Assembly: GCF_025716945.1 (NCBI RefSeq)
Contig: NZ_JAOVZT010000002.1
Coordinates: 426,419-490,418 of the forward strand
Length of the DNA: 64,000 nucleotides
Reading direction: 5' to 3'
Origin: Geodermatophilus sp. YIM 151500
GTDB lineage: Bacteria > Actinomycetota > Actinomycetes > Mycobacteriales > Geodermatophilaceae
Within the stretch, counting starts at the first letter, position 1; each line of letters opens with the position of its first letter. Under the pieces are notes generated by a model. The model was not told the DNA's origin. It saw nothing but the letters and a program-made list of their open reading frames with translations, and did not search any database. This document shows positions 1 to 64,000 of this stretch, one piece after another. The translations under genes and the position numbers were made by a program.

Positions 1-948
<948 letters not shown>

Positions 949-962
949 CCCCGGGATCGGCA

Positions 963-1066
963 GGCGACGGGGCGACGGATCGGCGGGGCGACGGGGCGGC
1001 GGGGCGACGGGGCGACGGGGCGACGGATCGGCGGGGTGACGGGGCGACGGGGCGGCGGGGCGACGG
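963..1066. repeat. Tandem 8-bp repeat, 13 units
   Basis: Thirteen consecutive 8-base units, mostly GGCGACGG with variants ATCGGCGG, GGCGGCGG and GGTGACGG, fill the gap between ligA and the next start codon. Variant order repeats (GGCGACGG, ATCGGCGG, one GGYGACGG or more, GGCGGCGG, GGCGACGG), so a larger block was probably duplicated. The array ends about 10 bases before the ATG at 1076. Confidence 0.9.
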
Positions 1067-1075
1067 GAGCTGGGC

Positions 1076-1435
1076 ATGGGTGCGGACGGACCGCTCGAGC
1101 TGGAACGGCGCGGCTGGCAGGCGCTGGCGACCGGACCGGAGGCGGCCACGGCGTTCTACGAGCAGGTGCTCGACGCCGAGGTGCTCATGCTCTTCCCCGG
1201 CGGCACGGTGATCGACGACCGCGCCGCGGTGATCGCCTCGATGGGCGGGCCGCCGTGGAGCTCCTACCGGCTCGACGACGTCCGCGAGATGCGGCTCACG
1301 GCCGACACCGCCGTGGTGGCCTACGCCGCGGTCGCCGAGCGCGAGGGGTCGCCGTACTCGGCGCTCGTCAGCAGCCTGTACGTCCGCCGCTCCGAGGGCT
1401 GGAGGCTCGCGGTCCACCAGCAGACGCCGCGCTGA
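1076..1435 (+). CDS. Small NTF2-like (SnoaL/DUF4440-type) protein
   Basis: A 119-aa protein with the look of the NTF2-like fold: an N-terminal helix (LERRGWQALATG.EAATAFYEQVL) followed by beta strands, ending in a strand with SALVSSLYVRRSEGWRLAVHQQTPR. Such proteins are often small-molecule binding or scaffold proteins; no catalytic residue can be assigned here. There is no signal peptide or membrane segment. The ATG at 1076 follows GGGAGC at a suitable distance, directly after the 8-bp repeat array. It is convergent with the ACT-domain gene, and a hairpin at 1479-1496 lies between them. The function is unknown. Confidence 0.75.
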   Translation: MGADGPLELERRGWQALATGPEAATAFYEQVLDAEVLMLFPGGTVIDDRAAVIASMGGPPWSSYRLDDVREMRLTADTAVVAYAAVAEREGSPYSALVSSLYVRRSEGWRLAVHQQTPR

Positions 1436-1478
1436 GCCCGCCCGGCCCGGTCCAGGTCCCGAGCGCTCGGCCGGACAT

Positions 1479-1496
1479 CCCGCCCCCGCGGGCGGG
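1479..1496. terminator. Hairpin between convergent genes
   Basis: CCCGCCC and GGGCGGG form a perfect 7-bp stem around a 4-base loop, placed between two converging genes. There is no T tract, so rho-independent termination is possible but not certain. Confidence 0.45.
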
Positions 1497-1606
1497 GTGG
1501 GAGCACCGACCCGGCGGGGGATACCTTCCTCATCGCTGCCCGGGAACCGGCACGGTCCCGCGGTTCGACGGCGGTCCGGCGGCGACCTGACCGCCGGGCG
1601 GCGGAG

Positions 1607-2275
1607 TCACGCCGGCGGCAGGTGCGCGACCGTCGCGGCCAACCCGACCAGGTGCACCAGGCGCAGCAGTTCCGAGCGGCGGAACGCCGGTCCGCCCGAG
1701 CGGCCGAGCACCACCGCCGTCCGCCGCTCGCCCCCGAAGGGTGCGGCCATCATCTCGATGGCCATCTCGCGCCAGCGCTCGGGCAGCCAGTCGTCGTCGC
1801 TGGGCAGCAACCGCGGTGCGGTCAGGGGCAGCCACGGCAGCGCCGTCCCGTTGAAGGTGGGCGCGGCCTCCGAGGCGGCGAGCAGCTCGGCGGAGGCGGC
1901 GTCGCCGCCGAGCACCGCGGCCCACCCGCTGTGCAGCACCCGGGGCAGCTCGGCGGCCAGCAGCTTGACCGCCGTGCCCTCCTCGGCCCGGGCGAGCAGC
2001 TCCAGCAGCTCGAGCTCGCGGTGGGTGTCCAGCGAGCCGGAGAACGGGCGAAGCGACTCCACGACGACCCCCGGCACGCCCTGCGCGGCGGTGATCAGCC
2101 TGTCGGGCAGCCGGCCGGGCGGCAGGTCGACCACGACGTCGTCGACGGCCAGGCCGCCGCCGCGCTCCAGGACGTCGAGGGAGACGATGTCGGCGCCGGC
2201 GGTGCCGAGCGCGGTGGCGACGGCGCCGAGGGTGCCGGGGCGGTCGGGGACCACCAGGCGCAGCAGGTAGGACAC
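1607..2275 (-). CDS. ACT-domain protein
   Basis: A 222-aa cytoplasmic protein starting with a clear ACT domain (residues 1-75: SYLLRLVVPDRPGTLGAVATALG, ADIVSLDVLERG). ACT domains usually bind amino acids or similar ligands. The remaining 150 residues (LELLELLARAEEGTAVKLLAAELPRVL, then a stretch with PERWREMAIEMMAAPFGGERRTAVVLGRSGGPAFRRSELLRL) resemble no catalytic domain I recognise. The GTG at 2275 was chosen because GGAGGG lies 4 bases upstream and the ACT domain begins immediately after. The open frame continues upstream without ACT-like content. It is probably a ligand-sensing regulatory protein, by inference. Confidence 0.85.
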   Translation of the reverse strand: MSYLLRLVVPDRPGTLGAVATALGTAGADIVSLDVLERGGGLAVDDVVVDLPPGRLPDRLITAAQGVPGVVVESLRPFSGSLDTHRELELLELLARAEEGTAVKLLAAELPRVLHSGWAAVLGGDAASAELLAASEAAPTFNGTALPWLPLTAPRLLPSDDDWLPERWREMAIEMMAAPFGGERRTAVVLGRSGGPAFRRSELLRLVHLVGLAATVAHLPPA

Positions 2276-2404
2276 GGTTCCCTCCGGGTCGTCCACGCAA
2301 CTGGTCGTCGATCCCCGTCGATCGCCGGTCCCCCCAGCCTTCCGTACCGGTGCCGCTCCGGTCGAGCGACCCCCTCGGCGCGGCGCGAGGGCCGCGCCGG
2401 GCAC

Positions 2405-2470
2405 GTGCGGGGCCGCCCCGGGCGCGGTGCGGGGCCGCCCCGGGCGCGGTGCGGGGCCGCGCCGGGCGCC
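2405..2470. repeat. Three tandem 22-bp repeats
   Basis: Units at 2405-2426, 2427-2448 and 2449-2470 share the start GTGCGGGGCCG. The first two are identical and the third differs at two places. A degenerate fourth unit may precede them. The array lies in the divergent promoter region upstream of gatC. Confidence 0.85.
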
Positions 2471-2504
2471 TTCCCGGCCGAGGGGGCCGGGTGGTCGTCC
2501 TGCG

Positions 2505-2510
2505 TACAGT
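2505..2510 (+). promoter_or_regulatory. Possible -10 box of the gatCAB operon
   Basis: TACAGT fits the actinobacterial -10 consensus (TAnnnT). No convincing -35 is visible. It implies a 5' leader of about 100 bases. Confidence 0.35.
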
Positions 2511-2618
2511 GACGGGGTTGGCCGCCGGTACCGCGCGGCTCCGCCGACCGCCCGGGGTGCCGGTGGCACAGGAACCGACGGCCCCCGTGACCGCGACGAA
2601 GGGGTGTCCCACACCAGG

Positions 2619-2918
2619 ATGAGCACGCTCTCCCGAGACGAACTCGCGCACCTGGCGCGCCTGGCCAGGTTGGCGGTGACCGACGAGGAGCTCGACCTGT
2701 TCGCCGGGCAGCTCTCCGTGGTGCTCGACGCCGTGGCGCGGGTGGGCGAGGCGCCGGTCGACGACGTCGCACCCACGACGCACGCCGTGCCGATGACGAA
2801 CGTCACCCGGCCCGACGTCGTCCGGCCCAGCCTGCCCCGCGACGTCGTCCTCGCCGGCGCCCCCGCCGCCGAGGACGACCGCTTCCGGGTGCCGCGCATC
2901 CTGGGGGAGGAAGCGTGA
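2619..2918 (+). CDS. gatC: Aspartyl/glutamyl-tRNA amidotransferase subunit C
   Basis: The small subunit of the GatCAB amidotransferase, which converts Asp-tRNA(Asn) and Glu-tRNA(Gln) to the amide forms. GatC clamps GatA to GatB. The 99-aa length and the N-terminal pattern [20 protein letters not shown] are typical. The C-terminus carries the usual short Pro-Asp-rich stretch ([18 protein letters not shown]) and ends [12 protein letters not shown]. An in-frame GTG at 2604 could add five residues; ATG 2619 gives the standard N-terminus. The stop overlaps the gatA start (GTGA), so the two are co-translated. Confidence 0.96.
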
Positions 2919-4510
2919 GTGCACCCACCACCGAGCTGACCGGCCGCACCGCCGACGAGCTCGCCCGCCTGCTGTCGGCCGGCGAGGTGGCCGCCGCCGA
3001 CGTCACCCGGGCCTACCTCGACCGGATCGCGGCCGAGGACGGCGACCTCGGCGCCTACCTGCACGTCGACCCCGAGGCGGCGCAGGCGCAGGCCGCGGAG
3101 GTCGACTCCGCCCGCGCGGCCGGCACCGGGCTCGGCCCGCTGGCCGGCGTCCCGGTGGCGCTCAAGGACGTCGTGGTCACCGAGGGCGTGCCCACGACGA
3201 GCGGCTCGCGCATCCTCGAGGGTTGGCGCCCGCCCTACGACGCCACGGTCGCCGCCCGCCTCAAGGCGGCCCGCACCGTGCTGCTCGGCAAGACCAACAT
3301 GGACGAGTTCGCGATGGGATCGTCCACCGAGAACTCCGCCTACCGCCCCACCCGCAACCCCTGGGACCCGGCCCGCATCCCCGGCGGCTCGTCGGGCGGC
3401 TCCTCGGCCGCGGTCGCCGGCGGCCTGGCGCCGTGGGCGATCGGCACCGACACCGGCGGGTCGATCCGCCAGCCCGCCGCGCTCACCGGCCTGGTCGGGC
3501 ACAAGCCGACGTACGGCTCGGTGTCGCGCTACGGGTTGATCGCCTTCTCCTCCAGCCTCGACCAGGCCGGCCCGATGGCGCGCACCGTGCTCGACGCGGC
3601 CGTCCTGCACGAGGCCATCGGCGGCTACGACCCGTGCGACTCGACGAGCATCGACGCGCCGCTGCCGGTGCTGGCCGAGTCCGCCCGCCGCGGCGCGACC
3701 GGGGACCTGTCCGGCGTCCGGATCGGGGTGGTCCGCGAACTCGGCGGCGAGGGCCACGCCGAGGGGTACGAGCCGGGCGTGCTCGCCCGCGTCGCCGAGG
3801 CGGTCGCGCTGCTGGAGGGCCTGGGCGCGGAGGTGCGCGAGGTGTCCTGCCCCGCCTTCGACCTCGCGCTGGCGGCCTACTACCTCATCGCCCCCAGCGA
3901 GGCCTCGTCCAACCTGGCCCGCTTCGACGGCGTCCGCTACGGCCTGCGGGTCGGTGACGACGGCGAGCGCGACCTCGACGAGGTCATGGCGCTCACCCGC
4001 GAGCGCGGCTTCGGCCCGGAGGTCAAGCGGCGCATCGTCCTCGGCACCTACGCGCTGTCCAGCGGCTACTACGAGGCCTACTACGGGCAGGCGCAGAAGG
4101 TGCGCACGCTCATCAGCCACGACTTCGCCGAGGCGTTCGGGAGCTCCGCCGCCGGCGGGCCGGCCGGCGGCGGGCGCGACGCGGACGGCGGCACCGGGGG
4201 CGTCGACGTCCTGGTCAGCCCGACCACGCCGACCGTCGCCTTCCCCCTCGGCGCCCGCGTCGACGACCCGATCGCCATGTACGCCGCCGACCTGTGCACG
4301 CTGCCGGCCAGCCTCGCCGGCGTGCCGGCCATCTCGGTGCCCTGCGGGCTCTCCGACGGCCTGCCCGTGGGCCTCCAGATCATGGCGCCGGCCCTGGCGG
4401 ACGACCGCTGCTACCGCGTGGCCGCCGCGCTGGAGGCCGCCCAGGACGACGCCCGCGGCGCCCGCTTCCTCGACCAGCTCGCCGCGCGCACCGGCGCGGA
4501 GGCCCGGTGA
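2915..4510 (+). CDS. gatA: Aspartyl/glutamyl-tRNA amidotransferase subunit A
   Basis: The glutaminase/amidase subunit of GatCAB, releasing ammonia from glutamine for transfer in GatB. At 531 aa it carries the complete amidase-signature triad: Lys84 (PVALKDVV), cis-Ser159 ([16 protein letters not shown]) and nucleophile Ser183 ([13 protein letters not shown]). The spacings match the known family enzymes. A glycine/alanine-rich insertion near residues 409-428 ([20 protein letters not shown]) makes it longer than most homologues. The GTG start overlaps the gatC stop, and its own stop overlaps the start of the 65-aa membrane protein. It acts in the cytoplasm. Confidence 0.97.
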
Positions 4511-4704
4511 ACGGCGCGCTGAAGGCCGCCTGGGGCCTGACCGTCTTCGTCGTCCTGGCCGGCGTCGTGCTGTGGGCGGTGACCGGTCGCGCCGTCTTCG
4601 CCGTCTTCCTCGTCCTCGGCCTGCTGACCGCCGCCGGCGCCTGGTGGACCGGCCGCACGGCCGGGACGGCGGGCGGCTCCCGCTCGAAGGAGGACACCCC
4701 GTGA
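4507..4704 (+). CDS. Small two-helix membrane protein within the gatCAB operon
   Basis: A 65-aa protein made of two hydrophobic helices (about residues 7-25, [18 protein letters not shown], and 28-46, [18 protein letters not shown]) and a short charged tail ([10 protein letters not shown]). The GTG start overlaps the gatA stop by 4 bases and its own stop overlaps the GTG of gatB, so it is translationally coupled on both sides. This supports it as a real gene and not a spacer. The function is unknown. It is not a known part of the GatCAB enzyme. Confidence 0.8.
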
Positions 4705-6206
4705 CGACGACCGCGGGCGACCGGCTGGTCGCCTACGACGAGCTGCTCACCCGGTACGAGCCGGTGATCGGCCTGGAGACCCACGTCGAACTCGGCACCG
4801 CGTCGAAGATGTTCTGCGGCTGCGCCACCACCTTCGGCGCCGAGCCCAACACGCAGACCTGTCCGGTCTGCCTGGGTCTGCCCGGCTCCCTGCCGGTGGC
4901 CAACGCGGCGGCGATCGAGGCGACCGTGCGCATCGGCCTGGCGCTGGGCTGCCGGATCGCCTCCTGGTGCCGCTTCGCGCGGAAGAACTACTTCTACCCG
5001 GACATCCCCAAGGGCTTCCAGACCAGCCAGTACGACGAGCCGCTGTGCACCGCCGGGCACCTGGACGTCGAGGTCGACGGCGAGACCTACCGGGTCGAGA
5101 TCGAGCGGGTGCACCTCGAGGAGGACACCGGCAAGAACCTGCACGTCGGCGGCGCCACGGGGCGCATCCACGGCGCGGACCACTCGCTGGTCGACTACAA
5201 CCGGGCCGGCATCCCGCTGGTGGAGATCGTGACGCGGCCGATCCCCGGCACCGGCGCGAAGGCGCCCGAGGTCGCCCGCGCGTACGTCACCGAACTGCGC
5301 GACATCCTGCTCGCCCTCGGGGTCTCCGAGGTGCGGATGGAGCAGGGCAACCTGCGCAGCGACGTCAACACCTCGCTCGCGCCCATCGGCGACCTCGAGT
5401 GGGGCACCCGCACCGAGACCAAGAACGTCAACTCGCTGCGCAGCGTCGAGCGCGCCGTCCGGTTCGAGATGCGCCGGCAGGCCGCCGTCCTGGACGCCGG
5501 GCGGCGGGTGCTGCAGGAGACCCGGCACTTCCACGAGGACACCGGGACCACCTCCGCCGGTCGGAGCAAGGAGGAGGCGACCGACTACCGGTACTTCCCC
5601 GAGCCCGACCTGGTGCCGATCTCCCCGGACCCGGAATGGGTGGAGAAGCTGGCCGCCGCGCTGCCCGAGCTGCCGGCCGCCCGCCGGGCGCGGCTGCGCC
5701 AGGAGTGGGGCCTGTCGCCGACGGAGATGTCGTGGATCGCCAACGCCGGCGCCCTCGGCCTGGTCGACGAGACCGTCGCCGCCGGCGCCACGCCCGGTGA
5801 CGCCCGCAAGTGGTGGCTGGGCGAGCTGGCCCGTCGGGCCAACGACGCCGGGGTCGAGCTCGCCGGGCTGGCCATCAGCCCGCGCCAGGTGGCCGAGCTG
5901 ACCCGGCTGGTCGCCGAGGGCACCGTCAACGACCAGCTCGCCCGGCAGGCGCTCGACGGGGTGCTGGCCGGGGAGGGCGACCCGGCCCAGGTCGTGCAGG
6001 CCCGCGGCCTGGCCGTGATGGGGGAGTCCGACGAGCTGGTCGCCGCGGTCGAGGCCGCGATCGCCGGCGCGCCGGACGTCGTCGAGAAGGTCCGCGGCGG
6101 CAAGGTGCAGGCGCTCGGCGCGCTCGTCGGCGCGGTCATGAAGGCCACGCGCGGCAAGGCCGACGCGGCCACGGTCAGGCGGATGCTCGAGCAGCGCGTG
6201 CTGTGA
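4701..6206 (+). CDS. gatB: Aspartyl/glutamyl-tRNA amidotransferase subunit B
   Basis: The subunit that binds misacylated tRNA, activates its side chain by phosphorylation and completes amidation. At 501 aa it has the GatB N-terminal catalytic domain ([23 protein letters not shown] near residues 14-36, [38 protein letters not shown]) and the C-terminal helical YqeY-like tail (residues about 350-500, [22 protein letters not shown]). The cysteine pattern CGC...CPVC is the zinc-binding set of this family. GTG 4701 was chosen because AAGGAGG lies 6 bases upstream and the start overlaps the preceding stop. It ends the operon; the convergent neighbour ends at 6249. Confidence 0.97.
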
Positions 6207-6210
6207 CATG

Positions 6211-6226
6211 GCGATCCTCGGATCGC
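6211..6226. terminator. Weak hairpin after gatB
   Basis: GCGATC and GATCGC form a 6-bp stem with a 4-base loop, 5 bases after the gatB stop and between convergent genes. There is no T tract. Confidence 0.3.
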
Positions 6227-6248
6227 ACCGCGGCCACCTGCCGTCCCC

Positions 6249-7424
6249 TCACAACGGGGAGTTGCCCTCGGCGGTCGGGGGGACGATGCGCAGCACCCGG
6301 TCGTCGTCGTCCTCGGGCGTGCCCACGCCGTCCCGGTTGGACGTGGTGATCCACAACCCGCCGCTGGGGTCGAGGACGACGGTGCGCAGCCGGCCGTACC
6401 TGCCGGCGAGGATCTCCTGCGGCTCGTCGACCAGCCCGCCCGCGCCGTCCAGGTCGACGATCTGCACCCGCTCGCCGGTGAGCGAGCCGAGGAAGACGGT
6501 GAGCCCGGCGACGGTGCAGCCGCCGAGGCCGGCCTCGGGCGCGGGGAAGTCGACCACCGGCCGGACGGTGTCCGGTCCCGCGGTCGGCCAGCCGTGGTCG
6601 CTGCCCTCCACCACGGCGTTGAGCTCGTCGGACCCGGCGGCGAGCAGCGCCTCCTCCTCGCCACCCGCGCACAGGGCGGTCACGTCCTCGTGCCCGGTGC
6701 TGAAGACGGGGCCGTCGCCGACCGGGCGGCCGAACACGTCGATGTGCAGGACCTTGCCGGCCAGCGATGCCGGGTCCTGGGCCAGGGCCGGGTTGCCGGC
6801 GTCGCCGGTGCCGACGAAGAGGTCGCCGTCGGCGCCGAACATCAGCCCACCCCCGTTGTGCACCTCGCCGCGCGGGATGCCGGTGAGCACGGGGTTGGGC
6901 GTGCCGCCGAGCGGGAAGCGGACGACGCGGTTGTCGGTCGCCGTCGACACGTAGGCGTAGAGCAGGCCGTCCTCGACGAAGGTGGGGGAGAGGGCCAGCC
7001 CGAGCAGCCCCCCGTCGCCGGCGGTGTCGATGCCCGGGACGGTCATCAGCTCCCGGGCCGGTGAGCGGTCGGGGAAGACCTGCAGCAGCCGGCCGGTCTC
7101 CCGCTCGCCGACGATGGCGCTGCCGTCGGGCAGCACCACCAGTCCGGTGGGGACGACGAGGTCGGTGGCGACCACGTTGGGATCGCCGGCCTCCTCCCCG
7201 GAGCCCGGCGACGCCGGCGCCTGGGGCGGTGGGGCCGGCGGCTCCGACGGCGGGGCGAGCCGCGGCGGCGGTCCCTCCGGCAACGGGCGGAAGGGGCCTT
7301 GCGGTTCGTACCCGCCGTCGTCGGCGCAGCCGGCCAGCAGGCCGCCGGAGACGACGAGGACGAGGGCGGCGAGGAGGAGCCGCCGGGGGCCCCGCACCGA
7401 CGTCCGCCGCTCCACGGCGTCCAC
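6249..7424 (-). CDS. PQQ-dependent sugar dehydrogenase (Gdh/YliI type) lipoprotein
   Basis: A 391-aa exported six-bladed propeller of the soluble glucose/sorbosone dehydrogenase type. The N-terminus has arginines, a hydrophobic stretch and a lipobox (LLAGC, Cys33), so it should be anchored outside the membrane. A proline-rich linker follows (residues about 45-80). The domain shows family motifs: PTGLVVLPDGSAIVGERETGRL, GDGGLLGLALSP, HNGGGLMFGADGDLFVGTGDAG, and SDHGWP near the active site. Substrate and cofactor need are inferred; many members act on unknown sugars. GTG 7424 is preferred over GTG 7415. It is divergent from the dehydrogenase at 7497. Confidence 0.85.
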   Translation of the reverse strand: MDAVERRTSVRGPRRLLLAALVLVVSGGLLAGCADDGGYEPQGPFRPLPEGPPPRLAPPSEPPAPPPQAPASPGSGEEAGDPNVVATDLVVPTGLVVLPDGSAIVGERETGRLLQVFPDRSPARELMTVPGIDTAGDGGLLGLALSPTFVEDGLLYAYVSTATDNRVVRFPLGGTPNPVLTGIPRGEVHNGGGLMFGADGDLFVGTGDAGNPALAQDPASLAGKVLHIDVFGRPVGDGPVFSTGHEDVTALCAGGEEEALLAAGSDELNAVVEGSDHGWPTAGPDTVRPVVDFPAPEAGLGGCTVAGLTVFLGSLTGERVQIVDLDGAGGLVDEPQEILAGRYGRLRTVVLDPSGGLWITTSNRDGVGTPEDDDDRVLRIVPPTAEGNSPL

Positions 7425-7483
7425 GGTACGGGCGCGGGGACCGGCCGCGCCGGGAGCGGGACGGCCGACGGCGTCGCGGGTCC

Positions 7484-7489
7484 TAGGGT
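7484..7489 (+). promoter_or_regulatory. -10 box of a probably leaderless transcript
   Basis: TAGGGT ends 7 bases before the GTG start at 7497, so transcription should begin at or next to the start codon. There is no ribosome site upstream. Confidence 0.6.
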
Positions 7490-7496
7490 CGGCGAC

Positions 7497-8453
7497 GTGC
7501 CCGCCGCAGACGCCCCGTTCCTCGGCCCCGACGAGACCCTGCACGTCCTGGTCCCGGCGACTGAGATCGGCGACGCCGTCGAGGCGGTGTCCCCGCGGGT
7601 GCGCGCGCACCGGGTCGACCCCGACGACGGCCCGCCGTCCGGCGAGGCGGCGCGGGCGCAGGTCTGGGTGCCGCGCGCCGGCGGCGCCCGGTTGCCCACC
7701 AACGGCTTCCTCGAGGGCCTGCCGCGGCTGCGCCTGGTGCAGCTCCTCAGCGCGGGCGCGGAGCGCTTCGTCGGCCGGCTGCCCGAGGGGGTGCTGCTGT
7801 GCAATGCGCGGGGTGCCCACACCCCCTCGACCGCGGAGTGGGTCCTGGCCGCGACCCTCGCGGCGCAGCGGGGGATCCCCTTCTTCACGCGCGAGCAGGA
7901 CGCCGGCCGGTGGTCGTTCCGCACCGAGCACACCCTGTTCGGCGCGCGGGTGCTGGTCGTCGGCGCCGGCGACATCGGCCGCACGGTCGGGCGGATGCTC
8001 GACCCGTTCGGTGCGCGGGTCACCTACGTGGCGCGCACCGCCCGCGAAGGCGTGCGGGGAACCGACGAGCTGCCGCGGCTGCTGCCGGACGCCGACGTCG
8101 TGGTCCTCGTCGTCCCGGTCACCCCGGAGACGACCGGCCTCGTCGACGCGGCGTTCCTCGCGGCGATGCACGACGACGCGCTGCTGGTCAACGCGGCCCG
8201 CGGAGTGGTCGTCCGCACCGACGCGCTGCTCGCCGAGCTGGTCGCCGGCCGGCTGCGGGCCGCCCTCGACGTCACCGACCCCGAGCCGCTGCCGCCCGGC
8301 CACCCGCTCTGGTCGGCGCCCGGCCTGCTGCTCACCCCGCACGTGGGCGGCGAGATCCCCGGCACCGTGGAACGCGGGGCGGCCGCGGTCGCCGACCAGG
8401 TGCGCCGGATCCTGGACGGGGAGCCCTTGGTCAACCTGGTCGGGGACTACTGA
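7497..8453 (+). CDS. D-isomer-specific 2-hydroxyacid dehydrogenase
   Basis: A 318-aa NAD(P)-dependent oxidoreductase of the phosphoglycerate/D-lactate dehydrogenase superfamily. It has a Rossmann domain with [17 protein letters not shown] (near residues 153-170), a conserved substrate-domain segment ([27 protein letters not shown]), [17 protein letters not shown], and the catalytic His in [10 protein letters not shown]. The substrate is not evident; it lacks the ACT domain of SerA. The start is set by the TAGGGT box 7 bases upstream and by the conserved N-terminal strand. It overlaps the convergent PH-domain gene by 7 bases. Confidence 0.88.
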
Positions 8454-8839
8454 TCGGCACGGCGGCCGGGCGGTGCCGGGACGCTGAGGTGGCCACCGGA
8501 CGCCGCGGACAGCAGGGGCAGGTCCCGCGCGCGCAGCACCGGCAGCCGCACCTCGGTGCCGCGCGTGGTGACCAGCCACAGGTCGGTGCGCGGGCCGACC
8601 CGGATGCCGGACACCTCGGTCCACGCCAGGTGCCGCTTCCCGACCAGGGACCGGACGGTGACCCCGCCGTCGTCGACGTCGGCCCCGATGCGCAGCAGCC
8701 CGGCCGCCAGCACGACCGGCACGACCAGGACCGGCGCCGCCCACGGCGAGGCCAGCGCCACCGGCAGCAGCGCCAGGGCGAACACGACCACGGGCGCGAG
8801 CACGGTGCGGCTCATCCGCAGCCGGACGGGGGTGGCCAT
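8447..8839 (-). CDS. PH-domain membrane protein (CFP-6-like)
   Basis: A 130-aa protein with two N-terminal hydrophobic segments (about residues 10-30 and 33-50) followed by a small beta-rich bacterial PH domain ([49 protein letters not shown]). It resembles the actinobacterial low-molecular-weight antigen CFP-6 family, which in mycobacteria also lies near branched-chain amino acid genes (from memory). The role is unknown. Its stop overlaps the 3' end of the opposing dehydrogenase gene, and its start faces ilvD 66 bases away. Confidence 0.8.
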
Positions 8840-8891
8840 GGCTCCCGATGGTCCCAGGGCGCCCGGGCCCCGGCGCCCGCGGGCGCGCGCC

Positions 8892-8897
8892 TACCAT
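8892..8897 (+). promoter_or_regulatory. -10 box of ilvD, leaderless
   Basis: TACCAT ends 8 bases before the ilvD GTG. No Shine-Dalgarno sequence is present, consistent with a leaderless mRNA. Confidence 0.55.
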
Positions 8898-8905
8898 CGC
8901 CGCTC

Positions 8906-10615
8906 GTGACCACCGTCGAGGACCGACCCACCAGCAGCGGCACCCGCTCGATCAAGCCGCGCAGCCACGAGGTGACCGACGGGATCACCCGGGCGCCGGC
9001 CCGCGCGATGCTGCGCGCGGTGGGCATGGGCGACGACGACTGGGAGAAGCCGCAGATCGGCGTGGCCTCCTCCTGGAACGAGATCACGCCCTGCAACCTC
9101 TCCCTCGACCGGCTGGCCAAGCGGGCCAAGGAAGGGGTGCACGCCGCCGGCGGCTACCCGCTGGAGTTCGGCACCATCTCCGTCTCCGACGGGATCTCGA
9201 TGGGGCACGAGGGCATGCGCGCCTCGCTCGTCAGCCGCGAGGTGATCGCCGACTCGGTGGAGACGGTCGTGTTCGCCGAGCGGCTCGACGGCACCGTGCT
9301 GCTCGCCGGCTGCGACAAGTCGCTGCCCGGCATGCTCATGGCCGCCGCGCGGCTCGACCTGGCCAGCGTGTTCGTCTACTCCGGCTCCACGCTGCCGGGG
9401 AAGCTGGGCGACAAGGACCTCACCCTCATCGACGTCTTCGAGGGCGTCGGCGCCTGCGCCGCCGGGAAGATCACCGAGGCCGAGCTCGGCGAGATCGAGC
9501 GCAACGCCTGCCCGGGCATGGGCTCCTGCGGCGGCATGTACACCGCCAACACGATGGCCAGCGTGGCCGAGGCGCTCGGCATGGCGCTGCCCGGCAGCGC
9601 CGCGCCGCCGGCCGTCGACAGCCGCCGCGACGCCGTGGCGGTCGCCTCCGGCGAGGCCGTGGTCAACCTGCTGCGCCAGGGCATCACCGCCCGGCAGATC
9701 ATGACCCGCGAGGCGTTCGAGAACGCGATCACCGTGTGCATGGCCCTCGGCGGCTCCACCAACGCCGTCCTGCACCTGATGGCCATCGCGCACGAGGCGG
9801 GGGTGGACCTGACGCTCGAGGACTTCAACCGGATCGGCGACCGCACGCCGCACCTGGCCGACGTCAAGCCGTTCGGCCGGTACGTGATGACCGACGTCGA
9901 CCGGATCGGCGGCGTCCCGGTGGTCCTGCGCGCCCTGCTCGACGCCGGCCTGCTGCACGGCGAGGCGCTGACCGTCACCGGCAGGACGATGGCCGAGAAC
10001 CTCGCCGAGATCGCCCCGCCGGACCCCGACGGCGCGATCATCCACGCGATGAACCAGCCCATCCACCGCACCGGCGGGCTGACGATCCTGCGCGGCTCGC
10101 TCGCGCCGGACGGCGCCGTCGTCAAGTCCGCCGGCTTCGACACCGACGTCTTCGAGGGCACCGCCCGTGTCTTCGACGGCGAGCAGGGGGCGATGGACGC
10201 CGTCACCGAGGGCACGCTGCGCACCGGGGACGTCGTGGTGATCCGGTACGAGGGACCCAAGGGCGGACCCGGCATGCGCGAGATGCTCGCGGTGACGGGC
10301 GCGATCAAGGGCGCCGGGCTGGGCAAGGACGTGCTGCTGATCACCGACGGCCGCTTCTCCGGCGGCACCACCGGTCTGTGCATCGGCCACGTCGCCCCGG
10401 AGGCCACCGAGGGCGGGCCGATCGCGCTGGTCCGCGACGGCGACCCGATCCGGCTCGACCTCGGGGCGCGCACGCTGGACCTGCTCGTCGACGACGTCGA
10501 GCTCGCCCGCCGGCGGGCCGGGTGGGTGCCGCCGGCGCCTCGCTACACGACCGGCGTCCTGGGCAAGTACGCCAAGCTGGTGAGCTCCGCCGCCCGGGGC
10601 GCCGTCTGCGGCTGA
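8906..10615 (+). CDS. ilvD: Dihydroxy-acid dehydratase
   Basis: Dehydrates 2,3-dihydroxy-isovalerate and 2,3-dihydroxy-3-methylvalerate to the 2-keto acids, the third step of valine and isoleucine synthesis. At 569 aa it has the three iron-sulfur cysteines at 63 (ITPCN), 136 (AGCDKS) and 208 ([16 protein letters not shown]), plus [16 protein letters not shown] near the C-terminus. The GTG start follows a TACCAT box by 8 bases and has no ribosome site. It is separated from ilvBNC by 522 bases holding an attenuator, so ilvD is probably transcribed independently. Confidence 0.97.
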
Positions 10616-10649
10616 CCGCGACCGGGGCGGTGGTCGGCCGCGTCGCCCG

Positions 10650-10790
10650 GCCGGGCTCCACCCGGACGGCGGCGTCGGCTGCGGCTCCGCCCAGGGGTTC
10701 CTGCTCTGCCGCTCGGTACCGCTGGCGACGCTCCGGGTGGTGCTCACCGCCGACGCCGGCCGGCTGTGGCCGGGCCTGGTGGGGTCCCGC
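10650..10790 (+). pseudogene. Possible remnant of an EAL-domain (c-di-GMP phosphodiesterase) C-terminus
   Basis: The frame read from the first base of each codon at 10683 gives GCGSAQGFLLCRSVPLATL. This resembles the C-terminal end of EAL domains (consensus like GC..QGYLF.RPLPA.EL). There is no start codon or upstream EAL core, and the conserved Arg-Pro of that motif reads Arg-Ser. It is either a short decayed fragment or a chance likeness. Confidence 0.3.
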
Positions 10791-10948
10791 TGGACCGGGA
10801 CCGGGCACCGGGGGGCTCGCCCCGGCGGCGGACGGCCCGCCGCTCCGGGCCCGGAACGCGCTCGCGGCCCGGACGCGCTGCCGCCCTGCTCCGCGAGCTC
10901 CCGTCCCACTGCGGACGACGACGCGTCCCAGTCCATGGGACGGCTTGG

Positions 10949-10978
10949 TTGACGCCGCCCGTCGCCAGGGCGCACAGT
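10949..10978 (+). promoter_or_regulatory. Promoter of the ilvBNC leader
   Basis: TTGACG (10949-10954), an 18-base spacer, then CACAGT (10973-10978). The leader-peptide GTG lies 6 bases further on, so the leader mRNA should start at or very near its own start codon. Confidence 0.6.
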
Positions 10979-10984
10979 GTCCCC

Positions 10985-11017
10985 GTGCCGTGGGCTCGCC
11001 TCCTCGTAATCGTCTAG
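10985..11017 (+). CDS. ilv leader peptide (attenuation)
   Basis: GTG CCG TGG GCT CGC CTC CTC GTA ATC GTC TAG encodes the 10-residue peptide VPWARLLVIV. Five consecutive codons are branched-chain amino acids: Leu, Leu, Val, Ile, Val. It lies 28 bases before a strong intrinsic terminator. Ribosome stalling at these codons when charged Leu/Val/Ile tRNA is scarce would favour an alternative fold and let transcription enter ilvB. This is the standard attenuation design; the RNA folding itself is inferred. Confidence 0.88.
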   Translation: MPWARLLVIV

Positions 11018-11045
11018 CGCGCCGGTCGCCCGACCGACGCGCCCA

Positions 11046-11077
11046 CCCCTCCGTGCCTGCGGCACGAGGGGTTTTTT
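11046..11077 (+). terminator. ilvBNC attenuator terminator
   Basis: CCCCTC-C-GTGCC pairs with GGCAC-GAGGGG around a TGC loop, with one bulged C, followed by six T. This is a clear intrinsic terminator between the leader peptide and ilvB. The preceding segment 11018-11044 also holds GGTC/GACC and GCGCG/CGCGC arms that could build the alternative structure. Confidence 0.9.
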
Positions 11078-11137
11078 GTTGGCCGGAAGGCCGCAAACCA
11101 CGGAACGCCCGCCCCCCGCGCCCAGGGAGAGACCCAG

Positions 11138-13024
11138 ATGACCACCACCCCGAGCCCGTCCGCCACCCGCGACGCCGCCGCCGCGCTGGCCGGCGTCGAG
11201 ACGGTGGCCGGCTCCGTCGGCGCCGCGGAGCAGCCGCCGCGGAGCGTCACCGAGCCGGCGACGGGCATCACCGGGGCGCAGAGCCTCGTCCGCTCGCTGG
11301 AGGCCGTCGGGGTCGACGTGGTCTTCGGCATCCCGGGCGGGGCCATCCTGCCGGCCTACGACCCGCTGTTCGACTCGCGCGTGCGGCACGTGCTGGTCCG
11401 CCACGAGCAGGGCGCCGGGCACGCGGCCACCGGCTACGCGCAGGCCACCGGGCGGGTCGGGGTGTGCATGGCCACATCGGGGCCGGGTGCCACCAACCTG
11501 GTGACGCCGCTGGCGGACGCCTACATGGACTCGGTGCCGATCGTGGCGATCACCGGGCAGGTGCCCAGCCACGCGATCGGCACCGACGCCTTCCAGGAGG
11601 CCGACATCCGCGGCATCACCATGCCGATCACCAAGCACAACTTCCTGGTCACGGACGCCGCGGACATCCCGCAGCGGATCGCCGAGGCCTTCCACCTCGC
11701 GGCCAGCGGCCGGCCCGGGCCGGTGCTGGTGGACATCCCCAAGGACGTCCTGCAGGCGACCACCGACTTCGCCTGGCCGCCGCGGATGGACCTGCCCGGC
11801 TACAAGCCGACGACGCGCCCCCACGGCAAGCAGGTGCGCGAGGCCGCGGCGCTGCTCGCCGGAGCGAGCCGGCCGGTGCTGTACGTGGGCGGCGGGGTGA
11901 TCAAGGCCGGGGCGACCGAGGAGCTGGCCGAGCTCGCCGAGCTGACCGGTGCGCCGCTGGTGACCACGCTGATGGCACGCGGCGCGTTCCCCGACAGCAA
12001 CCCCCAGCACCTGGGCATGCCCGGGATGCACGGCACGGTGGCGGCGGTGACGGCCCTGCAGAAGGCCGACCTGCTCGTGGCCCTGGGCGCCCGCTTCGAC
12101 GACCGGGTCACCGGCCGGCTGTCGACCTTCGCGCCCGGCGCCCAGGTCGTGCACGCCGACATCGACCCGGCCGAGATCGGCAAGAACCGGAAGGCCGACG
12201 TGCCGATCGTCGGCGACGTCAAGGAGACGATCACGCAGCTCGTGGCGGCCCTGCGCGCCGAGCACGAGGCCGGTCACCGGGCGGACCTGTCGGCGTGGTG
12301 GGCGCAGTGCGACAGCTGGCGGCAGCGCTACCCGCTGGGCTACGACTGGCCGGAGGACGGCTCGCTGTCGCCGCAGTACGTCATCGAGCGGCTCGGCGCG
12401 ATCGCCGGACCCGACGCGATCTACGCCGCGGGCGTGGGGCAGCACCAGATGTGGGCAGCCCAGTTCATCTCCTACGAGAAGCCGGCCACCTGGCTCAACA
12501 GCGGCGGCCTGGGCACGATGGGCTACGCCGTGCCGGCCGCGATGGGCGCCAAATACGGCCGCCCGGAGGCCACGGTGTGGGCCATCGACGGCGACGGCTG
12601 TTTCCAGATGACCAACCAGGAGCTGGCCACCTGCGCCATCGAGGGCATCCCCATCAAGGTGGCGGTGATCAACAACGGCAACCTCGGGATGGTCCGGCAG
12701 TGGCAGACCCTCTTCTACGAGGGGCGCTACTCCAACACGAAGCTGCACCCGCAGGACGCCGAGGGCAGGCCCAAGCCGGTGCGCATCCCCGATTTCGTGG
12801 CGCTGGCCGAGGCGCTCGGCTGCGTGGGGCTGCGCTGCGAGAACAAGGACGACGTCGACGCGGTCATCGAGAAGGCGATGGCCATCGACGACGCCCCGGT
12901 GGTCATCGACTTCGTCGTCGGCCACGACGCCCAGGTGTGGCCGATGGTCGCCGCGGGCGCCAGCAACGACGACATCCTGGCCGCCCGCGACGTCCGCCCG
13001 GTCTTCGGCGACGGGCAGGTCTAG
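11138..13024 (+). CDS. ilvB: Acetolactate (acetohydroxyacid) synthase large subunit
   Basis: The ThDP-, FAD- and Mg-dependent enzyme that condenses pyruvate with pyruvate or 2-ketobutyrate, the first common step of branched-chain amino acid synthesis. At 628 aa it has the N-terminal ThDP domain with catalytic Glu90 ([19 protein letters not shown]), a central FAD domain ([18 protein letters not shown]), and the C-terminal ThDP motif starting [12 protein letters not shown] and ending [12 protein letters not shown]. The first 40 residues are a poorly conserved extension. The ATG follows GGGAGAG. It is controlled by the upstream leader attenuator and paired with ilvN downstream. Confidence 0.97.
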
Positions 13025-14800
<1,776 letters not shown>

Positions 14801-14815
14801 GCGAGCCGACCGGGC

Positions 14816-14838
14816 CCCGTCACCGGGAGGGTGACGGG
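14816..14838. terminator. Bidirectional hairpin between ilvC and the Q/G/Y-rich gene
   Basis: CCCGTCACC and GGTGACGGG form a perfect 9-bp stem with loop GGGAG. It lies just after ilvC and covers the stop codon of the opposing gene. There is no T tract. Confidence 0.6.
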
Positions 14839-15845
14839 AACCCGGTCGTCGCCGTCAGCGCGCGGCGGGCCCGGTGCGCGCCGAAGAAGCGCGCCGACGT
14901 CCGCAGCGAGAGCAGGACGACGATCGCCACCGCGGCGAGGAAGAACACCAGGCTGAAGAACGCGGCACCGCCGCCGGTCGTCGGGTCGGTCGCGACACCC
15001 AGGAGCCCGAGCAGGGTGACCGGTACCGCGATGGACCCGCCGACGAGCAGCAGCACGCGGCTGCGGCCGGTCAGCGCCCACACCGAACCCCACAGCGTGA
15101 GCACGGTCCAGCCGACGACGAGCAGGCCGACGACGAGCAGGCCGACGCCGAAGGCGTTCGACGCGTCGGCGCCGAGGCCGGCGAAGGGATCGACGCCGGT
15201 GCCGAAGGGGTCCTCGCCCAGGCTCCCGTCCTGCAGGGCGCCGGCCAGCCCGAACAGGGCGGCGCCGCCGAGCACGACGGCGAGGGACACCAGCACGCCC
15301 AGGGCGCCGAACACCATGCCGAGGACGGCGGCGACGACGACCGGCGCGGGCTTGGCCGGCACGACGGACTGGCCGTAGGGGCCGTAGCCGGCCGGGTAGC
15401 CGTACTGGCCCTGCCCGTACTGGCCCTGCCCGTACTGGCCGTACTGACCCGGGTCGTACTGCCCGTACCCGTACTGCCCGGGCTGGCCCTGCCCGGGCTG
15501 CTCGTACTGGCCCTGCGGGTACTGCGCGTACGGGCCCTGGCGGTACTGGTCGTACTGGGCCGGCGGGTACTGCGCGTACTGGCCCTGGCCGGGCTGGCCG
15601 GGCTGGCCGGGCTGGCCCTGCCCGGGCCGGCCCTGGCCGGGCCGGCCCTGGCCGGGCTGGTTCTGCCCGTACGGGTCGGCCTGCTGCTGGCCGGACGGTG
15701 GCCACTCGTAGGGCCGCGTGTGGCCGGGGCCGGGCGTGCTGCTCTCCGTGCCGGCCGGACCGGGCGTGCTGTTCTCCGGGCTGCCGCTCGCCGGCGGCTG
15801 CGGGGCGGTGTCCCGACGGTGCTGGTCGTCCCGCTCGTCGCTCAT
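14820..15845 (-). CDS. Q/G/Y/P-rich membrane protein with four C-terminal helices
   Basis: A 341-aa protein in two parts. Residues 1-165 are cytoplasmic low-complexity sequence dominated by Gln, Gly, Pro and Tyr (repeats such as GQGRPGQGRPGQ and QYGQGQYGQGQYGY). Residues 168-314 hold four hydrophobic helices (about 168-200, 232-256, 263-285, 294-314) resembling DUF4064-like actinobacterial membrane proteins. The ATG at 15845 follows GGAGGGGACC. The function is unknown. The low-complexity head could mediate self-association, by inference. It is convergent with ilvC and divergent from serA. Confidence 0.8.
   Translation of the reverse strand: MSDERDDQHRRDTAPQPPASGSPENSTPGPAGTESSTPGPGHTRPYEWPPSGQQQADPYGQNQPGQGRPGQGRPGQGQPGQPGQPGQGQYAQYPPAQYDQYRQGPYAQYPQGQYEQPGQGQPGQYGYGQYDPGQYGQYGQGQYGQGQYGYPAGYGPYGQSVVPAKPAPVVVAAVLGMVFGALGVLVSLAVVLGGAALFGLAGALQDGSLGEDPFGTGVDPFAGLGADASNAFGVGLLVVGLLVVGWTVLTLWGSVWALTGRSRVLLLVGGSIAVPVTLLGLLGVATDPTTGGGAAFFSLVFFLAAVAIVVLLSLRTSARFFGAHRARRALTATTGFPSPSR
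15400..15665. repeat. Low-complexity coding repeats of the Q/G/Y-rich protein
   Basis: Short direct repeats (units such as GGCCGGGCT and CCGTACTGGCCCTGC, 9 to 15 bases) encode the Gln/Gly/Pro/Tyr-rich head. All units keep the reading frame, but copy number is likely to vary between strains. Confidence 0.75.
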
Positions 15846-16008
15846 GGTCCCCTCCGTCGGGCCGCGGGCGCCGTTCGATCGGACGCGCGGCGTCGAGGGC
15901 CAGGATTCCCGCGCGGCGACGGGCGGGGCAAGCCGGGCGCTCCCCGTCCGGGTGGCGAGGTCACCCGGGCCGGTCGGGGCGGCTGCCCGCCCGCTCACCA
16001 GGCCTCCC

Positions 16009-16014
16009 TAGGCT
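16009..16014 (+). promoter_or_regulatory. -10 box of serA, leaderless
   Basis: TAGGCT ends 8 bases before the serA GTG. There is no ribosome site upstream. Confidence 0.6.
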
Positions 16015-16022
16015 GTCCGTCC

Positions 16023-17624
16023 GTGACCACGAGCCTGCCCGTCGTCCTGATCACCGAAGAACTCGCGCCGAGCGTCCTGGACGTGCTCGGCGACGAGGTG
16101 GAGATCCGGCACGTCGACGGCACCGACCGCGCGGCCTTGCTGCCCGCACTCGCCGACGCGGCCGCGGTGCTCATCCGCAGCGCCACACGCATCGACGCCG
16201 AGGCGCTGACCGCCGCGCCGAACCTGCGGGTCGTGGCCCGCGCCGGCATCGGCCTGGACAACGTCGACGTGGCGGCCGCGACCGAGCGCGGCGTCATGGT
16301 GGTCAACGCGCCCACGTCGAACATCGTCAGCGCCGCCGAGCACGCCGTCGCGCTGCTGCTGGCCGCCGCCCGGCACATCCCGGCAGCCGACGCGTCGCTG
16401 CGCGAGGGGCAGTGGAAGCGGTCGAAGTTCACCGGCGTCGAGGTCGTCGACAAGACGGTCGGCGTGATCGGGCTGGGACGGATCGGCATCCTGGTCGCCC
16501 AGCGGCTCGCCGGCTTCGGCGTCGACCTGATCGCCTACGACCCCTACATCCAGCCCGGCCGGGCGGCGCAGCTCGGCGTCCGGCTGGTACCGCTGGACGA
16601 GCTGCTGCGCGAATCGGACTTCATCACCGTCCACCTGCCCAAGACACCCGAGACGCTCGGCATGATCGGCGCCGCCGAGCTGGCCACGACCAAGCGCGGC
16701 GTCATCCTGGTCAACGCCGCGCGCGGCGGGCTGGTCGACGAGCAGGCGCTGGCCGACGCGCTGAAGTCCGGCCAGGTCGGTGCCGCCGGCCTCGACGTCT
16801 ACGAGTCCGAGCCGTGCACCGACAGCCCGCTGTTCGAGCTGCCCAACACCGTCGTGACCCCGCACCTGGGCGCCTCCACGACGGAGGCGCAGGACAAGGC
16901 CGGCACCGCGGTCGCCACCTCGGTGCGGCTGGCGCTGCAGGGCGAGTTCGTCCCCGACGCGGTCAACGTGCAGGCCGGTGGCGTCGTCGCCGAGGACGTC
17001 CGGCCGGGCCTGCCGCTGGCGGAGAAGCTGGGCCGGGTCTTCACCGCGGTCGCCGGCGGGCTCGCCCAGTCGGTCACCGTCGACGTGCGCGGCAAGCTGG
17101 CCGAGTTCGACGTCTCGGTGCTCTCGCTGGCGGTGCTGCGCGGCGTGTTCACCGACGTCGTCGAGGAGCAGGTCACCTACGTCAACGCACCGCTGCTCGC
17201 CGAGCAGCGCGGCCTCGAGGTGGCGCTGACCAGCGATCTGGAGAGCCCCACCTACCGCAACCTGGTCACCGTCCGCGGTGCCATGGCCGACGGCAGCCAG
17301 GTCACCGTCTCCGGCACCCTCTACGGCAAGAACCAGGTCCCCCGGCTCACCGAGGTCGCGGGCTTCGAGATCGACCTGGAGGCGTCCGGCTACCTGCTGT
17401 TCTTCACCTACACCGACCGGCCGGGCGTCGTCGGCACCGTGGGCGCCGCGCTGGGCGAGGCGTCGGTCAACATCGCCGGCGCCCAGGTCAGCCGGACCAC
17501 GCGCGGCGGTGAGGCGCTCATGGCCGTCATCGTCGACAGCCCCGTGCCGCCGGAGCTGCTGGGCGACATCGCCGCCCGGATCGGCGCCCGGGAGGCCCGC
17601 GCGGCCGACCTCAACCCCTTCTGA
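16023..17624 (+). CDS. serA: D-3-phosphoglycerate dehydrogenase
   Basis: Oxidises 3-phosphoglycerate to 3-phosphohydroxypyruvate, the first step of serine synthesis. At 533 aa it is the long type I form: substrate-binding segments ([20 protein letters not shown]), a Rossmann motif [31 protein letters not shown], catalytic His in [17 protein letters not shown], an intervening ASB domain (about residues 310-450) and a C-terminal ACT domain ([34 protein letters not shown]). Serine feedback through ACT/ASB is known for this type. The GTG start is fixed by the TAGGCT box 8 bases upstream. Confidence 0.97.
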
Positions 17625-17626
17625 CC

Positions 17627-17632
17627 TAGGGT
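17627..17632 (+). promoter_or_regulatory. -10 box of leuB, leaderless
   Basis: TAGGGT ends 8 bases before the leuB ATG. It lies in the 16-base gap after serA, so leuB has its own promoter candidate despite the tight spacing. Confidence 0.6.
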
Positions 17633-17640
17633 TGCGCCCC

Positions 17641-18663
17641 ATGCGCCTGGCTGTGATTCCTGGTGACGGCATCGGTCCGGAGGTCGTGGGGGAGGCGCTG
17701 AAGGTCCTCCGCGCCATCGCGCCCGACGTGGAGGACACGACCTACGACCTCGGCGCCGCCCGCTGGCAGCGGACCGGGGAGCTGCTGCCCGACGCGGTCC
17801 TCGACGAGCTGCGCCAGCACGACGCCATCCTGCTGGGAGCGATCGGTGATCCCGGGGTGCCGAGCGGGATCCTCGAGCGGGGCCTGCTGCTGCGGTTGCG
17901 CTTCGAGCTCGACCACCACGTCAACCTGCGGCCGGCCCGGCTGTTCGAGGGTGCGACCAGCCCGCTCGCCGAGCCGGGCGAGGTGGACATGCTCTGCATC
18001 CGCGAGGGCACCGAGGGGCTCTACGCGGGGACGGGCGGGGTGATGCGCCGCGACACCCCGCACGAGGTCGCCACCGAGGTCAGCATCAACACCGCCTTCG
18101 GCGTCGAGCGCGTCGTCCGGTACGCCTTCGAGCGGGCCGTCGCCCGGCCGCGCCGGCACCTGACGCTCATCCACAAGACCAACGTGCTCACGTACGCCGG
18201 GTCGCTGTGGTCCCGGACGGTGGAGGAGCTGTCGGCCGAGTTCCCCGAGGTCACGGTGGGCTACCAGCACGTCGACGCGGCCTCGATGTTCTTCATCACC
18301 GACCCCGGCCGGTACGACGTCATCGTGACCGACAACCTGTTCGGTGACATCGTCACCGACATCGCCGCCGCGGTGACCGGCGGCATCGGCCTGGCGGCCA
18401 GCGGCAACCTCGACGTGTCGGGCACCAACCCGAGCATGTTCGAGCCGGTCCACGGATCGGCGCCCGACATCGCCGGCCAGGGCGTCGCCGACCCGACCGC
18501 GGCCGTGCTGTCGGTCGGCCTGCTGCTCGAGCACATGGGCCGGCGCGACGAGGCCCGCAAGGTCGAGGCGGCCGTCGCCTTCGAGCTGTCCACCCGCGAC
18601 GGGCAGGCACCCCTTCGCACCGCCGAGGTCGGCGACCGGCTCGCCGCACTGGCCGGACGGTGA
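17641..18663 (+). CDS. leuB: 3-isopropylmalate dehydrogenase
   Basis: The NAD-dependent oxidative decarboxylase of leucine synthesis. At 340 aa it is the short actinobacterial form. Motifs are [20 protein letters not shown] at the N-terminus, [71 protein letters not shown] (metal-binding aspartates) and [22 protein letters not shown]. The ATG follows a TAGGGT box. Only 4 bases separate it from the acyl-CoA ligase gene. leuA and leuCD are not in the window. Confidence 0.95.
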
Positions 18664-18667
18664 CCCG

Positions 18668-20338
18668 GTGGCGACCGCGTCCCCCTACGACAGCCGGCCG
18701 TGGCTGGCCAGCTACGGCGAGGGCACGCCGAGCGGCCTGACCCCGGAGTTCCGCGACGCGCTGGCGATGTTCCGGGCGTCGGTGGCCCGCGACCCCGACG
18801 GCGACGCCATCCGCTACTTCGACGGGCGCATCACGCTGCGCGACCTCGACGAGCTCAGCGACGCCTTCGCCGCCGGGCTGCTCGAGGAGGGCTTCGAGCG
18901 GGGCGACCGGGTGGCGCTCTACCTGCAGAACGTGCCCCAGTTCGTCATCGCGCTGGTGGGCACGTGGAAGGCCGGCGGCATCGCGGTCTCGATCAACCCG
19001 ATGAACCGCGCGCGTGAGCTCCAGCTGCTGCTCGGCGACTCGGGTGCCCGGGTGCTGGTGTGCCTGCAGGGCCTGTGGCGCGACGTGGCCTCCGACGTCG
19101 TCCCGGCCACGGACGTGCGGCTGGTGCTGACCACCTCGGAGCGGGAGCACCAGAGCCGGGACGACCCGCGGGCGTTCGCCGGCGTCGAGCCGCCGGAGCT
19201 GCCGCCCGGCACCGTCGACCTCGCCGGGATGCTGCGGCGCCACCGGGGGCGGACGCCGCCGCCGGTGGAGTTCGGCCCGGACGAGCCGGCCTTCCTCACC
19301 TACACCTCGGGCACGACCGGACCGCCCAAGGGTGCGATGAACACCCACGGCAACGTGGTCTTCAACAGCCAGACGTACCGGGAGTGGTGCGGCCTCGGAG
19401 CGGACGACGTCATCCTCGGCGTCGCCCCGCTGTTCCACATCACCGGCCTCATCGGGCACGTCACCCTGGCCCTGCTGCTGGGGGCGCCGCTGGTGCTCTT
19501 CCACCGCTTCGAGCCGTCGCTGGCCGTCGACACCATCCGCGCCGAGCGCCCCACGTTCACGGTCGGCGCGATCACGGTGTTCATCGCGCTGATGAACGCG
19601 CCCGGCGCCGACCGCGAGGCGCTGTCGTCGCTGACCCGCATCTGGTCCGGTGGCGCGCCGATCCCGCCGAGCACCGTCCGCGCCTTCGCGTCCGCCTTCG
19701 GGCACTACATCCACAACATCTACGGGCTGACGGAGACGACCTCCCCGTCGCACGCCGTCCCCTTCGGCGCCGACGCCCCGGTCGACGAGGCCTCCGGCGC
19801 GCTGTCGGTCGGGGTGCCGCTGTTCGACACGGTGGTGCGCATCGTCGACGACGAGGGCCGCGACCTGCCGCCCGGCGAGGTCGGCGAGATCGTCACGGCG
19901 GGCCCCCAGGTCGTGCCGGGGTACTGGCGCAAGCCCGAGGAGACCGCGACGGCGCTGCCCGGCGGCGCGCTGCGCACCGGCGACGTCGGCTACATGGACG
20001 AGCGCGGCTGGTTCTACGTCGTCGACCGGAAGAAGGACCAGATCAACGCCGGCGGCTACAAGGTCTGGCCGCGCGAGGTCGAGGACGTGCTGTACGAGCA
20101 CGAGGCGGTGCGCGAGGCCGCCGTGGTCGGCGTGCCCGACGAGTACCGCGGCGAGACGGTCAAGGCCTACGTCAGCCTCCGCCCGGGCCGCACCGCCACC
20201 GCCGACGAGCTCGTCTCCTTCTGCCGGGAGCGCATGGCGGCCTACAAGTACCCCCGTCTGGTGGAGGTCCTCGACGAGCTCCCCAAGACGGTCACGGGCA
20301 AGCTGCTGCGCCGGGAGCTGCGCGCCCGCGACCGCTAG
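18668..20338 (+). CDS. AMP-forming acyl-CoA synthetase
   Basis: A 556-aa ANL-superfamily ligase that should activate a carboxylic acid as acyl-AMP and then acyl-CoA. It has all core motifs: YTSGTTGPPKGAMNTH (P-loop, about residues 216-231), YGLTETTSPSH (A5), GWFYVVDRKKDQINAGGYKVWPREVEDVL (A7/A8) and PKTVTGKLLRREL with the catalytic Lys (A10). The N-terminal organisation suggests a medium/long-chain or aryl acid ligase; the substrate is unknown. The GTG start is 4 bases after leuB. It faces a minus-strand cluster with enoyl-CoA hydratase and aldehyde dehydrogenase, which fits catabolism. Confidence 0.92.
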   Translation: MATASPYDSRPWLASYGEGTPSGLTPEFRDALAMFRASVARDPDGDAIRYFDGRITLRDLDELSDAFAAGLLEEGFERGDRVALYLQNVPQFVIALVGTWKAGGIAVSINPMNRARELQLLLGDSGARVLVCLQGLWRDVASDVVPATDVRLVLTTSEREHQSRDDPRAFAGVEPPELPPGTVDLAGMLRRHRGRTPPPVEFGPDEPAFLTYTSGTTGPPKGAMNTHGNVVFNSQTYREWCGLGADDVILGVAPLFHITGLIGHVTLALLLGAPLVLFHRFEPSLAVDTIRAERPTFTVGAITVFIALMNAPGADREALSSLTRIWSGGAPIPPSTVRAFASAFGHYIHNIYGLTETTSPSHAVPFGADAPVDEASGALSVGVPLFDTVVRIVDDEGRDLPPGEVGEIVTAGPQVVPGYWRKPEETATALPGGALRTGDVGYMDERGWFYVVDRKKDQINAGGYKVWPREVEDVLYEHEAVREAAVVGVPDEYRGETVKAYVSLRPGRTATADELVSFCRERMAAYKYPRLVEVLDELPKTVTGKLLRRELRARDR

Positions 20339-20379
20339 GGCCCGGCCGCGCGCCTGCGGTCGCGTCGCTGCCGAGCGGC

Positions 20380-21054
20380 TCAGCCCGCGGCGCTCTCGGC
20401 CTCCCCGTCGTCGGCCGGGGCGGTCCGCAGCAGGTACCGCAGGATGAAGTCGTGCGAGGTCTCCAGGTGCAGGCGGGTGAGGTCGGCGACCTCGCGGGGG
20501 TCGCCCCGCCGGACGGCGGCGAGGATGCGCCGGTGCTCCTCGTGCAGGTGCTCGACGTCGCCGATGACCTCGAGGTGCAGGTAGACGTAGCGGTCGGTCT
20601 GCCGGCGCAGCTGCTCGGTCAGGGCCACCATCCGCGGCCGGTCGGCGCGCGTGTAGACCAGCGCGTGGAACTGCGCGTTGGCCTCCAGCCACTCGGCGGG
20701 TGAGATGTCCGCACTCTCCATCCGGTCGAGCAGCGCGGCCATCTGGGTGGTCTCCGCGCGACCGACGTTCGGCACGGCGATGCCGGTGACCACCGGCTCG
20801 ATCGCCTCGCGCATCTCGTAGAGCTCCTGCAGCTCCCGGATCGACAGCCCGGCGACGACCGCTCCGGCGGGGCCGAGCTCGACCAGCCCCTCGGCGGACA
20901 GCAGGTACAGCGCGTCGCGCACCGGGATGCGGCTGACCCCGTACTCCGCCGCGATCTCCGACTGCGACAGCAGCGTGCCCGGGGGCAGCGCGCCCGTCCG
21001 CAGCCGGTCGCGCAGGCCCTCGGCCACCCGGCTGCCGGCGGCTCCACCGCTCAC
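20380..21054 (-). CDS. GntR-family (FCD) transcriptional regulator
   Basis: A 224-aa repressor-type protein. The N-terminal winged helix-turn-helix (about residues 6-68: GLRDRLRTGALPPGTLLSQSEIAAEYGVSRIPVRDALYLLSAEGLVEL) is followed by an all-helical FCD ligand domain (ELYEMREAIEPVVTG, WLEANAQFHALVYTRADRP, HLHEEHRRILAAVRRGDPREVADLTRLHLE). The FCD metal set appears intact (N..FH, HEEH, H). It is the last gene of the minus-strand cluster, 7 bases after the enoyl-CoA hydratase. A palindrome next to the cluster promoter (23351-23376) is its best candidate operator. Confidence 0.92.
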   Translation of the reverse strand: MSGGAAGSRVAEGLRDRLRTGALPPGTLLSQSEIAAEYGVSRIPVRDALYLLSAEGLVELGPAGAVVAGLSIRELQELYEMREAIEPVVTGIAVPNVGRAETTQMAALLDRMESADISPAEWLEANAQFHALVYTRADRPRMVALTEQLRRQTDRYVYLHLEVIGDVEHLHEEHRRILAAVRRGDPREVADLTRLHLETSHDFILRYLLRTAPADDGEAESAAG

Positions 21055-21061
21055 CCGGCGC

Positions 21062-21775
21062 TCACCCCTCCCCGCGGCGCAGCGAGCCGACCACGAGCCG
21101 GTCGAGGCTCATGTCCAGCGCCTGGTCGTCGCCGACGGCGCCGAACGCCCGCAGCATGTCGCGGATGTCGGCGTGCACCCGCGGGCTGCGGGCGCGCAGC
21201 TGGGCGACCCGGTCGTCGACGTCCTTGCGCAGCTCCTCGGCCGAGGCGACGACCCCGTTGAGCAGGCCGAGCTCCTGGGCCCGCGCGGCGCTGATCTTCT
21301 CGCCGGTGGCGGTGAGCCAGAAGGCCTGCCGGCGGCCGACGACCCGGGGCAGCCAGGCCAGCACGAGCGCCGGGGCCAGGCCGATGCCGACCTCCGGGAA
21401 GGAGAACCGCGCGTCGGCCACGGCCACCGACACGTCGCACGCCGCGACGACGCCGACGCCGAAGCCGGCGGCGTCGCCCTGCACCTCGGCCACGGTGACC
21501 AGCCGGGTGTCGCGCAGCGCGCGGGTGACCGTCGTCAGCGTCTCCGCCTCGCCGCGGACGGCACCGGGGGCGGTGCTGGTCCCCCCGCGCTCGCGGCCGA
21601 GGCAGAACGCCTCGCCGCGTGAGCGGATGCGCAGCACGTGCGCGTCGGCCGGCGGGTCGACCAGGAAGGCGATCAGCTCGCGCAGGTCGGCCAGCGTCCA
21701 CAGGTTCTCGGGTCCGCGGTCGAGCTCGGCGACGGCGACGCCGTCGGTGACGGGGGAGATGCCGAAGCCGGCCAT
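21062..21775 (-). CDS. Enoyl-CoA hydratase/isomerase family protein
   Basis: A 237-aa crotonase-fold protein. It shows the oxyanion-hole strands (FCLGRERGGTSTAP; QGDAAGFGVGVVAACDVSVAVADARFSFPEVGIGLAP) and the helical C-terminus. It is somewhat shorter than typical crotonases (about 255-260 aa), and the first oxyanion loop is divergent, so hydratase activity is not assured. The ATG shares one base with the aldehyde dehydrogenase stop (TGATG), indicating translational coupling. The context suggests beta-oxidation-like processing of an acyl-CoA. Confidence 0.85.
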   Translation of the reverse strand: MAGFGISPVTDGVAVAELDRGPENLWTLADLRELIAFLVDPPADAHVLRIRSRGEAFCLGRERGGTSTAPGAVRGEAETLTTVTRALRDTRLVTVAEVQGDAAGFGVGVVAACDVSVAVADARFSFPEVGIGLAPALVLAWLPRVVGRRQAFWLTATGEKISAARAQELGLLNGVVASAEELRKDVDDRVAQLRARSPRVHADIRDMLRAFGAVGDDQALDMSLDRLVVGSLRRGEG

Positions 21776-23313
21776 CAGTTCAGCCGTCCCGTCGCGCGGC
21801 CGCCGTACCAGTCGACGTCGTCGGCGGCGGTGCGGACGGTGACCGCCCGGACGTGCGTGAAGTCGTGGAACGACTCCCACCCGCCCTCGCGGCCGGTGCC
21901 GCTCTCCTTGAGCCCGCCCCACGGCGACGACGGGTCGAGGCGGTGGTGGTCGTTCACCCACACCATGCCCATCTCCAGCTGCTGCGCGACGCGGTGCGCC
22001 CGCGCCACGTCGCGGGTCCAGATGGCCGAGCCCAGCGCGAACGGCGAGTCGTTGGCCAGCCGGACCGCCTCGTCCTCGTCGTCGAACGGGATGACCACGA
22101 CCACCGGGCCGAAGATTTCCTGCTGCGCGATCTGCATGTCGTTGCGGACGTCGGCCAGCACGGTCGGCTCGATGAAGAAGCCATCCGGGAAGCCGGGGAC
22201 GTCGGCGGCCCGGCCGCCGGTGACCAGCCGGGCGCCCTCGGCCAGGCCGCTCTCGACGTGGCCGAGGATCCGCGTGCGGGCCCGCTCGGAGATGACCGGG
22301 CCGAGCTGCGTCTCGGGCAGCGACGGGTCGCCGATGCGGATCTGCTGCGCCTGGGCGGCGAGCCCGTCGACCACCTGGTCGTAGATGCCGCGCTGGACCA
22401 GCAGGCGGCTCCCGGCGATGCAGGTCTGCCCGGCGCCGATGAAACCGGCGAACGCCGCGCCGCGGGCGGCGGTGTCGACCGGGGTGTCGTCGAAGACGAG
22501 CACCGGCGACTTGCCGCCGAGCTCCAGGGTGGCCTTGGCGAACCGGTGCGCGGCGGCGATCGAGATGGCCCGGCCGACCTCCGTGCCGCCGGTGAACACC
22601 ACCTTCTTGACCAGCGGGTGCTCGGTCAGAGCGGCGCCGGCGGTGGCGCCGTAGCCGTTGACGACGTTGAGCACGCCCGGCGGGATGCCCGCGTCGGCGG
22701 CGATGTCGGCGAGCAGCATCGCGGTGAGCGGCGTCTGCTCGGAGGGCTTGAGGACGACGCTGTTGCCGGTGGCCAGCGCCGGCGCCAGGCTCTTCGACGC
22801 GATCATCATCGGGTGGTTGAACGGCGCCAGGATGCCCACCACACCCAGCGGGAAGCGGCTGGTGTAGGCGTGGTAGTCCCCGCGCAGCGGGACCACGGCG
22901 TCGCGGTCGGCCAGCAGCAGCGAGGCGTTGTACCGGTACCACTCCGACAGCCGGGTGATCTGCGCCTTGGTCTCGGTGATCGGCCGGCCGTTGTTCATCG
23001 TCTCCAGCTTGTAGAGGTCCTCCATGCGGGCCTCGATGCCGTCGGCGAAGCGGTGCATCAACCGGGCGCGGTCGTGGATGGCCATGCGGCTCCACACGCC
23101 GGAGCGGAACGTGTCGTGCGCCGAGCGCACCGCCGCATCGACGTCCTCGGCGTCGGCGGCGGCGACCGAGGCGATGACCACGCCGGTCGCCGGGTTGACC
23201 ACGTCGATGGGCTCGGCGCGCCCGGGCAGCAGCTCGCCGCCGATCCGCAGGCCGGTGGGCAGCGAGGCGACCGGCAGCTCCACCACCGACGGTGGAGGGG
23301 TCGAGAGCGTCAT
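21775..23313 (-). CDS. NAD(P)-dependent aldehyde dehydrogenase
   Basis: A 512-aa ALDH-superfamily enzyme oxidising an aldehyde to an acid. Motifs are APFNHPMMIASKSLAPALATGNSVVLKPSEQTP (cofactor), FTGGTEVGRAI, the general base in ATLELGGKSP, the nucleophile Cys in GFIGAGQTCIAGSRLL, and FGPVVVVIPF. The ATG follows CAGGAGC. It is the first gene of a three-gene unit with enoyl-CoA hydratase and GntR regulator, behind a promoter that overlaps a palindrome. The substrate is unknown; the neighbouring acyl-CoA ligase could activate its product. Confidence 0.93.
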   Translation of the reverse strand: MTLSTPPPSVVELPVASLPTGLRIGGELLPGRAEPIDVVNPATGVVIASVAAADAEDVDAAVRSAHDTFRSGVWSRMAIHDRARLMHRFADGIEARMEDLYKLETMNNGRPITETKAQITRLSEWYRYNASLLLADRDAVVPLRGDYHAYTSRFPLGVVGILAPFNHPMMIASKSLAPALATGNSVVLKPSEQTPLTAMLLADIAADAGIPPGVLNVVNGYGATAGAALTEHPLVKKVVFTGGTEVGRAISIAAAHRFAKATLELGGKSPVLVFDDTPVDTAARGAAFAGFIGAGQTCIAGSRLLVQRGIYDQVVDGLAAQAQQIRIGDPSLPETQLGPVISERARTRILGHVESGLAEGARLVTGGRAADVPGFPDGFFIEPTVLADVRNDMQIAQQEIFGPVVVVIPFDDEDEAVRLANDSPFALGSAIWTRDVARAHRVAQQLEMGMVWVNDHHRLDPSSPWGGLKESGTGREGGWESFHDFTHVRAVTVRTAADDVDWYGGRATGRLN

Positions 23314-23350
23314 GGGTGCTCCTGAGGGCGAGGGGAGTCATGGCGGGACC

Positions 23351-23376
23351 GTATGCAGGAACGACCTTCTGCATAC
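23351..23376. promoter_or_regulatory. Palindromic operator candidate for the adjacent GntR regulator
   Basis: Perfect 8-base arms GTATGCAG (23351-23358) and CTGCATAC (23369-23376) flank a 10-base centre. The site lies directly downstream of the -10 box at 23378-23383 on the minus strand, covering the expected transcription start of the aldehyde dehydrogenase unit. That position is typical for repression. Confidence 0.6.
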
Positions 23377-23377
23377 G

Positions 23378-23383
23378 ACCCTA
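23378..23383 (-). promoter_or_regulatory. -10 box of the aldehyde dehydrogenase unit
   Basis: The minus strand reads TAGGGT, the same box as used by several other genes in this window. The start of transcription would fall inside the palindrome, about 60 bases before the ATG. Confidence 0.55.
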
Positions 23384-23507
23384 GGTGGTGCCGCCCCGCG
23401 GGGCAAGCCCACCACCGTGCCGTCCCCCGCACGCGGCGGCGGACGGCGCGGGGCGGCGACCTGCCCGGCCGGGGCGCTCCGGCACCACGCGCTCCGGCGC
23501 CACGCGG

Positions 23508-24863
23508 TCAGCGGGGGGCGGCACCGCGCCCGGGCACGAAGCGGCCGGTCCGCTCGCCGAGCGGGCGGCCCTCCTCGGCCACGAGCCTTCCGCGCAGGTA
23601 CGTCCGGACGACCCGTCCGCGCACCGTCCGGCCGGCGTACGGGGTCCAGCCGGCCTTCGAGAGCACGTCCTCGGAGCGGAGGGTGCGCTGCGCACCGGGG
23701 TCGACGAGGACGAGGTCCGCGTCGGCGCCGACGCCGATCCGGCCCTTGCGCGGCCACAGGCCGTAGATCTGCGCCGGCCGCTCGCAGTAGACCCGGACGA
23801 CGTCCTCGTGGGAGAGGTGCCCGCGGGCGACGGCGTCGAGCAGCAGCGCCATCGTGCTGTCGAGCCCGGGCAGCCCGAAGTGCACGTTCCAGATGTCACC
23901 CGCCCGCTTCTGCTCCAGGGTCGAGGGCGCGTGGTCGCTGGACATGTGGGTGAGGACGCCGCTGCGCAGCAGCCGCCACATCTCCGCCTCGTCGTCGTCG
24001 GTGCGGGCGCGGGCCGGCGGCGTGAACTTGCGCAGCGCACCCTCCTCGAGCACCTCCTCCTCGCGCAGCAGGAAGTACTGTGGGCAGCCCTCGGCCTGCA
24101 GCCCGGCGCCCCGCGCGCGCTCCTGCGCGAGGTAGCCGGCCACCTCGGGGTGGCTGACGTGCGCGACCGTCGCCCGCGCGCCGGTGCGGCGCACGAGCAG
24201 GCCGGCGACGGCGGCGGCCACCAGCTCCGCGTCGCGGTTGCGCCAGTCGGGGAGGATGCCGCCGTCGACGCGGCCGGACGCCCGCAGCAGCGCCTCGGCG
24301 GCCTCGGTGAGCGACTCGTCCTCGCAGTGCAGCAGGCTCACCGCCCCGACCCGCGCGGAGGCGGTGAGGTGCTCGTGCAGCCGCGCCGCGTCGTGGCCGG
24401 GCACCCCGTGCGTGGTGCAGGTGAAGACCTTGAAGAAGGTGATGCCGGCGGCCCACAGCGCCTCGACCTCGGCGGCGGCTCCGGGCCAGGCGTGGGCGGC
24501 CAGGCCGAAGTCCACCTCGGCCCGGTCGTGCAGGTAGGCGGTCTTGTCCCGCAGGTCGCCGACCGTCCGGACCGGGCTGCCGTGGGTGTGCTCGACGATC
24601 GTGGTCACGCCCGCGGCGGCGGCCGCCGACGTCCCGGTCGGGAAGTCCTCCCGCTCGGGGCTGCCCGGGTCCATGAGGTGCACGTGGGTGTCCACCCCGC
24701 CGGGGAGCACCAGCAGCCCGGCGGCGTCGACGGTGGTCCGGGCCGCCGGCGTCCCGGGGCCGACGTGGACGACGACGCCGTCGCGCACCCCCACGGACAG
24801 CCGCCGCCGCCCGGTCGGGTCGACGACGGTGCCCCCGGCGATCAGCAGGTCCAGGTCGGCCAT
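23508..24863 (-). CDS. Cyclic amidohydrolase (dihydropyrimidinase/hydantoinase/allantoinase family)
   Basis: A 451-aa metal-dependent TIM-barrel hydrolase that should open a cyclic amide or ureide ring. The metal set is visible: HxH (GGVDTHVHLMDPG, near residue 60), a probable carboxylated Lys (GITFFKVFTCTTHG), His in LLHCEDES and AHVSHPE, and Asp in MSSDHAPST. It is close to dihydropyrimidinases and allantoinases; the substrate cannot be told. It is divergent from an asparaginase 89 bases away and lies upstream of the aldehyde dehydrogenase unit on the same strand. Confidence 0.9.
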   Translation of the reverse strand: MADLDLLIAGGTVVDPTGRRRLSVGVRDGVVVHVGPGTPAARTTVDAAGLLVLPGGVDTHVHLMDPGSPEREDFPTGTSAAAAAGVTTIVEHTHGSPVRTVGDLRDKTAYLHDRAEVDFGLAAHAWPGAAAEVEALWAAGITFFKVFTCTTHGVPGHDAARLHEHLTASARVGAVSLLHCEDESLTEAAEALLRASGRVDGGILPDWRNRDAELVAAAVAGLLVRRTGARATVAHVSHPEVAGYLAQERARGAGLQAEGCPQYFLLREEEVLEEGALRKFTPPARARTDDDEAEMWRLLRSGVLTHMSSDHAPSTLEQKRAGDIWNVHFGLPGLDSTMALLLDAVARGHLSHEDVVRVYCERPAQIYGLWPRKGRIGVGADADLVLVDPGAQRTLRSEDVLSKAGWTPYAGRTVRGRVVRTYLRGRLVAEEGRPLGERTGRFVPGRGAAPR

Positions 24864-24952
24864 GGGGAGGTGCTCCTCGGGGTGTCCGGGCGGTGGGCCG
24901 TACGGTGGGGCGCCGCCGGACCGGCCGGCGGCGGGACGGGAGGTCGGGCACG

Positions 24953-26005
24953 GTGGCCGCAGGCGGGGGCACGGTGGCAGGTGGCGCGGGCGCGGCGCGG
25001 GTGGCGGTCGCGTCGCTGGGCGGCACGATCACGATGACGGCGGCCTCGGCGGGGGCCGGCGTCACGCCGTCGCTGCAGGCGGCCGACCTGGTCCGTTCGG
25101 TGCCCGGGCTCGCCGAGGTCGCCGAGCTGACGGCCACCACGCTGCGCACCGAGCCCGGCGCCTGGCTCACCCCCCCGGACGTCGCGGCGGTGGCGGCGTG
25201 GGCGCGGGAGCAGCCCGTGGACGGCGTCGTCGTGGTCCAGGGCACCGACACCATCGAGGAGACCGCCTACCTCCTGGACCTGCTGTGGGACCGGCCGGAG
25301 CCGCTCGTGGTGACCGGCGCGATGCGCCCGCCGACCGCGGCCGGCCCCGACGGGCCGGCGAACGTGCTGGCCGCCGCGGTGGTGGCGGCCGACGCCGCGG
25401 CGCGGGACCGCGGCGTCCTCGTGGTCCTCGACGACGACGTGCACGCGGCCGCGCGGGTCCGCAAGACCGACACCGTCGCCGCGCACGCCTTCACCTCGGT
25501 CCCCTTCGGCCCGGTGGGCAGGGTGCACGAACGCCGCGTCACCTTCGCCGCCCCGGCGGCGCGCTGGCCGGCGCTGCCGGCGCCGCGGCCGGACGCCGAT
25601 CCGCGGGTCGCGCTGCTGGAGACGCACCTGGGCGACCGCGGCGACCTGCTCCGTTCCGTGGCCGACGCCGGGTACGACGGGATCGTGCTCGCCGGCTTCG
25701 GCGCCGGGCACCTGTCGGCGGCGGCCGCCGAGGTCGTGGGCGAGGTCGCGCCGCGCTGCCCGGTGGTCCTGGCCAGCCGCACCGGCGCCGGGCCGGTGCT
25801 CACCGGCACCTACGGGTTCGTCGGCTCGGAGCGGGACCTGCTGGCCCGCGGCGCCGTGCCCGCCGGCTGGCTGGACGGCCGCAAGGCCCGGCTGCTGCTG
25901 TGGGCGCTGCTGGCCGCCGGGGCCGGCCCGGCGGAGGTCCGGGCGGCGATCACCGCCCGCGGCGCCGCGCCCGGGGGTCCGCACGGGGAGACGGTCGCGG
26001 TCTGA
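24953..26005 (+). CDS. Asparaginase family protein
   Basis: A 350-aa enzyme of the bacterial asparaginase fold, expected to hydrolyse L-asparagine or a related amide. The catalytic elements are present: VASLGGTITMT (first Thr) near the N-terminus, VVVVQGTDTIEETAYLLDLLWDRP (Thr-Asp pair), and the Lys in VRKTDTVAAHAF. There is no signal peptide, so it is cytoplasmic. GTG 24953 was chosen because GGGAGG lies about 10 bases upstream; an in-frame ATG at 24893 would add an unconserved Arg-rich stretch. With the adjacent amidohydrolase it hints at amide/ureide catabolism. Confidence 0.88.
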   Translation: MAAGGGTVAGGAGAARVAVASLGGTITMTAASAGAGVTPSLQAADLVRSVPGLAEVAELTATTLRTEPGAWLTPPDVAAVAAWAREQPVDGVVVVQGTDTIEETAYLLDLLWDRPEPLVVTGAMRPPTAAGPDGPANVLAAAVVAADAAARDRGVLVVLDDDVHAAARVRKTDTVAAHAFTSVPFGPVGRVHERRVTFAAPAARWPALPAPRPDADPRVALLETHLGDRGDLLRSVADAGYDGIVLAGFGAGHLSAAAAEVVGEVAPRCPVVLASRTGAGPVLTGTYGFVGSERDLLARGAVPAGWLDGRKARLLLWALLAAGAGPAEVRAAITARGAAPGGPHGETVAV

Positions 26006-26040
26006 CCCCGGTCGGCCCGGAGGGTGGCTCGGACGGCGGC

Positions 26041-27189
26041 TCAGAGCCGGCCGCCGGTCTGCTCCAGGATCTGCCGCACCCGCTGCGTGGCCAGCTCGGT
26101 GTAGCGGTAGACGGCCGCTCGCGCCGCGTCGGCGTCCCCGCGCTCGACGCCCTCGGTGATGCCGCGCTGGGCCTCGATGAAGCTCTGCGAGGTCACCGGG
26201 GTGACGCCGAAGCTGCGCGTCATCACGCTCTTGATGTGCAGCTGGGCGAACGCCGTCGTCAGCGGGGCGCTGTGGGCCAGCGAGACCAGCGTCTCGTGGA
26301 AGGCGTAGTTGGCGTCCAGGTAGCCGTCGAAGTCGACGAAACGTTCGCCGACCAGCAGCGCCGCCATGGCCTCGAACCGGTGCCGCAGCTCGGCCACCTC
26401 CGCCTCGGGCACCCGGCCGACGACCATGTCGATGACGCCGAGCTCGATCGCGCAGCGGGCCGCGAACGTCTCGTCGGAGGTCCGCAGGTCGAAGGGCACG
26501 ACCACGTAGCCGCGCTCGGGGTCGCGGCGGACCAGCCCGTCGGCGGTCAGCCGGGTCAGGGCGTAGAACGCCGCCGGCTTGTCCACCCCGAGCGAGTAGG
26601 CGAGGTCGTCGAGGTGCAGCACGGCGTCCGGGGCGTACATCCGCTCCAGCACCTGCAACCGCGCCCGCTGGTAGACCTCGTCGTCGCGGGCGAACTCGAA
26701 GCGGCCGAATCCGCCGCGGAAGTAGGTCAGCGGGCTGCCCTCGTCGGCCTCGGCCGAGACCACCCGGCCGAGGAAGATCGTGTGCGTCGCGGCACCGACC
26801 TCCTCCACCACCTCGCACTCGATGCGCGCCAGGGCGTCGGACAGCACCGGCACCCCCAGCACCCCGCGGGCCACGCGGAGGCCGGCGAACTTGTCCGGGG
26901 CCGGCGAGGCGAACTGCTGGGCGAGGTGCCCCTGCCCCTGGCCCAGGACGTTGACCGCGTAGGCACCGGCCGAGGAGACCGCGGCGCAGGTCGTCGACGA
27001 CTTGTTGAGGCAGGCCAGCATCATCGGCGGGTCCAGCGACAGCGACGTCACCGAGCTCGCGGTCATGCCGAAGCGGCCCCGGTCGGTGCTCGTGGTCACC
27101 AGCGTCACGCCGCTGGCGAGGTGGCCGACCACGTGGCGGAACGTGGCCGCGTCGACCGGCGGGTCACCGGCCGTGCCGGGAGCAGTCAC
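26041..27189 (-). CDS. Flavin reductase fused to a GntR/FCD regulator
   Basis: A 382-aa protein with two complete modules. Residues 12-168 are a flavin reductase-like FMN-binding barrel (FRHVVGHLASGVTLVTT, GMTASSVTSLSLDPPMMLACLNKSSTT, FAVNVL-like AYAVNVLGQGQ, RIECEVVEEV..HTIFLGRVV). Residues 172-232 form a winged helix (ARLQVLERMYAPDAVLHLDDLAYSLGVDKPAAFYALTRLTADGLVRRD). Residues 237-375 form an FCD-like helical domain (LDANYAFHETLV, GITEGVERGDADAARAAV), whose usual EHR His is replaced (EAQRG). It is divergent from a luciferase-like monooxygenase, so it may supply reduced flavin and also regulate. The dual role is an inference. Confidence 0.85.
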   Translation of the reverse strand: MTAPGTAGDPPVDAATFRHVVGHLASGVTLVTTSTDRGRFGMTASSVTSLSLDPPMMLACLNKSSTTCAAVSSAGAYAVNVLGQGQGHLAQQFASPAPDKFAGLRVARGVLGVPVLSDALARIECEVVEEVGAATHTIFLGRVVSAEADEGSPLTYFRGGFGRFEFARDDEVYQRARLQVLERMYAPDAVLHLDDLAYSLGVDKPAAFYALTRLTADGLVRRDPERGYVVVPFDLRTSDETFAARCAIELGVIDMVVGRVPEAEVAELRHRFEAMAALLVGERFVDFDGYLDANYAFHETLVSLAHSAPLTTAFAQLHIKSVMTRSFGVTPVTSQSFIEAQRGITEGVERGDADAARAAVYRYTELATQRVRQILEQTGGRL

Positions 27190-27399
27190 GAGGAGGCCGT
27201 CCTTCCGCGAGGTGGCCCCGGCGCTGGGCCGGGTGCCGTCGGCGTCCAGTGAAGCGGCGTCCCGCCGCCGCGCGCGATGGCGGAGGCCGTCATCGCGGCC
27301 AGGTCAACTTCACGGCCGGCGACACTGCCTCGCGCGCCCGCGGGCCCTTGACTGGCCTCCGACCGATCGACGACGACGGTGGCCGACGAGGAGATCGCC

Positions 27400-28521
27400 G
27401 TGAGACTGGGCTACTTCGCCATGCCGATGCACCCGCAGGGCCGGACGTGGGCGGACACGCTGCGCGAGGACCGGGAGGCGGTGATCCTGGCCGACCGGCT
27501 GGCCTTCCACGACGCCTTCATCGGGGAGCACCTCACCGACCGCCACGAGAACATCACCAACAGCCTGCTGTTCCTGGCCACGCTGATCCCCGAGACCACG
27601 CAGATCAGGCTGGCCACCGGGACGACGAACCTGTCGCACATGCACCCGGCCCTGGTCGCGGTGAACAGCGCGATGTTCGACCACCTCTCCGGCGGCCGGT
27701 TCATCCTCGGCATCAGCCCGGGCGCGCTGCCCTCGGACGCCGAGCTGATCGGCATCCTCGGCCAGGACCGCAACGAGATCTTCGCCGAGGCCATCGACGT
27801 CATCACCCGGCTGTGGGAGCTCGACCCGCCCTACGACATCACCTCGCCCGGCGGGCGCTTCACGGTCACCACCGCGAGCACGTACGACGGCGACGTCGGC
27901 GTGGGCATCGTCGGCAAGCCGCTGCAGCAGCCGCGGCCGGAGATCGTGGGCACCGTGGTCGCCCCCTTCTCCAAGGGCGTCACCGCCATGGGGGCGCGCG
28001 ACTTCCACCCGCTCTCGGCGAACTTCCTGCTGCCGCAGTGGGTGGCCACCCACTGGCCCAACTACGTGGAGGGCCGGGAATCGGTGGGCGGCACGGCGTC
28101 GCCGGCCGACTGGCGCGTGGCGCGCACGGTCTTCGTCGCCGACGACGCATCGGTCGCCGAGGCCTACGGGCGGGCCGACGAGAACAGCCCGTACCGGTAC
28201 TACTACACGAAGATGCTCGGCAAGATGCGGGCGCTCGGCCGGCTGGGGCTGTTCAAGACCTCGCGGGAACAGCCCGACGAGGAGGTCACGCTCGACGGCG
28301 TCCTCGACGACCTGGTCATCACCGGCACGCCGGACTCGGTGGCCGAGCAGATCCTGGCGCTGCGCGAGCAGACCGGTGACTTCGGCGAGTTGGTCTACGC
28401 GGGGCTGGACTGGGTCGACCCCGAGCTGGCCCGGCGCTCGATGGAGCTGATGGCCACCAAGGTCATGCCCCAGGTCAACGACGCGCTCAAGTCTGGCGGC
28501 TCCGGGGCGGAGGACGCGTGA
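27400..28521 (+). CDS. Luciferase-like (LLM) flavin-dependent monooxygenase
   Basis: A 373-aa TIM-barrel monooxygenase using reduced FMN. It resembles limonene monooxygenase-type LLM proteins: MRLGYFAMPMHPQGRTW at the N-terminus, FIGEHLTDRHENITNSLLF, IRLATGTTNLSHMHPALVA, MFDHLSGGRFILGISPG, and VVAPFSKGVTAMGARDFHPLSANFL. GTG 27400 is chosen because GAGGAG lies 7 bases upstream; GTG 27379 would add seven residues. It starts a four-gene overlapping operon and is divergent from the flavin reductase-regulator fusion, its likely electron partner. The real substrate is unknown. Confidence 0.88.
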   Translation: MRLGYFAMPMHPQGRTWADTLREDREAVILADRLAFHDAFIGEHLTDRHENITNSLLFLATLIPETTQIRLATGTTNLSHMHPALVAVNSAMFDHLSGGRFILGISPGALPSDAELIGILGQDRNEIFAEAIDVITRLWELDPPYDITSPGGRFTVTTASTYDGDVGVGIVGKPLQQPRPEIVGTVVAPFSKGVTAMGARDFHPLSANFLLPQWVATHWPNYVEGRESVGGTASPADWRVARTVFVADDASVAEAYGRADENSPYRYYYTKMLGKMRALGRLGLFKTSREQPDEEVTLDGVLDDLVITGTPDSVAEQILALREQTGDFGELVYAGLDWVDPELARRSMELMATKVMPQVNDALKSGGSGAEDA

Positions 28522-29153
28522 GCGAGCTCGCGGGCGCGCGCACGGGCACCGCACCGCCGGCGAACGCGGCCGGGGGTCCGGACCGGCTGCCGCTGCCCCC
28601 CGACGACCAGCTCACCCCCGCGCAGCGGGACGCCGTCGCCGAGATCAGCTCCGGCCCGCGCGGCGGGGTGATCGGACCGTTCGCCCCGCTGCTGCGCAGC
28701 CCCGAGCTGATGACCCGGGTGCAGAAGGTGGGCGAGCACCTGCGCTTCGCCGGCGGCCTGGAGCGGCGGCTGTTCGAGATGGCCATCCTGTGGATCTCCC
28801 GCCGCTGGGACCAGCACTTCGAGTGGTCCTTCCACCACCCGCTGGCCCTGGAGGCCGGGCTCGAACCGGCCGTCGCCGACGCGATCGCGGCCGACCGGCG
28901 GCCGGAGGGGATGGACCCGGCCGCCGCGGCCGTCTGGGACCTGCTGGACGAGCTGCACCGGACCCGTGGCGTCTCCGACGCGACGTTCGACCGGGCGATG
29001 GCCGAGCTCGGCGACGCCGGGATCGTCGAGCTCGTCGTGACCGCCGGCTACTACACGACCCTGGCGATGGTCATGAACGTCGCCCGGACGCCGGTGCCCG
29101 GCGGGTCGACGCTGCCCGACCTCCGCGCCGCGGCCCCCGGGGGACGGGCATGA
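28518..29153 (+). CDS. Carboxymuconolactone decarboxylase-family protein
   Basis: A 211-aa helical protein of the CMD/AhpD superfamily (FAPLLRSPELMTRVQKVGEHLRFAGGLERRLFEMAILWISRRWDQHFEWSFHHPLALEAGL). It has no cysteine at all, so it cannot be an AhpD-type peroxidase. The W-Q-EW-H pattern matches gamma-carboxymuconolactone decarboxylase-like members. It overlaps the monooxygenase stop (GTGA) and the next start (ATGA), so it is translationally coupled. The reaction is unknown. Confidence 0.85.
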   Translation: MSELAGARTGTAPPANAAGGPDRLPLPPDDQLTPAQRDAVAEISSGPRGGVIGPFAPLLRSPELMTRVQKVGEHLRFAGGLERRLFEMAILWISRRWDQHFEWSFHHPLALEAGLEPAVADAIAADRRPEGMDPAAAAVWDLLDELHRTRGVSDATFDRAMAELGDAGIVELVVTAGYYTTLAMVMNVARTPVPGGSTLPDLRAAAPGGRA

Positions 29154-29935
29154 GCGGCCCGGCGCTGCCCGCCCCGGTCCTGCACCGGTCCGGTGACGGG
29201 CCGCCGGTGCTGATGCTGCACCCGCTGGGCGTCGACCACCGCTTCTGGGACGGCGTCGTCCCGGCGCTGCCCGGCTTCGAGGTGCTCACCTACGACTTCC
29301 CCGGCCACGGGGCGACGCCGGTGCCCGGGCAGCCCTACACGGTCGAGGACCTCGCCGACCAGGCCGCGGCGCTGCTGCGCGAGGCCGGTGCGGTGCCCGC
29401 CGACGTGGTCGGCGTCTCGCTCGGCGGCCTCGTCGCCCAGCGGCTGGCGGCCGGGGCACCGGACCTGGTGCGGCGGCTGGTCGTCGTCGACGCCGTGTCG
29501 GTCTACCCCGACCAGATGCGGCAGATGTGGCGCGAGCGCGCCGAGCGCGCTCCCCGCGAGGGCCTCGAGCCGTTCGTCGACCCGACGCTCGCCCTCTGGT
29601 TCACCGCCGGGCTGCTCGCCGAGGGCGGCCCGGTGGTCGAGCAGGCCCGCCGGGCCTTCCTCGCCGGGGACCCGGCCGGCTACGGCCTGGCCTGCCGCGC
29701 GCTGGAGGCCGCCGACCTCACCGGCGACGTCGGCCAGATCACCGCTCCCACGCTCGTGGTGTGCGGCGAGGACGACGCGCCGCCGTTCACCGCCGCCGCG
29801 CGCGAGCTCGCCGGGCAGCTCCCCGGTGCGCAGCTGGTCTGGCTGTCGCCGGCCCGGCACGCCGGCGTGCTGGAGCAGCCGGAGCAGTTCGCCACCGCGC
29901 TGCGCGGATTCCTGCGGTCGGGAGGTGCGGCGTGA
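29150..29935 (+). CDS. Alpha/beta hydrolase (enol-lactonase-like)
   Basis: A 261-aa single-domain alpha/beta hydrolase similar to 3-oxoadipate enol-lactonases. It has the oxyanion segment MLHPLGVDHRFWDG, the nucleophile elbow GVSLGG with Ser90, a probable acid in VVCGEDDAPPF and the catalytic His in SPARHAGVLEQP. No signal peptide is present. The start and stop overlap the neighbours by 4 bases. It likely hydrolyses an ester or lactone formed by the monooxygenase, by inference. Confidence 0.88.
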   Translation: MSGPALPAPVLHRSGDGPPVLMLHPLGVDHRFWDGVVPALPGFEVLTYDFPGHGATPVPGQPYTVEDLADQAAALLREAGAVPADVVGVSLGGLVAQRLAAGAPDLVRRLVVVDAVSVYPDQMRQMWRERAERAPREGLEPFVDPTLALWFTAGLLAEGGPVVEQARRAFLAGDPAGYGLACRALEAADLTGDVGQITAPTLVVCGEDDAPPFTAAARELAGQLPGAQLVWLSPARHAGVLEQPEQFATALRGFLRSGGAA

Positions 29936-30834
29936 CCCCGGACCCGGTCGTCACCCCGGAGCCGGTCGGCTTCGTCGGCCTCGGCGTGATGGGTTCGGCG
30001 ATGAGCGGGCACCTGCTCGCCGCCGGCTTCCCGGTGCTGGGCTTCGACGTCGACGCCGGCCGCCGGGCGCAGCACGAGGCCCGCGGGGGCAGCGTGTGCG
30101 CCAGCCCCGCGGAGGTCGCGGCGGCGACCGACGTGGTGGTCACCTCGCTGCCCAGCGCGGCGGCCCTGCTCGCCGTGGTCGACGGCGAACAGGGCCTGGC
30201 GGCCGGTGCCCGCCCGGGCCTGGTCGTCGTGGAGACGAGCACCCTCTCGCCGGAGACCAAGGAGGAGGGCCGGCGGCGGGCGGCCGCCTTCGGGGCCACC
30301 CTGCTCGACTGCCCGATGAGCGGCACCGGCCAGCAGGCCCGCGACGGAGACCTCATCGCCTACCTGAGCGGGGATCCGGAGGCCAAGGAGCGAGCCCTGC
30401 CGGTGCTGGTGGCCTTCACCCGGGCGCAGCACGACCTGGGCGCCTTCGGCCAGGGCACCACGATGAAGCTGGTGGCCAACCTGCTGGTCGCGGTGCACAA
30501 CGTCGCCGCGGCGGAGGCCCTGCTGCTGGCCCAGCGCGCCGGGCTCGACCTGGACACGGTCCTCGCCGCCGTCGGCGACGGGGCGGGTGGCTCCCGGATG
30601 CTCCAGGTCCGCGGCCCGCTCATGGCGGCCGGCCGCTTCGACGAGCCCACCGCCACCGTCGCCACGATGTTGAAGGACAACGCGCTGATCGCCGGGTTCG
30701 CCGCGAGCGTGGCCAGCCCGACACCGCTGTTCGCGGCCAGCGCGGTGCTGTACCACGCCGCCGTGGCCCAGGGCCGGCTCGGCGAGGACACCGCCTGCGT
30801 CTACGGCGTCCTGCAGCGCCTGGCCGGGCAGTGA
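29932..30834 (+). CDS. NAD(P)-dependent beta-hydroxyacid dehydrogenase (HIBADH-like)
   Basis: A 300-aa enzyme of the 3-hydroxyisobutyrate/6-phosphogluconate dehydrogenase family. It has the Rossmann motif GFVGLGVMGSAMSGHLLAAG (residues about 11-30), the substrate segment DCPMSGTGQQARDGDLIAYLSG, and the catalytic Lys in GQGTTMKLVANLLVAVHNVAAAEAL. The GTG start overlaps the hydrolase stop. It is the last gene of the monooxygenase operon and would oxidise a hydroxyacid late in the pathway. The substrate is unknown. Confidence 0.9.
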   Translation: MTPDPVVTPEPVGFVGLGVMGSAMSGHLLAAGFPVLGFDVDAGRRAQHEARGGSVCASPAEVAAATDVVVTSLPSAAALLAVVDGEQGLAAGARPGLVVVETSTLSPETKEEGRRRAAAFGATLLDCPMSGTGQQARDGDLIAYLSGDPEAKERALPVLVAFTRAQHDLGAFGQGTTMKLVANLLVAVHNVAAAEALLLAQRAGLDLDTVLAAVGDGAGGSRMLQVRGPLMAAGRFDEPTATVATMLKDNALIAGFAASVASPTPLFAASAVLYHAAVAQGRLGEDTACVYGVLQRLAGQ

Positions 30835-30838
30835 CCGC

Positions 30839-30874
30839 GGACGGCGGTCCGGACGGCGGTCCGGACGGCGGGGC
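30839..30874. repeat. 12-bp tandem repeat, about three units
   Basis: GGACGGCGGTCC occurs twice in tandem (30839-30850, 30851-30862), then a near-copy. Each unit is itself partly palindromic (GGAC/GTCC). It sits between two converging genes. Confidence 0.8.
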
Positions 30875-30890
30875 CGGCCGGCCGGCGCCG

Positions 30891-32123
30891 TCAGGCGGCG
30901 CCGGCGAGCAACCGGTGCAGGCGCAGCGCGACCTGGACCTCGGTGCGCCGGTCGGCGAGCGGGTGGCCGAGGTACTCCTCGGCGCGGTGCAGCCGGTTGC
31001 GCACGGTGTGCTCGTGCAGCCCCAGGTGCTCGGCCACCGCGACGTGGCTGCCGAGGCGGGCGGAGGCCTCCAGCGTCTCGCGCAGCCGCTCGGCCTCCGG
31101 GGTCGCCTCGGCCAGGCCGCGCAGCTCGGCCTGCACGAAACGCCGGGCCCGCCCGGGGTCGCGCAGCAGCAGGATCTCCAGCGCGACGTCGGAGTGGGCC
31201 AGCACCCGCGGCGCGGACGCGGGGCCCCACGCCACCCGCACCCGCTCGACGTCCTCGGCCTGCCGGAAGGCCTCGCGGAAGCCGGCGATCCCCGCGTGCG
31301 GGTCGCTCACCGATGCTGCGACGCCGCTGGCGACCAGCCCCTCGCGCAGGCGGTCGAGGAGGTCCCCGGACCAGCCGGTGGGCGAGGTCAGCCAGACGGC
31401 GGTGCGGGTCAGGTCGAGCGGGTGGACCAGGCTCTGCCGCACGGTCGTCCGCGCCCGCAGCCCGAGCAGCAGCTGGCCGGCGGCGCCCTCGGCGATCCGG
31501 GGCAGCAGGACGGCGACGTGGTGGGCGGCCAGGTCGTGGTCGAGCGTGATCAGGTCCGACGGGGCGAGCGACGCCGGGTCGCCGCGCAGGATCTCGCGGA
31601 CCAGGCCCTGCCGGACGTGGGCGCGCGAGCGGCTGAGCGCGTCGTCGACCCGCGCGTAGTTCTCCGCGACCTGGGAGGCGACGTGGTCCTGGTAGCCGAG
31701 GATCGCGCCGGTCAGGTCGGCCAGGGCGCGGAGCGCCTCGTCGCGGGGAACGTCCCGCTCGGCGGCCACCGCGCACAGCCGGGCCGCCCAGGCCTCCCAC
31801 ATCGTGCCGAAGCCCACCCGGTAGGAGCGCTGCAGGGCGGTCTGCGGAACGCGCAGCTCGGCCTGCACGCGGGCGAACTCCAGCGGCTGCTCGAGCCGGA
31901 CCGCGGCCAGCGGCAACCGGCCGGTGAGCACCTGCTGCAGGAGCGCCAGGTTCTCCCGGACGCTGGAGCGCAGCGCCTCGGCGAAACCGCCGTCGGTGGC
32001 CAGGTCGGGGAAGGCGACGGAGATGTCGCGGGCCACCACCCGCTCGCAGAGCTCGTCGAGGTCGACGCCGGACGCCGTCTCCCGCACCCAGCCGGGCAGC
32101 GGAGCGGGGCGGTCGGGGTCCAT
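30891..32123 (-). CDS. PucR-family transcriptional regulator
   Basis: A 410-aa CdaR/PucR-type regulator. The N-terminal half (residues 1-190) is a helical sensor-like region (VDLDELCERVVARDISVAFPDL, LQRSYRVGFGTMWEAW). A GGDEF-like middle follows, and the C-terminal PucR helix-turn-helix (residues about 350-405: ETLEASARLGSHVAVAEHLGLHEHTVRNRLHRAEEYLG) is clear. It is divergent from an FAD monooxygenase gene cluster that it may control. Family members often respond to purine, amino acid or aromatic metabolites; its ligand is unknown. Confidence 0.9.
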   Translation of the reverse strand: MDPDRPAPLPGWVRETASGVDLDELCERVVARDISVAFPDLATDGGFAEALRSSVRENLALLQQVLTGRLPLAAVRLEQPLEFARVQAELRVPQTALQRSYRVGFGTMWEAWAARLCAVAAERDVPRDEALRALADLTGAILGYQDHVASQVAENYARVDDALSRSRAHVRQGLVREILRGDPASLAPSDLITLDHDLAAHHVAVLLPRIAEGAAGQLLLGLRARTTVRQSLVHPLDLTRTAVWLTSPTGWSGDLLDRLREGLVASGVAASVSDPHAGIAGFREAFRQAEDVERVRVAWGPASAPRVLAHSDVALEILLLRDPGRARRFVQAELRGLAEATPEAERLRETLEASARLGSHVAVAEHLGLHEHTVRNRLHRAEEYLGHPLADRRTEVQVALRLHRLLAGAA

Positions 32124-32202
32124 CGCCGTCGCCTCCCACCCCCCGGCGGCCGCCTCGCGGGACGCCCGGCACCGTCCCGCCGGCGCCCGGCGGGCGGCGG
32201 GA

Positions 32203-32208
32203 ACCCTA
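32203..32208 (-). promoter_or_regulatory. -10 box of the PucR-type gene
   Basis: The minus strand reads TAGGGT about 80 bases before the ATG at 32123, in the divergent region shared with the FAD monooxygenase gene. Confidence 0.45.
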
Positions 32209-32302
32209 CACGCGGCCCCGGCGGCGGCCGCGCACCCGCCGCACCTGCGGGGGGACCCGGCGGCCCGGCCGCACCCGGCCAGAGCACCCCGGCGGGTGCC
32301 GG

Positions 32303-33556
32303 GTGACCGCCGCGGTCGCCGGCGGCACCGCCCGGGAGACGCTGCCCGCGGACCGGCGTCCGCGGGTGGCGGTGCTCGGCGGGTCGCTGATCGGGCTGAC
32401 CACCGCGCTCGTCCTCCGCGACATCGGCTGCGACGTCGACGTCTTCGAGCGCTCGCGCAGCCCGCTCGAGGGCCGCGGCGTCGGCATCGTGCTGCACCCG
32501 GCGACGGTCCGCTACCTGCTCGACAACCGGTTGCTCGACCTGTCGGCGGTGAGCACCACGGCGGCCTGGCACCGGTACCTGGACGTCGACGGGTCGGTGC
32601 TGGCGCAGGCCGCCCGGCGGCACCACTTCACCGGGTACAACACGCTCTACGGCACGCTGCTGCAGACCTTCGGCCGCGACCGTTACCACCTCGGCGCGGA
32701 GGCGACCGGGGTGCGGGACGACGGCGACCGGGTCGAGGTCGCCTTCGCCGACGGCCGCACGGCGACCGCCGACCTGCTCGTCGGCGCCGACGGCGTCTCC
32801 TCCTTCGTCCGGCGCACGATGCTCCCCGGGGTGCGGCCCGGCTACGGGGGTTACGTGGCCTGGCGCGGGGTCGTCGACGAGCGGGAGCTGGCACCGGAGA
32901 CCTTCGCCGCGCTCGACGACGCGCTGACCTACCACGTGCAGCCGCACACGCACGTGCTCACCTACCCGATCCCGCACTACGACGGCGGGGTGGCGCCGGG
33001 GCGGCGGTTGATGAACGTCGTCTGGTACCGCAACGTGGCCGAGGGCCGCCCGCTCGACGAGCTGCTCACCGACCGGGAGGGCCGGCGGCGGGACGTCTCG
33101 CTGCCACCCGGCGCGGCGCGGGACGAGGTGGTCGCGGAGGTGCGGTCGACGGCGGCCGCGACGCTCCCGCCGCCCATCGCCGAGGTCGTGGTGAAGAACG
33201 AGGCCCCGTTCCTGCAGGTGATGGTCGACGTCGACGTGCCGCGCATGGCGTTCGGCCGGACCTGCCTGGTGGGGGACGCGGCGTTCGCCGTCCGACCGCA
33301 CGCCGCCGCGGCGACCGCCAAGGGCGCCGAGGACGTCTGGGCGCTGGCCGACGCGCTGCTGCGCGCGGGCGGCGACGTGCCCGCCGCGCTGGCCGCGTGG
33401 GAACCGGCCCGGCTCGAGGTGGGTCGGGCCCTGCTGGCCCGAACCCGCGAGCTCGGCGAGGGCGCCCAGTTCCGCAACGACTGGGTGCCCGGCGACCCGG
33501 CGCTCACCTTCGGGCTGCACCGGCCGGGCGACTCCGCCGACATGAGGGTGTCGTGA
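32303..33556 (+). CDS. FAD-dependent aromatic monooxygenase (2,6-dihydroxypyridine hydroxylase-like)
   Basis: A 417-aa class A flavoprotein hydroxylase. It has the FAD Rossmann motif VAVLGGSLIGLTTALVLRDIGCDVDVFERS (residues 22-51), LLVGADGVSSFVRRTMLPG and the GD motif CLVGDAAFAVRPHAAAATAKGAEDV. The sequence LEGRGVGIVLHPATVRYLL and YGGYVAWRGVV suggest the dihydroxypyridine hydroxylase branch, but this is from memory of family patterns. The GTG start has no strong ribosome site. It is followed by a cyclase-family hydrolase and an SDR, consistent with an aromatic or heterocyclic pathway. Confidence 0.88.
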   Translation: MTAAVAGGTARETLPADRRPRVAVLGGSLIGLTTALVLRDIGCDVDVFERSRSPLEGRGVGIVLHPATVRYLLDNRLLDLSAVSTTAAWHRYLDVDGSVLAQAARRHHFTGYNTLYGTLLQTFGRDRYHLGAEATGVRDDGDRVEVAFADGRTATADLLVGADGVSSFVRRTMLPGVRPGYGGYVAWRGVVDERELAPETFAALDDALTYHVQPHTHVLTYPIPHYDGGVAPGRRLMNVVWYRNVAEGRPLDELLTDREGRRRDVSLPPGAARDEVVAEVRSTAAATLPPPIAEVVVKNEAPFLQVMVDVDVPRMAFGRTCLVGDAAFAVRPHAAAATAKGAEDVWALADALLRAGGDVPAALAAWEPARLEVGRALLARTRELGEGAQFRNDWVPGDPALTFGLHRPGDSADMRVS

Positions 33557-33623
33557 GCCGCGGCCCGCGGGTCCCGGCCGCGCCCGACCGACGTCCGCAC
33601 CACCCACCCGACGAGGAGGAACG

Positions 33624-34607
33624 ATGACCAGCCTTCCGGCCGACGACGTCCCGTTCGAGGGCGACTCCGTCGTCCGCGACTACATCGAACGGTTCTCCAA
33701 CTGGGGGCGGTGGGGCGAGGACGACGAGCTCGGCGCCCTCAACCACGTCGGCCCCGAGCAGGTGGTCGCCGCCGCCGGCCTGGTGCGCCAGGGCAAGGTC
33801 ATCTCGCTGGGGCTGCCGCTGGACCTCAACGGCCCGCAGACCGGGTCCTTCCGGGCCAACCCGCTGAACATGATGACGGCGACCGGCACCGACTACCTGG
33901 CCGGCAAGCAGGACCCGCTGCCCGGCGGCTTCGGCCCGTCCAAGGGCTTCGGCTTCTCCGACGACGTGCTGGTCACGCCGAACCAGTCGGGCAGCCAGTG
34001 GGACGGCCTGGCGCACATCTTCTGGAAGGGCCGGATGTACAACGGCTTCGACGCCGGGGAGGTCACCGCCAAGGGAGCCGCGCGCTGCGGCATCGAGGTG
34101 ATGCAGAGCAGCGCGGTGATGCGCGGTGTCCTGCTCGACGTGGCGCGCTTCCGCGGCGTCGAGACGCTCGACCCCGGCTACGCGATCACCGCCGACGAGC
34201 TCGACGCGACGGCCGAGGCGCAGGGCGTCGAGATCCGGACCGGCGACTGCCTCGTCGTCCGCACCGGCATGACCGAGACCCGCCGCGGCCGGTGGGGCGA
34301 CTACAACGGCGGGCCGGCTCCGGGCCTGTCGCTGCACACCGCGCCGTGGCTGCACGAGCACGACATCGCCGCGATCGCCACGGACACGTGGGGCTGCGAG
34401 GTGCGGCCCAACGAGGTCGACCTGTTCCAGCCGCTGCACATCGTCGCCCTGGTGCACATGGGCATCCCGTTCGGCGAGATCTGGGACCTGCAGGCGCTCG
34501 GCGAGGACTGCGCCGCCGACGGTGTGTACGAGTTCCTCCTCGCCGCGACGCCGCTGCCCATCACCGGGGCGGCCGGCTCGCCCATGAACCCGGTGGCGGT
34601 CAAGTGA
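33624..34607 (+). CDS. Cyclase-family hydrolase (kynurenine formamidase-like)
   Basis: A 327-aa protein of the cyclase/kynurenine formamidase superfamily, whose members hydrolyse amides or cyclic compounds with a metal. The usual metal motif HxGTHxDxxxH reads QSGSQWDGLAH here, keeping Asp and the last His but replacing both earlier His residues by Gln. A later conserved region (DTWGCEVRPNEVDLFQPLHIVALVHMGIP) is intact. The ATG follows GAGGAGGAACG. It overlaps the SDR start (GTGA). The reaction is unknown. Confidence 0.85.
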   Translation: MTSLPADDVPFEGDSVVRDYIERFSNWGRWGEDDELGALNHVGPEQVVAAAGLVRQGKVISLGLPLDLNGPQTGSFRANPLNMMTATGTDYLAGKQDPLPGGFGPSKGFGFSDDVLVTPNQSGSQWDGLAHIFWKGRMYNGFDAGEVTAKGAARCGIEVMQSSAVMRGVLLDVARFRGVETLDPGYAITADELDATAEAQGVEIRTGDCLVVRTGMTETRRGRWGDYNGGPAPGLSLHTAPWLHEHDIAAIATDTWGCEVRPNEVDLFQPLHIVALVHMGIPFGEIWDLQALGEDCAADGVYEFLLAATPLPITGAAGSPMNPVAVK

Positions 34608-35428
34608 CCGCGGCGGGCGGGACGACGGTCGGGGCGGCGGGAGGCGGCGGGCTGCTCGCGGGCGCCGTCGCGGCGGTGACCGGAGCCGGCACCGGGATCG
34701 GCCGGGAGATCGCTCTGCGGCTGGCCGCCGAGGGCGCCGACGTGGTGCTCACCGGTCGCTCGACCGGGCCGATGGAGGAGGTGGCCGGGCAGGTCCGGGC
34801 GGGGGGACGGCGCGCCCTCGTCGTCCCGATGGACCTGCGCGACCCCGCGTCGATCCGGGCCGCGGCCGAGGCGGCGGAGGCGGAGTTCGGGCGGGTCGAC
34901 GTCCTGGTGAACAACAGCGGCGTCGGCGGGCCGAGCAAGCCGATGTGGGAGATCGACCCCGAGGAGTGGGAGGACACCTTCCGCGTCAACGTCACCGGCA
35001 CGTTCCTCGCCTGCCGGGCGTTCCTGCCGGGCATGGTCGCCCGCCGGTCGGGGTCGGTGGTGGTCATCGGCTCGGTCACCGGCAAGCGACCGCTGGTCAA
35101 CCGGACGCCCTACGCCGCGTCGAAGACCGCGCTCATCGGCATGGTGCGCACGCTGGCCTGGGAGCTCGGCCCGCACGGTGTCCGGGTCAACCTCGTCTCG
35201 CCCGGCGGCGTCGAGGGCGAGCGCATCGAGTGGGTGCTGCAGCAGCAGGCGCAGGCGCGCGGGATCACCGTCGAGGAGGCGCGCGCCGACTTCGCCGAGG
35301 GGTCGCCGCTGAAGCGGCTGGTGCCGGCCGGCGACGTCGCCCACGCGGTCGCCTGGCTGGCCTCCCCGCGCTCGGCCTCGGTCACCGGCGACGACCTGAA
35401 CGTCTCCGCCGGGCTGGTCATGTACTGA
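34604..35428 (+). CDS. Short-chain dehydrogenase/reductase
   Basis: A 274-aa classical SDR. It shows TGAGTGIGREIA (cofactor), VDVLVNNSGVGG, the active-site Ser in VVVIGSVTGKRP and Tyr-x3-Lys in RTPYAASKTALIGMVRTLAWEL. The first 24 residues are a Gly/Ala-rich extension. The GTG start overlaps the cyclase stop, so the three plus-strand genes form an operon. A hairpin follows at 35450-35466. The substrate is unknown. Confidence 0.92.
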   Translation: MTAAGGTTVGAAGGGGLLAGAVAAVTGAGTGIGREIALRLAAEGADVVLTGRSTGPMEEVAGQVRAGGRRALVVPMDLRDPASIRAAAEAAEAEFGRVDVLVNNSGVGGPSKPMWEIDPEEWEDTFRVNVTGTFLACRAFLPGMVARRSGSVVVIGSVTGKRPLVNRTPYAASKTALIGMVRTLAWELGPHGVRVNLVSPGGVEGERIEWVLQQQAQARGITVEEARADFAEGSPLKRLVPAGDVAHAVAWLASPRSASVTGDDLNVSAGLVMY

Positions 35429-35449
35429 CACCCGTGTACCGACACCAGG

Positions 35450-35466
35450 GGCCCGGCGGCCGGGCC
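35450..35466. terminator. Hairpin between convergent SDR and reductase pseudogene
   Basis: GGCCCGG and CCGGGCC form a perfect 7-bp stem with a 3-base CGG loop between converging genes. There is no T tract. Confidence 0.5.
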
Positions 35467-35473
35467 GGGAGGG

Positions 35474-37435
35474 CTACAGCGTCCTCGCCAGCCGGGTCGC
35501 GTTCCGCACCAGCAGCCGCTGCGCGAAGGCGTCCCAGTCGTCACCGACCGGGATGCCGGGCCCCTCGGCCGGCCGCCAGCCCATGGCGTCGACCACGAGG
35601 TCGAACGGCTCCGCGTGCCCGTCGACGGGAGCGAGCGGCGTGGCCCCGGTGACCGTCCGCGCCCCGAGGCGGGCGAGCCGGTGCGCCGTGGTGCCGGCGA
35701 CCAGCGGGTGCGCGTCGGCCATCGCCCGCTCGCCGGTGGCCACCAGGGTGACGCGCCGCCCGGTGGCCGCGAGGAACAGCGCGGTCTCGCCGGCGAGCAG
35801 GCCGGGGCCGACGACCGCGACCCGGTCCACGGAGCCGTCGAGCCGTGCGCCACCGGACAGGACGTCCTCGGCGCCCACCACGGCGCTGCTCCCCGCCACC
35901 GCCGGGAGGGGGTGTCGAGCGCCGGGGACGGCGGAGACCGTCACGTCGTGCTCCCCGGCGGGGGCGTCGCGCACGACGCGGACGCCCCGGTCGGACAGCG
36001 TCCGGCGGAACCAGCGCACGCCGTCGCCGACCTCGGCCGCCCCGGGCACCCGGGCACGCAGCGCCAGCAACCCACCGAAGGGCAGCTCACCGGTGACGAC
36101 GGTGACGTCGTGGCCGCGCACCGCGGCGACCCGGGCGAGCTCGAGCCCGGCCACGCCGCTGCCGAGGACGAGGACCCGGCGGGCCCGGACGGCGGGCTCC
36201 GGCGCGGGTTCCAGCTCGTGGCCCGTCGCGGGGTTCAGCACGCAGGAGACGCCGAGGGCCGTGGTGATCCCGCCGTGGCACGCCTGGCAACCGATGCACG
36301 GGACGACCTCGGACTCCCGGCCGGTGAGCGACTTGACCACGAACTCCGGATCGGCGACGAGCGCCCGGCCGAGCGCGACGACGTCGGTCTTGCCGGAGGC
36401 CACGGCCGCCTCCGCGGCCGCCATCGTGTAGTAGCGGCCCACGGACATGACCGGCACGGACACGACCGACTTCACCGCCGCGGCGAAGTCGCTGAACACC
36501 GCCGATCCGCCACCCATGGTCAGCGGGGAGTCGCTCACCGCGCGCGGGCCGACGCCGGCCGACACGTCCAGGTAGGCCAGCCCCGCCTGCTCCAGGCGGA
36601 CCGCCACGCGCCGGCAGTAGTCCAGGTCCACCCCGCCGTCGTGGTAGTCCGAGCCGACGATGCGCGCGCCGATCGGGAAGTCACCCCCGACCGTCTCCCG
36701 GATCCGGTCGATGATCCGCAGCGGGAACCGCATCCGGCCCTCGAAGTCGCGGCCGTACTCGTCCGTGCGGACGTTCTGGGCCGGGGACAGGAAGCTCAGC
36801 AGCAGGTAGGCGGTCCCCATGTGCAGCTCGACGCCGTCGAAGCCGGCCTACCGGGCCCGCCGGGCGCCGCCGGCGAAGGCCTCGACCATCGTGTCGACGT
36901 CCTCGTGCGTCATCTCCGTCGGTACGGGACGCCCCGGTGCGGGGAGGGGGGAGGGGGCCAGCGCCGGCACCCCGCTGAGCGCCGGGACCGCGACGCGGCC
37001 CCCGTGGTGCAGCTGGAGGATCGCCGGGGGCCCGTGGCGCTTGATCGCCCGGGCCAGGGCGGCCAGGCCGGGGACGAACCGGTCGTGGTGGACGGCGAGG
37101 TGGTGGGGCCAGCAGGTGCCGGAGACGTGGACGAGCGCCGACTCGACGCGGACCATCCCGAGCCCGCTCGCGGCGCGCCGCTCGTAGAAGGCGCGGTGCC
37201 GGGCGTTCGACGCGCCGTCGGGGTCCGCCAGGCCGTAGGTGGTGAGGGGCGACATCACCAGGCGGTTGGCCAGCCGGAGGCCGCCCACCGTGATCGGCCG
37301 GCGCAGGGCCGGGTAGGCCGCCGTCGGGCCTCCGGCGGGTCCGGCGGGTCGGGCGCCGGGCGGCGCAGCCCCCGGCGCTCCGCCGTCCGGTCGCGGGACC
37401 CGGCCGGCCCGGGGGTCGCCGTCGAACTCGCCCAT
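35474..37435 (-). pseudogene. Old Yellow Enzyme/2,4-dienoyl-CoA reductase-type flavoprotein with in-frame TAG
   Basis: A single frame of about 653 residues, the usual length for this family. A start with AGGAGG lies at 37435. The frame is interrupted by one TAG at 36848-36850, after residue 195. The N-terminal FMN barrel (ALRRPITVGGLRLANRLVMSPLTTYG, GPPAILQLHHGGR) continues directly after the stop with AGFDGVELHMGTAYLLLSFLSP. An iron-sulfur segment (CIGCQACHGGITTALGVSC) and an FAD/NAD domain (RVLVLGSGVAGLELARVAAVRGHDVTVV) follow. No frameshift exists. The TAG replaces a codon one base change away (CAG, GAG or AAG). An in-frame ATG at 36820 could start a C-terminal fragment, which would lack part of the barrel. 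It is probably inactive. Confidence 0.85.
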
Positions 37436-37578
37436 CCGCCGACCTCCTGGCCGTCGCCCGCAGGGGACAGGTGCCCGTGCGCGACGCGGTCCGCCGGACC
37501 CGGCCGCGCACGGCGCTGGCTGGCCTGCCGGGGTCCGGAGGCCGTCGTCGATCGTGCGGGGGACGGCGGGCGGGCGTC

Positions 37579-37596
37579 CTTGTGCGTGTCCCCAAA
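37579..37596. promoter_or_regulatory. Degenerate copy of shared operator-like palindrome
   Basis: CTTGTGC-GTGT-CCCCAAA matches the CTTGTGG-N4-CCACAAG pattern found at 61293-61310 at 11 of 14 arm positions. It lies about 55 bases upstream of the -10 box of the ABC importer operon. Confidence 0.35.
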
Positions 37597-37650
37597 AGCC
37601 GCCCGCGGGTTCTGTGCACGGGGCAGCAGTGCCGCGCGTCACACGCTGGC

Positions 37651-37656
37651 TAGCTT
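37651..37656 (+). promoter_or_regulatory. -10 box of the ABC importer operon
   Basis: TAGCTT fits TAnnnT. It predicts a 5' leader of about 100 bases before the substrate-binding protein gene. Confidence 0.4.
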
Positions 37657-37765
37657 GTCCGCACCAACCCGGCGCCCGCCGGCACGTACACGGGGCCGTG
37701 AGCGGTCCGCCCGTCCCACCTTCTCCTGCCCCAGCACGTCCGTGATCCTCCGGAGGTAACCCGCG

Positions 37766-38833
37766 ATGGCTCTCCGTCCGATCGGCCGGCGCACCGGCGT
37801 CGCCGCCGCGTCCCTCGCCGTCCTGCTGCTCGCCACCGCCTGCGGAGGGGACGACCCCGCGTCGGGGTCCGGCTCCGGGGGCGGGGGCGGGACCGAGGAC
37901 ACCATCTCCATGACGTTCGGCACCGCCGGGACGCCGGTCGTCTACGGCAGCCTGATGATGCACGTGGCCGACGAGGAGGGCTTCCTCGAGAAGTACGGCC
38001 TCGACGTCGAGTTCCAGAACTTCGCCAACGGGGCGGACTCGGTCCGCGCCGTCATCGGCGGCCAGCTCGACGCCGCGCTCACGTCGACGTCGAGCCTGGT
38101 GAACGTCGTGGCCCAGGGCGCGCCGGTCACGGGCATGGTCGGGATGGACAAGCCCGACTACTACATCGCCACGACGGACCCGTCGATCACCAGCTGCGAG
38201 GACCTCCGTGGCCAGACCATCGGCGTCGACCAGACGGGCGGGGCCCGCTACAACTCGACGGTCACCATGCTGGGCTCCTGCGGGCTCACCGTCGACGACG
38301 TCGAGTTCGTCAACTTCGCCGGCCCGCCGATCATCCAGGCGCTGGTGCAGGGGCAGATCACCGTCGGGAACCTGCACTACGACGAGGAGGCCTTCATCGA
38401 GTCCACCACGGACGTGCAGGTCGAGGAGGTCCTGAGCCTGGTCAAGGACGTCAACCCGGACACGCACTACGTCCTGCAGGTGGCCACCACCGACTACATC
38501 GAGCAGAACCGGGAGGCCGTCGTCCGGCTGACCGCCGCCTACATCGACGCCAACGAGTTCGTGCGGAACCCGGAGAACACCGAGCGCTTCGCCGAGATCG
38601 CCTCGAAGTACAACAAGCAGCCGGTGGAGGTCGCCCAGCAGGCCGTCGAGCTGTTCCTCGACTTCGAGTTCTGGCCCGAGGGGTCCGGGCTCGACGAGAC
38701 GAAGATCATGGGCGTCGTCCAGGAGCAGATCGACGCCGGCGCGATCACCGAGGCCCAGGCCCCGTCCTACGAGGACCTCGTCGACCCGAGCATCTACGAG
38801 GAGGCCATGGAACTGGTCGAGTCCACCAGCTGA
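37766..38833 (+). CDS. ABC importer substrate-binding lipoprotein (NMT1/SsuA type)
   Basis: A 355-aa exported lipoprotein: arginine-rich N-terminus, hydrophobic core and lipobox ending LLATAC (Cys26), then a Gly/Ser-rich linker. The body is an NMT1/THI5-like type II binding fold (VVYGSLMMHVADEEGFLEKYGLDVEFQNFANGADSVRAVIGGQLDAALTSTSSLVNVVAQGAPV). This family binds thiamine precursors, sulfonates, nitrate, taurine or aromatic acids; the ligand is unknown. The ATG follows GGAGGT. It is first in an operon with two permeases, an ATPase and hydrolases. Confidence 0.9.
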   Translation: MALRPIGRRTGVAAASLAVLLLATACGGDDPASGSGSGGGGGTEDTISMTFGTAGTPVVYGSLMMHVADEEGFLEKYGLDVEFQNFANGADSVRAVIGGQLDAALTSTSSLVNVVAQGAPVTGMVGMDKPDYYIATTDPSITSCEDLRGQTIGVDQTGGARYNSTVTMLGSCGLTVDDVEFVNFAGPPIIQALVQGQITVGNLHYDEEAFIESTTDVQVEEVLSLVKDVNPDTHYVLQVATTDYIEQNREAVVRLTAAYIDANEFVRNPENTERFAEIASKYNKQPVEVAQQAVELFLDFEFWPEGSGLDETKIMGVVQEQIDAGAITEAQAPSYEDLVDPSIYEEAMELVESTS

Positions 38834-38861
38834 TCCGAGAGCCCGCGACGAGGGGGTTCGG

Positions 38862-39626
38862 GTGTTCGCGACCGAGAGGCCGGCCCGGTGGTCGGTGTAC
38901 GCGCTCAGCCTGGTCGTGCTGGCGGTGGTGTGGCAGCTGGCGGCGATCGAGGCCGGGACGCTGCTGGCGAGCTTCACCGAGACGATGGCGCGACTGGCGG
39001 AGCTGGTCAGCAGCGGGGAGCTCGGCTCGGCGCTGTGGGCGTCGGGCCGGATCTTCCTGACCGGCCTGGCCTTGTCCATCGTCCTCGGCCTGCCCCTGGG
39101 GCTGGTGTTCGCCCGGTTCCCGCTGGTCACCGCCGCCGTCGAGACGTACGTGTACGCCCTGTACGCGATCCCGGTGATCACGCTGGTGCCGTTCATCCTC
39201 GCCGGGCTCGGCTTCGACTTCCGCGCGAAGGTTCTGGTCGTCGTGCTGTCGGCGATCTTCCCGATCCTCATCAGCGCGATGGAGGGAGCGCGCAGCGTGC
39301 CGGGACGGCTGCTCGACGTCGCCCACTCCTACGGCTCGCGCGAGCGGCAGCTGTGGGCGGACGTCGTGATCCCGTACACGGTCCCGTACGCCATCACCGG
39401 CATCAAGCAGGGGATCGCCGGGGCGCTGGTCGGCACGATCATCGCCGAGCTGTTCCTCAACGCGACGGGTGTGGGCGACCTGCTCATCCGCGCGTCCACC
39501 AACTACGACTCCGCGGGGGCACTCGCGGTCACGCTGGTCATCTCCGTCATCGCCGTGAGCCTGATGGGTGCCAGCGGAGCGGTCGAACGGCGCTACGCGC
39601 GCTGGCGGGAGGGGCTCTCCGGATGA
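38862..39626 (+). CDS. ABC importer permease (SsuC/TauC type)
   Basis: A 254-aa integral membrane protein with about six helices. The cytoplasmic coupling motif characteristic of importers is visible around EGARSVPGRLLDVAHSYGSRERQLWADVVIPYTVPYAITGIKQGIAGALVGTIIAE (residues about 145-200). The GTG start follows AGGGGG. Its stop overlaps the next permease start (ATGA). It probably pairs with the second permease as a heterodimer. Confidence 0.9.
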   Translation: MFATERPARWSVYALSLVVLAVVWQLAAIEAGTLLASFTETMARLAELVSSGELGSALWASGRIFLTGLALSIVLGLPLGLVFARFPLVTAAVETYVYALYAIPVITLVPFILAGLGFDFRAKVLVVVLSAIFPILISAMEGARSVPGRLLDVAHSYGSRERQLWADVVIPYTVPYAITGIKQGIAGALVGTIIAELFLNATGVGDLLIRASTNYDSAGALAVTLVISVIAVSLMGASGAVERRYARWREGLSG

Positions 39627-40543
39627 CGAAGCGAACCGGGACCGGGACCGGGACCGGGACCCGCGAGCCCGCTGCCGGGAGACCGGTGAGCGTCCCGGCG
39701 GGCAGCGGCTCCTCGGCGACGGAGGCGGTGCCGCTGCCGGCCGAGCCCTCCGGCACGCCGCAGGCCGTGCCGCCCGGACCGACCAGGCGGGAGCGCGGCA
39801 AGCCACCGGCCTGGCTGCTCCGCACCGGAACGGGATTGCTGCTGCTGGCGCTGTGGGAGGCGGCCGCCCGGCTGCTCGGGTCGGAGTTCGTGGCCCGCCC
39901 GACGGCGGTCGCGGCGGCCATCCCCGAGGTCCTGGTGACGGAGACCTTCTGGCAGGACGCCTGGGCGACGGTCGGCGCCGTCGTCTACGGCGTGCTCATC
40001 GGCGCCGTCGCCGGCATGGTCCTCGGCCTGGCGATGGGTCGGATCAAGGTCGTCCGTTGGTTCTTCACCTCGTACGTCAGCGGGCTCTACACCCTGCCCA
40101 TGGTCGCGGTCGTGCCCCTGATGACGATCTGGCTCGGCTACACCAGCGAGACCCGCCTGGTCGCCGTGGCGCTGTCGGCCTTCCTGCCGATCGTCGTGAC
40201 GACGGCCGACGGGTCGCGGGCCATCCCCAAGGAGTACCTCGACGTCGCGCACACCTTCCGGGCGCGCCTGCACCACATCTGGTTCGGCATCGCCCTGCGC
40301 AACGCGATCCCGTACCTGATCGCCGGCATGCAGCTGGCCATCGCCCGCGCGCTGGTCACCGCGGTCGCCGTGGAGTTCCTCGCCGGGGTCCCGGGACTGG
40401 GCTACTCGATCCTGCAGCAGACCCGCAGCTTCCAGCAGAACGAGGCCTTCGTCGGCGTCATCCTGCTGACCCTCTTCGTCGTCGGCGCCCGGGCCCTGCT
40501 CACGCTGGCCCGGCGGCGCTTCCTGCCCTGGTACGGCCGATGA
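39623..40543 (+). CDS. ABC importer permease with N-terminal extension
   Basis: A 306-aa permease of the same type. Residues 1-60 are a non-membrane, low-complexity extension beginning MTKRTGTGTGTGTREP, encoded by four tandem ACCGGG units. About six helices follow, with the coupling motif DGSRAIPKEYLDVAHTFRARLHHIWFGIALRNAIPYLIAGMQLAIARALVTA. It overlaps the upstream permease by 4 bases. The ATPase gene comes only after the intervening CocE-type hydrolase gene. Confidence 0.9.
   Translation: MTKRTGTGTGTGTREPAAGRPVSVPAGSGSSATEAVPLPAEPSGTPQAVPPGPTRRERGKPPAWLLRTGTGLLLLALWEAAARLLGSEFVARPTAVAAAIPEVLVTETFWQDAWATVGAVVYGVLIGAVAGMVLGLAMGRIKVVRWFFTSYVSGLYTLPMVAVVPLMTIWLGYTSETRLVAVALSAFLPIVVTTADGSRAIPKEYLDVAHTFRARLHHIWFGIALRNAIPYLIAGMQLAIARALVTAVAVEFLAGVPGLGYSILQQTRSFQQNEAFVGVILLTLFVVGARALLTLARRRFLPWYGR
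39635..39658. repeat. Hexanucleotide repeat (ACCGGG)x4 in coding sequence
   Basis: Four perfect ACCGGG units encode the Gly-Thr repeat at the permease N-terminus. Unit-number changes would keep the frame. Confidence 0.9.
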
Positions 40544-40624
40544 CCGCACCCCGGTAGCGCGGGCGGACGACGCCGTCCGACCCCGGATCCCCACCTCCCC
40601 GACCCCCCACCCCGGCTCGCCCGG

Positions 40625-40640
40625 GCCCGCCGCGGCGGGC
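40625..40640. other. Perfect 16-bp palindrome before the first CocE-type gene
   Basis: GCCCGCCG/CGGCGGGC is a perfect palindrome 23 bases before the GTG start. A second inverted repeat (CGGACG-ACGC-CGTCCG) lies at 40564-40579. They may form RNA hairpins between permease and hydrolase genes. Confidence 0.4.
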
Positions 40641-40663
40641 ACCCGACCGAGAGAGGACCTGCT

Positions 40664-42427
40664 GTGGCCCCGTTCGAGACCCCCGGCGCGCACCACCGCG
40701 AGACCACGCCCGAGGACATCGTCGTCGAGTGGGACGTGCCGATCGAGATGGACGACGGGCTCGTCCTGCGCGCCGACGTCTACCGCCCCACCGGCGAGGG
40801 CCGGCACCCCGTGCTCATCACCTACGGCCCCTACGGCAAGGGCCTGCCGTTCCAGCAGGGCTACGAGACGTCCTGGGAGATCATGGCCAGGAACCACCCG
40901 GACGTGACCGCCGGCTCCACCAACCGCTTCCAGAACTGGGAGGTCGTCGACCCCGAGAAGTGGGTGCCCCGCGGCTACGTCTGCGTCCGGGTCGACTCCC
41001 GGGGCGCGGGCCGGTCACCGGGGAAGATGGACCTCTGGTCGGCCCGCGAGACCCGGGACTTCCACGACTGCATCGAGTGGGCCGGCACCCAGCCGTGGTC
41101 CAACGGCAAGGTCGGCCTGAACGGCATCTCCTACTACGCGATGAACCAGTGGCAGGTCGCCGCCCTGCAGCCGGAGCACCTGGCCGCCATCTGCGTCTGG
41201 GAGGGCGCCTCGGACTGGTACCGGGACATGAGCCACCACGGCGGGATCCTGTGCACGTTCGTGTCCAACTGGATCCCGATGCAGGTGACGACGGTGCAGC
41301 ACGGGCGCGGCGAGGACGGTCCCCGCGACCCCAACTCGGGCCTGCTGGTCTGCGGCGACGAGAAGCTGTCCGAGGAGGAGCGGGCGGCCAACCTGACCGA
41401 CCTCGACGTGCAGTTCCGCCGCCATCCCCTGGACGACGAGCTCTACGCCGAGCGCACCCCCGACTTCGAGAAGATCACCGTCCCGCTGCTGTCGGCCGGC
41501 AACTGGGGAGGCCAGGGCCTGCACCTGCGCGGCAACGTCGAGGGGTACGTCCGGTCGGCCTCGCCGCAGAAGTGGCTGGAGATGCACGGACTCGAGCACT
41601 GGAGCCACTTCTACACCGACTACGGCCGCGAGCTGCAGCTGCGCTTCTTCGACCACTTCCTGAAGGGCGAGGACAACGGCTGGCCGGACCAGCCCCCGGT
41701 GCAGCTGAACGTCCGGCACGTCGACAGCACCTTCGTGGTGCGGCCCGAGCAGTCCTGGCCCCTCGAGCGCACCGAGTGGACCCGCTTCTACCTCGACGCC
41801 GGTGCCGGCTCGCTGAGCACCGACCGGCCGTCGTCGGAGGCGTCGGTCGCCTACGACACGACGGGCGACGGGGCCTCGTTCACCCTGGGCCCGCTGCCGG
41901 AGCAGGTGGAGGTCACCGGCCCGCTGGCGGCCAAGCTCTTCGTCGAGTCCAGCACCGCGGATGCGGACCTGTTCCTGGTGGTCCGGGTGTTCTCGCCCGA
42001 GGGCGAGGAGGTCGTCTTCCACGGCGCGCTGGATCCGCACACGCCCGTCGCGCAGGGTTGGCTGCGGGCCTCGCACCGCAAGCTCGACGACAAGCTGAGC
42101 CTTCCGTACCGGCCGTACCACACGCACGACGAGGTCCAGCCGCTCCAGCCGGGCGAGGTGTACGAGGTCGACGTCGAGATCTGGCCGACCTGCCTCGTCG
42201 TCCCCGCCGGCTACACGATCACTCTGGACGTCCGCGGCAAGGACTACGTCTACCCCGGCCCGGCCGAGCACCTGTCCAACATGAAGAACCCCATGACCGG
42301 CTGCGGCCCGTTCGTGCACGACGACCCCCAGGACCGTCCCGCCGAGCTCTTCGACGGCACGGTCACCGTCCACACCGGTGGGGACCGGCAGTCCTACCTC
42401 CTCCTCCCGCTCGTCCCGTCCGCCTGA
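40664..42427 (+). CDS. CocE/NonD-family hydrolase, paralog 1
   Basis: A 587-aa alpha/beta hydrolase of the X-Pro dipeptidyl-peptidase (S15)/cocaine esterase family. The N-terminal part has the nucleophile Ser156 in GLNGISYYA and the cap region. Catalytic His lies in HGLEHWSHFYTDYG (about residue 312). The C-terminal jelly-roll domain follows (from about 355: VRHVDSTFVVRPEQSWPLERTEWTRFYLDAG). At the expected acid position the sequence is NWGGQG and not W-x-D. No signal peptide. It lies inside the ABC importer operon, so it probably cleaves the imported compound. GTG start after GAGAGGAC. Confidence 0.88.
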   Translation: MAPFETPGAHHRETTPEDIVVEWDVPIEMDDGLVLRADVYRPTGEGRHPVLITYGPYGKGLPFQQGYETSWEIMARNHPDVTAGSTNRFQNWEVVDPEKWVPRGYVCVRVDSRGAGRSPGKMDLWSARETRDFHDCIEWAGTQPWSNGKVGLNGISYYAMNQWQVAALQPEHLAAICVWEGASDWYRDMSHHGGILCTFVSNWIPMQVTTVQHGRGEDGPRDPNSGLLVCGDEKLSEEERAANLTDLDVQFRRHPLDDELYAERTPDFEKITVPLLSAGNWGGQGLHLRGNVEGYVRSASPQKWLEMHGLEHWSHFYTDYGRELQLRFFDHFLKGEDNGWPDQPPVQLNVRHVDSTFVVRPEQSWPLERTEWTRFYLDAGAGSLSTDRPSSEASVAYDTTGDGASFTLGPLPEQVEVTGPLAAKLFVESSTADADLFLVVRVFSPEGEEVVFHGALDPHTPVAQGWLRASHRKLDDKLSLPYRPYHTHDEVQPLQPGEVYEVDVEIWPTCLVVPAGYTITLDVRGKDYVYPGPAEHLSNMKNPMTGCGPFVHDDPQDRPAELFDGTVTVHTGGDRQSYLLLPLVPSA

Positions 42428-42456
42428 CCGCGGACGACCCGACAAGGAGTTCCGCG

Positions 42457-43302
42457 ATGACGCGATCCCCAGCCGGCACCGGCGCCGTCCCGACCGCCCG
42501 TCCCGCCGACCCGGGCCCCGGCGGTGCGGGCGGACCCCGGGTGGTGGTGTCCCGCGCCGGCGTGCGCTACGGCGACCTCACCGTCTTCGACGGCATCGAC
42601 CTGACCATCCAGGACCGCGAGATCGTCTCGATCGTCGGCCCCTCGGGCTGCGGCAAGACCACGCTGCTCCGCAGCATCGACGGGCTGACCCGCCTGGACT
42701 CGGGGTCGGTGAGCATCGACGGCACGGTCGTCGACGGGCCGACGCCGGGCGTGAGCATGGTCTTCCAGCACTTCGGGCTCTTCCCGTGGAAGAACGTCTA
42801 CAACAACGTCGCCTACGGTTTGAAGCTGCAGAAGGCGCCCAAGGAACGCATCGCCCAGGTGGTGCCGGAGTACATCGACCTGGTCGGGCTGTCGGGTTTC
42901 GAGAAGGCCTTCCCGCACCAGCTCTCCGGTGGCATGCAGCAGCGGGCCGGCCTCGCCCGCGCGCTGGCCGTGGAGCCGCAGGTGCTGCTCATGGACGAGC
43001 CGTTCAGCGCCATCGACGCCCAGACCCGGGAGATCCTGCAGTTCGAGCTGCTGCGGATCTGGGAGAGCCGGCCCATCGCGATGCTGTTCGTGACCCACTC
43101 CATCGAGGAGGCGGTGCTCATGGGTGACCGCGTCGTGGTGCTCAAGGGGCGGCCCAGCCACATCCACGAGGTCATCGACGTCGGCATCCCGCACCCGCGG
43201 ACCCGGGACACGCTCAAGAGCGCGCGCTTCCAGGACGTCACCGCGCACGTCTGGGACCTGCTCATGCAGGACGTCATCGAGGCCGAGCGAGAAGTCGGCT
43301 GA
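42457..43302 (+). CDS. ABC importer ATPase (SsuB/TauB type)
   Basis: A 281-aa nucleotide-binding subunit. Walker A is GPSGCGKTT (about residues 62-70), the Q-loop FQHFGLFPW, the signature LSGGMQQRAGLARAL, Walker B VLLMDEPFSAID and the switch His in VTHSIEEAV. The N-terminal 27 residues are a Pro/Gly-rich extension. The ATG follows AAGGAGTTCC, a ribosome site reused before the next gene. It completes the importer with the binding protein at 37766 and the permeases at 38862 and 39623. Confidence 0.94.
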   Translation: MTRSPAGTGAVPTARPADPGPGGAGGPRVVVSRAGVRYGDLTVFDGIDLTIQDREIVSIVGPSGCGKTTLLRSIDGLTRLDSGSVSIDGTVVDGPTPGVSMVFQHFGLFPWKNVYNNVAYGLKLQKAPKERIAQVVPEYIDLVGLSGFEKAFPHQLSGGMQQRAGLARALAVEPQVLLMDEPFSAIDAQTREILQFELLRIWESRPIAMLFVTHSIEEAVLMGDRVVVLKGRPSHIHEVIDVGIPHPRTRDTLKSARFQDVTAHVWDLLMQDVIEAEREVG

Positions 43303-43402
43303 GCCCCGAGCCGCTGCCGCCCGCCGGCGGCACGTGCTCCTGCCCAGGAGGAACGGCGACCGCCGGGACCACCCCGCACCCCGACCACGACGAAGGAGTT
43401 CC

Positions 43403-45157
43403 ATGCGCCACAGGGAGAAGACCGAGCTGCGCGACGGCATGCTGATCGACTGGGACGTGCCGATCGTGATGGACGACGGCGTCGTGCTGCGGGCCGACGT
43501 CTACCGCCCGCCGGCCGAGGGTCGCTACCCGGTGATCATGACGCTCGGCCCCTACGGCAAGCAGCTGCACTTCGAGGACGGCTACGCGTTCCAGTGGCAC
43601 CTCATGTGCACCGAGCACCCCGACGTGCCGACCGGCTCGACCAACAAGTACCAGGTGTGGGAGGTCGTCGACCCGGAGAAGTGGGTGCCGGACGGCTACG
43701 TGGTGATCCGGGTGGACAGCCGCGGGGCCGGTACGTCCGAGGGCGTCATCGACATCTGGTCGCTGCGCGAGGCGCAGGACCTGGCCATCTGCGTCGACTG
43801 GGCCGGCGTCCAGCCGTGGTCCAACGGCAAGGTGGGCCTCAACGGCATCTCCTACTTCGCCGAGAACCAGTGGCAGACCGCCGCCCTGCAGCCGGAGCAC
43901 CTCGCGGCCATCTGCACGTGGGAGGGGGCGGCCGACTTCTACCGGGACATGGCCCACCACGGCGGGATCTTCTGCAACGGGTTCACCAAGGCCTGGTCGG
44001 AGGCCCAGGTGTGGAGCGTCCAGAACGGCAAGGGCGCCAACGGCTACCGGAGCCGGCTCACCGGCGACTGGGTGTCCGGCCCGGAGACGCTGACCGAGGA
44101 GCAGTTGGGCGCCAACCGGCGCGACTTCTACGAGGACTGCTTGGCGCACAAGCTCGACACCGACGAGTACTGGCAGTCGCGCATGCCGGACTGGAACAGG
44201 GTCCGCGTGCCGCTGCTGTCGTCGGCGAACTGGGGCGGGCAGGGACTGCACCCCCGCGGCAACTTCGAGGGCTTCGTCCGCTCGGCCAGCGAGCAGAAGT
44301 GGCTCGAGGTGCACGGTCTCGAGCACTGGACGGAGTTCTACACCGACTACGGCGTGGCCCTGCAGAAGAAGTTCTTCGGGCACTTCCTGAAGGGCGAGGA
44401 CACCGGCTGGGACACCCAGCCCGCCGTGCAGCTGCAGGTGCGCCACCCCGGCGAGCGCTTCGTCGAGCGGCACGAGGACGAATGGCCGCTGGCACGGACG
44501 CGGTGGACCGAGTACTACCTCGACGCTGCCGGGCTCACCCTCTCCGACCGCCCCGCGGACGGCGACGCCTCGGTGACCTACGCCGGCTTCGGGGACGGTG
44601 CCACGTTCCTCACCCCGCCGATGGAGGCCGAGACGGAGCTCACCGGTCCCGTCGCGGCCAAGCTCTTCGTGTCGTCGGCGACCGAGGACGCCGACCTCTT
44701 CCTCGTCGTCCGCGTCTTCGGTCCCGACCTCAAGGAGGTCGTCTTCCACGGCGCGCTCGATCCCCACACGCCGGTCGCCCAGGGCTGGCTGCGGGCCTCG
44801 CACCGCAAGCTCGACAAGGAGCTCACCCTCCCGTACCGGCCGTACCACACGCACGACGAGATCGAGCCGCTCACGCCGGGGGAGATCTACGAGCTGGACG
44901 TCGAGATCTGGCCGACCTGCATCGTGGTCCCCGCCGGGTACCGCATCGGGCTCACCGTGCGCGGCCGGGACTACGTCTACCCCGGCGACGTCAGCGACAC
45001 GGGGGAGAAGCTCGCGGGCGTGTGGAACGGGGTCGGGCCCTTCAAGCACGACGACCCCCGTGACCGTCCCGCCGAGGTCTTCGGCGGGGACGTGACCGTG
45101 CACACCGGTCCCGACCGCCAGTCCTACCTGCTGCTGCCGGTCATCCCGGAGCGGTGA
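43403..45157 (+). CDS. CocE/NonD-family hydrolase, paralog 2
   Basis: A 584-aa paralog of the hydrolase at 40664, clearly similar along the whole length (WEVVDPEKWVPDGYV, GLNGISYFAENQW with the Ser nucleophile, HGLEHWTEFYTDYG, DPHTPVAQGWLRASHRKLD). Like its paralog it has NWGGQG where the family acid is expected. The ATG follows AAGGAGTTCC. The open frame extends upstream into the ATPase gene but without conserved content. It is followed after 4 bases by a Gfo/Idh/MocA oxidoreductase. Substrate specificity presumably differs from paralog 1. Confidence 0.88.
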   Translation: MRHREKTELRDGMLIDWDVPIVMDDGVVLRADVYRPPAEGRYPVIMTLGPYGKQLHFEDGYAFQWHLMCTEHPDVPTGSTNKYQVWEVVDPEKWVPDGYVVIRVDSRGAGTSEGVIDIWSLREAQDLAICVDWAGVQPWSNGKVGLNGISYFAENQWQTAALQPEHLAAICTWEGAADFYRDMAHHGGIFCNGFTKAWSEAQVWSVQNGKGANGYRSRLTGDWVSGPETLTEEQLGANRRDFYEDCLAHKLDTDEYWQSRMPDWNRVRVPLLSSANWGGQGLHPRGNFEGFVRSASEQKWLEVHGLEHWTEFYTDYGVALQKKFFGHFLKGEDTGWDTQPAVQLQVRHPGERFVERHEDEWPLARTRWTEYYLDAAGLTLSDRPADGDASVTYAGFGDGATFLTPPMEAETELTGPVAAKLFVSSATEDADLFLVVRVFGPDLKEVVFHGALDPHTPVAQGWLRASHRKLDKELTLPYRPYHTHDEIEPLTPGEIYELDVEIWPTCIVVPAGYRIGLTVRGRDYVYPGDVSDTGEKLAGVWNGVGPFKHDDPRDRPAEVFGGDVTVHTGPDRQSYLLLPVIPER

Positions 45158-45161
45158 CCCG

Positions 45162-46166
45162 ATGACGGACGACGACCGCATCGGCTGGGGCCTCGTCGGC
45201 CTCGGTCGGATCGCCGACACCGAGATCGCACCGGCGATCGCCGCGTCGGCCAACGGCGCGCTCGCCGGCGTGGTCAGCCGGGACGCGGCGAAGGCCGAGG
45301 ACTTCGCCGGCCGGCACGGGGCGGCCGCCGCGTACGACGACTACCGCGCGCTGCTCGAGGACCCCGCCGTGGACGCCGTCTACGTCGCCACCCCGAACGG
45401 CCTGCACGCCGACCAGGTGGTGGCGGCGGCGGAGGCCGGCAAGCACGTGCTCTGCGACAAGCCCCTCGCGACGACGGTGGCGGACGCCGAGCGCGCCGTG
45501 GCCGCCTGCGCGGCGGCCGGGGTGCGCCTCGGGGTGACCTTCCAGACCCGCAACCACGAAGGCATGCGGGAGATCCGGGACCTGCTGGCCGCCGGCGGGA
45601 TCGGGTCGGTGCGGCTGGCGCAGGTCGAGCTCGGGCCCGGCCGGATGCTGCCGCAGAACTGGCGCACCGATCCGGAGATGGCCGGGGCCGGCGTGATGAA
45701 CAACCTCGGGGTCCACGCCTACGACCTGCTCCGCTACCTGCTGGGCTCGGAGGTCGTGGAGGCCACGGCCGTGGTCGACGTGGAGCCCGGGTTCCGGGTC
45801 GACACGCTGGCCCTGGCGCTCCTCCGCTTCGAGAACGGCGCCCTCGCCTACGTCAACGCGAACCAGTCGCTGCCGAACCCGCAGCAGAACCTGTCGATCT
45901 GCGGGACGGAGGGGACCGTGCTCGGCCGCAACGTCACCCGGCCCAACCTGGCCGGGAGCATCTCCGTCATCGGCCGCGACGGCACCACCGAGCGGGCCGT
46001 CTCGTCGACCGGCGCCTTCCTGGCGACGGTGGAGAACTTCGCCGACGCGGTCCTGCACGGCCGGGAGCCGAGCCCCTCCGGCGTCGACGGCCTGCGCAGC
46101 GTCGAGCTGACCGAGGCGCTGGCCCGTTCGGCGCGCGACCGGCGGCCGGTCGCCGTCGGCGGCTGA
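45162..46166 (+). CDS. Gfo/Idh/MocA-family oxidoreductase
   Basis: A 334-aa NAD(P)-dependent oxidoreductase. The Rossmann motif WGLVGLGRIADTEIAPAI opens the protein, with VDAVYVATPNGLHADQ and the family signature GKHVLCDKPLATT (the Lys of the CDKP motif), and GVMNNLGVHAYDLLRYLLG in the catalytic domain. Members act on sugars, inositols or other cyclic polyols and also on non-sugar compounds; the substrate is unknown. The ATG lies 4 bases after the hydrolase stop. Confidence 0.92.
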   Translation: MTDDDRIGWGLVGLGRIADTEIAPAIAASANGALAGVVSRDAAKAEDFAGRHGAAAAYDDYRALLEDPAVDAVYVATPNGLHADQVVAAAEAGKHVLCDKPLATTVADAERAVAACAAAGVRLGVTFQTRNHEGMREIRDLLAAGGIGSVRLAQVELGPGRMLPQNWRTDPEMAGAGVMNNLGVHAYDLLRYLLGSEVVEATAVVDVEPGFRVDTLALALLRFENGALAYVNANQSLPNPQQNLSICGTEGTVLGRNVTRPNLAGSISVIGRDGTTERAVSSTGAFLATVENFADAVLHGREPSPSGVDGLRSVELTEALARSARDRRPVAVGG

Positions 46167-46188
46167 GACCGCCGCGGACGGCCCGACC

Positions 46189-48516
46189 ATGACCGACGGG
46201 ACCGGGTTCCGGCTCGAGGAGGCGACGATCGCCGACCTCCACCGGGCCATCCGCTCCGGGGAGACGACCTGCGTCGCGGTCGTGCAGCACTACCTCGACC
46301 GGGCGCGCGCGTACAACGGCGTCTGCAGCATGCTCGTGACCGAGGACGGCGCTCCGGTCCCGCCGGCGACCGGCGCCGTCCGGGCGGGGCGTCCGCTCCG
46401 TTTCCCGACCGGGACGGTCCCGGCCGCCGCGCTGCTGCCCGACCTGGACCGGTACGAGGGGCCGCCGCTGGAGTTCGGCCGGATGGAGGCGACCGCCTCC
46501 GATCCCGAGGTCCAGCAGCAGTTCGGGATGATCGTCGGCATCCCGGACGCCGGGCAGGTCAACGCCCTGGCGACGCTCAACGTCCGCGGGGAGCGATCGG
46601 TCACCTGCCGGGGCGACTTCGACCGCCACCCCTCCGAGGGCCCGCTGCCACCCGGTGCACCGCCGGTGTGCGAGCTCTTCCGCCGGCTGCCCGACGCCCT
46701 GGAGCAGGCCGCGCACCTGGACGCCACCCACGGCCGCGAGCCCGACCTCGAGGCGATGCCCATGTACGGGGTGGTGTTCTCGTTCAAGGACCCGTTCGAC
46801 ACCAAGGACATGCGGTCCACCGGCGGAGCCGACGCCCGGTACGACATCGACTTCCCGGCGCGCGACCACGTGCTCGTGGAGCAGCTGCGCGCCAAGGGGG
46901 CGATCATCTACGCCAAGGCCGTCAACACCGAGTACAACGGCCGCGTGGGCGACCCGGGCGGCCGGCACGTGCCGGACCGGGTGCTGCCCTCCACGCTCGG
47001 CTACCAGCGCAGCACCTGGGGCGGCAACCCGGGCAACCCGTACGACACCACCCGCTCGGCCTCGCTCGGGTCCAGTTCCGGGTCCGCGGTGTCGGTCAGC
47101 ACGAACCTCGTCATGTGCAGCCTCGGCGAGGAGACCCGGGCCTCCTGCCGCGGGCCCTCCAACCACAACGCGGTGGCGCTCATCCTGCCGCACAAGGCGA
47201 TGCTGGGCTTCGACGGCGGCGCGATCGGTGCCGACATCTACGTCGACCGCAGCGGCATCCACGCCCGCACCCTCGAGGACGCGGCCAAGGTCCTCGATGC
47301 GCTGAAGGATCCCGTCGAGGGCTACTACGACCCGCGCGATCCGTACACCACCGTCCCGCGGTCCACGGTGCTCGGCACCCCCTACGCCGTGCACGCGCGG
47401 CGCTCCGGTGCCGCGGGGTCGCTGCGGGGGGTCCGCATCGGCGTCATCCGCGAGTCCATGGTCGTCCGTCCCGGCGCCCACGCGTCCTCGGTGATCCCCC
47501 CGCTGGCGGTTGCGGAGATCGCATCGGTCCTGGGCCGGCACCTCGGCGCGACGCTGGTCGAGTCCGGCGACCCGCTGTGGCCCCGGGACCCGGAGGTCGA
47601 GGCCATGGGCACCGACTTCCGCCGTGCCCTCGCCCGCCTGGTGCCGGTCCTCATGCCGGACCTGCTGTTCCGGCTGCGGCCGGACGGGGAGCCGGTGTTC
47701 CCCGACGTCGCCGCGGCCGTCGTGCCGACGGAGTTCGCACCCGGCGCGGTGTTCGGCACCGGGACGCTGCAACCGGTCGACTACTTCGTCCAGCTGGTGG
47801 AGGGCCGCATCCCGCCGCCGGGGAACCTGGACGTGGCGACCGTGCAGGAGCAGGAGCTGGCCATGGCCTTCCGCTTCCACATCGCCCAGTACCTGACGCG
47901 CCGCGCGGCCGACTGGGCCGAGCGCGGCTGCACCGAGACCCTGGCCGACTGGTCCGCCCTCAACGCCCGCTCCAAGTTCTGGGGAGAGGACCAACGGGCC
48001 TGGTGGCGGAACTGGGCCGAGGTCGCCGACATGCGCAACCCGCTGACCGGCCGCCAGGGCGTGGACGAGCGGGTGATGTTGCGGGAGCTGCTGCGCCGCG
48101 TGGACATGATGGTGCTCCTGGAGAACCACCTCGACGTGCTCGTCCGCCTGCACACCCCGCTTCCACCGGGCCGGATCGGGGGCGCGAGCGAGCCCGGGAC
48201 GCCGCAGAACCTGCGCCTGGAGTCCTTCTCGGGCCCGAACGCCGGGCTGACCGAGGTCCTGGTGCCCGCGGGGTACGTGCGGACGGTCCACGACCCCGTC
48301 TTCGTCCTGGGCGACGACCGGACCGAGTACCTGCCGACCGAGTCCGCCGAGGCGACCACGCTGCCGGCGCCCGGCCTGCCCTTCTCCCTCGTCTTCCGGG
48401 GCGAGCCGGGCCGCGAGGACGTCCTGCTGGAGGTGGCGTCGGCCTACGAGGCGGCGTCCCGGCGGCGCGTCCCGCCGCCCGCCTTCGGGCCGCTGCCCGG
48501 CCGCGGGGACGGGTGA
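46189..48516 (+). CDS. Unusually long amidase-signature enzyme
   Basis: A 775-aa amidase-signature protein, far longer than the usual 450-530 aa. The triad is present: Lys200 (VVFSFKDPFDTKD), cis-Ser295 (LGSSSGSA) and Ser319 at the nucleophile position. The canonical [12 protein letters not shown] reads GEETRASCRGPS, keeping Ser and Arg but not the Gly-Gly. The first 190 residues and an insertion at about 245-290 are extra. The C-terminal 150 residues (LLENHLDVLVRLHTPLPPGRIGG...) end in a normal amidase-like segment. It probably cleaves an amide in the pathway; the substrate is unknown. It is convergent with the DMT transporter 15 bases away. Confidence 0.85.
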   Translation: MTDGTGFRLEEATIADLHRAIRSGETTCVAVVQHYLDRARAYNGVCSMLVTEDGAPVPPATGAVRAGRPLRFPTGTVPAAALLPDLDRYEGPPLEFGRMEATASDPEVQQQFGMIVGIPDAGQVNALATLNVRGERSVTCRGDFDRHPSEGPLPPGAPPVCELFRRLPDALEQAAHLDATHGREPDLEAMPMYGVVFSFKDPFDTKDMRSTGGADARYDIDFPARDHVLVEQLRAKGAIIYAKAVNTEYNGRVGDPGGRHVPDRVLPSTLGYQRSTWGGNPGNPYDTTRSASLGSSSGSAVSVSTNLVMCSLGEETRASCRGPSNHNAVALILPHKAMLGFDGGAIGADIYVDRSGIHARTLEDAAKVLDALKDPVEGYYDPRDPYTTVPRSTVLGTPYAVHARRSGAAGSLRGVRIGVIRESMVVRPGAHASSVIPPLAVAEIASVLGRHLGATLVESGDPLWPRDPEVEAMGTDFRRALARLVPVLMPDLLFRLRPDGEPVFPDVAAAVVPTEFAPGAVFGTGTLQPVDYFVQLVEGRIPPPGNLDVATVQEQELAMAFRFHIAQYLTRRAADWAERGCTETLADWSALNARSKFWGEDQRAWWRNWAEVADMRNPLTGRQGVDERVMLRELLRRVDMMVLLENHLDVLVRLHTPLPPGRIGGASEPGTPQNLRLESFSGPNAGLTEVLVPAGYVRTVHDPVFVLGDDRTEYLPTESAEATTLPAPGLPFSLVFRGEPGREDVLLEVASAYEAASRRRVPPPAFGPLPGRGDG

Positions 48517-48531
48517 GCGCACCGGCGGCCG

Positions 48532-49377
48532 TCAGCCGACCGCCAGCAGCGCGACGCCGGAGAGGGCCGCCGCCAGCCCGACGCGCTGGCTGGCCACCAG
48601 CCGCTCGCGGAGCAGCACGACGGCCAGCGCCACCGTCACCAGCGGCGACAGCGTGGACAGCACGGACACCACGCTGACCAGGCCGACCTGCGTGGCCAGC
48701 GCGAAGGTGGTGACCCCGGAGAGGATCAGCAGCCCGTTGACCACCGCCAACGGGACCGCCCGGCCGGGTAGTCGCAGGCTGGTGCCCCGGAGCAAGGGCA
48801 GCACGACGGCCGTGCCGAGCAGCGCGGCGCGGCTGGTGAGGACCGCCCAGGCCTCCCCGCCCTCCGCCGCCTCGGCGAACAGGCTGAGGAACAACCCGTA
48901 GGAGACCGCCCACCCCGCGGCCAACCAGAGACCGACCGGCCGGGACGGTCGGACCGGCGCCGCGCGGCGGCCCTGACCGGCGGCGACCAGGACCACGCCG
49001 ACGATGGCGAGGGGGATGCCGGCCAGCTGCCAGGCGCTGGGACGCTCGCCGAGGACCAGCGCCACGACCACCGGCACCGCACCCCCGGTGGCACCGATGG
49101 GCGCCATGACGCTGATCCGCAGGTACCGGGCGGCCTCGAACATGGCGGTCAGCGCGACGCCGTTGGCGACCCCGGCCAGGCCTCCGAGCAGGAGCCAGTG
49201 CGGCGCGGGAGCGGCACCCCCCACGGCGAGCACCGGCGCCGCGGCGGCGGCCACCGCGGCCACCTGGCCCACCGCCAGCACCGCGGACGGGCTGTGGCTG
49301 CGGCTGAGCACCGGCCCGAGATAGGCGGCCGAGCCGAAGAGGACCGCGGTGAGCAGGCCCAGCACGATGGCCGTCAC
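48532..49377 (-). CDS. EamA/DMT-family transporter
   Basis: A 281-aa membrane protein with about ten hydrophobic helices in two EamA repeats (VLGLLTAVLFGSAAYLGPVL ... ISVMAPIGATGGAVPVVVALVLGERPSAWQLAGIPLAIVGVVLVA; then the second repeat ending TLSPLVTVALAVVLLRERLVASQRVGLAAALSGVALLAVG). It probably exports metabolites or amino acids. The GTG start overlaps the stop of the molybdenum subunit (GTGA), so it belongs to that operon. Confidence 0.88.
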   Translation of the reverse strand: MTAIVLGLLTAVLFGSAAYLGPVLSRSHSPSAVLAVGQVAAVAAAAAPVLAVGGAAPAPHWLLLGGLAGVANGVALTAMFEAARYLRISVMAPIGATGGAVPVVVALVLGERPSAWQLAGIPLAIVGVVLVAAGQGRRAAPVRPSRPVGLWLAAGWAVSYGLFLSLFAEAAEGGEAWAVLTSRAALLGTAVVLPLLRGTSLRLPGRAVPLAVVNGLLILSGVTTFALATQVGLVSVVSVLSTLSPLVTVALAVVLLRERLVASQRVGLAAALSGVALLAVG

Positions 49378-51596
49378 GCCGAGATGACCGCCGCGATGCG
49401 CTCGGGTGTGAGCGGCAGCTCGCGGACCCGGACGCCGACGGCGTCGGCGACCGCGTTCGCCAGCGCGGCGGTCACCGGGCCACCGGCCACCTCGCCCGCG
49501 CCGAGCGGTGGCTCGCCGGGCCGGGGGAGCAGGGTCACGTGCACCCGCGGCGTCCGCCCGAACCGCAGGACCGGGTAGGTCTCCCAGTCCCGGCTGGTGA
49601 CGGTGCGCCGGTCGGAGGTGACCTCCTCCAGGAGCGCCCAACTGGTGGCCTGGATCGCGCCCCCCTCCACCTGGTTGACCAGCCCGTCGGGGTTGATCAC
49701 CTGGCCGGCGTCCACGGCGATCCAGAGGTCGCTCACGCGCACGTCGGACACGGCCTCCACGCGGGCGACCACCGCGCAGTACGCGCAGACGTCCTTGTAG
49801 CGCGAGTACCCCAGCCCCCATCCCACGGCGTCCGGGGTGGAGCGCGTCACCCAGCCGGCGCGCTCCGCGACCGTCTCCAGGACCGCACGCCCGCGCTCGT
49901 CGCGGAGGTGGCGCAGCCGGTACTCGAGGGGATCCACGTCCGCGCGGGCGGCGAGCTCGTCCACCATCGACTCGATGGCGAGGACGTTCACCGTGGCACC
50001 CAGCCCGCGCAGCGCCGAGGTCCGCAGCGGCATGTCCGTGACGCGGTGGGCCTGCACGTCGACGTGGTCGACCGCGTACGGGGGGACCGCGTTGCGGGCG
50101 GTCCCCCCGCCGACGGCCAGCGGGGGATCGCTCGCCACGACCGCCGGGACGTCGGCGGCGTGCCACCCGCCCAGCAGCCCGGGCTGGCCGGCGAACCCCG
50201 GACGGCTGTCGTGCCCGGTGCTCCAGCAGTGCTGCTCCCAGCTGAGCGGGTCGCCCGCCGCGTCGACGCCGACGGTGATCTCGGTGACCATCGCCGGCGC
50301 GTAGGGCTCCCACGCGAACTCGTCGTCCCGCGACCACTGGACCTGCACGGGACGTCCCGGGACGGCCCGCGCCAGCACCACCGCGTCGTACGCGACGTCG
50401 TCGGCGCTGTTGTGCCCGTAGCAGCCGGGGCCGTCGGCGTGGTGCACGACGATCCGGTCGGCGGGGAGGTCGAGGCTCGCGGACAGGGCCTCGCGCAGCG
50501 GGTAGACGCCCTGGCTGTGCGTCCACACCTCGACCCCGCCCTCGACCCCGCCGTCGTCCCCGCCCTCGACCCCGCCCTCGACCCCGCCGTCGTCCCACCG
50601 GGCGAGGGCGCAGCCGGGGCCGATCGAGGCGTGCGCGAGGTGCGGGCGGCCGTAGCGCTCCCGGACGACCGCCGCCACCCGCTCCGGCGCCACCGGCTCG
50701 CCGTGCCGCACGACCGGTATGCGCTCCGCCGGTCGGCCGGGGAGGTCGCGCAGCCACGTCGCAGCCTCGGGGAGGCCGTCCTCCTCCCGCCAGGTCGCCG
50801 AGGCGCGCAGCAGCTCGGCGGCCCGGACGGCCTCCTCCTCGCGGTCGGCGACCACGCCGAGGAAGCTGCCGCGCCGCACCACACCCACCACGGCGGGCAG
50901 CGCCCGGGCCGCCGAGTCGTCGACGGCGAGGAGGCACGCACCGGGGGACGGCGGCCGGACGACCCGGCCGAAGAGCTGGCCGGGCAGGGCCAGGTCGGAC
51001 ACGAACGCGGGTGCGCCGGTGAGCTTCGCCGGGAGGTCGGTGCGGGGCAGGCTGCGGCCGACGACGGTGTGGTCGGCCGGGTCCTTGGCCGGCGCCTCAC
51101 CGGTCACGGGGACCTCCAGCCGTCCGGGCCCGAGCAGCGTCCAGTAGCTGCCGTGCTCGGTCCCCGCCCGGTCGCGGACGGCGCCGTCCCGGACCCCGAG
51201 CTCCGCGGCGGGGATCCCGGAGCGGTCGGAGGCCACGGAGAGCAGGAGGGCGCGCGCCTGCGCGCACACCGCCCGCAGCGCGCCGCCCGAGTCCATGACG
51301 GATCTGCTGCCCGCGGTGAAGGCCTCGTCGGGGCTGCTGTCGGTGCCGGCCGGCAGCACCTCGATGCTCGACCAGTCCACGTCGAGCTCCTCGGCGGCGA
51401 TCTGGCCGAGGGCGGTGCGGATCCCCTGGCCCAGTTCCACCTTGCCGACGAGCACCCGCACCCGGCCCCCGGGCACGAAGCGCAGCCAGCGGGACAGCAG
51501 GGGGTTGCTGCGCAGGCTGCCGCCGAAGGAGGAGTACTGGGCGGGCAGCCCGCCCGGTAGTGCCGGCGCCGCGGCACCGGGCGGTTCGCCGCTCAC
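49374..51596 (-). CDS. Molybdenum hydroxylase large subunit (IorB-like xanthine dehydrogenase family)
   Basis: A 740-aa molybdopterin-binding subunit of the aldehyde/xanthine oxidoreductase superfamily. It resembles two-subunit isoquinoline 1-oxidoreductase and nicotinate dehydrogenase enzymes (FVPGGRVRVLVGKVELGQGIRTALGQIAAEELDVD, TAGSRSVMDSGGALR, PLRTSALRGLGATVNVLAIESMVDELAA, and the catalytic Glu region PPLGAGEVAGGPVTAALANAVADA). A Gly/Glu/Asp/Val repeat tract sits near residues 333-355. The GTG overlaps the small-subunit stop. It should hydroxylate an N-heteroaromatic or aldehyde using water. No FAD subunit gene is nearby. Confidence 0.9.
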   Translation of the reverse strand: MSGEPPGAAAPALPGGLPAQYSSFGGSLRSNPLLSRWLRFVPGGRVRVLVGKVELGQGIRTALGQIAAEELDVDWSSIEVLPAGTDSSPDEAFTAGSRSVMDSGGALRAVCAQARALLLSVASDRSGIPAAELGVRDGAVRDRAGTEHGSYWTLLGPGRLEVPVTGEAPAKDPADHTVVGRSLPRTDLPAKLTGAPAFVSDLALPGQLFGRVVRPPSPGACLLAVDDSAARALPAVVGVVRRGSFLGVVADREEEAVRAAELLRASATWREEDGLPEAATWLRDLPGRPAERIPVVRHGEPVAPERVAAVVRERYGRPHLAHASIGPGCALARWDDGGVEGGVEGGDDGGVEGGVEVWTHSQGVYPLREALSASLDLPADRIVVHHADGPGCYGHNSADDVAYDAVVLARAVPGRPVQVQWSRDDEFAWEPYAPAMVTEITVGVDAAGDPLSWEQHCWSTGHDSRPGFAGQPGLLGGWHAADVPAVVASDPPLAVGGGTARNAVPPYAVDHVDVQAHRVTDMPLRTSALRGLGATVNVLAIESMVDELAARADVDPLEYRLRHLRDERGRAVLETVAERAGWVTRSTPDAVGWGLGYSRYKDVCAYCAVVARVEAVSDVRVSDLWIAVDAGQVINPDGLVNQVEGGAIQATSWALLEEVTSDRRTVTSRDWETYPVLRFGRTPRVHVTLLPRPGEPPLGAGEVAGGPVTAALANAVADAVGVRVRELPLTPERIAAVISA
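50529..50600. repeat. Duplicated 36-bp coding repeat (12-bp subunits)
   Basis: Units CTCGACCCCGCC, CTCGACCCCGCC and GTCGTCCCCGCC (plus-strand sequence) occur in the same order at 50529-50564 and 50565-50600, the last one degenerate. They encode the GGVEGGVEGGDDGG-type tract of the molybdenum subunit and keep the frame. Confidence 0.9.
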
Positions 51597-52183
51597 CGCG
51601 CTCCCCGTGGACCATCGGCCCGTGGGGCGGTTACCGGCGGACCGTCCGCGCCGCACTCAGCCCGGCGTGCCGCCTGCAGGGCCTCGGCGGCGTCGGCCAC
51701 GGCGGCCAGCACCCGGCCGTGGCTGCCGCACCGGCAGAGGTTGCGTTCCAGCGCCTCGGCCGTGCTGACCGGATCGGTCGCGGCGCCGGCCCGGAGGTGC
51801 GCGCAGGCGGACACCAGGATCCCGGACGTGCAGAAGCCGCACTGGGCGGCCTGCCGCCGGAGGAACGCCTGCTGCAGCGCGCTCATGACCGGGTCGGGCG
51901 CCAGCCCCTCGACCGTCTCGACCTCGTGGTCCTCGGCCGCCCAGGCGGGCAGGTCGCACGAGGGCACCGCGCGCCCGTCGAGCAGCACCATGCAGGCGCC
52001 GCACTGGGCCAGCCCGCAGCCGAACCGGGAGCCGCGCAGGCCCAGGTCGTTGCGCAGCAGGTAGAGGAGCGGGGTGTCCCCGCGGCAGACGACCGTGCGG
52101 CTCTCCCCGTTGACGCGGAGGCGGACCTCCCGGACGGGCTCGGGCACCGCGCGAGGGCGGCACCACTCAGGCGTACTCGTCAT
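51593..52183 (-). CDS. Molybdenum hydroxylase [2Fe-2S] subunit
   Basis: A 196-aa electron-transfer subunit with two [2Fe-2S] clusters. The N-terminal plant-type ferredoxin cysteines are 56, 61, 64 and 76 (GCGLAQCGAC...SC). The C-terminal cluster uses 115, 118, 150 and 152 (CGFC...CRC) with the standard 31-residue gap. The last 28 residues are an unconserved tail. ATG 52183 is used; a GTG 12 codons further in would fit the usual N-terminus too. It overlaps the large-subunit start (GTGA). It is divergent from the hydrolase at 52409. Confidence 0.93.
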   Translation of the reverse strand: MTSTPEWCRPRAVPEPVREVRLRVNGESRTVVCRGDTPLLYLLRNDLGLRGSRFGCGLAQCGACMVLLDGRAVPSCDLPAWAAEDHEVETVEGLAPDPVMSALQQAFLRRQAAQCGFCTSGILVSACAHLRAGAATDPVSTAEALERNLCRCGSHGRVLAAVADAAEALQAARRAECGADGPPVTAPRADGPRGAR

Positions 52184-52247
52184 GGCAGCGACCCGCCGGC
52201 TCTCCTGTCAACCCTCCCCGGTCAGCGGGGGAGGGACGTAGACGCCT

Positions 52248-52261
52248 TGCATGCGTATGCA
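52248..52261. promoter_or_regulatory. Operator-like palindrome in the divergent promoter region
   Basis: TGCAT-GCGT-ATGCA has perfect 5-base arms. It lies between the molybdenum hydroxylase operon and the divergent hydrolase-SDR pair, upstream of a possible TAGGGA -10 box (52282-52287). The half site resembles the GTATGCAG arm at 23351. Confidence 0.45.
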
Positions 52262-52408
52262 CGATGACGTCCGCCACAACGTAGGGAAGGATGCCGGGGA
52301 CGTCAATCAGCGCCGGGTGGTCGTCGACCGCCTGCGGCTCCGCGCGGCCGTCCCCGGACGTGCCGGACCGCGGCCGCGCCGTCCGGCGGAGTCGACCTGC
52401 GGAGAGCC

Positions 52409-53230
52409 GTGCCTGCCGAACTCGTCGCCATCCCCACGCCCGGGACGCCGCTGGACGGCCTCTTCTACGAGGCGCCGCCACCGGGGCCACGCGGCGCGGC
52501 ACTGCTGATGCACGGCAACGGCATGAACTTCTACTACGGCGCGTCCGGCTTCCTGCCCCCGCACCTCACCGGGATCGGGCTCGCCACGCTGGCCTTCAAC
52601 CGCCACGGCCACGACACGGTCAGCGCCCGCACCCGCGTGGCCGAGGGGAACGCCTACCAGACGACCGCCGAGGCCATCCAGGACAACGAGCTGGCCGCCG
52701 GCTGGCTGCGGGAGCGGGGCTTCGCCGCGCCGGTCGTGATCGGCCACAGCAACGGCGGGATGCTGGCGGCCGAGCACGTCGCCCGCCACCCGGAGACGCC
52801 CGCGCTGGTCCTCCTGTCGGCCCACATGGGAGGCACGGGCATGCTCCGGCGCGGCTCGGAACTCGGGTTGCTGGCGGCCGACCGGCTCGAGGAGCTCTCG
52901 CAGCAGGCCCACGCGCTCGTGGACGCCGGCCGCGCGGACGAGCTCATGCTCCTGCCCGGGTGGTTCTACGTCATCACGGCCGGGTCGTTCGTGGACCTGG
53001 AGAGGAACCTCCCGGTCCTGGTCGACAACGCCGCACGCATCTCCTGCCCGGTGCTCTACCTGCGCGGCGACCAGGAGGACCCGGAGATGTACCCGGCCGA
53101 GCGGTTCGCCGAGGCGGCGGGCGGGCCGGTCGACGTCCGCATCCTCCGGGACTGCGACCACTTCTACACCGGCCACGAGGCGGAGGTGGCCCGCATCGTC
53201 TCCGCCTGGCTCGACGAGACGCTCGGATGA
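52409..53230 (+). CDS. Alpha/beta hydrolase
   Basis: A 273-aa cytoplasmic alpha/beta hydrolase. It has the oxyanion region LLMHGNGMNFYYG, the nucleophile elbow IGHSNGG with Ser114, a probable acid in LYLRGDQEDPEMYP and the catalytic His in DCDHFYTGHE. It resembles esterase/peptidase-type hydrolases without clear substrate clues. The GTG start overlaps no neighbour; its stop overlaps the SDR start (ATGA), so the two are coupled. Confidence 0.87.
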   Translation: MPAELVAIPTPGTPLDGLFYEAPPPGPRGAALLMHGNGMNFYYGASGFLPPHLTGIGLATLAFNRHGHDTVSARTRVAEGNAYQTTAEAIQDNELAAGWLRERGFAAPVVIGHSNGGMLAAEHVARHPETPALVLLSAHMGGTGMLRRGSELGLLAADRLEELSQQAHALVDAGRADELMLLPGWFYVITAGSFVDLERNLPVLVDNAARISCPVLYLRGDQEDPEMYPAERFAEAAGGPVDVRILRDCDHFYTGHEAEVARIVSAWLDETLG

Positions 53231-54018
53231 GCGTGGCCCGCGGCCCGGGGCGGGCCGTGGTGGGCACGGACGGACCGCCCGGCCAGGTCGCCCTCGTCAC
53301 CGGTGCGGGTGCCGGGATCGGCCGGGCCTGCGTCGAACGACTCGCGGCCTCGGGCACCCGGGTGGCACTCCTGGACCGGAACCCCGACCGGCTCGCGGAG
53401 GTCGCCGCCGCCGTCCGCGGGACGAGTGGGGACGTCGAGCTCTCCGTGGCCGACGCCACCGACGAGCAGGCCGTGGCCGGGGTCGTCGGCGCCGCTGTCG
53501 AGCGCTGGGGCCGGGTCGACGTCCTGGTGACGTGCGCCGGGGGGTTCCGGGGCGTCGGGCCCGTCACCGAGGTGGGACTCGACGAGTGGAACGCCCAGCT
53601 CGAGGCCAACCTGACGAGCACGTTCCTGGCCTGCCGGGCCGTCGTGCCGGTCATGCGCCGCCGGCGCTACGGCCGCATCGTCACCGTGGCCTCGATGGCT
53701 GCGCGCACCGCGCTCGGGCAGGCGCCGCACGCCTACGCGGCGGCGAAGGCCGCCGTCGTCGGGCTGACCCGCCAGCTGGCCCTCGAGGTGGCGGGCGACG
53801 GCGTGACGGTCAACGCCGTCGCCCCGGGCGTGGTGCGCTCGCCCCGCGTCGCGGGTCTGGGCCCCGAACGCCTCCGGGCGCTCGCCGAGGAGACCCCGAT
53901 GCGGCGGACCGGGACGCCGGAGGAGGTCGCGGCGGCGGTGTGCTTCCTCGCCGGACCGGATGCGAGCTTCATCACGGGGGCCACGCTCGACGTCAACGGT
54001 GGCCGGTTCATGGGCTGA
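53227..54018 (+). CDS. Short-chain dehydrogenase/reductase
   Basis: A 263-aa classical SDR: VALVTGAGAGIGRACVERLAA for the cofactor, VDVLVTCAGGF in place of the NNAG motif, active-site Ser in IVTVASMAARTALGQ and Tyr-x3-Lys in HAYAAAKAAVVGLTRQLALEV, and the C-terminal FITGATLDVNGGRFMG. The substitution of Thr-Cys for Asn-Asn is a common variant. It is translationally coupled to the upstream hydrolase. The substrate is unknown. Confidence 0.92.
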   Translation: MSVARGPGRAVVGTDGPPGQVALVTGAGAGIGRACVERLAASGTRVALLDRNPDRLAEVAAAVRGTSGDVELSVADATDEQAVAGVVGAAVERWGRVDVLVTCAGGFRGVGPVTEVGLDEWNAQLEANLTSTFLACRAVVPVMRRRRYGRIVTVASMAARTALGQAPHAYAAAKAAVVGLTRQLALEVAGDGVTVNAVAPGVVRSPRVAGLGPERLRALAEETPMRRTGTPEEVAAAVCFLAGPDASFITGATLDVNGGRFMG

Positions 54019-54048
54019 GCCGCCGGGCCGCTCGTCGCGCCGCAGGCT

Positions 54049-54064
54049 TGTCGAGCGGGACAAA
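54049..54064. promoter_or_regulatory. Operator-like palindrome TTGTC-N6-GACAA
   Basis: Perfect 5-base arms with a 6-base centre (TTGTC-GAGCGG-GACAA), followed closely by an overlapping inverted repeat GCGGGAC-N7-GTCCCGC (54056-54076). It lies about 55 bases before the -10 box of the third CocE-type gene. It shares its layout with sites at 55921 and 61293. Confidence 0.45.
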
Positions 54065-54118
54065 CGCCGTCCCGCCGAGCTGTCCCCGCGGCGGTGTCCC
54101 GCCCGTCGAGCGCGCCGA

Positions 54119-54124
54119 TACGGT
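54119..54124 (+). promoter_or_regulatory. -10 box of the third CocE-type gene
   Basis: TACGGT, about 37 bases before the ATG, leaving a short leader with GAGGGGAG as ribosome site. Confidence 0.4.
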
Positions 54125-54160
54125 CGGCGCCCGACCGGCGGCCGCCGAGGGGAGACGTCG

Positions 54161-55894
54161 ATGGGCAAGACCACCCAGTTCACCAGGACCATGCGGATCG
54201 ACTGGGACGAGCCGATCCTGATGGGGGACGGCACGGTGCTGCGGGCGGACGTCTACCGCCCCCTGGGTCCCGGCCGGTTCCCGGTGATCCTGACCTACGG
54301 CCCCTACGCCAAGGGCCTCTCCTTCCAGGAGGGCTATCCCGACCAGTGGAAGGCGATGGTGACCGAGCACCCGGACGTCACGGCCGGGTCCACCGGGAAG
54401 TACCAGAGCTGGGAGGTGGTCGACCCGGAGAAGTGGGTGCCGGACGGCTACGCCTGCGTCCGCGTCGACGGTCGCGGGTCCGGGCGGTCGCCGGGCTTCC
54501 TCGACCCCGTGTCCCCGCAGGAGAACCGGGACCACTACGAGTGCATCGAGTGGGCGGGGACCCGTACCTGGAGCAACGGCAAGGTCGGCCTGAACGGCAT
54601 CTCCTACTACGCCTGGAACCAGTGGCACGTGGCGTCGCTGCAGCCCCCGCACCTCGCGGCGATGTGCCCGTGGGAGGGCGCGGCCGACTGGTACCGCGAC
54701 ATGACCCACCACGGCGGGATCCTCAGCACCTTCTTCGCGACCTGGTACCCGGAGCAGATCCTCAGCGTCCAGCACGGCGTGGGGGACCGGGCGCCGCGGA
54801 ACCCGAACACCGGCGAACCGGTGGCCGGCCCCGAGACGCTGCCCGACGACGAGCTGATCCGCAACCGCGTCGACCTCGGCGTGCAGGCGCTCGCGCACCC
54901 GCTGGACGACGAGCACGCCAGGAGCCGCTCCGCGGACTGGTCGAAGGTCACCGTCCCGTTCCTGTCGTGCGCCAGCTGGGGCGGGCAGGGACTGCACCCC
55001 CGCGGCAACTTCGAGGCGTTCACGCGGGCCGCGTCGACGGAGAAGTGGCTCGAGGGGCACGGCCTCGAGCACTGGACGCACTTCTACACCGACTACGGGC
55101 GGCTGCTGCAGAAGCGGTTCTTCGACCACTACCTCAAGGGCGAGGACAACGGCTGGGACCGGCAGCCACGGGTCCTCCTGCAGGTCCGCCACCCCGGCGA
55201 GCGCTTCGTCGAGCGCGCGGAACAGGAGTGGCCGCTGGCCCGCACCCGGTGGACGACGTTCTACCTGGACGCAAGCACCATGGCGCTGACCTCGGAACCA
55301 CCGGCCGCGGGCAGCGCCGCGTACGAGCCGCTCACCAGCGACGGGCTGACCTTCTCCACCCCGCCGCTGGATCAGGAGACGGAGATCACCGGTCCCGTGG
55401 CCGCGCGGATCGCGCTGTCCTCGGCCACGGCCGACGCCGATCTCTTCCTCGTCCTGCGGGTGTTCGACCCGGACGGGGACGAGGTGCTGTTCGCCGGCAC
55501 CATCGACCCGCACACCCCCGTCGGGCAGGGCTGGCTGCGCGCGTCCCACCGCAAGCTCGACCCCGAGCTCTCGCTGCCCCACCGCCCCTACCACACGCAC
55601 GACGAGCGGCAGCCGCTCACGCCGGGCCAGCGCTACGACGTCGACGTCGAGATCTGGCCCACCTGCATCGTGGTCCCGGCCGGGTACCGGATCGCGCTCA
55701 CCGTGCGCGGGACGGACTACGACTACGGCGGCCCGCCGATCAACGTCGGGTGGTTCGTGATGAAGGGGTCGGGAGCCTTCATCCACGACGACCCGACCGA
55801 CCGCCCCCGCGAGGTCTTCGGCGGGACGGTGACCCTGCACACCGGCGGCGAGGACGCGCCCCACCTGCTCCTGCCGCTGGTCCCGGAGGCCTGA
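54161..55894 (+). CDS. CocE/NonD-family hydrolase, paralog 3
   Basis: A 577-aa paralog of the hydrolases at 40664 and 43403, with the same layout: ADVYRPLGPGRFPVILTYGPY, WEVVDPEKWVPDGYACVRVD, the nucleophile elbow GLNGISYYA, HGLEHWTHFYTDYG for the His, and the jelly-roll domain ending TVTLHTGGEDAPHLLLPLVPEA. It has SWGGQG at the expected acid position, as in the other two. The ATG follows GAGGGGAG. It has its own promoter candidate and operator-like palindrome, so it is probably controlled separately from the importer operon. Confidence 0.88.
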   Translation: MGKTTQFTRTMRIDWDEPILMGDGTVLRADVYRPLGPGRFPVILTYGPYAKGLSFQEGYPDQWKAMVTEHPDVTAGSTGKYQSWEVVDPEKWVPDGYACVRVDGRGSGRSPGFLDPVSPQENRDHYECIEWAGTRTWSNGKVGLNGISYYAWNQWHVASLQPPHLAAMCPWEGAADWYRDMTHHGGILSTFFATWYPEQILSVQHGVGDRAPRNPNTGEPVAGPETLPDDELIRNRVDLGVQALAHPLDDEHARSRSADWSKVTVPFLSCASWGGQGLHPRGNFEAFTRAASTEKWLEGHGLEHWTHFYTDYGRLLQKRFFDHYLKGEDNGWDRQPRVLLQVRHPGERFVERAEQEWPLARTRWTTFYLDASTMALTSEPPAAGSAAYEPLTSDGLTFSTPPLDQETEITGPVAARIALSSATADADLFLVLRVFDPDGDEVLFAGTIDPHTPVGQGWLRASHRKLDPELSLPHRPYHTHDERQPLTPGQRYDVDVEIWPTCIVVPAGYRIALTVRGTDYDYGGPPINVGWFVMKGSGAFIHDDPTDRPREVFGGTVTLHTGGEDAPHLLLPLVPEA

Positions 55895-55920
55895 CCGGGC
55901 ACAAGTTCGCCCCGCCCGCC

Positions 55921-55938
55921 TTTGTGGACGACCACATG
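55921..55938. promoter_or_regulatory. Operator-like palindrome upstream of the winged-helix gene
   Basis: TTTGTGG-ACGA-CCACATG matches the perfect site CTTGTGG-AGAT-CCACAAG at 61293-61310 in arm sequence and spacing, with one mismatch within the palindrome core. A TTGACT that could be a -35 follows at 55960-55965. Confidence 0.55.
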
Positions 55939-56044
55939 GTCCCCGGCGCGGGATCGGCCTTGACTACCCGGGACCCCGGTTGCCGTCGGCACAGGGAAGG
56001 CCGCCGGGGGACGGGAAGCCGTACCGAACCGGAGGAGGACCCGC

Positions 56045-56527
56045 GTGCGCCGGTCGACCGCGGAACTGGACGACGTCGAGGAGCGGGTGGTCCGCTGCCT
56101 GCTCTTCGGCCGGACCACCATGGACCTGCTGTGCGACAGCCTGTACATCCAGTGCCACCAGGTGCGGCAGGCCCTGGACGGCCTCGAGGCGGCGGGCCTC
56201 GTCCGGCGGCGCGGTGAGGATGGCCGGGGCGCGCTCGAGGCCGAGCTGACCGACGCGGGCCGGGCGTGCGCGCTGGAGGGGGTCGATCCGCGCCAGGCTG
56301 CCTCGGCCGACCAGCAGCTCTCGGCCGACGACGTCCGCTACCTCCGCGCCCTCGCCGACGGGGCACCGCCGCCCCGCCAGGCCGAGTGCGAGTGGGGCGT
56401 GGGAGCCACCCGCCAGCACCTGTGGGAACTGCGGCTGATCGACGTGACGGGCTTCATCCGGCCGCGGTCGGTCCTGACCGACCGCGGCCGGGACGTCGTG
56501 CGCGGCCTGGAGGGGGTCCTGTCATGA
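56045..56527 (+). CDS. Winged-helix DNA-binding-like protein
   Basis: A 160-aa protein with a predicted N-terminal winged helix (residues 10-70: DVEERVVRCLLFGRTTMDLLCDSLYIQCHQVRQALDGLEAAGLVRRRGEDGRG.LEAELTDAGRA) like MarR/PadR-type regulators, and a second helical region (LSADDVRYLRALADG...ATRQHLWELRLIDVTGFIRPRSVLTDRGRDVV) that repeats the same pattern. It could be a tandem winged-helix regulator. The GTG follows GGAGGAGG. Its stop overlaps the symporter start, and an operator-like palindrome lies 107 bases upstream, so autoregulation and control of the symporter are plausible. Confidence 0.65.
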   Translation: MRRSTAELDDVEERVVRCLLFGRTTMDLLCDSLYIQCHQVRQALDGLEAAGLVRRRGEDGRGALEAELTDAGRACALEGVDPRQAASADQQLSADDVRYLRALADGAPPPRQAECEWGVGATRQHLWELRLIDVTGFIRPRSVLTDRGRDVVRGLEGVLS

Positions 56528-57993
56528 GCCAGTCGGTCTGGCTGTGGACCTTCCTCGTCGTCTACACGGTCGGGATGATCGGCCTGGGCTTCTGGACCAA
56601 GCGCTGGATCGACGACGACGAGGACTTCATGGTCGCCGGGCGCGGGCTGTCCTGGCCCCTGCAGGGCATGGGCATGACCGCGATCATCATCGCGGGCACG
56701 ACCGGCGCGACCGTCGGGGCCATCGGCTACGCCAGCGGCTACGTGGCCCACTGGTGGATCACCGGCTGGATCCTCGCCGTCGTCATCGGCGCGTTCACCA
56801 TCGCCCCGTTCGCCCGCCGCACCGGCGGCGTGACGATGACCGAGTGGTTCGAGGCGAACTTCGGCAAGTGGGTGCGGATCGTGGCCGGCCTGGCCCTGGC
56901 GCTCGGCCTGCTGTTCTCGCCGCTGGCGAACATCCTCGGCGGCAGCCTCATCCTGTCGGGACTCATGGGGATCACGCCGGAGTCGGCCATCCTCATCCTG
57001 GGTTTCAGCGGCCTGGTCTACCTCTACCTCGGTGGCATGTGGGCGACGGTCTTCTCCGACCTCGTCCAGTTCGTGCTCTTCGCCCTCGCCTTCATCGGGG
57101 GCACGCTGTGGCTGGTCCTCGGCAGCGACGGGACGCGGGCGCTGTCCGAGCTGCCGTCCGGCTTCTTCAACCCGCTGCCGCACGGTGACTTCGCCGGGCT
57201 CAGCTGGACGGCGGGCAGCGCCTTCGGGCTCTTCTTCCTCATGTTCTGCCTGGCGTTCGGCGGCACCTACTGGCACCGGGGAGCCGCGGCCCGCTCGCCG
57301 GCGGAGGCCCGCAAGGGATGGCTGCTCGGCGTCGCGCTCGCCGTCCCCTTCGCCGTCGTCATGCCGCTGGCCGGCATGTACATCCGCGGTCAGGGCATCA
57401 CGCTGGACGATCCGCAGCAGGCCTTCGGCGTGTTCATCGCCGAGCTGCCGCCCGTCGCCGCCGGGGCGATGCTCGCCGGCATCCTGGCCGCCACCATGTC
57501 GACCGTCGAGGTGGGCGTCGTCGCCGGCGTGAGCGTGCTGTTCCGCGACGTCATCGAACGCGGTCGCGGGATCAAGTTCAGCCCCGCGGCCAGCGTCCGC
57601 TGGATCCGCATGATCACCGTCGTCTACGGCGTCATCGCCATCTTCGGCGGCATCTTCCTGCACGGCGTGAGCCCGGGCGTCGGTGCGCTCATCGGTATCG
57701 CGTTCCTCAGCGCCTTCTCCGCGGCGCTGCTCCCGTCGGTGTTCGCCACCATGCTCGGACGGCGCTTCTGCAGCCGCGAGGCCTCGCTGCTCAGCATCGT
57801 CGCTGCGACGGTCTACACGGTCTACAGCCTGGCCTCGGGCACCTACGTCGAGGTGCACCCGATGTTCGTCTCGGCGATCATCGCCACCGTCGTGTACGTG
57901 GTCGTCGCCGCGATCGTGCGGATGACCGGGCCGTGGTGGGGTGCCGAGGAGCGCGTCCGGCAGCCGGCCGCCTCCCGGCAGCCTGCGTCGTGA
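56524..57993 (+). CDS. Sodium:solute symporter family protein
   Basis: A 489-aa SSS-family (LeuT-fold) transporter with about 13 helices, importing an organic solute with sodium. Recognisable segments are DDEDFMVAGRGLSWPLQGMGMTAIIIAGTTGATVGAIGYASGY, MTEWFEANFGKWVRI, and the helix 8 region AGAMLAGILAATMSTVEVGVVAGVSVLFRDVI. The C-terminus is a short charged tail. The ATG overlaps the regulator stop (ATGA). The solute is unknown; neighbours suggest a catabolic substrate or intermediate. Confidence 0.92.
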   Translation: MSQSVWLWTFLVVYTVGMIGLGFWTKRWIDDDEDFMVAGRGLSWPLQGMGMTAIIIAGTTGATVGAIGYASGYVAHWWITGWILAVVIGAFTIAPFARRTGGVTMTEWFEANFGKWVRIVAGLALALGLLFSPLANILGGSLILSGLMGITPESAILILGFSGLVYLYLGGMWATVFSDLVQFVLFALAFIGGTLWLVLGSDGTRALSELPSGFFNPLPHGDFAGLSWTAGSAFGLFFLMFCLAFGGTYWHRGAAARSPAEARKGWLLGVALAVPFAVVMPLAGMYIRGQGITLDDPQQAFGVFIAELPPVAAGAMLAGILAATMSTVEVGVVAGVSVLFRDVIERGRGIKFSPAASVRWIRMITVVYGVIAIFGGIFLHGVSPGVGALIGIAFLSAFSAALLPSVFATMLGRRFCSREASLLSIVAATVYTVYSLASGTYVEVHPMFVSAIIATVVYVVVAAIVRMTGPWWGAEERVRQPAASRQPAS

Positions 57994-58045
57994 TGCCGCG
58001 GCGCCCGGGACCCTGCGCTCGCGCGGCCGGTCGGGAGGGTGCGGG

Positions 58046-59278
58046 GTGACCGTTCCCGGCGTGCTGGAGCAGCGGGCCGTCGAGTTCGTGGGCTACCACG
58101 ACCTCGACGGCCGGCCGGGGTTCAAGCTGGCGATGCAGCGGCGCGGCGACCGCTGGTACCTGTACCTCGGTCACCTGTGGCACCGGGGGTGGTCGATCGT
58201 CGACGTGACCGACCCCCGGTCCCCGAGGCTCTGCCGCTTCGTCGAGGGGCCCGCGCACACCTGGACCATCCAGGTGCAGGTGGCCGACGGGCGAATGGTC
58301 ACCGCGCTGGAGAAGCCCAACGAGGGGTGGGGTGTCGACCCCGGCCTGCCCTTCGAGGAGGGCGCCTACATCTGGGACGTCGGCACCGACCCCGAGGACC
58401 CGCGGCTGCTCGGCCACTGGCGGACCGGCGGCACCGGCACCCACCGGAACTTCTACGCCGGCGGCGACCTCGTGTGGATGACGGCCAACCCGGAGGGCTT
58501 CGCCGGCCACCTGCTCGCCGTCGTGGACATCGCCGACCCCACCCGGCCGACCGAGATCGGCCGGTGGTGGTGGCCCGGCCAGCACGTGGCCGGCGGGGAG
58601 GTGCCGGAGCACGACTTCTACCTGCACGGCCCGGCCTACGTCGTCGACGGGCGGGCCTACCTGGGTTACGGCCGCGTCGGGATGGTGATCCTCGACGTGG
58701 CCGACCCGACGGCGCCGGCGCTCGTCGGTCGGGTGTCCTTCGGCGACCTGGGGAGCGTGCTGGGCTGCCACTCGGCGGTACCCGTGGGCCGCGGCCTGGT
58801 GGTGGCGAACAGCGAGACGATCCTCGAGGGCACGGGTGACCCGGTGAACTACGCCTGCGTCGTCGACGTCGCCGACGAGCGGCCGAGGATCATCTCCACC
58901 TTCCCGCTGCCGCGGCCCGAGCCCGGCACCCCCTCGGCGAGCTACTACGCCAAGGGCGGTCGGTTCGGTCCGCACAACCAGCACCACCCCCAGGGGCACC
59001 CCGACCTGGCCGCCCCCGGGAACCGGGTCGTCATGACCTGGTTCAACGCCGGGCTGCGGGTCTTCGACATCTCCGACCCCTACGTCCCCGAGGAGGTCGG
59101 CTGGTTCGTGCCCGAGGACCCCCGGGAGCGGCGCGGGACGCTGCCCACGACGCTGGTCACCCAGTTCGAGGACGTCCTGGTCGACGCGCGAGGCTACGCG
59201 TACTGCACGGACAAGAACCACGGCCTGTTCGTCCTGCGCCCGGAGGGCGGCGCCGCCCCGGGGGACGGCTCGGCGTGA
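58046..59278 (+). CDS. LVIVD-repeat beta-propeller protein
   Basis: A 410-aa protein built of LVIVD-type repeats that should form a propeller. Examples are WSIVDVTDPRSPRLCRFV, YIWDVGTDPEDPRLLGHW, LAVVDIADPTRPTEIGRW, MVILDVADPTAPALVGRV and LRVFDISDPYVPEEVGWF. Many His/Asp residues (GCHSAV, FGPHNQHHPQGHP) suggest a metal site, as in selenium-binding-like propellers. There is no signal peptide, so it is cytoplasmic. GTG 58046 is chosen for GGGAGG 8 bases upstream. The function is unknown; its place after the symporter suggests the same pathway. Confidence 0.85.
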   Translation: MTVPGVLEQRAVEFVGYHDLDGRPGFKLAMQRRGDRWYLYLGHLWHRGWSIVDVTDPRSPRLCRFVEGPAHTWTIQVQVADGRMVTALEKPNEGWGVDPGLPFEEGAYIWDVGTDPEDPRLLGHWRTGGTGTHRNFYAGGDLVWMTANPEGFAGHLLAVVDIADPTRPTEIGRWWWPGQHVAGGEVPEHDFYLHGPAYVVDGRAYLGYGRVGMVILDVADPTAPALVGRVSFGDLGSVLGCHSAVPVGRGLVVANSETILEGTGDPVNYACVVDVADERPRIISTFPLPRPEPGTPSASYYAKGGRFGPHNQHHPQGHPDLAAPGNRVVMTWFNAGLRVFDISDPYVPEEVGWFVPEDPRERRGTLPTTLVTQFEDVLVDARGYAYCTDKNHGLFVLRPEGGAAPGDGSA

Positions 59279-59324
59279 TCCGACCCGACCGGCCGTGAGC
59301 CGGGCCCGACCGGCGGCCGGGTGG

Positions 59325-60167
59325 TCAGGCGGGCCAGCGCAGCCAGGCCAGCACGCTGCCGCCCATGACGGCCTCGACGTCGGCGGGGGAGAGGAAGTCG
59401 AGGTCCTCCCGGAAAAGCCGCACCAGGTCGGCGTAGCTGCCGCGCAACCGGGACAGGTCCGAGCCCCAGAACAGCCGCTCCGGGCCGTACGCGTCGTAGA
59501 GCTGCCGGAGCAGCGGGTGCAGCGCCGGATAGGGGTAGGGCTCGGTGCTGTAGCAGGGCGCCGCGGTGAGCTTGACCGAGACGTTGGGCAGGGTGGCCAG
59601 CCCGGCCAGGGTGGCGATCTCGGGCGCCGCGGCGGCGTCGGTCCGCTCCCCGGTCAGCCCCAGGTGGTCGACCGCGAGCCGCAGCCCCGGCCGCCGGCGG
59701 GCCAGCTCGCCGAGGGCGTCGAGCTGGCCCGACGCCAGCAGCATGACCGGGACGTCCTCCTGCTCGGCGAACTCCCAGAACCACTCCGCACCCGGGTCGT
59801 CGACCCGACCGGCGTCGGCCGGCAGGAAGACCAGCCGCACGCCGGCCACCACGGGGTCGCGCAGCAGCTCCCGCACCGGCCCGGCGTCGCCGGTACGCAG
59901 GTCGACGCGGGCCATCACCCGGAAGGCGTCCGGCGCCTCGGTCGCGCAGGCGACGGCGTGGTCGTTGCGGTACCCCTCGAAGAACGGCGGCACCAGGACG
60001 GCGCGGTCGACGCCGACCGCCCGCATCTCGGCCAGCAGCCCGCTGCCGCTGATCGGCTCGGCGCGGTGCATCGCCTTCGCCCGCTCGGCGCCGCCCGGCG
60101 GCCACGGCCGGTCGGGGGCCTCGGGCAGCCACACGTGCACCTGCGCGTCGACCACGGGAGCCGCCAC
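59325..60167 (-). CDS. Amidohydrolase-2 family metal-dependent hydrolase
   Basis: A 280-aa TIM-barrel hydrolase. It has the N-terminal PVVDAQVHVW (QxH in place of HxH), VAGVRLVFLPAD, RLAVDHLGLTG (conserved His) and LFWGSDLSRLRG (Asp). Such proteins act as lactonases, decarboxylases or hydrolases of aromatic and cyclic compounds. The GTG start is 3 bases beyond the upstream monooxygenase stop, so both are one operon on the minus strand. The reaction is unknown. Confidence 0.85.
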   Translation of the reverse strand: MAAPVVDAQVHVWLPEAPDRPWPPGGAERAKAMHRAEPISGSGLLAEMRAVGVDRAVLVPPFFEGYRNDHAVACATEAPDAFRVMARVDLRTGDAGPVRELLRDPVVAGVRLVFLPADAGRVDDPGAEWFWEFAEQEDVPVMLLASGQLDALGELARRRPGLRLAVDHLGLTGERTDAAAAPEIATLAGLATLPNVSVKLTAAPCYSTEPYPYPALHPLLRQLYDAYGPERLFWGSDLSRLRGSYADLVRLFREDLDFLSPADVEAVMGGSVLAWLRWPA

Positions 60168-60169
60168 GG

Positions 60170-61189
60170 CTACAGCTCCCGGACGGCGGGCAGCACCTTG
60201 CGCCCGATCAGCTCCAGCGACGACATGATCGCCTCGTGCGGCAGGCCGCCCAGGTGCAGGAAGAGCATGACGCGCTCGATGCCGAGCTCCCGGATGTCGC
60301 GGAGCCGCGAGACCACCGTGTCCGGGCTGCCGAACAGCGCGCTGTCGCGCAGGTCGGCGTCCAGGTCGAAGGGGCTCCGCCCGCCCTCGGCCGCGCCGGC
60401 CGACGTCGCCCGGCGGAGCTTGTCGGCGTACCCCAGGAAGTCCTTGTACGGGTCCTCCGCCTCGGCCCACGCCTGCTCGTCCGTCGGGGCCACGTGGGTC
60501 GCCCGGGCGAGGTAGACCCGCCCCCCGTCCGGGTCCGCGCCGGCGCCGGCGAGCGCCTCCGCGTAGCGCTTGACCTGGCCGGCGGTGACGGTGAGCGAGG
60601 TGCCCTGGGGCAGGAGCACGCCCCAGTCCTTCGCGGCGCAGGCGGCCAGCCCCTCGGGGCTGGCCGTGGCCATCCAGAACGGCGGGTGCGGGCGCTGGAA
60701 GGGCCGGGGCTGCGGGGCGGCGTCCTCGAACGACCAGTACCGGCCGGCGTGCGACACCGGCCCCTCGCTGGTCCAGACCCGCTCCAGCACCGCCAGCGCC
60801 TCGGCGAACCGCTCGTGCTTCTCGGCGATGTCGACGCCGAAACCGCGGAACTCGCCGGGCTGGTAGCCGCTGCCGATGCCGAGGTCGAGGCGCCCGCCGC
60901 TGAGCTGGTCGACCGTCGCCGCGGTCTCGGCGAAGCGCAGCGGGTGGTGCAGCGGCAGCACGGAGACCGCGGTGCCCAACCGCACCCGGTCGGTGCGCGC
61001 GGCCAGGTGCGCCAGCACGGCGAGGCTGTCGGAGACGATCCCGTGCCGGCTGAAGTGGTGCTCGGTGAGCCAGAGCGAGTCGAAGCCGAGCTCGTCGGCG
61101 CGGCAGGCCTGGCGCAGCGCCTGGTCGTAGCGGTCCCGCTGGTCGCTGCCCTCGGGCCACTGGACGGAGTGGAACAGGCCGATCTGCAT
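60170..61189 (-). CDS. Luciferase-like (LLM) flavin-dependent oxidoreductase
   Basis: A 339-aa LLM-class monooxygenase with MQIGLFHSVQWPEGSDQRD at the N-terminus, LGFDSLWLTEHHFSRHGIVSDSLAVLAHLAARTDRVRLGTAVSVLPLHHPLRFAETAATVDQLSGGRLDLGIGSGYQPGEFRGFGVD, and a C-terminal IRELGIERVMLFLHLGG. It differs from the LLM protein at 27400. The ATG at 61189 follows GAGG; the frame extends further upstream without conserved content. It faces the Liv-type importer operon across a region with a perfect palindrome. Reduced FMN would come from an unlinked or distant reductase. Confidence 0.9.
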   Translation of the reverse strand: MQIGLFHSVQWPEGSDQRDRYDQALRQACRADELGFDSLWLTEHHFSRHGIVSDSLAVLAHLAARTDRVRLGTAVSVLPLHHPLRFAETAATVDQLSGGRLDLGIGSGYQPGEFRGFGVDIAEKHERFAEALAVLERVWTSEGPVSHAGRYWSFEDAAPQPRPFQRPHPPFWMATASPEGLAACAAKDWGVLLPQGTSLTVTAGQVKRYAEALAGAGADPDGGRVYLARATHVAPTDEQAWAEAEDPYKDFLGYADKLRRATSAGAAEGGRSPFDLDADLRDSALFGSPDTVVSRLRDIRELGIERVMLFLHLGGLPHEAIMSSLELIGRKVLPAVREL

Positions 61190-61292
61190 GCGTCCTCGGC
61201 TCCCGGGAGAGGGGTGCGGCGGCGGTGCCCGGGGCGAGCCGGGCCGCGCGCACGGGTCATCCCGCATGCAACCGCACCGCCGGGCCCGGGTG

Positions 61293-61310
61293 CTTGTGGA
61301 GATCCACAAG
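61293..61310. promoter_or_regulatory. Perfect 18-bp operator-like palindrome
   Basis: CTTGTGGA-GA-TCCACAAG reads the same on both strands over 16 arm bases. It lies between the divergent LLM gene (61189) and the Liv-type importer (61407). It is the best copy of a site also seen at 55921, 54049 and, weaker, 37579. Confidence 0.65.
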
Positions 61311-61342
61311 CCAGCAGGCCGACTTTGTGTGGGTGGCGATGA

Positions 61343-61352
61343 GACCTAGGTC
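61343..61352. promoter_or_regulatory. Short palindrome upstream of the Liv importer -10
   Basis: GACCTAGGTC is a perfect 10-base palindrome located 14 bases before the -10 box, in the -35 region. Confidence 0.35.
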
Positions 61353-61365
61353 ACCGTGCCGCTCG

Positions 61366-61371
61366 TAGGGT
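61366..61371 (+). promoter_or_regulatory. -10 box of the Liv-type importer operon
   Basis: TAGGGT, about 36 bases before the ATG. A leader with AGAGGTGG as ribosome site follows. Confidence 0.5.
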
Positions 61372-61406
61372 CCCCGGGAAACGATCTCCGGTGAGAGGTG
61401 GATCAC

Positions 61407-62660
61407 ATGCGGGTCACGGCAGCCCTGGTCGCCAGCGCCGCCCTCCTGGTCTCCGCCTGCGGGGGGACCGTCGCCGGCGGCGGCGGCGGAGGCGGCGGGG
61501 CCTCCGACGAGCCGCTGCGGGTCGGCGTCATCACCGGCCTCACCGGGGCCTACGTCCAGCTCGGCGAGGAGCAGCGGGCCGGCGCCGAGCTGGCCGTCCA
61601 GGCGCTCGACGGCATGGCCGGCGACCGCCCGATCGAGCTGATCGTCCGCGACGACCAGCTCAAGCCGGACGTGGCGCTGCGGGAGGCGCAGGCCCTCGTC
61701 CAGGAGGAGCAGGTCGACTTCCTGACCGGCTGCGTGTCCGCCGCGACCACGCTGGCGGTCAACCAGATCGCCTCCCAGGCGGGCGTGCCGTACCTGGGGA
61801 CCTGCCAGACCGAGCAGCTGAACCGTCCGCCGAACTACGACCCCGAGGTGACCTACCACCTGGCGCCCACGCCGTCGCAGGCGATCAAGGCCGGCTCGCC
61901 GTTCATCTGCGGGCAGCTGGGGCAGCGGGTCTTCCTGCTGATGCCGGACTACGCCTTCGGCCACGAGCAGGAGACGGCGTACAAGAACGCGATCCCCCAG
62001 CAGTCGGGCTGCAGCGTCGTCGGCACCGCCTACTTCCCGCTCGGGACGACGGACTTCAACCCCTACATCCCGACGATCGAGGGCTCGGGCGCCGACGCCC
62101 TGGTGTTCGGGGGAGCCGGCCGCGACCAGGTGAGCTTCCTGCGCCAGGCCGAGCAGTTCGGCCTCACCGACCGGATCCGGACGTTCATCAGCATCGAGGA
62201 CCTCACCTTCGACGAGGAGCTGGGCTTCGACCTCATCGACGGGACCTGGGCCATGGCGGCCTTCTACTGGAACGTCGACGACCCCGGCGTGCAGGAGTAC
62301 GTCGAGGCGTTCCGCACCGAGTACGGGCGGCCGCCGGGCGGCTACGGCGTCTACCTGTGGAACGCGCTGCACCTCATCGCCCAGGGCGTCGAGGAGGGTG
62401 CGGACAGCCCCGAGGCGTTCAGCGAGTTCATGTCGGGCCGGGAGGTCAGCCTGGCCCAGGGCGAGATGACGGTCCGCGAGTGCGACCACCAGGCCCTCGC
62501 GCCGGTCTACATCCTCGAGGGCCTGTCGGCCGAGGAGGCGGCCGACCGGGGCGGCGACCCGCAGTTCGGGCTCCGCGCGGTCGTCGAGACCGTCCCGGGC
62601 ACCGAGGAGTACGCGCCCACCTGCGAGGAGGTCCAGACGGAGTTCCAGCGCGCCGGGTGA
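61407..62660 (+). CDS. Branched-chain amino acid-type ABC substrate-binding lipoprotein
   Basis: A 417-aa type I periplasmic-binding-fold lipoprotein: short signal with lipobox VSAC (Cys18), a Gly-rich linker, then a Leu/Ile/Val-binding domain (LRVGVITGLTGAYVQLGEEQRAGAELAVQ, ELIVRDDQLKPDVALREAQALVQEEQVDFLTGCVSAATTLAVNQIASQAGVPYLGTC, VFLLMPDYAFGHE, GADALVFGGAGRDQVSFLRQAEQFGL). Ligands in this family include amino acids, amides, urea and aromatic compounds. The ATG after AGAGGTGG is chosen over the GTG three codons earlier. It heads the Liv-type operon and is separated from livH by a strong hairpin. Confidence 0.92.
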   Translation: MRVTAALVASAALLVSACGGTVAGGGGGGGGASDEPLRVGVITGLTGAYVQLGEEQRAGAELAVQALDGMAGDRPIELIVRDDQLKPDVALREAQALVQEEQVDFLTGCVSAATTLAVNQIASQAGVPYLGTCQTEQLNRPPNYDPEVTYHLAPTPSQAIKAGSPFICGQLGQRVFLLMPDYAFGHEQETAYKNAIPQQSGCSVVGTAYFPLGTTDFNPYIPTIEGSGADALVFGGAGRDQVSFLRQAEQFGLTDRIRTFISIEDLTFDEELGFDLIDGTWAMAAFYWNVDDPGVQEYVEAFRTEYGRPPGGYGVYLWNALHLIAQGVEEGADSPEAFSEFMSGREVSLAQGEMTVRECDHQALAPVYILEGLSAEEAADRGGDPQFGLRAVVETVPGTEEYAPTCEEVQTEFQRAG

Positions 62661-62670
62661 CGTCGCGCCG

Positions 62671-62696
62671 CCCCGCGGAGCCGCCGCTCCGCGGGG
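62671..62696. terminator. Intra-operon hairpin after the substrate-binding protein gene
   Basis: CCCCGCGGAG and CTCCGCGGGG form a perfect 10-bp stem with a 6-base loop. It has no T tract. Such hairpins often protect or attenuate transcripts so that the binding protein is made in excess over the permeases. Confidence 0.6.
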
Positions 62697-62741
62697 CCTG
62701 CTGTCGTCAGCCGGACCGATCGTCGTGCCCGGGAGGTGCGG

Positions 62742-63602
62742 ATGGACCAGCTGGTCTCCCAGCTGCTGCTCGGCCTGGTCAGCGGTGCGTTGCTCGTCCT
62801 GCTCGCGCTCGGCCTGAACCTGATCTTCGGGTTGCTGGAGTTCATCAACTTCTCGCACGGGGCGCTGTACATGGTCGGCGCCTACGTCGCCTCGTACCTG
62901 GCCGCGGCGACGGGCAGCATCTGGCTCGCCCTGCTCGTCGTGCCGATCGTGATGCTGCTCGTCGGCGCCGGCCTGGAACGGACGATCATCCGGCCGATGT
63001 ACGGGCGGGACCAGGTCGACGCCCTGCTGCTCACCTTCGGTCTCACCTACGTGCTCATCGAGGGCATCCGGATGATCGCCGGCTCCGGGGGTCGGCGGGT
63101 GCGGGCGCCGGAGCTGCTCGACTTCCAGGTGCCGCTGGGCATCGGCCGGCCCATCCCCGCCTACCTGCTCTTCGTCGTCCTGGTCGTGGCCCTGGTCGTC
63201 GGCGGCCTGTGGCTGTTCCTCCAGCGCACCGACGTGGGGCTGGTCGTGCGGGCCGGCATCCGCGACCACGTGATGATCCGGGCGCTGGGCGTGCGGTTCG
63301 ACCGCTACCGCACGCTGGTCTTCGCGATCGGCGTGGCCGTCGCCGGGATCGCGGGCGTGCTCACCGGCCCGATCACCGGCGTCTACCCGGAGATGGGGGC
63401 CGACATCCTGATCCTCGCCTTCGTCGTCGTCGTGGTCGGCGGGATGGGCAGCTTCTGGGGTGCGGTCGCCGCCGGCCTGCTCATCGGCGTCCTCGTGTCG
63501 CTGACCACGCTGTACGCCAGCGTGTACGCCGGCATCGTGCCGTTCGTCCTCATGATCCTCGTGATGACCTTCCGTCCGCGCGGCCTGCTGGGGGCGACGT
63601 GA
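62742..63602 (+). CDS. Branched-chain amino acid-type ABC permease (LivH-like)
   Basis: A 286-aa integral membrane protein with about eight helices. Family segments are LLALGLNLIFGLLEFINFSHGALYMVGAYVA at the start, LLTFGLTYVLIEGIRMIAG, VRAGIRDHVMIRALGVRFDRYRTLVFAIGVAVAGIAGVLTGPI (EAA-like loop) and VVVVGGMGSFWGAVAAGLLIGVL. The ATG after GGGAGGTGCGG is preferred over the GTG two codons upstream. It overlaps the next permease (GTGA). Confidence 0.93.
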   Translation: MDQLVSQLLLGLVSGALLVLLALGLNLIFGLLEFINFSHGALYMVGAYVASYLAAATGSIWLALLVVPIVMLLVGAGLERTIIRPMYGRDQVDALLLTFGLTYVLIEGIRMIAGSGGRRVRAPELLDFQVPLGIGRPIPAYLLFVVLVVALVVGGLWLFLQRTDVGLVVRAGIRDHVMIRALGVRFDRYRTLVFAIGVAVAGIAGVLTGPITGVYPEMGADILILAFVVVVVGGMGSFWGAVAAGLLIGVLVSLTTLYASVYAGIVPFVLMILVMTFRPRGLLGAT

Positions 63603-64000
63603 CCCACGTGACCACGACGCCGTCGTCCGACGGGACGCCGGTCGAGGGAGCCGCGCCGGCGACGCTGGCGCGCGTCCGCGGTTCCCGCGCCGCGCGCTGG
63701 ACCTGGGGGCAGCTGGGGCTGCTGCTGGTGCTGGCCGTCATCGTGCTGTTCACCGTGCCCAACCCGAGCCTGGCCATCGGCATGCTGATCTACGGGCTGT
63801 GGGCGGCCGGGCTGAACCTGCTGGTGGGGTACGGCGGCCTGGTCTCCTTCGGGCACGCCCTGCCCTTCGCCTGGGGTGGCTACGCCGCCGGCCTGGTGCT
63901 GCTGCACGTGAGCACGAGCGTCTGGCTCGCGCTGCTCGTCGCGGTCGCGTCGATGGCGCTGCTGTCGACGCTGGTCGGCGCCGTGTGCCTGCGGCGCACC
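63599..64000 (+). CDS. Branched-chain amino acid-type ABC permease (LivM-like), 5' part
   Basis: 134 residues are visible before the window ends, with no stop, so the gene is cut at the right edge. The GTG overlaps the livH-like stop; a second GTG at 63608 is also possible. After a 45-residue charged extension come hydrophobic helices with the LivM pattern (LIYGLWAAGLNLLVGYGGLVSFGHALPFAWGGYAAGLVLL). The ATPase genes of the system should lie further right. Confidence 0.9.
   Translation, partial: MTHVTTTPSSDGTPVEGAAPATLARVRGSRAARWTWGQLGLLLVLAVIVLFTVPNPSLAIGMLIYGLWAAGLNLLVGYGGLVSFGHALPFAWGGYAAGLVLLHVSTSVWLALLVAVASMALLSTLVGAVCLRRT

Follow-up and report, generated by a model that had tools for sequence, protein, structure and literature searches.

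Why would a flavin reductase end in what looks like a complete GntR/FCD transcription regulator, and what would such a protein do beside a monooxygenase gene? The question is raised by an open frame of 382 aa on the minus strand (26041-27189) of a 64,000-nucleotide stretch of Geodermatophilus sp. YIM 151500 (the window, to which all coordinates without a prefix refer). An earlier note on this DNA had proposed that the protein may both feed the divergently encoded monooxygenase and sense flavin redox state or product to control it, and knew of no characterised example of the architecture.

Architecture and recurrence of the fusion

The frame is a single one, correctly placed by the earlier note, and a Pfam domain search finds within it all three of the domains which that note had described. 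Residues 22-163 (26701-27126, minus strand) constitute a complete flavin reductase domain (Flavin_Reduct, PF01613; 152.3 bits against a cut-off of 27, covering profile positions 2-151 of 153), which superposes on 8ct0 in VIA-align (Z 20.9, rmsd 2.2, 140 residues aligned). It is followed by a GntR-type winged helix at residues 170-230 (26500-26682, minus strand), with the recognition helix DKPAAFYALTRL, and by an FCD domain at residues 240-363 (26101-26472, minus strand; 58.8 bits, cut-off 24.3). The GntR match of 27.1 bits is barely above its cut-off of 27, as is that of the IclR helix-turn-helix profile on the same protein (22.1 against 22), and the MarR profile falls under its own (18.4 against 24.6); we call the winged helix GntR-type also because it stands ahead of the FCD domain, in the order seen in GntR/FCD regulators, and because a relative of the protein (L062) scores 49.5 GntR bits. 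In the predicted model (pLDDT 79, pTM 0.51, with domain packing uncertain), this segment is indeed predicted as a winged helix, and VIA-align matches the C-terminal half to GntR/FCD folds throughout (Z about 18, rmsd 4-5, 200-207 aligned): residues 167-378 superpose on the whole GntR/FCD regulator 9isw (Z 18.1, rmsd 4.6, 205 aligned), and residues 167-382 on 3fms (Z 18.0, rmsd 4.3, 203 aligned). Profile and fold matches thus bear out the assignment of this half to a GntR winged helix and an FCD domain.

The survey of this architecture that the earlier note had suggested finds it at 22 loci of other actinobacterial genomes, with 57-86% identity, among Geodermatophilaceae, Pseudonocardia, Plantactinospora, Acrocarpospora, Nocardioides, Mycobacterium and others. 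Species genomes were scanned once with exact peptide patterns, which gave 23 loci; one of them, from a betaproteobacterium (L023), proved to have a plain GntR-type match only and was removed. Five further loci (L025-L029) repeat L001, L002, L020, L003, and L005, respectively, and were excluded from the counts together with L024, which is the window itself. At 20 of the 22 loci (L001-L020), a single match spans at least residues 17-378. L022 starts at a contig edge, where the C-terminal half only is visible, and in Acrocarpospora pleiomorpha (L021:2028-3141), on a 7.5-kb contig without an LLM gene, the frame is broken into two pieces. The fusion is present at 76% identity or more in six of 112 genomes of the family, and in five of 396 genomes sampled across the phylum, our own genome included (E up to 1e-45); plasmid matches that reach beyond the reductase domain derive from Dietzia, Arthrobacter, and Pseudarthrobacter, among the matches listed (25 of 43 records). 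Codon comparison of 11 close pairs gave dN/dS of 0.06-0.40 in the reductase, winged helix and FCD domains, and two distant pairs gave 0.41-0.68, for which the very high G+C probably causes synonymous change to be underestimated.

Monooxygenase partners and a candidate operator

The divergent neighbor (27379-28521, plus strand) is an LLM-class protein, as the earlier note had it (Bac_luciferase, PF00296, 121.7 bits), and among solved structures it is closest to 3,6-diketocamphane monooxygenase (88 bits), an FMNH2 enzyme; it is the likely user of the reduced flavin. Genes for a carboxymuconolactone-decarboxylase-like (CMD) protein (28518-29153, plus strand), conserved at 20 of the 22 loci, and for a PcaD-like alpha/beta hydrolase (29150-29935, plus strand; 194 bits against the PcaD cut-off of 256), likewise a conserved partner, lie downstream, and a PucR-type regulator gene (30891-32123, minus strand) is shared with 19 of the 22 loci. 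At 19 of the 22 loci, an LLM gene is no more than about 5 kb away from the fusion, the others being L010 and L022, at contig edges, and L021, on its short contig; moreover, the six of 112 family genomes that have the fusion are precisely those with an LLM orthologue (E up to 1e-100). This association spans three gene orders: the divergent order of the window recurs in L001-L006, L012, and L020; the two genes are about 4 kb apart with the PucR gene between them in L007-L009, L011, L014, L015, and L017-L019, joined in L014, and identified there only, by a gene for a Gfo/Idh oxidoreductase; and L013 and L016 have a single LLM-CMD-hydrolase-fusion operon.

The window cluster further encodes a FAD monooxygenase close to 2,6-dihydroxypyridine hydroxylase (32303-33556, plus strand; 2vou, 281 bits), allantoinase/dihydropyrimidinase-like and asparaginase-like enzymes, a PF04199 cyclase-type protein, and an NMT1-type transport gene. 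The hydroxylase-like, amidohydrolase and asparaginase-like genes hint at a role of the cluster in N-heterocycle catabolism, which its predicted content suggests.

More distant full-length relatives of the fusion (41-46% identity) are found in three genomes (G010, G058, and G089), and in all three the fusion lies 3.7-4.7 kb from a homologue of CphC, an HpaB-type monooxygenase, of 82-88% identity. In each of these chlorophenol-type (cph-type) clusters, a gene for a BTAD/MalT-type regulator (59-63%) also lies no more than 1.2 kb from the fusion and a maleylacetate reductase homologue is present; two of the three have a hydroxyquinol-type dioxygenase homologue as well. In G152 and G497 the fusion adjoins a distant HpaB-type gene (27%; HpaB_N about 300 bits each), and in G484 an LLM gene of 25% identity is 2 kb away; beside the fusions of G369 and of a Dietzia lutea plasmid, where a transposase gene lies upstream, no partner monooxygenase was recognized with the queries used. 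Wherever a partner is recognized, the fusion therefore accompanies one or other of two unrelated monooxygenase folds, as a reductase component would. Taken with its tie to the LLM gene, this genomic context makes it most likely that the fusion is the reductase component of a two-component monooxygenase; in the window, it would be an NAD(P)H:flavin reductase component, and the divergent LLM enzyme would be the oxygenase that uses the reduced flavin.

A shorter relative is WP_012623561.1 of Pseudarthrobacter chlorophenolicus A6 (L065:7968-8747, plus strand, on pACHL02), which we presume, from strain, plasmid and gene order, to be CphB. This protein of 259 aa is annotated only as a flavin reductase; a winged helix follows the reductase domain (GntR 21.7 bits, under the cut-off), and there is no FCD domain.

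Upstream of the LLM gene, between it and the fusion, lies a conserved box, GAAnTTCACnGnnnnCGnCACTG (27306-27329, plus strand), which is a candidate operator. The window contains it once without mismatch; with up to three mismatches it occurs at four places against a shuffle mean of 1.55, so that we attach weight to the perfect match alone. A matrix derived from 15 boxes, with which the window was scanned from 15000 to 45000, scores at least 23 bits in the window and in 17 of the 20 loci L001-L020. Boxes outside the matrix score 26.3 (L004), 23.1 (L010, upstream of the fusion), and 23.7 bits (L017), and reversed sequences of 11 loci yield 8.8 at most. L013 and L016, in which the fusion shares one operon with the monooxygenase, have no box above 11 bits, nor do the cph-type loci L062-L064, L068, or the Ben locus described below. 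Second boxes, likewise outside the matrix, occur upstream of the fusion in L008 (26.3 bits), L011 (27.1), L019 (21.5), L014 (17.7, the highest score of that locus), L007 (16.9), L018 (16.2), L017 (14.8), and L015 (14.4), where those of L014-L019 face the gene divergent from the fusion; in L009, no box above 11 bits was found upstream of the fusion. The presence of the box upstream of both genes makes it probable that the fusion and the monooxygenase share transcription control, for which the PucR-type regulator is, on presence only, the best candidate in the cluster. A weaker box, of 12-18 bits, is found on the other strand (near 2930-3010, minus) upstream of the LLM gene in L014, L015, and L017-L019; that of L014 precedes a substrate-binding-protein-like gene (Phosphonate-bd 23.3 bits, under the cut-off), as if uptake belonged to the same regulon.

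Recognition helix, FCD pocket and competing readings

Might the fusion itself bind this box? A single protein could reduce flavin and bind the divergent promoter, with the state of the flavin or the substrate deciding which it does. The divergent order with the conserved box between the genes, as in the window and the eight loci that share its order (L001-L006, L012, and L020), would suit such a protein, as would the boxes of 14-27 bits upstream of separated fusions (L007, L008, L010, L011, L014, L015, and L017-L019) and the predicted winged helix. The box shows no clear palindrome, its best mean match being 0.42, and no clear direct repeat either (0.41, at 12 bp), and no perfect 6+6 inverted repeat is common to the intergenic regions of eight divergent loci, the window included. 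We do not count the lack of a palindrome against DNA binding, because the GntR/FCD protein NanR is described as binding direct repeats (PMC8012715). Against control by the fusion stand the separate PucR-type gene at 19 of the 22 loci, and the lack of any box above 11 bits both in the cph-type loci and in the two loci where fusion and monooxygenase form one operon.

The recognition helix also bears on this question. Our comparison used 22 LLM-clade alignment rows (the window, L001-L020, and L022) and the FCD proteins of our own genome, in which 13 matches comprise the window protein, a Ben fusion that lacks a winged helix (L053), and 11 proteins with a winged helix. The last 11 were taken as regulators and serve as controls; L053 was left out of the winged-helix counts and retained in the histidine counts, for which there are hence 12 controls. 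Two alignment positions, which we equate with Arg69 and Arg73 of NanR by way of the family motif, are informative. At the second, all 22 LLM-clade rows have Phe (Phe208 in the window protein), and all 11 regulators have Arg, which elsewhere is absent from the three cph-type rows (Phe) and from the presumed CphB, and is present in one of five other fusions. Arg73 of NanR is proposed as a base contact, at a resolution too low for single base contacts to be assigned (PMC8012715). The Arg69 position has Arg in nine of the 11 regulators, and in the LLM clade K (8), R (7), Q (2), P (2), A (2), or G (1), so that 15 of 22 rows are basic there, a feature more congenial to DNA binding; no row among the 31 for fusions or CphB has both Arg residues, as against nine of 11 regulators. 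Two standalone regulators that appear genuine, L123 and L124, read SRSPVHQ and SRSPVHH in this region, with His at the Arg73 position. Loss of that Arg therefore need not abolish DNA binding, and the position alone cannot settle the matter. Net charge of the winged helix was rejected as a discriminator, since the range in the LLM clade (-4 to +1) overlaps that of the 11 regulators (-2 to +7), and position 192, a candidate third DNA contact, was set aside because its alignment to NanR is unsure.

On balance, we regard the dual enzyme and DNA-binding protein as unlikely, and favor a reductase that is gated by its C-terminal half. Of the earlier proposal, a tie to the LLM monooxygenase is supported (19 of 22 loci, and the same six of 112 genomes), and transcription control is weakened by the loss of the base-contact Arg in 22 of 22 rows, by the PucR gene at 19 of 22 loci, and by the BTAD/MalT-type gene in all three cph-type clusters.

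Metal binding is not known to be universal among FCD regulators, so that the metal site does not decide whether a protein is one; in the FCD domain of the window protein the corresponding positions are N294, H298, Q341, and Y363. Where metal is bound, three His are described as ligands (His134/174/196 in TM0439, His148/196/218 in LldR), and citrate binding by CitO is said to require the metal (PMC4746285). The last two of these His are 22 residues apart in TM0439 and LldR, which is the spacing of Q341 and Y363. H298 is kept, and Gln341 and Tyr363 replace the other two His in 22 of 22 LLM-clade rows, so the earlier statement that the domain lacks one usual metal His must be amended to two of three. 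His is present at both positions in all three cph-type rows, in four and five of five other fusions, and in 12 and 11 of the 12 controls (the Ben row included), at the Q341 and Y363 positions, respectively; in addition, R325, S326, and F327 are invariant in all 22 LLM-clade rows. As these positions of the pocket were altered jointly and have not varied since, the pattern looks more like a change of ligand than like decay, and we read the Gln/Tyr swap as changed ligand chemistry in the LLM branch.

This pattern also bears on a second alternative, that the winged helix and FCD domain sense nothing, and only dimerize or dock the reductase to the monooxygenase. FCD domains do dimerize in regulators, which accords with a purely structural role. 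Similarly, CphB is described as a working reductase component (PMC6205950), and as the presumed CphB has no FCD domain, such a domain would be unnecessary for a reductase of this kind. A passenger would, however, hardly be expected to hold Q341, Y363, R325, S326, and F327 fixed in 22 of 22 rows, when the cph-type and Ben FCD domains keep the metal His, and we think a purely structural role quite improbable. Finally, to the idea that a sequencing or assembly error joined two genes, which the earlier note had itself raised, we give practically no credence: nothing in its support was found beyond the one locus of 22 (L021) in which the frame is broken, and the identical join, with a linker conserved across loci, recurs in numerous separate genomes, which refutes an artefact.

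We thus return to the gated reductase, which we consider somewhat more probable than otherwise, by analogy and from sequence comparison: a reductase, partnered with an LLM enzyme, whose supply of reduced flavin is governed by a captured, regulator-derived effector domain that no longer acts as a repressor. The C-terminal half would be a whole GntR/FCD regulator captured by the reductase, and its repressor function would have been lost in the LLM lineage. Its FCD pocket may bind a substrate or intermediate of the pathway, and the winged helix might serve as the joint that passes the signal to the reductase domain; ligand would then release autoinhibition, which would confine the production of reduced flavin to times when a compound for oxidation is present, and transcription would be left to a separate regulator, of PucR type in the window cluster. 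The sequences show the fusion and its conservation, the linkage to the monooxygenase, the lost base-contact Arg, the altered metal site, and the kinship with CphB-type reductases; that the protein reduces flavin, binds an effector, is gated in this direction, and has lost DNA binding is what we infer. The conserved box between the genes, and the fusions of G369 and the Dietzia plasmid without a recognized partner, count against this reading. Flavin reductases that run without substrate waste NADH and produce peroxide, and gating consequently matters in practice for degradation pathways and biocatalysis. The nearest precedent with a known mechanism is HPAH C1 of A. baumannii, whose C-terminal MarR domain is reported to bind the substrate and relieve self-inhibition, accelerating flavin reduction at least 30-fold, a stimulation presented as uncommon among flavin-dependent monooxygenases (PMC10816480). 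FAD-type HpaC reductases are reported to lack substrate regulation (PMC6165268), from which it follows that a bare reductase needs no gating.

FCD domains on oxygenase reductases and comparison with known systems

A second oxygenase reductase of the same genome carries an FCD domain (L073:6097-8886, plus strand, on contig C49). This BenC-FCD-BenD protein is encoded behind benA (BenA 802 against a cut-off of 781) in one frame of 929 aa; it passes the NCBIfam cut-offs for BenC (468.6 against 430) and BenD (422.4 against 380), and between the two, at residues 524-648, lies the FCD domain (57.0 bits). Such fusions occur in 13 of 112 family genomes, our own included, with 73-91% identity in the others, and, with the architecture judged by eye, in two genomes from the same order outside the family (L118 and L119). 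In G119, an FCD domain (66.1 bits) stands at the end of a BenC-like reductase (L131:8028-9635, minus strand), encoded behind a BenA that passes its cut-off, and the dehydrogenase has an adjoining gene of its own, which indicates that the FCD domain belongs with the reductase.

A profile built from the enzyme-fused FCD domains (A2), for which the gap below strong matches is partly built in, gave 22 matches of 173-222 bits in the 112 genomes, all of them enzymes (nine flavin reductases and 13 Ben fusions). Below the gap, with E values up to 1e-12 allowed, are 28 matches of at most 65.8 bits, of which 25 fall in frames of 226-289 aa and the other three in frames of 388-447 aa; the best of the 28 (L106) is an ordinary 253-aa GntR/FCD protein. 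Among the 396 phylum genomes, at 1e-15, the profile found 13 matches: five flavin reductase fusions, four Ben-type proteins, three regulators (L123, 89 bits; L124, 74; L127, 60), and L126. Owing to these regulators, the subtype is not strictly confined to enzymes beyond the family. L123 (L129:7898-8554, minus strand) has ordinary GntR (67.4 bits) and FCD (76.4 bits) matches; at this locus and at L130 (near 7947, minus strand), the standalone regulators nearest the enzyme-fused subtype lie upstream of a mutase-like gene, as judged by eye. Trees give a separate view: in one with the 11 own-genome regulators, the enzyme FCD domains form one clade (99/98), and in a tree with 24 regulators, L123 and L124 fall among the enzyme rows, in a clade of 24 rows (97/99). 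We therefore abandoned an exclusive enzyme clade, and a single enzyme origin of the subtype is neither supported nor rejected in the larger tree (p-AU 0.45). The LLM clade was thinned by 10 and 14 of its 22 rows in the two trees, respectively, from which L112, L126 (frame not recovered), and CphB (no FCD) are also absent; ten of the 13 added regulators are labelled by frame length, and the whole frame was seen only for L106, L107, L123, L124, and L127.

More broadly, and tentatively, since we hold it slightly short of an even chance, these comparisons may point to a distinct lineage of FCD domains in Actinomycetota, nearly confined to enzymes and captured from a GntR regulator, which serves as a substrate-sensing gate of flavin reductases (with LLM or HpaB-type partners) and of BenC, and in which the pocket of the LLM branch would have passed from N/H/H/H to a metal-free N/H/Q/Y. 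If so, one type of sensor would gate the electron supply of oxygenases that are themselves unrelated, the capture of sensor domains for gating would look like a recurring solution and a source of natural plug-in switches, and some 'GntR/FCD' matches would be enzyme parts and not regulators.

Neither an FCD-type flavin reductase fusion nor the BenC-FCD parallel was found in print, in a search that missed most subscription journals. Within our searches, the earlier note's claim that no example is characterized accordingly holds for the version with an FCD domain; reductases with a C-terminal helix-turn-helix have, however, been described (PMC6205950), and HPAH C1 is an analogue whose mechanism is known (PMC10816480).

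Among the closest known systems is the presumed CphB, which is 44.8% identical to the window protein over residues 12-232. It too has a winged helix behind the flavin reductase domain and belongs to a two-component monooxygenase cluster in which a gene of its own encodes the regulator; it differs in lacking the FCD domain and in having an HpaB-type partner rather than an LLM enzyme. The report on a Rhodococcus chlorophenol cluster describes such reductases as having a C-terminal helix-turn-helix, names the 4-chlorophenol, 4-fluorophenol, and 4-nitrophenol systems, and mentions that cphC-I and cphB were expressed and the enzymes characterized (PMC6205950). NphA2 of the 4-nitrophenol monooxygenase is, from statements in these papers rather than from sequence, a CphB-type reductase as well, for which NphR1 is the proposed regulator (PMC6328493). 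The Ben fusion bears the same FCD subtype on an oxygenase reductase of the same genome, but belongs to the 2Fe-2S/FAD/NAD reductase of a Rieske dioxygenase, keeps its metal His, and has no winged helix that we found. The regulators TM0439, LldR, NanR, and CitO share the winged helix and FCD fold across residues 167-382, whereas in the window protein one base-contact Arg is lost, two metal His are replaced, and the whole is fused behind an enzyme. HPAH C1 (AbHpaC of Acinetobacter baumannii; 5zyr/5zc2) is the first Foldseek PDB match of the model by E-value (5zyr; 269 columns, TM 0.33/0.41, rmsd 13), although VIA-align superposes it on the reductase part only (residues 24-166). Like the window protein, it joins a flavin reductase to a C-terminal domain of regulator type, which is of the MarR type in C1 and of the GntR type with FCD here, and the two proteins also differ in partner and substrate.
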